From Rhizobium sp. Q54 (lineage in GTDB: Bacteria; Pseudomonadota; Alphaproteobacteria; Rhizobiales; Xanthobacteraceae), in contig CAMAWF010000003.1 in NCBI GenBank assembly GCA_945861895.1, forward strand, positions 1 to 32,797: a stretch of 32,797 nucleotides of DNA. Reading direction: 5' to 3'. The notes beneath the pieces were generated by a model. The model was not told where the DNA came from. It ran no database searches and was given only the letters and a program-made list of their open reading frames with translations. Below, one piece after another: positions 1 through 32,797 of this stretch. Positions within the stretch are counted from its first letter, which is position 1, and each line of letters begins with the position of its first letter. The translations under genes were made by a program, and so were the position numbers.

Positions 1-1
1 G

Positions 2-526
2 AATATCGGCGCGGACGGCATGAAAACCGGTTTTACCAGGGACGCCGGTTATGGCCTGGTCGGCTCCGCGGTGCAGAACGGGCTGCGCTTGATCGTTGTC
101 GTGCATGGTCTCAAGAGCGAGAAAGAACGCGCCGACGAGGCAAGGAAGCTGCTGGAATGGGGATTCCGTGCGTTCGAGGCGCGTATTCTGTTTGCGGAAG
201 GTCAAGCCGTCGGCGAAGCCAAGGTGTTCGGCGGCGCCAAGGGCAAGGTGACGCTGACGGGTGCGGGAACCATCCGGCTGATGGTGCCGCGCACGGGCGG
301 CGACAAGCTTATCGCCCGTCTTGTCTATACCGGGCCGGTTCCAGCACCGGTCGCGAAAGGCCATCCCATCGGCATGCTCAAGGTGTGGCGCGGCGACACC
401 GTCGCGTTGCAGGTGCCGCTGCAGGCCGCCGAAGACGTCGGCAAAGGCAACATATCGCAACGCGCCTTTGACGCCGCGACCGAGCTCGTGATCGGCCTGT
501 TCCGCGCCGGCGCCGAGCGGCTATAA
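2..526 (+). CDS. D-alanyl-D-alanine carboxypeptidase, C-terminal part (partial at window edge)
   Basis: The reading frame is open from the first full codon of the window, so the 5' end of the gene lies outside. The visible protein starts with N-I-G-A-D-G-M-K-T-G, which holds the KTG box of penicillin-binding-protein transpeptidase folds. It is followed by a beta-rich region that fits the C-terminal PBP5-type domain. Enzymes of this family act in the periplasm, removing the terminal D-alanine from peptidoglycan pentapeptides. The SxxK and SxN motifs would lie upstream and cannot be checked. The ATG at 20 falls inside the KTG motif and is not a real start. The stop TAA is 23 bp before tmk, on the same strand, so co-transcription is likely. 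The exact class (DacA, DacC or DacF) cannot be told. Confidence 0.88.
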   Translation, partial: NIGADGMKTGFTRDAGYGLVGSAVQNGLRLIVVVHGLKSEKERADEARKLLEWGFRAFEARILFAEGQAVGEAKVFGGAKGKVTLTGAGTIRLMVPRTGGDKLIARLVYTGPVPAPVAKGHPIGMLKVWRGDTVALQVPLQAAEDVGKGNISQRAFDAATELVIGLFRAGAERL

Positions 527-549
527 GCCTTCCGGCGGGACCATATCGC

Positions 550-1218
550 ATGCGTGGACGTTTCATCACCTTCGAAGGCGGCGAAGGCAGCGGCAAGTCC
601 ACGCACGCGGCGATGCTGGCGCATCGCCTGAAGTCGCTCGGTATCGGCGTCGTCCTCACCCGCGAGCCCGGCGGCTCGCCGGGCGCGGAGATCATTCGCC
701 ACATTCTGTTGTCGGGACTTGCCAAGCCGCTGGGGGCGGAAACCGAAACCATATTGTTTGCGGCGGCGCGCGACGACCATGTGCGCAGCACCATTCGTCC
801 GGCGATCGAGCAGGGACAATGGGTGATCTGCGATCGCTTTATCGACTCGACGCGCGTCTATCAGGGTTCGCTCGGCCTGGTCGATCCGCGTTTGATCCTG
901 GGTCTTGAGCGCGTGACCGTGGGCAACATGCTCCCTGACCTCACTTTCATTCTCGACGTGCCCGCGACGGTTGGCCTTGCCCGCGCAACGACGCGCCGTG
1001 GAAAGGCAAGCGCGGATCGTTTCGAGGGCGAAGCGCTCGAATTCCATGAAGGACTGCGCAAGGCCTATCGCGCGCTGGCCGAGCAAGAACCCAAGCGTTG
1101 CATCCTGGTCGATGGCCGCGCGCCGCGCGATGTCGTCTCCGAGCGGATATGGTCGATCGTGAGCTCGCAATTGCACCCTGAGCCGACGCAAACGGTCGAA
1201 GAGAAAGTGGCGACGTGA
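550..1218 (+). CDS. tmk: Thymidylate kinase (dTMP kinase)
   Basis: The enzyme phosphorylates dTMP to dTDP with ATP, in the cytoplasm, for DNA synthesis. The 222-residue product begins RGRFITFEGGEGSGKST, a textbook P-loop close to the N terminus. The D-R-F-I-D-S-T-R-V-Y-Q-G segment is the DR(Y/F/H) motif that positions dTMP, and an arginine-rich stretch (R-A-T-T-R-R-G-K) sits where the LID region belongs. Length and order match bacterial Tmk. The TGA overlaps the GTG start of holB in a GTGA arrangement, indicating translational coupling. The pairing tmk-holB is widespread in bacteria and supports both calls. Confidence 0.97.
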   Translation: MRGRFITFEGGEGSGKSTHAAMLAHRLKSLGIGVVLTREPGGSPGAEIIRHILLSGLAKPLGAETETILFAAARDDHVRSTIRPAIEQGQWVICDRFIDSTRVYQGSLGLVDPRLILGLERVTVGNMLPDLTFILDVPATVGLARATTRRGKASADRFEGEALEFHEGLRKAYRALAEQEPKRCILVDGRAPRDVVSERIWSIVSSQLHPEPTQTVEEKVAT

Positions 1219-2249
1219 GCGCGGACGGCGACGACGAACCGGAGGCGTTGCACCCGCGCGAAATTACGGCGCTGTTCGGACACGAGCAAGCCGAGCGCAC
1301 GCTGCTGGAAAGTTATCGCGGCGGCCGCATCCCGCATGCCTGGCTGATCGGCGGATCGCCCGGCATCGGAAAAGCGACGCTTGCCTACCGCATGGCGCGT
1401 TTCGTGCTGGCACATCCCGATCCGGCCGCAGCGGCGGTCAGACACGCAAAATCGCTTGCCGTCGATGCGGACGATCCGGTGGCGCGTCGCATCGCGGTGC
1501 AGGCGCATGGCGATCTCTTGGTGCTTGAACGCACGCTCAACGACAAAGGCAACCTGCGCCAGGACATCGCGGTGGATGACGTGCGCCGCTCGGTCTCGTT
1601 TTTCGGTTCGACCGCCGGGGAAGGGGGCTGGCGCGTCGCCATCGTCGATGCGGTGGAGGAGCTTAATCGCTCCGGCAGCAATGCGCTGTTGAAGGTTCTC
1701 GAAGAGCCGCCGGCAAAGTGTCTGCTGCTTCTGGTCAGTCACGCGCCCGGACAAGTGCTGGCGACCATCCGCTCGCGCTGCCGGCGGCTGCTGTTGCGTC
1801 CGCTTGCGCCTGAGGATGTGGCGCAAGCCGTCGCTGCCGCAACCGGACGGGATGCAAAAGCGCCGGAATTGCAGGAAGCCGCCGCCGCCGCCGACGGCAG
1901 CGCCGCCCGCGCGCTGGCGCTGCTCGAAGGCCCGGCACTGGCACTGCGGCAGCGCGTGCTCGAGCTTCTGGCGAAGTTGCCGGATGTCGATCAGCGTGCA
2001 TTGCATGCGCTCGGCGATGCGCTTGGCGGCACCGAGCCGAAAACGCTCGCCGCCTTCATGGATATCGTCAATGCCTGGCTGTCGCAGCGGCTGACGCGTG
2101 GACCGCAGGAGACGCGGCGGCTTGCCCGGGTGGCGCAGGCCTGGGACAAGGTCAACCACGCCGCACGCGAGGTCGAAGCCTTCAACCTGGAACGCAAACC
2201 GCTGGTGTTTGCCGTGTTCGGTTTGCTTGCAGAGGCCGCGCGCGGTTGA
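1215..2249 (+). CDS. holB: DNA polymerase III subunit delta prime
   Basis: HolB is the delta-prime subunit of the clamp loader that opens and loads the beta sliding clamp. The 344-residue protein starts at a GTG that overlaps the tmk stop by 4 bp. It shows an AAA+ fold with a Walker A-like G-S-P-G-I-G-K-A at residues 47-54, the V-E-E-L-N-R-S-G-S-N-A-L-L-K-V-L-E-E-P-P segment typical of clamp-loader subunits, and the SRC motif (I-R-S-R-C). The zinc-binding cysteine cluster found in E. coli delta prime is missing: the region after the P-loop (about residues 65-100) has no cysteine. MetG follows after 15 bp. Confidence 0.93.
   Translation: MSADGDDEPEALHPREITALFGHEQAERTLLESYRGGRIPHAWLIGGSPGIGKATLAYRMARFVLAHPDPAAAAVRHAKSLAVDADDPVARRIAVQAHGDLLVLERTLNDKGNLRQDIAVDDVRRSVSFFGSTAGEGGWRVAIVDAVEELNRSGSNALLKVLEEPPAKCLLLLVSHAPGQVLATIRSRCRRLLLRPLAPEDVAQAVAAATGRDAKAPELQEAAAAADGSAARALALLEGPALALRQRVLELLAKLPDVDQRALHALGDALGGTEPKTLAAFMDIVNAWLSQRLTRGPQETRRLARVAQAWDKVNHAAREVEAFNLERKPLVFAVFGLLAEAARG
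1618..1625 (+). promoter_or_regulatory. KOPS-type octamer GGGNAGGG
   Basis: GGGAAGGG on the plus strand inside holB. It matches the E. coli FtsK-orienting octamer and points right, toward the dif-like site at 5588. An isolated octamer inside a gene means little; it is listed as one of six that all point the same way. Confidence 0.4.
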
Positions 2250-2264
2250 TACCTACGGGGCCTC

Positions 2265-3827
2265 ATGGCCGCGAAGCCCTATTACATCACCACAGCGATT
2301 TCCTACCCCAATGGGCCGCCGCATATCGGGCACGCCTATGAGGCGATCGCCACCGACACCATCGCCCGCTTCATGCGGCTTGACGGCTACGATGTGTTTT
2401 TTCTCACCGGCACCGACGAGCACGGCCAGAAAATTCAGCAGACCGCGGCCAAGGAAGGCATCACCGCGCGCGAACTGGTCGAGCGCAACGTGCCGCGCTT
2501 CCGCGCCATGGTCGAGCGGCTGAACTGCTCGAATGACGATTTCATCCGCACCACGGAGCAGCGCCACCATGTGTCGTCGGCCGCCATCTGGCAGCGAATG
2601 GAAAAGAACGGCGACATCTATCTCGGCAAATATTCCGGCTGGTATTCGGTGCGCGACGAGGCCTATTACGCCGAAGGCGAAACCGCGCTGAACGAGCACA
2701 AGCTGCGCATTTCGACCAAGACCGGAACGCCGGTCGAGTGGGTCGAGGAGGAGAGCTATTTCTTCAAGCTCTCCGCCTATCAGCAAAAGCTGCTCGATCT
2801 CTACGTCAAAGACCCCAGCTACGTGCTGCCGAAGGAACGGCTCAACGAAGTTGCGAGCTTCGTCAAAGGCGGGCTGCAAGACCTCTCGATCTCGCGCACC
2901 ACCTTCGATTGGGGCATTCGCGTGCCCGGCAATCCCAAGCACATCATGTATGTCTGGGTCGACGCGCTCACGAATTACATCACCGCCGCCGGATTTCCCG
3001 ACACCGGCAGCGAAAAATTCAAGCGCTTCTGGCCGGCCGACCTGCACGTCATCGGCAAGGACATCGTGCGCTTCCACGCGGTCTATTGGCCGGCATTCCT
3101 GATGTCGGCCGGAATTGAAGTGCCCAAACGCATCTTCTCGCACGGATTTCTGTTCAACCGCGGCGAGAAGATGTCGAAGTCCGTCGGCAACGTGATCGAC
3201 CCGTTCGCGCTACTCGACGCTTATGGAGTCGATCCGCTGCGATATTTTTTCCTGCGCGAAGTGCCGTTTGGCCAGGACGGAAATTACAGCCACGAGGCCA
3301 TCGTCAATCGCATCAACGCCGATCTTGCCAACGATCTCGGTAATCTGGCGCAGCGTTCGCTCACCATGATCGGCAAGCAGCTGGGCGGCGTGCTGCCGGC
3401 GCCGGGCGCGTTGAGCGAGAACGACAAGGCGATACTCGCGGGTGCCGACGGCATGATCGCCAAGGCACGCGAGGCGATGACGACGCAGCAGTTGCACCAG
3501 GTGCTCAACCACGTCTGGTCGGTCGTTGCCGACGCCAACCGTTATTTTGCGGGCGAGGCGCCGTGGGCGCTGGCCAAGACCGATCCGCAACGGCAGGGCA
3601 CTGTGCTGTATGTCACCGCCGAGGTGATCCGGCAGGTCGCGATACTGGCACAGCCAGTCATGCCGGAATCGGCGGCGAAGCTGCTCGACCTTTTGGCCGT
3701 GCCGGCGACGGAACGGAATTTCGCAGCGCTCGGAGCCAAGCACCGCATCGCCGCCGGATCGAAGCTGCCGCCGCCGAGCCCGGTGTTCCCGCGCTATGTC
3801 GAGCCGGAAGCAAGCGCGGCAGGCTGA
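2265..3827 (+). CDS. metG: Methionyl-tRNA synthetase
   Basis: This class I synthetase charges tRNA-Met and initiator tRNA with methionine. The HIGH signature is at residues 20-23 (P-P-H-I-G-H) and KMSKS at 302-306. At 520 residues the protein ends after the anticodon-binding helical domain and lacks the C-terminal EMAP-like tRNA-binding domain of the long form. The connective-peptide knuckle ([16 protein letters not shown]) carries no cysteines, so a zinc-free knuckle is expected. The gene sits in the tmk-holB-metG-tatD run typical of Rhizobiales, and its TGA is one base before the tatD ATG. Confidence 0.97.
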
Positions 3828-3828
3828 C

Positions 3829-4623
3829 ATGCTGGTCGACAGCCATTGCCATCTGGATTTTCCGGATTTCAAAAGCGAGCTTGAAGCCGTGGTCGCGCGC
3901 GCGGGCGCGGCCGGGATCGAACGCATCGTCACGATCTCGACCCGCGTGCGCCGGCATGCCGAACTCATCGCCATCGCCGAGCGCTTCGCGCAGGTCTACT
4001 GCTCGGTCGGCACCCATCCGCATCACGCCCATGAAGAGCTGGACATCACGGCGGACGATCTTGCGGCGCGCAGCAGGCATCCCAAGGTGGTGGCGATCGG
4101 CGAAGCGGGCCTCGATTATCACTACGACAACAGCCCGCGCGATGCGCAAGAAAAAGGGTTCCGCGCGCATATCGCGGCGGCGCGAGCGACGCAGTTGCCG
4201 CTGGTCATCCATGCGCGCGAGGCAGACGACGATATGGCGCGCATCCTGGAGGAAGAAACCGGGAAGGGCGGCTTCCCCGCCGTGCTGCATTGTTTCACCG
4301 GCACGCGCGATCTCGCCATGCGCGGCGTCGCGCTTGGGCTCTTCGTGTCGTTCACCGGCATTCTGACATTCAAGAATTCCGATGCGCTGCGCGCGATTGC
4401 CGCCGAGCTGCCGGCCGACCGCATCCTGGTGGAAACCGATGCACCCTATCTCGCGCCCGGCCCATATCGTGGCAAGCGCAATGAGCCGGCCTATGTGGTG
4501 GAAACGGCGAAGACGCTGGCGGCGGTGCGCGGCGTGACGTTCGATGAGATAGCCCGCCAGACCACGGAAAATTTCTTCCGGCTGTTCAATAAAGTGCCGC
4601 GTACATTGGCAAAAACCGCATGA
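3829..4623 (+). CDS. tatD: TatD family metal-dependent hydrolase (DNase)
   Basis: TatD-family proteins are TIM-barrel amidohydrolases with reported 3'-5' exonuclease or DNase activity. I chose the ATG at 3829 (264 residues), one base after the metG stop, because the product then starts M-L-V-D-S-H-C-H-L-D-F. This puts the metal-binding H-x-H pair at residues 6 and 8, where it belongs; the frame remains open upstream into metG but adds only non-homologous residues. Further family signatures are V-G-T-H-P-H-H, I-G-E-A-G-L-D-Y-H-Y, H-A-R-E-A, L-H-C-F-T-G and the C-terminal V-E-T-D-A-P-Y-L-A-P. The TGA overlaps the next ATG by 4 bp. The natural substrate is not known from sequence. Confidence 0.95.
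   Translation: MLVDSHCHLDFPDFKSELEAVVARAGAAGIERIVTISTRVRRHAELIAIAERFAQVYCSVGTHPHHAHEELDITADDLAARSRHPKVVAIGEAGLDYHYDNSPRDAQEKGFRAHIAAARATQLPLVIHAREADDDMARILEEETGKGGFPAVLHCFTGTRDLAMRGVALGLFVSFTGILTFKNSDALRAIAAELPADRILVETDAPYLAPGPYRGKRNEPAYVVETAKTLAAVRGVTFDEIARQTTENFFRLFNKVPRTLAKTA
4261..4268 (+). promoter_or_regulatory. KOPS-type octamer GGGNAGGG
   Basis: GGGAAGGG on the plus strand inside tatD, pointing right toward the dif-like site about 1.3 kb away. Confidence 0.4.
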
Positions 4624-5417
4624 CCGCCAAATTCACGATACTCGGATGCGGCTTTTCCGGCGGCGTGCCGCGTCCGGGGCTCGGCTGGGGCGCGTGCGAT
4701 CCCAATAATCCCAAAAACCGCCGCCGCCGCTGCTCGTTTTTGGTGGAGCACAGCCAAGCCGCCGGGACGACCCGCGTGTTGGTCGATACCTCGCCCGATT
4801 TGCGCGAGCAATTGATAGACGCCAAGGTCGATTGGCTCGACGGCGTGCTGTTTACGCACGCGCATGCCGACCACACTCACGGCATCGACGATCTGCGCGC
4901 GCTGGTGATCCACCGCCGCCGGCGCATCGACATCTATGCGGATGAGGCGACGGGCGCCCTGCTGCACAAGCGGTTCGGCTATTGTTTCCAGACGCCCCCT
5001 GGCAGCGACTATCCCCCGATCCTCAACGCGCATTCGCTTGCCGCCGGAGCGCCGCTGACGATCGCCGGGGAGGGCGGCGCAGTCGCTGTGCTGCCGGTGC
5101 TGCAAGGACACGGCGACATTCCCTCGATCGGATTTCGCTTCGGCAATGTCGCCTATTCGGCCGACCTCAAAAACCTGCCGCCCGAGAGCGTGGCGGCGCT
5201 CGCCGGACTGGACGTTTGGGTGGTCGATGCCTTGCGCTACGCGCCGCATCCGAGCCACTTCAGCCTCGACGACGCGCTGGACTGGATTGCGCGGCTCAAG
5301 CCCAAGCGGGCGATCCTGATCAACCTGCACAGCGATCTCGATTACGAGGTTTTGCGCGCCAGGCTGCCCGCGGGGGTCGAGCCGGGCTTCGATGGGCTCA
5401 GTTTTTCTATGAGCTAA
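4620..5417 (+). CDS. MBL-fold metallohydrolase, PhnP-like
   Basis: This 265-residue metallo-beta-lactamase-fold enzyme has T-H-A-H-A-D-H, giving the metal ligands H80, H82, D84 and H85, followed by T-H-G-I-D-D-L-R. The N-terminal L-G-C-G-F-S-G-G-V-P-R-P and the G-W-G-A-C-D-P segment match the PhnP-like branch, whose best studied member is the phosphoribosyl 1,2-cyclic phosphate phosphodiesterase of the phn operon. No phosphonate genes are nearby. Instead it is coupled to tatD by a 4-bp overlap, a pairing often seen in alphaproteobacteria, so its substrate here is probably a housekeeping cyclic phosphodiester and remains unproven. It is the last gene of the plus-strand run. Confidence 0.88.
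   Translation: MTAKFTILGCGFSGGVPRPGLGWGACDPNNPKNRRRRCSFLVEHSQAAGTTRVLVDTSPDLREQLIDAKVDWLDGVLFTHAHADHTHGIDDLRALVIHRRRRIDIYADEATGALLHKRFGYCFQTPPGSDYPPILNAHSLAAGAPLTIAGEGGAVAVLPVLQGHGDIPSIGFRFGNVAYSADLKNLPPESVAALAGLDVWVVDALRYAPHPSHFSLDDALDWIARLKPKRAILINLHSDLDYEVLRARLPAGVEPGFDGLSFSMS
5067..5074 (+). promoter_or_regulatory. KOPS-type octamer GGGNAGGG
   Basis: GGGGAGGG on the plus strand inside the MBL-fold gene, pointing right toward the dif-like site about 0.5 kb away. Confidence 0.4.
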
Positions 5418-5587
5418 TGTAGGAGCCGAAATAAGACTTATAAAGTGCTGTAAAAGAAGTATCTTTGCCTCTTTGAGATAACTTGGCGGGAATTCCATCA
5501 ATTTATCGAATAGCGTAGTTTTCTCTGATTGTTGTGCGGCTATCTTAAAGCAATGACGCCGCTTACCCGCCACAGCCCTATAACCAA
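5418..5587. other. AT-rich intergenic stretch left of the dif-like site
   Basis: Between the MBL-fold gene and the dif-like site lies DNA clearly poorer in GC than its surroundings. By hand count, 93 of the 220 bases in 5421-5640 are G or C, about 42%. No gene with recognisable homology was found on either strand. A minus-strand frame is open through the whole stretch, but it continues antisense through the MBL-fold gene and is probably not a gene. A mazG promoter or a relic of DNA integrated at the neighbouring site are both possible. Confidence 0.5.
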
Positions 5588-5615
5588 ATATTCCATAATA
5601 TGTCTTATGCGAATC
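5588..5615 (-). other. dif: dif-like XerCD recombination site
   Basis: Read on the minus strand, the 28 bp consist of a XerC-type arm GATTCGCATAA (5605-5615), a 6-bp spacer GACATA (5599-5604) and a XerD-type arm TTATGGAATAT (5588-5598). The XerC arm fits the proteobacterial consensus RNTKCGCATAA at every position. The XerD arm keeps TTATG but differs from TTATGTTAAAT at three positions. The 11-6-11 spacing is exactly that of dif. XerC and XerD resolve chromosome dimers here, driven by FtsK. Supporting context: most genes to the left run plus and most to the right run minus, and GGGNAGGG octamers on both sides point to it. The alternative is an attachment site left by a dif-targeting element. 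Confidence 0.62.
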
Positions 5616-5682
5616 CGATAATGCGCATGGGCCATCCGAGACAGCCGATCTGATACGTTCCCCGCGCGCCCCAAGGGACCGC

Positions 5683-6501
5683 ATGAAAGCTTCCCGTGAC
5701 ATCGCCCGGCTGATCGAGATCATGGCGGCCTTGCGCACGCCGGGCAGCGGTTGCCCGTGGGACCTGGAGCAAACGTTCAAGACCATCGCGCCCTACACCA
5801 TCGAGGAAGCCTATGAGGTGGCCGACGCCATCGCCCGCGGCGATCTGGGCGACCTTAGGGAAGAACTCGGCGACCTTTTGCTGCAGGTCGCCTTCCACGC
5901 CCGCATGGCCGAGGAACAAGGCGCATTCGATTTCGGCGGCGTGGTCGAGAGCGTGACCGCGAAGCTGGTGCGCCGTCACCCGCATGTTTTCGCCGATGAG
6001 GAGGGCCGTACCGCCAAGGCCGTCGAGGGCCTTTGGGAGCGCATCAAGGCTGAGGAAAAGGCCGCGCGCGGGCGCAACGAGGATGCAGGCGCCCTCGCCG
6101 GCGTTCCCCTCGCCCTGCCCGCACTCACCCGTGCGCACAAATTGCAGGAGAAGGCCGGCAAGGTCGGGTTCGACTGGAACGATCCGAAGGCGGTTCTCGC
6201 CAAAATTCGCGAGGAAGCCGACGAGATCGAGGCCGAACTTGCAGCCGGCAGCGAGAAAAAAGCGGCAGCGGAAGTCGGCGACCTGCTGTTCGCCGTGGTC
6301 AATCTGGCGCGCCATCTGCACGCGGACCCGGAGGCGATCTTGCGCGCCGCCAACCGCAAATTTGTGCGGCGCTTTGAAGCGATCGAGCGCGCGCTTGCGG
6401 CCCGCGGCAAGTCGCCGCGCGAAGCAACCTTGGCCGAAATGGATGCGCTCTGGGACGAAACAAAAGCCGCCGAGAAATTGACGAAAGAGAAATCCGACTA
6501 G
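5683..6501 (+). CDS. mazG: Nucleoside triphosphate pyrophosphohydrolase MazG
   Basis: MazG hydrolyses nucleoside triphosphates to monophosphates and pyrophosphate, clearing abnormal nucleotides and, in E. coli, modulating (p)ppGpp. The 272-residue protein has the usual two MazG domains: an N-terminal one with C-P-W-D near the start and E-E-A-Y-E-V-A-D-A-I followed by E-E-L-G-D-L-L, and a C-terminal one with E-E-A-D-E-I followed by E-V-G-D-L-L-F-A. The linker carries the R-R-H-P-H-V-F-A-D signature. It starts at ATG 68 bp beyond the dif-like site and converges on hflX; the two genes share the palindrome CTAG (6498-6501) as overlapping stop codons. Confidence 0.95.
   Translation: MKASRDIARLIEIMAALRTPGSGCPWDLEQTFKTIAPYTIEEAYEVADAIARGDLGDLREELGDLLLQVAFHARMAEEQGAFDFGGVVESVTAKLVRRHPHVFADEEGRTAKAVEGLWERIKAEEKAARGRNEDAGALAGVPLALPALTRAHKLQEKAGKVGFDWNDPKAVLAKIREEADEIEAELAAGSEKKAAAEVGDLLFAVVNLARHLHADPEAILRAANRKFVRRFEAIERALAARGKSPREATLAEMDALWDETKAAEKLTKEKSD
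6113..6120 (-). promoter_or_regulatory. KOPS-type octamer GGGNAGGG
   Basis: GGGCAGGG on the minus strand (CCCTGCCC on plus) inside mazG, pointing left toward the dif-like site about 0.5 kb away. Confidence 0.4.
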
Positions 6502-7880
6502 CTGGTCTCGCTGCCGGCGAACTTCGCCCTCACCCGCGCGGCCTTTGCGGGATCGGCGCGAACCGTGACGCCGAGCCGTCCGTCCTCGCGCATATCCTTT
6601 GCCAGCACTTCGGCATGCCGGTGCAGCCAGCTCAAGCCCGCGCCATCGGCGGGATCGAGCGCAAGATCGAATGTCAGGCGGCTCGCCGCAATGCGCGTTT
6701 CGATCGCGGCAATGAGCCGGTCGATCCCCTCTCCGCTCAACGCGGAAACCGGCACCGGGCGGCGCTCTGCACTCTGGCGCTCGGCAAGATTGAAAATCCG
6801 CACGCGCGCTTCCGCATCGAGCCGATCGATCTTGTTCCACACTTCGATCAGCCGCTCGTCCTTGGCAGCCTCGATCCCCAACTCGCCCAGCACATGTTCG
6901 ACATCGTAGGATTGCGCGGCGCTGTCGGCGTGCGAAACATCGCGCACATGCAGGATCACGTCGGCTGCGATCACCTCCTCCAGCGTTGCGCGGAAGGCCG
7001 CAACCAGCATGGTCGGAAGCTCCGAGATGAATCCGACGGTGTCGGAGAGGATAATACGCGCGCCGTGCGGCAGATCGACCGAACGTAATGTCGGATCGAG
7101 CGTCGCGAACAGCATGTCGGCTTGCAGCACGCTCGCCTGCGTCATCCGGTTGAACAGCGTCGATTTGCCGGCATTGGTGTAGCCGACCAGCGCGACGATC
7201 GGATACGGCACGCGTTTGCGGCTGTCGCGGTGCAGTTTGCGGGTGCGCTTGACCTTGTCGAGTTCGGCATCGATGCGCGTAAGCCGTTCCTCGATCAGGC
7301 GGCGGTCGGTTTCGATCTGCGTTTCGCCCGGGCCCCCAAGGAATCCGAAGCCGCCGCGCTGGCGTTCGAGATGCGTCCAGGAGCGCACCAGGCGGCTCTT
7401 TTGATACGTCAGATGCGCATGCTCGACCTGCAGCGCGCCTTCGCGCGTGCGGGCGCGGCGGCCGAAAATTTCCAGGATCAATCCGGTGCGGTCGAGCACC
7501 TTGGCGTTCCACGCCTTCTCCAGATTGCGCTGCTGCACCGGAGAGACCGGGCAATCCATCACCACCACGCCGGCCTCGAAGCTTTTGACCAGCCCCGCGA
7601 TTTCATCGACCTTGCCGGTGCCGATATAGGTCGCAGGCCGCACCTGGTTGAGCGTCACCAGTCCGGATTCGACTACGGTGAGATCGATGGCGCGCGCAAG
7701 ACCGATGGCTTCGTCGAGACGCGCTTGCGGCGGGCGCGTTGCATCTTCGCCGCGCGTAAAACCCGCGCGCGCGGCCGGCCGCTTGACATAGGGTTCGATC
7801 ACGATGGCGCGGCCGGAACCCGAACCGGTCTCCGTTCCGCTCAGACGATCCGCGCGCTGATCGCGCTTGCGCTGCTCCAA
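6498..7880 (-). CDS. hflX: GTPase HflX
   Basis: HflX is a ribosome-binding GTPase that splits stalled ribosomes under stress. The 460-residue protein has the N-terminal HflX domain (with A-T-Y-I-G-T-G-K-V-D-E-I) and a coiled region, then a G domain: G1 G-Y-T-N-A-G-K-S-T, G3 D-T-V-G-F-I-S-E-L-P, G4 N-K-I-D. The frame begins at a TTG directly after the hfq TAG, so translation is probably coupled; no strong ribosome-binding site is seen. A GTG about 26 codons further in is the alternative start. The hfq-hflX order is conserved in many proteobacteria. The stop overlaps that of mazG on the other strand. Confidence 0.95.
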   Translation of the reverse strand: MEQRKRDQRADRLSGTETGSGSGRAIVIEPYVKRPAARAGFTRGEDATRPPQARLDEAIGLARAIDLTVVESGLVTLNQVRPATYIGTGKVDEIAGLVKSFEAGVVVMDCPVSPVQQRNLEKAWNAKVLDRTGLILEIFGRRARTREGALQVEHAHLTYQKSRLVRSWTHLERQRGGFGFLGGPGETQIETDRRLIEERLTRIDAELDKVKRTRKLHRDSRKRVPYPIVALVGYTNAGKSTLFNRMTQASVLQADMLFATLDPTLRSVDLPHGARIILSDTVGFISELPTMLVAAFRATLEEVIAADVILHVRDVSHADSAAQSYDVEHVLGELGIEAAKDERLIEVWNKIDRLDAEARVRIFNLAERQSAERRPVPVSALSGEGIDRLIAAIETRIAASRLTFDLALDPADGAGLSWLHRHAEVLAKDMREDGRLGVTVRADPAKAARVRAKFAGSETS

Positions 7881-8141
7881 CTAGACTTTGTCCGCAGCCG
7901 GCGGTTCCTCGCCGCCTTCAAACAACTGGATCGGATGACCCGGCATAATGGTCGAGATCGCGTGTTTGTAGACGAGTTGGGAATGCCCATCCCGCCGCAA
8001 CAGCACGCAAAAATTATCGAACCAGGTCACCACGCCCTGCAATTTCACCCCATTGACCAAAAAGATCGTCAGCGGGATTTTGCTTTTGCTGACGTGGTTG
8101 AGAAAAGTGTCTTGGAGGTTTTGCGGTCGTTCGGCTGCCAT
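7881..8141 (-). CDS. hfq: RNA chaperone Hfq
   Basis: Hfq forms a hexameric ring that pairs small RNAs with mRNAs. I chose the ATG at 8141, giving 86 residues beginning [11 protein letters not shown], the family's normal start; the frame is open further upstream but the extra residues are not Hfq-like. Sm1 is seen in [15 protein letters not shown] and Sm2 in Y-K-H-A-I-S-T-I at residues 58-65, including the conserved YKHAI. The C-terminal tail is short, as usual in alphaproteobacteria. Upstream dat is on the same strand, 175 bp away, leaving room for a separate hfq promoter and leader. Confidence 0.98.
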
Positions 8142-8161
8142 GGCCGTTGTTCCGTTTTTTG

Positions 8162-8180
8162 CTCGCGTGCGTTGCGCGAG
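8162..8180 (-). promoter_or_regulatory. Hairpin in the hfq leader
   Basis: CTCGCG and CGCGAG form a perfect 6-bp stem with a 7-base loop, about 20 bases upstream of the hfq ATG. On the minus strand it is followed by A's rather than T's, so it does not look like a terminator. It lies where it could affect hfq translation or mRNA stability. The rest of 8142-8316 holds nothing else I can name. Confidence 0.3.
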
Positions 8181-8316
8181 AGGTTCTTGCCCAAGCGGCA
8201 TTGCGTCTTTTCGAAGCGAATTAAGGCTCAGGGAACGCCATTAGATGGCAGGCCGCGCATGGGTGCAAGCCCACACCCGCATCGGCGATCATAAGACATT
8301 GATACAAAAAGTATTT

Positions 8317-9174
8317 TCAGGCTATTTCCGCGTGGGCGTGATAGTCGCGCCGCAACGCCGTGGCGATGAGCCCGGGCGCTCCGTTGCCAACGGGACGTCC
8401 GTCGATCCGCACCACCGGCATAACGATCTGGCTCGCCGAGGTGATAAATGCCTCGCGCGCGGCATAGGCCTCCTCGACCGTGAACGCGCGCTCCTCAAGT
8501 TTCAGGCCCTGCGCGCTGATGACATCGAGCAGCACCGTGCGCGTAAGTCCGCGCAGAATTCTCCGGTCGAGCGCCCGGGTGAGCAGCTTGCCCTCGCGGC
8601 TGACGATCCAGGCGTTCGACGAAGCGCCCTCGGTGATGCGGCCCTGGCTATCGACGAACCAGGCTTCCCGCGCGCCCTGCTCGCGCGCAGCCTGTTTGGC
8701 CAGCACATTCGGCAACAGCGAAATCGATTTGATGTCCACCCGCTCCCATCGATTGTCCGGAAGCGTAATCACCGCAATGCCTTCCGCCGCCATCGCTTCG
8801 TTGCGGGCAAAATCAAGGCGGCGCGCCGTGACCGTCAGCGCCGGCTTCGTGCCGGGCGCAGGAAAAGCATGATCGCGGCGTGCTGCGCCGCGCGTGATCT
8901 GGACATAGACGATGCCGTCGCGCACGCGGTTGCGGCGGACGGTTTCGCGCAGCACCACCCCCAGCGCGGGGAGCGACATGGGTGCAGGAATTCGCAGCGC
9001 GGCAAGCGAACCGGCGAGGCGCTCCATATGGCGGCGCTCGTCGACCAGCCGGCCTCCCCTCACCTCGCAGACTTCGTAGATACCGTCGGAGAATTGGTAG
9101 CCGCGATCCTCGATGTGGACCATCGCCCTGCCGTGCGGCAGGTAGCGGCCGTTGACATAGGCGACACGCGACAT
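8317..9174 (-). CDS. dat: D-amino-acid aminotransferase (class IV PLP enzyme)
   Basis: This fold-type IV PLP aminotransferase swaps amino groups between D-amino acids and 2-oxo acids. The ATG at 9174 gives 285 residues starting M-S-R-V-A-Y-V-N-G-R-Y-L-P-H; the open frame upstream runs antisense into ntrX and is not part of it. The PLP lysine is K149 in V-D-I-K-S-I-S-L-L-P-N, and the G-R-I-T-E-G-A-S-S-N segment is the phosphate-binding family signature. The N-terminal E-D-R-G-Y-Q-F-S-D-G-I-Y-E-V is typical of the D-amino-acid branch rather than IlvE or PabC, but substrate cannot be fixed by motif alone. It starts 19 bp after ntrX, so it likely shares that transcript. Confidence 0.88.
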   Translation of the reverse strand: MSRVAYVNGRYLPHGRAMVHIEDRGYQFSDGIYEVCEVRGGRLVDERRHMERLAGSLAALRIPAPMSLPALGVVLRETVRRNRVRDGIVYVQITRGAARRDHAFPAPGTKPALTVTARRLDFARNEAMAAEGIAVITLPDNRWERVDIKSISLLPNVLAKQAAREQGAREAWFVDSQGRITEGASSNAWIVSREGKLLTRALDRRILRGLTRTVLLDVISAQGLKLEERAFTVEEAYAAREAFITSASQIVMPVVRIDGRPVGNGAPGLIATALRRDYHAHAEIA

Positions 9175-9193
9175 CGAGAGTTTATTCCTTGCG

Positions 9194-10564
9194 CTAACCG
9201 ATCCCGAGCGCCTTGAGCTTGCGGTGCAACGCCGAGCGCTCCATGCCGACGAATTCGGCGGTGCGGGAAATGTTGCCGCCGAAGCGGCTGATCTGCGCCA
9301 CCAGATATTCGCGCTCGAACATTTCACGCGCGTCGCGCAACGGCAAACCCATGAGCTGCTCGCCGCCATTTCCGTTCGGCATGCTTGGCACCATCGAGCC
9401 GACATCCTGCGGCAACATGCTGGCGGACAGCACGGCGTCCGGCTCGCCGCCCGCGAGAATCATCAAGCGTTCGACGTTGTTGCGCAGCTGACGCACATTG
9501 CCCGGCCAGTCGTGCGATTGCAGCACCGCCATGGCGTCGTCGCCGATGCGCCGCTTCGGCAGGCCGGTTGCCTGAGAAATTTGATCCATGAAGTAGTCGA
9601 CGAGATCGGGGATATCTTCGCGCCGTTCTGCGAGCGGCGGCACCCGAATCGGGACCACCGACAAGCGATGATAGAGATCCTCGCGGAATTTTCCGGCCGC
9701 GATCTCGGCCTCCAGATTGCGCGCGGTCGAGGACACGATACGCGCATCGACGGCGACCTTCGTGCTGCCGCCGACCCGCTGGAAAGTCTTATCGACCAGC
9801 ACCCGCAAAATCTTGTTTTGCGTTTCGCGCGGCATGTCCGCGATTTCATCGATGAACAGCGTGCCGCCATGCGCCTCTTCGAGCGCGCCGGGCTTGCGTG
9901 TGTCCGATCCGTTCGAGGGATCGACCCCGAACAATTCGATTTCCATTCGCTCGGGCGTAATAGCCGCCGCATTGATGACGATGAACGGCCCGTTCGCGCG
10001 CGCGGATGACGCATGCATGGTGCGGGCCGCAAGTTCCTTGCCCGCGCCGGAGGGTCCGACAATCAAAATGCGGCTGTTGGTCGGCGCCACTTTATCGATG
10101 GTCTGGCGCAATTGGCCCATAGCCGCCGAGCGTCCGACCAGTGTGGTCGGCAACGGCGCCAATTGTTTGAGCTGCTTGACTTCGCGCTTGAGCCGGGAGG
10201 TTTCCAGCGCGCGGTCGGCAACCAGCACCAAACGGTCGGCCTTGAACGGCTTCTCGATGAAATCGTAGGCGCCGTGCTTGATCGCGGCGACGGCGGTCTC
10301 GATGTTGCCGTGGCCGGAAATCATTACAATCTGGACTTCCGCGTGTTCCTGCTTCACGGCTCCGAGCAATTGCAAGCCGTCGAGCCGGCTGCCTTGCAGC
10401 CAGATGTCGAGAAAAATAAGATTCGGGCGGCGGGCGACGATGGCCGCAAACGCTTCGTCGCTGTTGCGCGCGGTGCGCGCGGTATAGCCCTCGTCCTGCA
10501 GGATTCCGGCAACCAGATTGCGGATGTCCGCTTCGTCATCGACGATGAGAATGTCTGCCGCCAT
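9194..10564 (-). CDS. ntrX: Response regulator NtrX (AAA+ family, GAFTGA loop missing)
   Basis: NtrX is the partner of NtrY, with reported roles in nitrogen, redox and envelope or cell-cycle control. The receiver domain has acidic residues D10/E11 and phospho-acceptor D53 (F-L-D-I-W), followed by an AAA+ domain with Walker A G-P-S-G-A-G-K-E at 170-177 and Walker B G-T-L-F-I-D-E-I, then a C-terminal Fis-type helix-turn-helix (G-N-I-S-R-T-A-E-F-V-G-M-E-R-S-A-L-H-R-K-L). Where sigma54 activators carry E-L-F-G-H-x-x-G-A-F-T-G-A, this protein reads E-L-F-G-V-D-P-S-N-G-S-D-T-R-K-P-G-A, so it should not remodel sigma54. The start is 2 bp after ntrY. Confidence 0.96.
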   Translation of the reverse strand: MAADILIVDDEADIRNLVAGILQDEGYTARTARNSDEAFAAIVARRPNLIFLDIWLQGSRLDGLQLLGAVKQEHAEVQIVMISGHGNIETAVAAIKHGAYDFIEKPFKADRLVLVADRALETSRLKREVKQLKQLAPLPTTLVGRSAAMGQLRQTIDKVAPTNSRILIVGPSGAGKELAARTMHASSARANGPFIVINAAAITPERMEIELFGVDPSNGSDTRKPGALEEAHGGTLFIDEIADMPRETQNKILRVLVDKTFQRVGGSTKVAVDARIVSSTARNLEAEIAAGKFREDLYHRLSVVPIRVPPLAERREDIPDLVDYFMDQISQATGLPKRRIGDDAMAVLQSHDWPGNVRQLRNNVERLMILAGGEPDAVLSASMLPQDVGSMVPSMPNGNGGEQLMGLPLRDAREMFEREYLVAQISRFGGNISRTAEFVGMERSALHRKLKALGIG

Positions 10565-10566
10565 GT

Positions 10567-12819
10567 TTACAGCTCACTCGCAACTTTTTGTTTTTCCGGC
10601 TGGCCGGCTTCGATCGCCGTGTCGCCTGCAAACCGCAGGCGCAGCCAGGCGCCGCGCTGACCCGGCAGCTTGTCGGATGCATCGCGCAATTCGATGGTGC
10701 CGCCGTGTTCTTCCAGAATGCGCCCAACTATCGCCAGGCCGAGCCCGGTGCCCTTCTCGCGCGTGGTGACATAAGGCTCGAGCAAACGGTTGCGGCCCTC
10801 TTTCGGCAGTCCGATGCCGTTGTCGACCACGTCGATGACGATGTCGTTGCCTTCGCGCACCACCCCGATGCGGATGCGGCCTCGTCCAAGTTCCGTGGGC
10901 GGCACCGCGGCGATCGCCTCGGTCGCATTCTTGATGATATTCGTGAGGCCTTGAGAGATAAGCCGCCGGTCGAACCGCGCCAGCATCGGGTCCTCGGCAA
11001 TATCGACGTCGAAGTCGATGTCGCCGTGTCCCACTTTCATCAGGAACACCGCCTGACGCACGGTATCGGCGACATCGTCGGCGGCGATCACCGGCTTCGG
11101 CATGCGTGCGAAGCGTGAGAACTCATCGACCATGCGCTTGATGTCCTCGACCTGACGCACGATCGTTTCCGTGCATTGCTCGAAAACGGCACGGTCTTCG
11201 GTAATCACGCTGCCGTATTTGCGTCGCAGCCGTTCCGCCGATAATTGAATCGGAGTGAGCGGGTTCTTGATTTCATGCGCAATGCGCCGCGCGACATCGG
11301 CCCAGGCCGAGGTGCGCTGTGCGAGTACAAGCTCGGTGATATCGTCGAGCGTGATGACGTAGCCATGGTCCGCCTCCGGCGATTGCTCGCTGGTGACGCG
11401 CACGGAAAGATTGCGTTCGCGGCCATCGCGGTTGATTGTCATCTGGTCCTGCACCAGACGCTGCGCGCCGGTCTGGGCGGTCGCCATGATTCCGGCAAGC
11501 TCCGGCACGATCTCGGCGACAGGACGCCCAAGGGTTTCCGCTTCGCTGTGCCCGATCAGCTTTTCGGCCGACCGGTTGAGGATGCTGATACAACCTTCGC
11601 CATCGACACCGATGACGCCGGCGCTGGCGCCTGAGAGCACCGCTTCGGTGAATCGCCGGCGGCTGTCGATAAGATCGCGGGCATGCACGATGTCGTCGCG
11701 TTGCGTGCGCAATTCCTGCGTCATGCGGTTGAAGGTTTCGCCAAGCTGCGCGAGATCGCCTTCCGAGCGCCGGATCGGCACCTGAACGAAAAGATTACCG
11801 GTGGAGACTACGTTAGCCGCGCCGATCAAGCGCCGGATCGGCGCCACCAGCCGATTGGCAAAATTTAACCCGATCCACACCGCAGACAACAGCACGATCA
11901 GCGCGATCACCGTATACATCAACGCAAACGCGATTTGCACGCCGAGACGGCGCGACTCGATGGCTGCATATTCGCTCACGCTTGCGTGCGTCGCTTGCAA
12001 TTGCGCGACGACGCGCTGATCCAGCAGGCGCGCCACATACAGATACATGCTGTCGTAGTTACGCAGTTTGATGATCGCGGCGACATAATTCGCTTCCGGC
12101 AGCAAGACGATCTGCGGTTCGGTCTCGTCGACGGCCGCAAGTTGCTCGCGCGTTGGCGTCGCAAAAACCTGATTGATCCTGATGTCGGCGCGCTCGACCA
12201 CCGCAAGATTGCTGTCGAGCAGGAACGCGGCGGCCAAACCGCGTACCGTCGCCTGCACCGTGAGAAATTCCCGCATCCGCTCGCGGTCCTGATCGAACAA
12301 CGGCTTTGCGCGCGAGACGTCGAAGGACAGCACCAGAATGTCGGATCGCGTGATTTGCGCGTGATCGCGCAGATAGGCCTCCGCGACGATGAGCGAATTC
12401 TGGATGACGGCGCGTGTGCGCGCGGAAAACAGACGATCAAGGCCGCGATCGAGCGTAACACTGGCGACCACGGCGACGAGGATGGCCGGAACTGCGGCGA
12501 TAATCGAAAACAAACTGACGATGCGCACATGCAGACGGGCGGCGGCGCGCCCCGAACGGCGCGCCTGCACGATCTGCCAGACCTCGCGCGCGATGATCGC
12601 GAGCAACAGGAACACGGTCGCCGCATTGGCCAGAAGAAGGGTGACCACGACGTTGTGGGTGGGCGAGATCGGGGTGAGACCGGCCAGAACAACGAAGGTC
12701 ACCAGCGCGGATAGCAGCGCGAGGCCGACCGTCAGCGGACCGAGAACCCGAATTTCCCTTCGGCCGGACGGTGAGCCGGCAACGGCGGTATCGGTGGCGA
12801 CAACCTGATCGACGGTCAT
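10567..12819 (-). CDS. ntrY: Sensor histidine kinase NtrY
   Basis: NtrY is a membrane-bound sensor kinase that phosphorylates NtrX. From the ATG at 12819 it has 750 residues; a GTG at 12876 is an alternative, but A-G-G-G-G sits just before the ATG. Three hydrophobic segments lie in the first 130 residues (around L-T-V-G-L-A-L-L, T-V-F-L-L-L-A-I-I and I-I-A-A-V-P-A-I-L-V), then a periplasmic domain, a fourth membrane helix near residue 310, HAMP, PAS, and a kinase core with H515 in [12 protein letters not shown]. The ATP lid has D-N-G-I-G-L-P and G-T-G-L-G-L-A-I. It is followed by ntrX at 2 bp. Confidence 0.96.
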   Translation of the reverse strand: MTVDQVVATDTAVAGSPSGRREIRVLGPLTVGLALLSALVTFVVLAGLTPISPTHNVVVTLLLANAATVFLLLAIIAREVWQIVQARRSGRAAARLHVRIVSLFSIIAAVPAILVAVVASVTLDRGLDRLFSARTRAVIQNSLIVAEAYLRDHAQITRSDILVLSFDVSRAKPLFDQDRERMREFLTVQATVRGLAAAFLLDSNLAVVERADIRINQVFATPTREQLAAVDETEPQIVLLPEANYVAAIIKLRNYDSMYLYVARLLDQRVVAQLQATHASVSEYAAIESRRLGVQIAFALMYTVIALIVLLSAVWIGLNFANRLVAPIRRLIGAANVVSTGNLFVQVPIRRSEGDLAQLGETFNRMTQELRTQRDDIVHARDLIDSRRRFTEAVLSGASAGVIGVDGEGCISILNRSAEKLIGHSEAETLGRPVAEIVPELAGIMATAQTGAQRLVQDQMTINRDGRERNLSVRVTSEQSPEADHGYVITLDDITELVLAQRTSAWADVARRIAHEIKNPLTPIQLSAERLRRKYGSVITEDRAVFEQCTETIVRQVEDIKRMVDEFSRFARMPKPVIAADDVADTVRQAVFLMKVGHGDIDFDVDIAEDPMLARFDRRLISQGLTNIIKNATEAIAAVPPTELGRGRIRIGVVREGNDIVIDVVDNGIGLPKEGRNRLLEPYVTTREKGTGLGLAIVGRILEEHGGTIELRDASDKLPGQRGAWLRLRFAGDTAIEAGQPEKQKVASEL

Positions 12820-12911
12820 GAACCCCTGACGGCGCACAGCGGGGTTGGCCCCCGAAATTGTGCGAGAAACGAGCACAATTAGCCCATATCCCGCTCACTG
12901 ATGCTTTTATA

Positions 12912-12922
12912 CAACAATGTTG
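12912..12922. promoter_or_regulatory. Candidate operator CAACAATGTTG upstream of ntrYX
   Basis: An 11-bp perfect inverted repeat (CAACA, A, TGTTG) lies about 93 bp before the ntrY ATG, in the AT-rich part of the ntrC-ntrY gap, next to a TATAAA-like hexamer on the minus strand. It contains CAA-N5-TTG and CAA-N2-TTG; as I recall, CAA-N2-5-TTG motifs have been reported for NtrX of Sinorhizobium. Autoregulation of ntrYX is an inference. Confidence 0.35.
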
Positions 12923-12993
12923 CCGAATTGCGACAAAAGCGCGGCGCAAAACCGCAAGCTGGGTTAACTGAGGTGCGAGACGGCCGCTGCGGT

Positions 12994-13014
12994 GGCGGAT
13001 TACGCAACTCCGCC
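12994..13014 (-). terminator. Possible weak terminator after ntrC
   Basis: GGCGGA and TCCGCC pair around a 9-base loop, 33-53 bp past the ntrC stop. No T tract follows on the minus strand, so intrinsic termination would be inefficient; the hairpin may instead protect the mRNA end. Confidence 0.25.
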
Positions 13015-13046
13015 GCTGTCGCAGAAGCGATAATGCTGCCGGGAGA

Positions 13047-14489
13047 TCAGGGGCTGCTGCGGTAGACCTGAATGTCGAGGTCGCGAATTTTTTTGCGCAG
13101 GGTATTGCGGTTGAGCCCGAGCAGATCGGCGGCGCGGATTTGATTGCCGCGGGTTGCCGCCAGCGCCGCCGAGAGCAGCGGATATTCGATCTCCCGCAGG
13201 ATGCGATGGTAGAGGCCCGCGGGCGGCAACGCGTCATCGAAGCCGGCAAAATATCCCGTCAGATGCCGCTCCACGGCGCCCGCCAGGCTCTCCTCGCCGC
13301 GCGGTCCATCGCCGCCCGACGGCAAAGCCGGCTGCGATAATTCGGCGTCGATGACGGCGGCGGAAATCATGTCCTGCGGATAGAGCGCGGCCAGCCGCCG
13401 CGCCAGATTTTCCAGTTCGCGCACATTGCCCGGCCAGCGGTGGCGCTTGAGCCGCTCAAGGCCGAACTGGTCGATCTGCTTGGGCGGCAACCCTTCGCGT
13501 TGCGCCTGCGCGAAAAAATGGCGGATCAGGTCGGGCACGTCCTCGATGCGTTCGCGCAATGGCGGCAATCGCAGCGGTACGACATTGAGGCGGAAGAACA
13601 AATCCTCGCGGAACAATCCCTGCTGAATCTGCAACCGCAAATCCTTATTGCTCGCCGCAACGATCCGCACGTCGCTCTTGATCGGCGTGCGGCCGCCAAC
13701 GGTGGTGTATTCGCCCTGCTGGAGCACGCGCAGAAGCCGCGTCTGCGCTTCCATCGGCATGTCGCCGATCTCGTCCAGAAACAATGTTCCGCCTTCGGCC
13801 TGCTCGAAACGCCCCGAACTGCGCGTGTTGGCGCCGGTGAAAGCGCCCTTCTCGTGGCCGAACAATTCAGACTCGATAAGATCGCGCGGGATCGCGGCCA
13901 TGTTGATGGCGACGAACGTTCCGCTCCGCCGCTTGCCGTAATCATGCAGCGCGCGCGCCACCAATTCCTTGCCGGTGCCGGATTCGCCCGAGATCATCAC
14001 GGTGAGGTCGGTCTGCATCAGCCGCGCCAGCACGCGATAGATTTCCTGCATCGCCGGCGAGCGGCCGACCAATGGAATGGTGTCGAACTCCTCGGACGCC
14101 ACGGCGGCTGGCCGCCGTTCCTTCGGTTCCGACAGCGCGCGGCCGACAATGGCGATCAGTTCCTTGAGATCGAATGGTTTTGGCAGATACTCATAGGCGC
14201 CGCGCTCGGAGGCGCGGATCGCGGTCATAAAGGTGTTCTGCGCGCTCATGATGATGACCGGCAGATCTGGCCGCGCCTTTTTTATCCGCGGCACCAGATC
14301 GAAAGCGTTTTCATCCGGCATCACCACGTCGGTGATGACAAGATCGCCATCTCCCTGGCTGACCCACCGCCACAATGTGGCGGCATTGCCGGTCGAGCGC
14401 ACCTCATAGCCGGCGCGCGAGAGCGCCTGATTGAGTACGGTTCGGATCGCGGCGTCGTCGTCGGCAACTAGAATGCTTCCGGTCGGCAT
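13047..14489 (-). CDS. ntrC: Nitrogen regulation response regulator NtrC
   Basis: NtrC is the sigma54-dependent activator of nitrogen-scavenging genes, switched on by NtrB. The 480-residue protein has the receiver acidic cluster D10-D12, phospho-acceptor D54 (V-I-T-D-V-V-M-P), Walker A G-E-S-G-T-G-K-E at 168-175, an intact G-A-F-T-G-A at 215-220 and Walker [13 protein letters not shown] Fis-type helix-turn-helix closes the protein ([16 protein letters not shown]). It begins 8 bp after ntrB and lies in the dusB-ntrB-ntrC operon typical of alphaproteobacteria. It differs from the neighbouring NtrX by its complete sigma54-contact loop. Confidence 0.98.
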
Positions 14490-14497
14490 CGGCGTCC

Positions 14498-15636
14498 TCA
14501 GGAGGCGTTCGCGGCGGCAACGTCGTGATCGACGTCACCGCCGGCATAAACCGGCATCAGCACGCGAATGGTCGTACGTCGCGGTTGCGACTCGCACTCG
14601 ATAATCCCGCCGTGGTCGCCCACGATCTTGGCGACCAACGCCAGCCCCAGCCCGCTGCCGCTTGGCTTTGTGGTCACGAACGGTTCGAACAGATGCGGCA
14701 TCAGGTCTTCGGGAACGCCAGGCCCGTTGTCCTTGACGCAAAATTCGAGCGGCAGCGACACCCGCGTCTTGGTCCCCGGAAGCGACAGCCGCACGCCCGG
14801 CTTGAACGCGGTGGTGAGCTGAATTTCGCCGTCGTGTGCGCTCTCGCCGATCGACTCGGCGGCGTTCTTCACCAGATTGAGAAAGACTTGAATAAGGTGG
14901 TCGCGGTTGGCGTAAACCGGCGGCAGCGACGGGTCGTATTCCTCGACGAATTTAATGTGACGGGCAAAACCCGATTGCGCGAGCCGCTTCACATGATCGA
15001 GTACGACATGAATATTGACCGGCTCGCGTTCCACCGGGCGCTCGTCGGCGAACACTTCCATGCGATCGACCAGCTTCACGATACGGTCGGTCTCATCGCA
15101 GATCAGCCTGGTTAGCGTCCGGTCGTCGTCGTCCGCGGACTGTTCCAGCAGTTGCGCCGCGCCGCGAATGCCGGACAGCGGATTCTTGATCTCATGCGCA
15201 AGCATGGCCGCGAGCGCGATCACCGAGCGCGCGGCGCCGCGATGGGTGAGCTGGCGATCCATCTTGTCGGCGATGGTGCGTTCTTGCAGCATGACGATGA
15301 CGTGATCGGGATATTCCGGCAGCGGCGCCACGTGCAGATCGACCAGCCGCTCGCCGGGATTGCGCGGCGTGCCGAGATCGACCTTGTATTCGTTCACCGC
15401 CGCGCCGCGCGTGCGAACCTGATCGATCAACGCGAGCAAGGGTGAGCCGAACGGCACCAATTCGCGCAGCATGTGCCGGCGCAACATCGGCATGGAGGCT
15501 TCGAAGAACTGCTCGGCGGCGACATTGGCGTCGATAATTTTGCCGTCGGACGAAACGATGATGACCGGGTGCGGCAAGGCATTGAGCACCGCGTCGGCGG
15601 CCGCAGGTGCGAGCGGCGATAGGGTTTCGACCTGAT

Positions 15637-15640
<4 letters not shown>
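14498..15640 (-). CDS. ntrB: Nitrogen sensor kinase/phosphatase NtrB
   Basis: NtrB is a soluble histidine kinase that, under control of PII (GlnB), phosphorylates or dephosphorylates NtrC. I chose the ATG at 15640 (380 residues): it overlaps the dusB TGA as ATGA and is preceded by G-G-A-A-G-G at good spacing. The ATG at 15655 would translate that ribosome-binding site as M-E-G-G-G. The N terminus is a PAS domain (A-L-P-H-P-V-I-I-V), H149 lies in [12 protein letters not shown], and the ATP-binding boxes are D-N-G-P-G-V-P and G-S-G-L-G-L-A-L. No membrane segment is present, as expected. Confidence 0.97.
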
Positions 15641-16674
<1,034 letters not shown>

Positions 16675-16728
16675 AAGTAACTGCCTATATTTTAGGCGTT
16701 TCGAATTATGCATATAGTTTAGCCAATT

Positions 16729-16757
16729 TCGATAACAGCGCAAGTATTGCGGTGCAA
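16729..16757 (-). promoter_or_regulatory. Candidate promoter of dusB-ntrBC
   Basis: On the minus strand TTGCAC (16752-16757) and TATCGA (16729-16734) are separated by 17 bp, in the AT-rich gap between divergent dusB and ispDF. A transcript from here would begin near 16722, almost at the ATG at 16713, which favours the GTG at 16674 as the dusB start. No clear sigma54 (GG-N10-GC) element is seen. Confidence 0.3.
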
Positions 16758-16862
16758 TAAAGATGGTCCCTGGATAACGCAAGGAAGCGGGTCTGGAATC
16801 CTGTTTCCAGGCCGAATTGGAAAGCGGTAAAGCGAAGTCATGATTGGCAAGGCCGAATAACG

Positions 16863-18047
16863 ATGGCGGGGATCATTGCAGCAGTGGTGGTGGCCGCCGG
16901 GCGGGGATTGCGCGCCGGAGGTAACACCCCGAAGCAATTCCGCAGCCTGCTCGGACAACCGGCGATCCGCCCGAGCCTGGCGATGTTCGCCGCCCATCCG
17001 GATGTCGGCCTTGTTCTGCCGGTGATCCACCCCGACGACTCCGCATTGTATGAAAGTTCTGCCGCTGGTCTGAATGTTCTGCCGCCGGTCTTCGGCGGGG
17101 CGACCAGACAGGCCTCGGTGCGCGCCGGTCTGGAGGCGCTGGCGCCGCGCGCACCGGGGATTGTGCTTATCCACGATGCCGCCCGCCCCTTCGCCTCGCC
17201 TGCTTTGGTGTCGCGGGCAATTGCGGCGGCGGGCAGTTCGGGCGCCGCCGTTCCGGCGCTCGCCATCGCCGACACCGTCAAAGCCGTCGATGCGCGCGGC
17301 CGCGTCACCGCGACGCTCGATCGCAATGCGCTGCGCATCGTGCAGACGCCGCAAGCTTTCGGCTTCGATGTTTTGCTGGACGCGCACCGCCGCGCGCTTG
17401 CCGCCGGACGCGAGGACTTTACCGACGACGCCGCGCTCGCCGAATGGGCGGGGCTCGAAGTGAGCGTCTTCGAAGGCGAAGCCGGCAATGTGAAGCTCAC
17501 GCATGCGGATGATTTTTTCCGCGCTGAGGCCATGCAGCTTATGAAGCTTGCCGATATCCGCACCGGCAGCGGCATCGACGTGCACGCGTTCGGTTCCGGC
17601 GATCATGTTACGCTTGGCGGCATCAAAATTCCGCACGCGCGCGGCCTCGACGGCCATTCCGACGCCGATGTGGCGCTGCATGCGCTGGTCGATGCGATTT
17701 TGGGCGCGCTCGCCGAAGGCGACATCGGGCAGCATTTTCCGCCAAGCGACCCGCAATGGCGCGGCGCATCCTCAGATCGTTTCCTGAAATTCGCGGTCGA
17801 GCGCGTGGCCGCGCGCGGCGGCATGATCGCGCATCTCGATCTCTCCATCGTCTGTGAGGCCCCGCGCATCGGCCCGCACCGCGACGCCATGCGCGCGCGC
17901 ATCGCGGCCTTGTCCGGCATTGCCGTCGTACGCGTGGCCGTCAAGGCGACCACCAGCGAAGGGCTCGGCTTTACTGGGCGCGGCGAAGGCATCGCGGCGT
18001 TTGCAACCGCGACCATTCGCCTGCCCTGGACAAACGAAAATGCCTGA
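16863..18047 (+). CDS. ispDF: Bifunctional IspD/IspF of the MEP isoprenoid pathway
   Basis: The fused enzyme carries out two non-consecutive steps of the MEP pathway: cytidylyl transfer to MEP (IspD) and cyclisation to MEcPP (IspF). Residues 1 to about 225 are IspD, with the nucleotide loop [10 protein letters not shown] and I-H-D-A-A-R-P-F. From about residue 235 IspF begins, with metal ligands in G-I-D-V-H-A-F and the signature [20 protein letters not shown] follows. This fusion is usual in alphaproteobacteria. It is transcribed divergently from dusB, and its last 8 bp overlap cinA. Confidence 0.97.
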
Positions 18048-18537
18048 CAAGGAATTGCACGACGCCGCGCGCGCGCTGCTTGATCTCTGCATCAAGAAAA
18101 AGCTGACGCTGGCGACGGCGGAATCCTGCACCGGCGGCATGGTCGCCGCGGCCTTGACGGAGATTGCCGGCTCCTCCGCCGTGGTGGAACGCGGCTTCGT
18201 CACCTACAGCAATAAAGCCAAGCAGCAGATGCTGGGCGTGCCGCCGACGACTTTGAATAAATACGGCGCAGTCAGCCGCGAGACCGCCGAAGCGATGGCC
18301 AAGGGCGCGCTGGCGCACGCGCCGGTCGATCTTGCGGTGTCGATCACCGGCATCGCCGGACCCGGTGGCGGCAGCGCCGACAAACCGGTGGGTCTCGTGC
18401 ATTTCGCCGCCGGCTCGCGGGGCGGGCGGCTCATCCATCATGAGCATAAATTCGGCGATATCGGGCGCGAACAAGTGCGCCGCCTGTCGGTATTGCAAGC
18501 GCTCGCCATGTTGCGGGAATTGGCTGAAAAAAAATAA
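18040..18537 (+). CDS. pncC: CinA C-terminal-type nicotinamide-nucleotide amidohydrolase
   Basis: Proteins of this type deamidate NMN to nicotinate mononucleotide, recycling NAD breakdown products. The ATG at 18040, which overlaps the end of ispDF by 8 bp, gives 165 residues, the normal length of the stand-alone domain; the longer open frame upstream only shadows ispDF. Motifs are T-A-E-S-C-T-G-G-M at the N-terminal third, R-G-F-V-T-Y-S-N-x-A-K and [12 protein letters not shown]. The N-terminal MoaB-like domain of full CinA is absent. The gene converges on the following minus-strand gene, with only 4 bp between stops. The annotation cinA is equally common. Confidence 0.94.
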
Positions 18538-18541
18538 CCGC

Positions 18542-19006
18542 TCACGCGGACGATCGGCCATACACTTCATCCGCGCGCTTCTCGAACGCATCCGCGAAGC
18601 GCCGGAATGCAGCGTCGAACATCGCGCCCATCAGCAGCGCAAGCGTGCGGCTGCGGAATTCATATTCGATGAAAAATTCGACGTCGCAGGCGCGTTCGCC
18701 GGCGGGGCGGAAGTTCCAGCGGTTTTGCAGCCGGCTGAAAGGGCCGTCGAGATATTCCACCAGAATAGCCAGGCGCGGCCGGTCAAGCGTGACGCGGCTG
18801 GTGAAGGTCTCGCTCAACAGCTTGAACGACACCGACATGTCGGCAACCAGCACGTCGATCCCCTCGCCTTTTGGCGTCCGATTGCGCACTTTCAATTCGC
18901 TGCATAGCGGCACGAATTGCGGATATTTCTCCACATCGGCGACCAGATCGAACATGTCGGACGCGGTGTGGCGTACGCGGCGCTTGGTCGAGGAAAATTG
19001 CGGCAT
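18542..19006 (-). CDS. Coq10/RatA-family START-like protein
   Basis: The 154-residue protein starts M-P-Q-F-S-S-T-K-R-R-V and has the S/D-M-F-D-L-V-A-D-V-E-K-Y-P-Q-F-V-P-L-C pattern of the polyketide-cyclase/START-like family that includes mitochondrial Coq10 and E. coli RatA. In alphaproteobacteria such proteins are best seen as ubiquinone-binding Coq10 homologues; the common label RatA toxin comes from an E. coli study and should not be carried over as function. It is downstream of lipA on the same strand, separated by a palindromic repeat (19029-19135). Confidence 0.9.
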   Translation of the reverse strand: MPQFSSTKRRVRHTASDMFDLVADVEKYPQFVPLCSELKVRNRTPKGEGIDVLVADMSVSFKLLSETFTSRVTLDRPRLAILVEYLDGPFSRLQNRWNFRPAGERACDVEFFIEYEFRSRTLALLMGAMFDAAFRRFADAFEKRADEVYGRSSA

Positions 19007-19028
19007 GCGTTTTCATAACTCTCTCGTC

Positions 19029-19135
19029 GTCATTCCGGGACGGCGCTTTAGCGCCGGCCCCGGAATCCAGATGCAAGCTTTGAGCCGGCCTCTGGATTCC
19101 TGGTTCGCGGGCTAACGCCCGCGCCCCGGAATGAC
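19029..19135. repeat. Composite palindromic intergenic repeat at the lipA end
   Basis: Outer arms GTCATTCCGGG (19029-19039) and CCCGGAATGAC (19125-19135) are perfect inverted repeats. Inside are GGCGCT/AGCGCC (19042-19055), GGAATCCAGA/TCTGGATTCC (19062-19071 and 19091-19100) and GCGGGC/GCCCGC (19107-19122), so RNA or single-stranded DNA could fold into a branched structure. It resembles intergenic palindromes of Bradyrhizobium relatives. Its right part overlaps the last codons and stop of lipA. Confidence 0.85.
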
Positions 19136-20077
19136 AGTATTGGCGCGCGCCGCTTTCAGCCGCGCGAAATCCTCGCCGGCATGGTGCGAGGAGCGTGTCA
19201 GCGGCGAAGACGACACCATCAGGAAGCCCTTGGCATAGGCGATGGTCTCGAACGCCTTGAACTCGTCGGGTGTAACGAACCGCACCACTTCGTGATGCTT
19301 GCGCGTCGGCTGCAGATATTGCCCGACGGTAAGAAAATCCACATTCGCCGAGCGCAGGTCGTCCATCAGCGCCAGCACTTCGTTGCGCTCCTCGCCGAGG
19401 CCGAGCATGATCCCCGACTTGGTGAACATGCCGGGATCTATCTCCTTCACCCGCTGCAACAGACGCAGCGAGTGAAAATAGCGCGCGCCCGGCCGCACCG
19501 TGAGATAGCGCGACGGCACGGTCTCCAGATTGTGATTGAAGACGTCCGGCCGCGCGGCCACCACCTGTTCCAGCGCGCCGTCTTTGCGCAGGAAATCCGG
19601 CGTCAGCACTTCGATGGTCGTTTGCGGGCAGTGCGCGCGGATGGCGCGGATGGTGGCGGCGAAATGCGCCGCGCCGCCGTCGGCGAGATCGTCGCGGTCG
19701 ACCGAGGTGACGACGATGTGTGCGAGCCCCAGCTTGGCGGTCGCCTGCGCCACGTGCTCGGGCTCGTGCACGTCGAGCGCACCCGGCAATCCGGTCTTGA
19801 CGTTGCAGAAGGCACAGGCGCGCGTGCAGGTGTCGCCCATGATCATGAAGGTGGCGTGCTTTTTCTCCCAGCACTCGCCGATGTTGGGACAGCCTGCTTC
19901 CTCGCACACGGTGTGCAGCCCGTTCTCGCGCATGATTTTTTGCGTGGCGAAATAGCCGGGCGAGACCGGCGCCTTGACGCGGATCCAGTCGGGCTTGCGC
20001 GAAATGCCAGAATCCGGCCGCTGCGCCTTTTCCGGGTGGCGCGGGCGCGGTCCGTTGATGTCGAGCACGACGGCCAT
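19112..20077 (-). CDS. lipA: Lipoyl synthase
   Basis: LipA is a radical-SAM enzyme that inserts two sulfurs into octanoyl-protein to form the lipoyl cofactor. From the ATG at 20077 it has 321 residues; an upstream GTG at 20095 would add six. The auxiliary cluster cysteines are C58, C63 and C69 ([12 protein letters not shown]) and the SAM cluster cysteines are C84, C88 and C91 (C-T-R-A-C-A-F-C). The last residues, T-V-I-P-G-R-G-R, and the stop are read from the palindromic repeat. It lies downstream of the pyruvate dehydrogenase genes, whose E2 and E1 beta subunits need its product. Confidence 0.97.
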
Positions 20078-20130
20078 TGTTCGCCTCAATGTCACCTACT
20101 TACGGGCGGCGCGGCGGCGGCGCAAGCGCT

Positions 20131-20373
20131 TCAGGCACTGCGGATTGCACGCCAGACCAGCAGAAAAATCACGGCGCCGATAATGGCGGTGATCAGTTCG
20201 CCCCAGAAGTCCGGCATCACAACGAGGCCGAGCTTGCGGAACAGAAATCCGCCGAGGATTGAGCCGACCAGGCCGACCGCGAGATTGTGCAGCAACCCGC
20301 GCCCGGCGCCGGTGATGCGGGAGGCCAGCCAGCCGGCGAGCAGGCCGATGACGATCCAGGAGATGACGCCCAT
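20131..20373 (-). CDS. GlsB/YeaQ/YmgE-family small membrane protein
   Basis: This 80-residue protein is almost entirely hydrophobic, with three helices: residues 3-20, about 27-48 and the C-terminal 25. It shows the glycine-rich G-L-L-A-G-W-L-A and G-L-V-G-S-I-L-G-G-F-L-F patterns of the family often named transglycosylase-associated protein, for which no enzymatic activity is established. The ATG at 20373 has G-G-G-A-G upstream; an earlier start (20397) would lie inside the adjacent palindromic repeat. It sits between lpdA and lipA on the same strand. Confidence 0.85.
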   Translation of the reverse strand: MGVISWIVIGLLAGWLASRITGAGRGLLHNLAVGLVGSILGGFLFRKLGLVVMPDFWGELITAIIGAVIFLLVWRAIRSA

Positions 20374-20387
20374 CGCAGATCGCTCCC

Positions 20388-20485
20388 AACTTGTCATTGC
20401 CGGGCTTGACCCGGCAATCCACGACGCGCAGCCGCAAGTCGAAACTCATCATGGATGCCCGGGTCAAGCCCGGGCATGACAAGTT
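20388..20485. repeat. Long inverted repeat between lpdA and the small membrane protein gene
   Basis: Two 34-bp arms (20388-20421 and 20452-20485) are near-perfect reverse complements around a 30-bp loop. Each arm itself contains a smaller palindrome (GCCGGGCTTGACCCGGC at left, GCCCGGGTCAAGCCCGGGC at right). It ends 6 bp before the lpdA stop codon in coordinates, that is just downstream of lpdA, where it may stabilise or end the pdh transcript. It is a different family from the repeat at 19029. Confidence 0.9.
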
Positions 20486-20491
20486 TGAAAT

Positions 20492-21910
20492 TTACATATT
20501 CAGCACACGGCCATACGCATCCAGCACTGCTTCCTTCATCATTTCGGACAGCGTCGGATGCGGGAAGACGGTGTGCATGAGTTCTGCTTCCGTCGTTTCC
20601 AGATTCATCGCCACCACATAGCCCTGGATCAGTTCGGTGACTTCCGCGCCGATCATATGCGCGCCGAGCAGCTGGCCGGTCTTTTTGTCGAAGATCACTT
20701 TGACCAGCCCCTGATCCTCGCCGAGCGCGATGGCCTTGCCGTTGCCGACGAACGGAAAGCGGCCGACGCGGATGTCAAGTTTTTTCTCACTTGCCGCCTG
20801 TTCGGTGAGGCCGACCGAAGCGATCTGCGGCCAGCAATAAGTGCAGCCTGGGATCATCAGCTTGTTCATGGGGTGCGGGTTAAGGCCTTTGATCGCCTCG
20901 ATGCAGACGACGCCCTCGTGCTCGGCCTTGTGCGCGAGCATCGGCGGGCCGGAGACATCGCCGATGGCATAGATGCCCGGCACGTTGGTCTTGTTGAATT
21001 GATCGACGGCGATAATGCCACGCTCGGTTTTCAGCCCGAGTTTTTCGAGGCCCAGATTTTCGATATTGCCGGTGACGCCGACGGCGGAGATCACGCGCTC
21101 AACCGTGATGGTCTGCGATTTCCCGCCTTCCTCGATTGTGGCGGTGACGCTGTCGCTTTTTTTGTCGAGCTTGGTGACCTTGGCATTGGTCAAAATCTTG
21201 ATGCCTTGTTTCTCGAAACTCTTGCGCGCGAACGCCGCGATCTCGGCGTCCTCCGCCGGCAAAATCTGCGGCAGCACTTCGACGACGGTGACTTCCGTGC
21301 CGAGCGTGCGGTAGAAGCTCGCAAACTCGACGCCGATTGCGCCCGAGCCGATCACCAGCAGAGACTTCGGCATGCGGTCCGGCGCCATCGCCTCAAAGTA
21401 AGTCCAGACCAGTTTCTTGTCCGGCTCCAGCCCCGGCAGCACGCGCGGCCGCGCGCCGGTGGCGAGGACGATGTGCTTGGCCACATAAGCGCCTGCGCCG
21501 AGCGCGCCCTTGGGCGCTTCGGTCTTCGACGCTTTCACCGCGACGCGGCCCTGCGCCTCGATGCTGGCCTCGCCCCAGATCACTTGAATTTTGTTTTTCT
21601 GCATCAGGAAGCCGATGCCGTCGTTGAGCCGCTTCGATACGGCGCGCGAGCGCGCCACCACCGCCTTGGGATCGAAGCCGACGTTATCGGCCGAGAGGCC
21701 GTAGTCCTTGGCGTGCTGCATCAGATGGAAAACCTCCGCCGAGCGCAGCAGCGCCTTGGTCGGGATGCAGCCCCAGTTGAGGCAGATGCCGCCGAGATAA
21801 TCGCGCTCGACGATGGCCGTCTTGAAGCCGAGCTGCGCCGCGCGAATGGCGGAGACATAGCCGCCGGGACCGGAGCCGATAATGATGATGTCGAAAGAAG
21901 TGTCGGCCAT
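20492..21910 (-). CDS. lpdA: Dihydrolipoyl dehydrogenase (E3)
   Basis: E3 reoxidises dihydrolipoamide with FAD and NAD+. The 472-residue protein has the FAD loop G-S-G-P-G-G-Y at 12-18, the redox-active pair C43 and C48 in G-G-I-C-L-N-W-G-C-I-P-T-K, an NAD-binding G-S-G-A-I-G-V-E-F-A, and the C-terminal H-T-V-F-P-H-P-T-L-S-E with the H451/E456 catalytic pair. Its ATG directly follows the pdhC stop with no gap, so it belongs to the pdhABC-lpd operon. A single lpd in this position usually serves pyruvate dehydrogenase; other copies elsewhere may serve 2-oxoglutarate dehydrogenase. Confidence 0.97.
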   Translation of the reverse strand: MADTSFDIIIIGSGPGGYVSAIRAAQLGFKTAIVERDYLGGICLNWGCIPTKALLRSAEVFHLMQHAKDYGLSADNVGFDPKAVVARSRAVSKRLNDGIGFLMQKNKIQVIWGEASIEAQGRVAVKASKTEAPKGALGAGAYVAKHIVLATGARPRVLPGLEPDKKLVWTYFEAMAPDRMPKSLLVIGSGAIGVEFASFYRTLGTEVTVVEVLPQILPAEDAEIAAFARKSFEKQGIKILTNAKVTKLDKKSDSVTATIEEGGKSQTITVERVISAVGVTGNIENLGLEKLGLKTERGIIAVDQFNKTNVPGIYAIGDVSGPPMLAHKAEHEGVVCIEAIKGLNPHPMNKLMIPGCTYCWPQIASVGLTEQAASEKKLDIRVGRFPFVGNGKAIALGEDQGLVKVIFDKKTGQLLGAHMIGAEVTELIQGYVVAMNLETTEAELMHTVFPHPTLSEMMKEAVLDAYGRVLNM

Positions 21911-23209
21911 TCACACCACCATCATCACCGGGTTCTCGATCAGCGCTTTGAACGCCGCCATCAGTTCGGCGCCGAGCGCTCCGTCGACGGCGCGATGATC
22001 GCACGACAGCGTCACCGACATGATGGTGGCGACCGCAAGCTGGCCGCCGCGCGCCACCGCCCGCTCCTCGCCGGCACCGATTGCCAAAATCGTGGCCTGC
22101 GGCGGATTGATGACGGCGGCAAAATCCTTCACGCCATACATGCCCAAATTCGAGATGGCGCTGGCGCCGCCCTGGTATTCGTGCGGCGCGAGTTTTTTCG
22201 CCCGCGCCCGCGCGGCCAGATCGCGCATCTCGTTGGAAATAACCGAGAGCGATTTTGTTTCCGCATGGCGCACGACCGGCGTGATCAGCCCGCCGGGAAT
22301 GGCGACCGCGACCCCGATGTCGGAATGCTTGTGGTGCAGCATGCCGCCGTCGGTCCAGGTGACGTTGGCATTTGGAATGCGCTGGAGCGCGAGCGCCAGC
22401 GCCTTGATGACGAAGTCGTTGATCGAAAGCTTGTAGGCCGGCTTGCCGTCTTTGTCCTTCGGCGCGGCAACATTGATCTCCTCGCGCGCGGCGGAAAGCT
22501 TGCCGATGTCGCAATCGATCGTGAGATAAAAATGCGGGATCGTCTGTTTCGACAGCGTCAGCCGCTGCGCGATGATTTTGCGAATATTGTCGTGCGGCAC
22601 GACGTCGTAGGAGCCGTCCGCAAACAGCGCGCGGATCTGCTGATCCGAAGGCGTCGCCGCCATCGGCATGGCGGAGGCAGCGCCGGGTGCGCGCAGGCCC
22701 GCGCCGGATTTCGCCGCCGCGATGTCGCGCGCAATCACGCGGCCGTGCGGACCGGAGCCCTGCACGCGGCCGAGATCGACGTTGGCGTCCTTGGCGATGC
22801 GGCGCGCGAGCGGAGATGAGAAGACACGGTTGGCGCCGTGCGCAACAGCGGGTGCCGGGGCGCGCGGCGAACTCTGAGTGACTCCCTCTGCACGCTGGGG
22901 AGAGGGGCTAACGGGAGCCGTTTGTTTTGCGCTACCGGCCCCGCTGGCGATCTTTTTCACATCCTCGCCTTCGCCCGCCAACACCGCGATCACGGAATTC
23001 ACCGCGACATCCTGCGCGCCTTCCGGCACCACGATCTTGGCCAGCACGCCGTCATCGACGGCCTCATATTCCATCGTCGCCTTGTCGGTCTCGATCTCGG
23101 CAATGATGTCGCCGGCCTTGACCGTGTCGCCTTCCTTCTTGAGCCAGCGCGCGAGGTTGCCCTTCTCCATCGTGGGCGAGAGTGCCGGCATGAGGATGTT
23201 GGTCGGCAT
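21911..23209 (-). CDS. pdhC: Pyruvate dehydrogenase E2, dihydrolipoyllysine acetyltransferase
   Basis: E2 forms the core of the complex and passes acetyl groups from lipoyl to CoA. Order in the 432 residues: one lipoyl domain with K43 (E-T-D-K-A-T-M), an Ala/Pro linker, the E1/E3-binding domain (S-P-L-A-R-R-I-A-K-D, then G-S-G-P-H-G-R-V), and a catalytic domain ending with H405-R-A-V-D409-G. The linker segment S-P-S-P-Q-R-A-E-G-V (101-110) is encoded by a palindromic sequence that looks like an intergenic repeat inserted in frame. PdhB ends 6 bp upstream and lpdA follows immediately. Confidence 0.97.
   Translation of the reverse strand: MPTNILMPALSPTMEKGNLARWLKKEGDTVKAGDIIAEIETDKATMEYEAVDDGVLAKIVVPEGAQDVAVNSVIAVLAGEGEDVKKIASGAGSAKQTAPVSPSPQRAEGVTQSSPRAPAPAVAHGANRVFSSPLARRIAKDANVDLGRVQGSGPHGRVIARDIAAAKSGAGLRAPGAASAMPMAATPSDQQIRALFADGSYDVVPHDNIRKIIAQRLTLSKQTIPHFYLTIDCDIGKLSAAREEINVAAPKDKDGKPAYKLSINDFVIKALALALQRIPNANVTWTDGGMLHHKHSDIGVAVAIPGGLITPVVRHAETKSLSVISNEMRDLAARARAKKLAPHEYQGGASAISNLGMYGVKDFAAVINPPQATILAIGAGEERAVARGGQLAVATIMSVTLSCDHRAVDGALGAELMAAFKALIENPVMMVV
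22884..22906. repeat. Palindrome embedded in the pdhC linker
   Basis: CCCTCT (22884-22889) and AGAGGG (22901-22906) pair around an 11-base loop. The sequence is like the CCCTCTCCCC...GGGGAGAGGG intergenic palindromes common in Rhizobiales. It is read in frame as S-P-S-P-Q-R-A-E-G in the flexible E2 linker. Confidence 0.6.
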
Positions 23210-23215
23210 GGCGCC

Positions 23216-24592
23216 TTACCGGTAGCAGACGGATTTCGCCGCCTCGACCACCTCGGCGACGGACGGCAGCGCGAGCTTTTCGAGATTAGCCGCATACGGC
23301 ATCGGCACGTCTTTCGCCGATACGCGCGCGACCGGCGCATCGAGATAATCGAAGGCCTGCGCCATGATGCGCGCGGCGATCTCGGCGCCGACGCCGTTTT
23401 GCTGCCAGCCTTCCTCGACCGTGACCGCGCGGCCGGTCTTCTGCACCGAGGTGATCACGGTATCTGAGTCCATGGGCTTGAGCGTGCGAAGGTCGATCAC
23501 TTCCGCCGAGATGCCGTCTTTCGCCAGTTCGTCGGCGGCCTTAAGCGCGTAGGTCATACCGATCGACCAAGCAATGATCGTCACGTCGGAGCCAGCACGC
23601 GCGACTTTCGCTTTGCCGATCGGCAGCACGTAGTCGTCGAGCTTCGGCACCGGAAACGACTGCCCATAGAGGATTTCGTTTTCCAGAAAGATCACCGGAT
23701 TGGGATCGCGGATCGCGGCCTTGAGCAGACCCTTGGCGTCGGCGGCGGTCGAGGGCGCGATCACCTTCAAACCCGGAATGTGCGAATACCACGCCGAGTA
23801 ATCCTGGCTGTGCTGCGCGCCGACACGCGCGGCGGCGCCGTTCGGTCCGCGGAACACGATCTGGCAGCCCATCTGCCCGCCCGACATGTAGAGCGTCTTC
23901 GCCGCCGAATTGACGAGCTGATCCATCGCCTGCATGGCGAAGTTGAAGGTCATGAATTCGACGATCGGCTTCAAGCCGCCGAGCGCCGCGCCGATGCCCA
24001 AGCCGGCGAAGCCGTGCTCGGTGATCGGCGTATCGATGACGCGTTTCGCCCCGAACTCCTGCAACAGCCCTTGCGTGACTTTGTAGGCGCCCTGATATTC
24101 GGCGACCTCCTCGCCCATCACGAACACATTCTCATCGCGCCGCATCTCCTCGGCCATGGCGTCGCGCAGCGCCTCGCGCATGGTCATGGTCACCATCTCG
24201 GTGCCGTCCGGCACGCCGGGATCGGGCGCGATTTGCAGGCGCGATTTTTCCGCAGCTTTTGGTGCCGCCGGTGCCGAAGGTTTTTGGGCTTTTGCAGACG
24301 GCACGGATTGCGCCGCCGGTTTTGCAGTCTTGATCGCAGATTTGTCCTCGCCCTCGCTCAAGATCACCGCAATCGGCGTGTTGACCGCGACGTCGGCGGT
24401 GCCTTCGGGCACCAGAATCCGCGCCAGCGTGCCCTCTTCCGCGGACTCGAATTCCATCGTCGCCTTGTCGGTCTCGATCTCGGCAATGACGTCGCCTGAG
24501 CGAATCTTGTCGCCTTCCTTCTTGAGCCACTTGGCGAGGTTGCCCTTCTCCATCGTGGGCGAGAGCGCGGGCATGAGGACTTCGATCGGCAT
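23216..24592 (-). CDS. pdhB: Pyruvate dehydrogenase E1 beta with N-terminal lipoyl domain
   Basis: With PdhA this subunit forms the heterotetrameric, thiamine-dependent decarboxylase. The ATG at 24592 gives 458 residues and starts [16 protein letters not shown]. Residues 1-80 form a full lipoyl domain with K43 in E-T-D-K-A-T-M-E-F; a linker rich in Ala, Pro and Lys follows to about 130, then the transketolase-like E1 beta body ([28 protein letters not shown]). A lipoylated E1 beta is characteristic of alphaproteobacteria. The gene begins 16 bp after pdhA. Confidence 0.97.
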
Positions 24593-24608
24593 GGACTTGA
24601 TTACACTC

Positions 24609-25643
24609 TCAGCGCCAAACGTCGGTATAGAGTTCGGCCGCATCCGGCTCCGGATCGTGGGTGGCAAACTCGGCCGCCTGATTGACGCGCTCGCGCACCT
24701 CGGCGTCGATCTTCTTCAACTGGTCCTCGCTGGCGAATTTCTTTTCCAGAATGCGCTGGCGCACCTGCTCGATCGGATCGTGTTCGGTGCGCACCTTTTC
24801 GACTTCCTCGCGCGTGCGGTATTTCGCCGGGTCCGACATCGAGTGGCCGCGGTAGCGGTAGGTCATCATTTCGAGGATGAACGGGCCGTTGCCGTCGCGG
24901 CACCATTGCACGGCTTTCTCGCCGGCGGATTTCACCGCGCGCACGTCCATGCCGTCGACCTGTTCGCCCGGAATGTTGAACGACAGCCCACGCCGCGACA
25001 GATTTGTCTCGGCCGACGAGCGCGTGATCGCCGTGCCCATGGCGTAGCGGTTGTTCTCGATCACATAGACCACCGGCAGCTTCCACAGCTCCGCCATGTT
25101 GAAGGCTTCGTAGACTTGGCCTTGGGTGGCGGCGCCGTCGCCGAAATAGGTCAGGCACACATGGTCGTTGCCGCGATAGACATTGGCGAATGCCAATCCG
25201 GTGCCGAGCGGCACCTGCGCGCCGACGATGCCGTGGCCGCCGTAGAAGCCCTCCTGCACCGAGAACATGTGCATCGAGCCGCCTTTGCCCTTGGAATAGC
25301 CGCCGCGGCGGCCGGTCAATTCCGCCATCACGCCTTTCGGGTCCATACCGCAGGCCAGCATGTGGCCGTGGTCGCGGTAGCCGGTGATGACCTGGTCGCC
25401 CTTGCGCAGCGTCATCTGCATGCCGACGACCACCGCTTCCTGGCCGATATAGAGATGGCAGAAGCCGCCGATCAGCCCCATGCCGTACATCTGGCCGGCT
25501 TTTTCTTCGAAGCGGCGGATCGACAGCATGTCGCGGTAGGCGGCGATATCCTGGTCCTTGCCAAACTCAGCAAGCTTCGCCGGCGTCTCGGCGGCGGATT
25601 TCGCGTCGGGCTGCGCCGCAGGTTTCTTCTTGGCGACGGCCAT
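24609..25643 (-). CDS. pdhA: Pyruvate dehydrogenase E1 alpha
   Basis: This subunit binds thiamine diphosphate and decarboxylates pyruvate. The 344-residue protein carries the ThDP signature [17 protein letters not shown] and ends it with V-I-E-N-N. The phosphorylation-loop region [11 protein letters not shown] is also present, as in all alpha subunits. The N terminus is a short Lys/Ala/Pro-rich extension of about 25 residues. The ATG at 25643 has A-A-G-G-A upstream. It is the first gene of pdhABC-lpd; the 154-bp gap to ftsB (25644-25797) likely holds the operon promoter, but no convincing -35/-10 pair was found. Confidence 0.97.
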
Positions 25644-25797
25644 GGCATTCCTTGCAAAACGTGGCGTCGAAAACGGCCTCAGACCCCATAGCTTAAATCA
25701 TCGTCGTGCGGAAGCGCGGAGGTTTGCCGCGGCATCTGAGCCGTGATCGATAAGGGGTTGACACACCGGTGGAATTCACGTGTGGCGGGCAATCGCC

Positions 25798-26115
25798 TCA
25801 ACGCGCTTTCAACAGCAAGGTGAGGTCGCGGGGATCGACGTAATCGAGCAGCGCTCGCGCACGCTCTTCCAGCATATCCGGGTCGAGCCGGTCGGCGCGC
25901 AACAGCGACACGCGATGTTCCCATTCGGCGCGTTCGTGCCTGACGCGGGAAAGTTCCGCATTCATGGCGGCGATCTGCGCTTCCAGATCGATGCTGGCGC
26001 GCAGGCCGTGATTGCCGGTATAGGCGTGGACGCCGAAATAGCCGATGAACAGCGCGGCGAGCGCATAGAGGCCAAGTGCGGTGAGGATCGACCGGCGCCG
26101 TTTGTGCGAGACCAT
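25798..26115 (-). CDS. ftsB: FtsB/DivIC-family septum formation initiator
   Basis: FtsB joins FtsL and FtsQ to activate septal peptidoglycan synthesis by FtsWI. The 105-residue protein has a basic cytoplasmic start (H-K-R-R-R), one membrane helix at about residues 11-31, and a predicted coiled coil (L-E-A-Q-I-A-A-M-N-A-E-L-S-R-V-R-H-E-R-A-E-W-E-H-R-V) followed by the L-D-P-D-M-L-E-E-R-A-R segment typical of the family. The position between eno and pdhA is conserved in Rhizobiales and supports the call. Confidence 0.9.
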   Translation of the reverse strand: MVSHKRRRSILTALGLYALAALFIGYFGVHAYTGNHGLRASIDLEAQIAAMNAELSRVRHERAEWEHRVSLLRADRLDPDMLEERARALLDYVDPRDLTLLLKAR

Positions 26116-26150
26116 GCGCTGAAAATGCAGCCGGTGCCGTTAAATTGGCT

Positions 26151-27446
<1,296 letters not shown>

Positions 27447-27502
27447 CTACAGGAAGGATAATGCCCTTGTCATGCCCCGCGCCCGCAGGACAGGATGCAC
27501 GC

Positions 27503-27955
27503 ATGGCAAAACGAAAACTTCAGCTCGGGCGCCCGGCGGCGCTTCCCGCCTCTCCCGGCAAGGCCGTGCTCGACCGCGTGGCCAATCCGCATCCCGGCAC
27601 CAATTACGTGGCGCGCTTTACCGCGCCGGAATTCACCACGCTGTGCCCGATCACCGGCCAGCCGGATTTCGCGCATCTCGTCATCGACTATGTGCCGCGG
27701 CGCTTTCTGGTGGAATCGAAATCGCTCAAGTTCTATCTCGCCAGCTTCCGCAACCACGGCGCGTTTCATGAGGATTGCACCGTCGCCATCGGCAAGAAGC
27801 TGTTCGCGCTGCTCAAGCCGAAATGGCTGCGCATCGGCGGCTACTGGTATCCGCGCGGCGGCATGCCGATCGACGTGTTCTGGCAGGCCGGAAAATTGCC
27901 GGCGGGCGTATGGGTGCCCGACCAGGGCGTGGCGCCCTATCGCGGACGGGGATAG
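27503..27955 (+). CDS. queF: NADPH-dependent preQ0 reductase QueF
   Basis: QueF reduces the nitrile of preQ0 to the amine preQ1 on the way to queuosine in tRNA. The ATG at 27503 gives 150 residues, the size of the unimodular (YkvM/B. subtilis) type; the frame is open upstream without family likeness. The catalytic C48 and D55 are in [10 protein letters not shown], the substrate-binding H89-E90 in F-H-E-D, and the QueF motif E-S-K-S-L-K-F-Y-L precedes it. It is a lone plus-strand gene between minus-strand neighbours, and no other queuosine gene is in the window. Confidence 0.96.
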
Positions 27956-27965
27956 GCCGCGTGCT

Positions 27966-29126
27966 CTAACCGATAATCGCGTGCGGCAGGAAGCGCGAGG
28001 TGTTCCTGGTGATCGGCGTGGCATCCTCACGCACCGACAGGCCGCACGGCGTGCCGGCTGCAAACCACGAGCCGAGCACGACATAATTTCCCGCAAACTG
28101 CGGCAGCGGCGAATTCTCCTGCCGCACGAAGCCCTCGGCGCCGTAGGGGCCGCCCTCCGCGCCCGAACTCTTGCCGCCGACGACGAGCGCGACATTGGCG
28201 CCCTCGCGCGAATACAGCGGCTTGCGCACAAACGACGATCCGAGCGCTGCGGCGGCCGCGTCGTTGTCGAAATAGGCCGGCAGCAGATTGGGATGCTGCG
28301 GGAACATTTCCCACAGCAGCGGCAGAATGCCTTTGTTGGAAAGGATAGCCTTCCACGGCGGCTCGACGAATTGCGTGGTGGCGCCCAGCAGCGACGCGCC
28401 GAATTCTTCCCGCATCAGCCATTCCCACGGATAGAGCTTGAACAGCAGTTCGATCGGCCGGTTTTCAACATCGACATATTGTCCGCCGCCCGTTTTGCCG
28501 ATCGCATCGACCGGCAAAACAGATGTCGCGAGCCCGGCCTGCCGCGCGCAATCCTCAAGATAGGCGATGGTGCCGGCGTCCTCCGGTGCTTCCAGCATGC
28601 CGGTGAGATGCAGGCGGCGACCTTTGCCGATGCTCTTCCAGCCCTCGATCAGCCGCTCGTGCAGGGAATTGAATTGATCGGCGGTCTTCGGCAGCAGCTT
28701 GCTTTCGATCGCCTGCTCCAGCCACATCCACTGAAACACGCCGGTCTCCAGCGCCGCGGTCGGCGTATCGGCGTTGTATTCGAGCAGCTTGGCCGCTCCC
28801 TTGCCGTCGTAGCGAAAATCGAAACGGCCATAGAGGCTGGGATCGCCGCCCTTCCAGCTGCGCGCGATCCAGTTCCAGAACGGCACCGGAATGGCTAGCC
28901 GCCGCAGGATATTTTCGTCGTCGACGGCGCGCGTCACCAGTTCGCGGCACATTTGATCGAGCTCGGCCGTCGGGGCTTCGAGGTCGCGCTCGATCTGTTG
29001 CAGCGTGAATGCGTAGTACGCGCGCTCGTCCCAATAGGGCTCGCCGTCGATGCTATGGAAGTTAAATCCGACCGCTTCCGCGCGCTCGCGCCAGTCGGGA
29101 CGCTCTTTGCAAGCGACGCGCTGCAT
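27966..29126 (-). CDS. Glutathionylspermidine synthase-like ATP-grasp ligase
   Basis: The 386-residue protein matches the C-terminal synthetase half of glutathionylspermidine synthase, as in E. coli YgiC and YjfC, without the amidase domain. Recognisable stretches are G-E-P-Y-W-D-E near residue 30, F-D-F-R-Y-D-G with L-L-E-Y-N-A-D-T-P-T (nucleotide and metal site), Y-P-W-E-W-L near 230 and F-V-R-K-P-L-Y-S-R-E-G-A-N-V near 300. It would join a carboxylate to an amine using ATP; the true substrate is unknown and need not be glutathione or spermidine. It follows the DUF1190-type gene by 6 bp and converges on queF with 10 bp between stops. Confidence 0.9.
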   Translation of the reverse strand: MQRVACKERPDWRERAEAVGFNFHSIDGEPYWDERAYYAFTLQQIERDLEAPTAELDQMCRELVTRAVDDENILRRLAIPVPFWNWIARSWKGGDPSLYGRFDFRYDGKGAAKLLEYNADTPTAALETGVFQWMWLEQAIESKLLPKTADQFNSLHERLIEGWKSIGKGRRLHLTGMLEAPEDAGTIAYLEDCARQAGLATSVLPVDAIGKTGGGQYVDVENRPIELLFKLYPWEWLMREEFGASLLGATTQFVEPPWKAILSNKGILPLLWEMFPQHPNLLPAYFDNDAAAAALGSSFVRKPLYSREGANVALVVGGKSSGAEGGPYGAEGFVRQENSPLPQFAGNYVVLGSWFAAGTPCGLSVREDATPITRNTSRFLPHAIIG

Positions 29127-29132
29127 CGCCGG

Positions 29133-29537
29133 TCAGCTTCCCGAGGAATGCGAGCTGACCGAGCGCCCGGTCGAGCCGAAGCCGCTGCGCGTGGTGCTGC
29201 GCGACGACGATCCGCTGCGGCTGGTCGGGACGGTGGAGGTTCGCACTCCGCTTTGCCGCGATGAGGACGAAAAATTTGACCGCGACCAATTAGTGCGATT
29301 GCTGGTGGTCCAGGCCGAGCGGCGCTGCGGCGGGCATGGCGGCAGCAGCACTGCGGGCGCGCCGGGCGCCAGCGTTTGCGGCGCGATTGCACCCGGCGCC
29401 GGGGACTGCGGCGCGGCGGCGCCGGCCGCCGGCGGCGCGACACAATCGTCGGGCTTTTTCATGGAGAGAGAAAGTCCCGACGCACCCACGCCGGTAACCC
29501 CCAGCAGCAGCAGGGCAACCTGGGAGGAGCGTTTCAC
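29133..29537 (-). CDS. DUF1190/YgiB-like exported Ser-rich protein
   Basis: The 134-residue protein starts at GTG, with G-A-G-G at the stop of the gene before it. A basic N terminus and hydrophobic residues 7-25 (V-A-L-L-L-L-G-V-T-G-V-G) suggest a signal peptide or anchor; no lipobox is seen. A Pro/Ala-rich middle and a Ser/Arg/Thr-rich tail ending R-S-G-F-G-S-T-G-R-S-V follow, as in the YgiB family. Homology is judged mainly by this tail and by the operon, since such low-complexity sequence is weak evidence alone. The gene order DUF350, DUF1190, ATP-grasp mirrors E. coli ygiB-ygiC and yjfL-yjfC neighbourhoods. Confidence 0.75.
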   Translation of the reverse strand: MKRSSQVALLLLGVTGVGASGLSLSMKKPDDCVAPPAAGAAAPQSPAPGAIAPQTLAPGAPAVLLPPCPPQRRSAWTTSNRTNWSRSNFSSSSRQSGVRTSTVPTSRSGSSSRSTTRSGFGSTGRSVSSHSSGS

Positions 29538-29544
29538 CGCCGCC

Positions 29545-29949
29545 TCACCAGCTCATCGAGGCGGCGCTGAGCAACCCGGCGGTCACCGATGCAAGTCCCA
29601 GCCAGATTGCCGGCGCAAGCTCGCCCGCCGCGATGCGCCGGGACATTTCCGGCACCGCTATGCGCGCGACGAAATAGACGATGATCTGCACGACAAGCGC
29701 GATCACGCTCCAGATCGCGCAATCGACAATGTCGGCGGAATGCGCCACCGCGCTCGCGACCGGCAGAGCAAATCCCAACATGCTCAAGCCGAGCGCGATC
29801 GCCCCGCCCGGCACGTTTTTGCGGATCAGATCGAATTCGTTGTGCGGCGTGATGCGCGTATAGATCAGGAGATAGACGATGATGGCGAATGCCGACAGGC
29901 AAAAATAGGCGACAAACGCCGGCAATCCCGCAAGCGACTGCATCACCAT
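29545..29949 (-). CDS. DUF350-family membrane protein (YjfL-like)
   Basis: The 134-residue protein has four hydrophobic helices, roughly residues 8-28, 48-70, 76-97 and 110-131, with the conserved Y-T-R-I-T-P-H-N-E-F-x-L-I motif after the first helix and N-V-P-G-G-A-I-A-L-G-L-S in the second. These are DUF350 marks. A-G-G-A-G-A sits at good spacing before the ATG at 29949. It leads the ATP-grasp operon. The MFS gene lies 90 bp upstream on the same strand. The function of DUF350 is not established; a membrane scaffold for the neighbouring ligase product is a guess. Confidence 0.85.
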   Translation of the reverse strand: MVMQSLAGLPAFVAYFCLSAFAIIVYLLIYTRITPHNEFDLIRKNVPGGAIALGLSMLGFALPVASAVAHSADIVDCAIWSVIALVVQIIVYFVARIAVPEMSRRIAAGELAPAIWLGLASVTAGLLSAASMSW

Positions 29950-30039
29950 CGTGCTCTCCTATTGTTGCGAGCAATCCTTGTCGCGCGAGCATGCCGCATA
30001 TCGCTGCAAAAATCACCATGCCGGGACGACCAGCGGCGG

Positions 30040-31209
30040 TCAGTTTTTTATTGGCGCCGCGGGACGGCGCAGCCTGCGCGCGCAGATGATGCCGACCGCC
30101 ACCAGGCTCGCAGCACCCGTGAGCAGCACCGGCGTCAAGCCTACGCCGGCGATGCCGACGCTATAAACCACCGGTCCGGCGGCATGGCCGAGAAAGAAAA
30201 AGCAGGAATGCAGCGCCATCGTCGATCCGCGCGCGGCCGGCGCCAGTTCGCTGGCATAGATCTGGATGATGCCGTGCAGCAGATAAAAGCCGAATCCGGC
30301 CAACATGAAAATCGCAAACTCCCACGGCCAGGATAGCCGCAGCGCAATCGCCAGCAGGCAGAACGCCATCACCGCGCCGCCGCTGAGCATCAAGCGGCGC
30401 TCGCCAATGGTCGCGAGCAGCCACGACACCATGAAGGTGTAGACGATGCCGCCGATGCCGAAGCCGGCAATGACAAGCCCGGCGATCGATGCGCGCGTCT
30501 CGCCGTCCGCTTGCAGCAATGCAGCCATGTGCGGAAAGATGCCGAACAGAAACAGCGCTTCGAGCAGCACCGCGCCGTAGCAGATTTTCGCCAAGGGATT
30601 GCCGAAGATCGTGCGGTAGTTCGGCCCAAGCGACGACAGATCGAAACGGCCGGGCGCAGCATCGGGGTCGTCACGGAAACCGCGGACGGCGGCAATGACC
30701 CCGACAAGCCCGATCAGCGCCATGACGAAGAACACGCCGCGCCAGCCGATCAAGTCACCGATGACGCCAGCGCCGAACGCGCCCAGCAGATTACCGCTCA
30801 TGGCGGCGAACAGCAGGCGGCCGATGGCGACCTGCCGCTGCGCCACCGGCACGCGATCACCGGCAACCGCGAGCGCGATCGGAAACACGCCGCCGCCGGC
30901 GAGCCCGGCGATGACGCGCGTCACCATCAGCACATGAAAATCCGTCGCCATGCCGCCGACAACCGTGGCGACAACCAGCACGACCATGCAGATGGTCATC
31001 AGCCGCGTCTTGCTGAGCATGTCGGCGAGCGCGCCCAGCACCGGCTGCACCAGCGCATAGGGCAAGGCAAAGCCGGTCGAAAGCAGCGCCGCGGTCGCGG
31101 GCTCGACCGCCAGCGCCGCCGCGATCTGCGGGATCACGGGGTCGGTTGCACGCGTGAACAGCGTCGTCGAAAAACAGACGAAAGCGAGAATATTGAGGAA
31201 GCGGTTCAT
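30040..31209 (-). CDS. MFS transporter
   Basis: The 389-residue protein has about 12 hydrophobic segments in two halves. The loop between helices 2 and 3 reads G-A-L-A-D-M-L-S-K-T-R, the major-facilitator motif A pattern (G-x-x-x-D-x-x-x-R/K). T-R-V-I-A-G-L-A-G-G-G-V-F-P follows in helix 4. The overall likeness is to drug/sugar efflux-type permeases of the DHA1 branch, but the substrate cannot be read from sequence. It begins 30 bp after the kdsA stop and precedes DUF350 by 90 bp on the same strand. Confidence 0.92.
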   Translation of the reverse strand: MNRFLNILAFVCFSTTLFTRATDPVIPQIAAALAVEPATAALLSTGFALPYALVQPVLGALADMLSKTRLMTICMVVLVVATVVGGMATDFHVLMVTRVIAGLAGGGVFPIALAVAGDRVPVAQRQVAIGRLLFAAMSGNLLGAFGAGVIGDLIGWRGVFFVMALIGLVGVIAAVRGFRDDPDAAPGRFDLSSLGPNYRTIFGNPLAKICYGAVLLEALFLFGIFPHMAALLQADGETRASIAGLVIAGFGIGGIVYTFMVSWLLATIGERRLMLSGGAVMAFCLLAIALRLSWPWEFAIFMLAGFGFYLLHGIIQIYASELAPAARGSTMALHSCFFFLGHAAGPVVYSVGIAGVGLTPVLLTGAASLVAVGIICARRLRRPAAPIKN

Positions 31210-31239
31210 GCTGCGCGAGCGCGACGTGGCAAATGTTTT

Positions 31240-32079
31240 TTAGCGCTTGGCCAGGCGGTCGAATTCAACCAGGCGGCGCAGCAACGGCTCCATGTCCTTG
31301 AGCGGCAGCATGTTGGGGCCATCTGACGGCGCCTTGTCCGGGTCCTGATGCGTTTCGATGAAAACGCCTGCGACGCCCACCGCCACCGCCGCGCGCGCCA
31401 GCACCGGCACGAATTCGCGCTCGCCGCCCGACGATGTGCCCTGCCCGCCCGGCTGCTGCACCGAATGGGTGGCGTCAAAAATAACCGGCGCTCCGGTTTT
31501 TTTCAGCACCGGCAGCGCGCGCATGTCGGAGACCAGCGTGTTGTAGCCGAACGACACCCCGCGCTCGGTGACGAGTACATTGCGATTGCCCGCGCCGGTG
31601 ATTTTCTCGACCACGTTTTTCATGTCCCAGGGCGCGAGGAACTGTCCTTTCTTGACGTTGACCACGCAGCCGGTCTTTGCCGCGGCGACCAGCAAATCGG
31701 TCTGCCGGCACAGGAATGCCGGTATCTGCAATATGTCGACCGCCTTGGCGAGCCGCGCACATTGTTCCGCATCGTGCACGTCGGTGAGCACCGGCACGCG
31801 AACTTTCTCGCGGATTTCCGCGAATATCAGCAACGCCTGATCGAGACCGATGCCGCGCGCGGATTTCGCCGACGTGCGGTTGGCCTTGTCGAACGATGTC
31901 TTGAACACAAAGCCGATGCCGAGCCGCCCGGCGATCTCCTTGAGCGCGGACGCCATTTCCAGGCCGTGGTCGCGGCTCTCCAGCGCGCACGGCCCGGCGA
32001 TCAGCGCGAGCGGCAGCGCATTGCCGAATTTTACCTCGCCGACTGCGACGATGGCGTTTGGGATCGGGTCTTTGTCCAC
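31240..32079 (-). CDS. kdsA: 3-deoxy-8-phosphooctulonate synthase, metal-dependent type
   Basis: KdsA condenses phosphoenolpyruvate with arabinose 5-phosphate to Kdo-8-phosphate for lipopolysaccharide. The 279-residue protein shows L-I-A-G-P-C-A-L-E-S, F-K-T-S-F-D-K-A-N-R and D-A-T-H-S-V-Q-Q-P-G-G. The residue that separates the two classes is cysteine here (C31), and H205, E242 and D253 complete the metal site at the spacing of the Aquifex enzyme, whereas E. coli KdsA has Asn. The enzyme should therefore need a divalent metal. It lies 51 bp after a VOC-family gene. Confidence 0.97.
   Translation of the reverse strand: MDKDPIPNAIVAVGEVKFGNALPLALIAGPCALESRDHGLEMASALKEIAGRLGIGFVFKTSFDKANRTSAKSARGIGLDQALLIFAEIREKVRVPVLTDVHDAEQCARLAKAVDILQIPAFLCRQTDLLVAAAKTGCVVNVKKGQFLAPWDMKNVVEKITGAGNRNVLVTERGVSFGYNTLVSDMRALPVLKKTGAPVIFDATHSVQQPGGQGTSSGGEREFVPVLARAAVAVGVAGVFIETHQDPDKAPSDGPNMLPLKDMEPLLRRLVEFDRLAKR
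31439..31446 (-). promoter_or_regulatory. KOPS-type octamer GGGNAGGG
   Basis: GGGCAGGG on the minus strand (CCCTGCCC on plus) inside kdsA, pointing left toward the dif-like site 26 kb away. Confidence 0.3.
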
Positions 32080-32130
32080 GGTCGATTCAAATCCTTGCGG
32101 GGCGGACCATGAAGGGCGGCGGCGGCGCGG

Positions 32131-32796
32131 TCAACGGCCCACCGTACCCGCCTTTTCGAAAACGATTGTGGCGCCCATCGCGGTCCCGGCGCCTACCACG
32201 ATCTGGTTGCCATGCGCGACGGCCGCGACATTACCGCTTTGCAATACATTCAGGGTCGATGCGATGTCGCCGACGACAAAGCGCAAGGCGGCAAGCCGCG
32301 CGCCGTGGGCCGATGACGCCGGCGCAATCCCGAACGCGCCGCGAAACGCAATCTGGCCCATGACGGCAATCTCGCCGCGCGGGGTCGCGACGGCAATCCC
32401 GCCGGCATTCTCCCGCACATCCGGTTGCCCGGCAAAGGCGGCCAGAAATTCGCGGTGCGCATTCGGCCGCGCCGCCGCCAGAACAACGCCGGACACGCCC
32501 GTGACCCAGTTGGCGTGCTGCTGGAGCGCCGGGTTCCAGAAGTTTTCCGGGTAGTGTTGCCGACAGACGGCGAAACTCGTGCCGGGCGCCGCCGCATCGC
32601 GCGCAAACGCAAGCGTGAAAGCCACCTTCACCGCAGATCCGTCCGGCCGCTTGCCTTCGCGTTCGAAATGCAACGTCTCGGAGTTGGCGATGCCGGCAGC
32701 GCGGAAGGCGCGCTCGTCGGCCGCGGCATCCGCGGATTCAAGGATCAGCAGCGACAGCCCTTCGTTCTCGTTTAGAAAATCGCGGTTGAACGCGCC
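32131..32796 (-). CDS. VOC-family glyoxalase-like protein (partial at window edge)
   Basis: The frame is open to the right edge, so the N terminus is outside. The 221 visible residues include G-L-S-L-L-I-L-E-S, L-H-F-E-R, C-R-Q-H-Y-P-E-N-F-W-N-P near the middle and V-V-L-A-A-A-R-P near 130, a pattern seen in two-module vicinal-oxygen-chelate proteins of the Glyoxalase_3 type. A TTG at 32673 is not the start, because the family likeness continues upstream of it. A VOC gene beside kdsA recurs in Rhizobiales. Substrate is unknown. Confidence 0.78.
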   Translation of the reverse strand, partial: GAFNRDFLNENEGLSLLILESADAAADERAFRAAGIANSETLHFEREGKRPDGSAVKVAFTLAFARDAAAPGTSFAVCRQHYPENFWNPALQQHANWVTGVSGVVLAAARPNAHREFLAAFAGQPDVRENAGGIAVATPRGEIAVMGQIAFRGAFGIAPASSAHGARLAALRFVVGDIASTLNVLQSGNVAAVAHGNQIVVGAGTAMGATIVFEKAGTVGR

Positions 32797-32797
32797 G

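Follow-up and report, generated by a model that had tools for sequence, protein, structure and literature searches.

The window, by which we mean the whole 32 797 nt stretch analysed here, comprises the first 32.8 kb of the 99.2 kb contig C3 of the Rhizobium sp. Q54 draft genome (3.77 Mb in 194 contigs). Close to its left end, in a gap of 265 bp between an MBL-fold hydrolase gene and mazG, lies a 28 bp sequence resembling the sites at which the recombinases XerC and XerD act (Table 1). A first-pass annotation, made from the letters alone, had read here an 11-6-11 bp succession of arm, spacer and arm on the minus strand at positions 5588–5615, located between the stop of the MBL-fold gene (5417) and the start of mazG (5683), and both the architecture and the intergenic position are borne out by the sequence. 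Its view that the XerD arm carries three changes has to be corrected: the arm has the form published for Bradyrhizobium japonicum, already known in the order according to Table 1 of the survey of Carnoy and Roten (PMC2731167), and since the two are identical it is not degenerate.

Table 1. Features of the MBL–mazG region, in window coordinates
Feature	Position	Strand	Sequence, setting and basis
Proposed dif, 28 bp	5588–5615	−	GATTCGCATAA GACATA TTATGGAATAT, read from 5615 to 5588; sequence, pattern search and published B. japonicum arms
XerC-binding arm (assigned by similarity)	5605–5615	−	GATTCGCATAA; mazG side
Central hexamer (strand-exchange region)	5599–5604	−	GACATA; sequence
Putative XerD-binding arm	5588–5598	−	TTATGGAATAT; MBL side; sequence and invariant GAA outside the queried core
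MBL-fold hydrolase gene, left neighbour	4620–5417	+	265 bp gap to mazG
mazG (nucleoside triphosphate pyrophosphohydrolase), right neighbour	5683–6501	+	TIGR00444, 303.9 bits
Nearest left KOPS	5067–5074	+	GGGGAGGG; toward dif, within the MBL-fold gene; −535 bp from dif midpoint
Nearest right KOPS	6113–6120	−	CCCTGCCC on the plus strand; toward dif, within mazG at ALP codons; +511 bp from dif midpoint

RESULTS

Composition, gene order and partner proteins

The GC content of the site is 28.6 %, that of its gap 46 % and that of the surroundings about 62–63 %, so that the site is both intergenic and below the genome in GC, as is expected of a chromosomal dif. The strand distribution of the neighbouring genes is as previously described: the six genes identified to the left all read on the plus strand, and 18 of the 21 identified to the right are on the minus strand, the other three being mazG, ispDF and cinA. 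Open reading frames on the right were scanned mainly on the minus strand, followed by 20 plus-strand frames as a check, of which only cinA was recognised; the family search gave no family for four of the right-hand minus-strand frames. The genome also codes for the proteins with which a dif works. Assigned by the better-scoring of two models, with both scores slightly under the curated equivalog cut-offs, there is one XerD-like protein (322.8 bits to TIGR02225 and 260.4 to the XerC model) and one XerC-like protein (312.2 bits to TIGR02224 and 233.6 to the XerD model), along with one FtsK gamma domain of 97.2 bits, which is over its cut-off.

Uniqueness of the site in the genome

The window contains a single match to the dif-type pattern at up to three mismatches; 100 shuffled versions gave a mean of 0.05, with a match in five of the 100. 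Scored against the published B. japonicum arms the site reaches 22 of 22, the runner-up on the 99.2 kb contig reaches 14, and the best score in each of five simulated genomes (3.77 Mb, first-order) was 16–17. It is the sole match without mismatch to TTCGCATAA-N6-TTATG in the draft genome, a search that covers the 194 contigs and not the assembly gaps. Five other places had one or two mismatches to the core pattern, the same number as in a reversed-pattern control. No second, better dif, such as the first-pass annotation had suggested looking for, was found in the 194 contigs of the draft assembly.

Conservation of the core and of its neighbourhood

When the core was sought in 80 genomes, including that of Q54, 70 gave a match at no or one mismatch, some of these matches being chance-like. 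The exact 20 bp core was found in 35 of the 42 genomes of the same genus and a variant of it in two (G003 and G025); one (G041) had a single chance-like match, and in four that are 69–85 % complete (G006, G009, G036 and G038) there was no match to the core. Among named genomes, mostly Hyphomicrobiales, at least 119 stretches also carry the exact core, among the matches listed those of Pseudolabrys, Pseudorhodoplanes, Rhodoplanes, Bosea, Methylobacterium and Phreatobacter; these named loci overlap in part with the same-genus panel (locus L066 and genome G020, for example). Within the core the letters cannot vary, since the search itself asked for them. In an alignment of 109 rows whose flanks diverge, made up of the window and 108 named loci among the matches listed (112 rows had flanks of 150 bp), conservation was down to background level a few bases beyond the 28-mer, and the GAA that lies just outside the queried core in the XerD arm was invariant.

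The gap between the MBL-fold gene and mazG, which had been singled out for comparison with related genomes, holds the site in many relatives. Both genes were within the fetched stretch at 62 of the 119 named loci, and at all 62 the site lay between them with its XerC arm toward mazG; in the same orientation a further 25 loci had the MBL-fold gene only and 16 mazG only, and 16 had neither, with gaps between site and flanking gene mostly below 1 kb and 6.6 kb at most (all among the matches listed). Fourteen of the 17 same-genus loci fetched had both flanks as in the window, L043 had the MBL-fold gene only, L054 had the site upstream of mazG in inverted orientation, and L056 was a chance match. 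Another 37 genomes, from elsewhere in the family and order, were sorted by hand: 14 had both flanks as in the window, up to 9 kb off (G047); 12 had one such flank (in G059 mazG was elsewhere nearby); two (G057 and G077) had the site upstream of mazG but inverted; three (G054, G055 and G070) had neither gene within about 8–10 kb; and six either lacked a convincing dif or offered insufficient sequence.

Five of the same-genus loci (L046, L048, L052, L053 and L058) have extra sequence with open frames between the site and either the MBL-fold gene or mazG, with gaps of 0.7–2.9 kb, and the edge of dif may therefore gather inserts.

Position relative to the replication terminus

The first-pass annotation placed the replication terminus here and expected a change in GC skew within tens of kb of the site. 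Skew on the Q54 contig is +0.008 over the left 5.6 kb and −0.015 over the right 93.6 kb; the leftward side is hardly testable in this genome because the window starts the contig. In two genomes of the genus that are each a single contig, G004 and G010, the expected change is seen. Skew goes from positive to negative between 2.25 and 2.475 Mb in G004 (spaced 20 kb samples), where the site is at 2.406 Mb, and changes between 0.84 and 1.12 Mb in G010 (spaced samples), where it is at 1.061 Mb. In a contiguous 400 kb around the site the cumulative G−C maximum fell 35 kb to the left of it in G004 and 28 kb to the right in G010, that is, tens of kb off the site and not exactly on it. The distance from dnaA to the site is 2.34 Mb of 4.52 Mb in G004 and 2.61 Mb of 5.59 Mb in G010, so that the two lie roughly opposite each other.

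On the origin side of G010 the sign of the skew changes at about 3.92–4.2 Mb (spaced samples), a few hundred kb from dnaA at 3.67 Mb, and the origin of this genome may therefore lie elsewhere than at dnaA.

Polarity of KOPS around the site

Copies of the KOPS motif GGGNAGGG converge on the site. Counted as forward and reverse, there are 3 and 0 to the left and 0 and 10 to the right on the Q54 contig (Fisher test, 0.0035), 26 and 4 to the left and 2 and 27 to the right in G004, and 16 and 1 to the left and 2 and 31 to the right in G010. The best change point of polarity, defined as the position that minimises misoriented KOPS, brackets the site in all three sequences, at −535 to +511 bp on the Q54 contig, −577 to +453 bp in G004 and −5773 to +482 bp in G010. 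At 78 named loci, among the matches listed, 178 of the 190 KOPS within 3 kb of the site aim at it; this fraction of 0.94 ranks fourth of 56 patterns (median 0.83), and KOPS is the most numerous of them. The corresponding rank is fourth of 56 in G004 (0.90 versus a median of 0.70) and first of 56 in G010 (0.94 versus 0.74); on the Q54 contig, whose left side has only three KOPS, it is first of 53, tied at 1.0 with at least three patterns of four copies. Other G-rich octamers are thus polarised too, mostly less so, and part of the KOPS signal is therefore general strand bias.

The right-hand KOPS nearest to the site falls on the codons for a conserved ALP motif of MazG. At the 78 named loci that have both mazG and dif, among the matches listed, the protein motif xLPALxRA carries the KOPS complement in 41 of 50 occurrences, compared with 110 of 451 for ALP tripeptides across long frames, spurious ones among them, a difference that hinted at selection on synonymous codons. 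At 29 mazG loci from other alphaproteobacterial families it does so in nine of 18 motifs; 12 of the 18 begin with Ala, and all nine are among these 12. Split by the distance of dif, the complement is present in four of five Ala-first motifs with dif within 3 kb versus five of seven without a convincing dif that close. At 15 non-alphaproteobacterial loci none of seven motifs carries it, most of them using the CCG proline codon. A link of such selection to dif is accordingly unsupported, KOPS being about as frequent in alphaproteobacterial mazG without a nearby dif, so that codon usage may explain the motif; we regard it as a weak lead.

Apparent association of dif with mazG in other alphaproteobacterial families

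The class panel held 57 genomes besides that of Q54. Of these, 38 had mazG and 34 were searched for dif, G084, G085, G100 and G128 being left out for partial or weak mazG matches. In 19 of the 34, mazG has a candidate dif no more than 30 kb upstream on its own contig, with the XerC arm toward the gene; 15 of the 19 are within 3 kb, the furthest is at 27 kb, and three genomes (G088, G093 and G120) have further candidates elsewhere. The candidate in G080, a nearly symmetric sequence 2.1 kb upstream of mazG, is inverted, as is that in G101, 146 kb from mazG; in G082, G086, G106 and G114 the candidates are on other contigs than mazG. No dif, or none convincing by eye, was found in nine of the 34 (G081, G083, G091, G097, G104, G109, G119, G125 and G130). 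In a count free of judgement, 14 genomes had a mismatch-free candidate, 13 of them near mazG in the orientation of the window and one on another contig. Weaker dif-like sequences occur near mazG in G104, G119 and G130; shuffled sequence also matches at that threshold (about 0.14 matches per locus, 12 in 326 kb), and some of these may therefore be due to chance.

DISCUSSION

Nature of the site

We conclude, with a probability of about 0.96, that the site is the chromosomal dif, which would work by the standard XerCD–FtsK mechanism, as the first-pass annotation had proposed. This conclusion is drawn because both arms are of a published form, the core is unique in the draft genome and conserved, the partner genes are present, KOPS converge on the site and reverse their polarity across it, and the position is that of the terminus in two relatives, with reversal of skew within tens of kb and dnaA roughly opposite; in many relatives, too, it is held in the gap between the MBL-fold gene and mazG. 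In the Escherichia coli system XerC and XerD bind the arms of dif, FtsK guided by KOPS activates XerD, and recombination resolves chromosome dimers. By analogy, the mazG-side arm would be occupied by XerC and the MBL-side arm by XerD. FtsK would be loaded and directed by KOPS and, at cell division, move along both chromosome arms to dif, where its gamma domain would activate XerD, and recombination by XerCD across GACATA would then convert a dimeric chromosome into two monomers. The dif fixes both the terminus and the polarity of the arms of this draft chromosome.

The idea that a palindromic, AT-rich intergenic sequence has come to look like a dif by chance draws on the composition of the gap, which is AT-rich relative to its surroundings, but we give it practically no credence: an arm score of 22 of 22 against a simulated genome-wide best of 16–17 rejects it, and the exact core in 35 of 42 genomes of the genus and in no fewer than 119 named-genome stretches refutes it. 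An attachment site (attL, attR or a remnant) of some XerCD-dependent integrative element, for instance an IMEX phage or a genomic island, was the alternative that the first-pass annotation had itself offered, and we consider it very unlikely. About a quarter of proteobacterial dif sites adjoin mobility genes, according to the survey's own figures (PMC2731167), and one IMG/VR contig with a terminase gene has the exact 20 bp core. Against this, window and draft genome have a single copy in place of two flanking ones, the 265 bp gap holds no inserted gene, those neighbours that could be identified belong to the core gene set and keep their order, many relatives show the site with short gaps on either side, and a search of 50 697 phage records gave no match to 80 % of a 38 bp query. 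With one copy, core syntenic flanks and a gap free of insert, we reject a dif-using mobile element in the window. That the site is a real dif, but one belonging to a secondary replicon instead of the main chromosome, has a precedent within the class in Brucella chromosome II, which has its own dif in Table 1 of the survey (PMC2731167); it is nonetheless extremely improbable here, given that holB, metG, hfq, ntr, pyruvate dehydrogenase and enolase genes are found on this contig and that in G004 and G010 the dif shares a single contig with dnaA.

The viral contig with a large terminase gene (L377, IMGVR_UViG_3300006893_000047) has the exact core at 12964–12983, with a different outer XerD arm (TTATGGAGCCA). 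It may represent either a phage using the XerCD of its host to integrate at dif or a prophage junction. Among the best 80 of 97 viral loci with related terminases, this starting contig included, it is the only one with the exact core, and one other locus has the core with one mismatch.

Significance of the dif–mazG arrangement

The Q54 chromosomal dif is in itself an ordinary site of a known kind, and the new part, a modest addition, is its apparent class-wide association with mazG. In its own order and in the class, dif is commonly found upstream of mazG, its XerC arm turned toward the gene, with inverted or displaced exceptions (L054, G057, G077, G080 and G101). The terminus region is usually regarded as fluid in its gene order. 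Our current working hypothesis, which we hold to be probably correct, is that the alphaproteobacterial dif has not been free to move and has been kept upstream of mazG, XerC arm facing the gene, since an early ancestor of the class, and that mazG therefore marks the terminus. Descent explains the association most simply; the age of the arrangement, and any selection for it, we infer. The question raised is whether the position of dif is held by selection or is merely old gene order. A dif beside mazG, with its orientation mostly kept, would make it simple to locate dif and to give draft alphaproteobacterial assemblies their orientation. Such anchoring, if true, would be at odds with the 2009 survey, which describes dif motifs as without apparent specific genetic environment (PMC2731167). 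Our search of the open-access literature found no paper linking dif with mazG.

Comparison with known dif sites

The bias of GGGNAGGG motifs towards dif has a counterpart at the terminus of another alphaproteobacterium, Azorhizobium caulinodans, in a comparison that concerns the genome-wide distribution of the motif in that species and not its dif sequence (PMC2443382). The Q54 site shares the core architecture TCGCATAA ... TTATGGAA with the dif of Agrobacterium tumefaciens, Brucella melitensis chromosome I and Mesorhizobium loti as given in the survey (PMC2731167), whereas the outer letters of the arms and the centre differ. The closest likeness is to the dif of B. japonicum USDA 110, GATTCGCATAAGGTATATTATGGAATAT in Table 1 of Carnoy and Roten (PMC2731167): this site is likewise intergenic and low in GC, its central hexamer is GGTATA where that of Q54 is GACATA, and both of its 11 bp arms are identical to those of the Q54 site.
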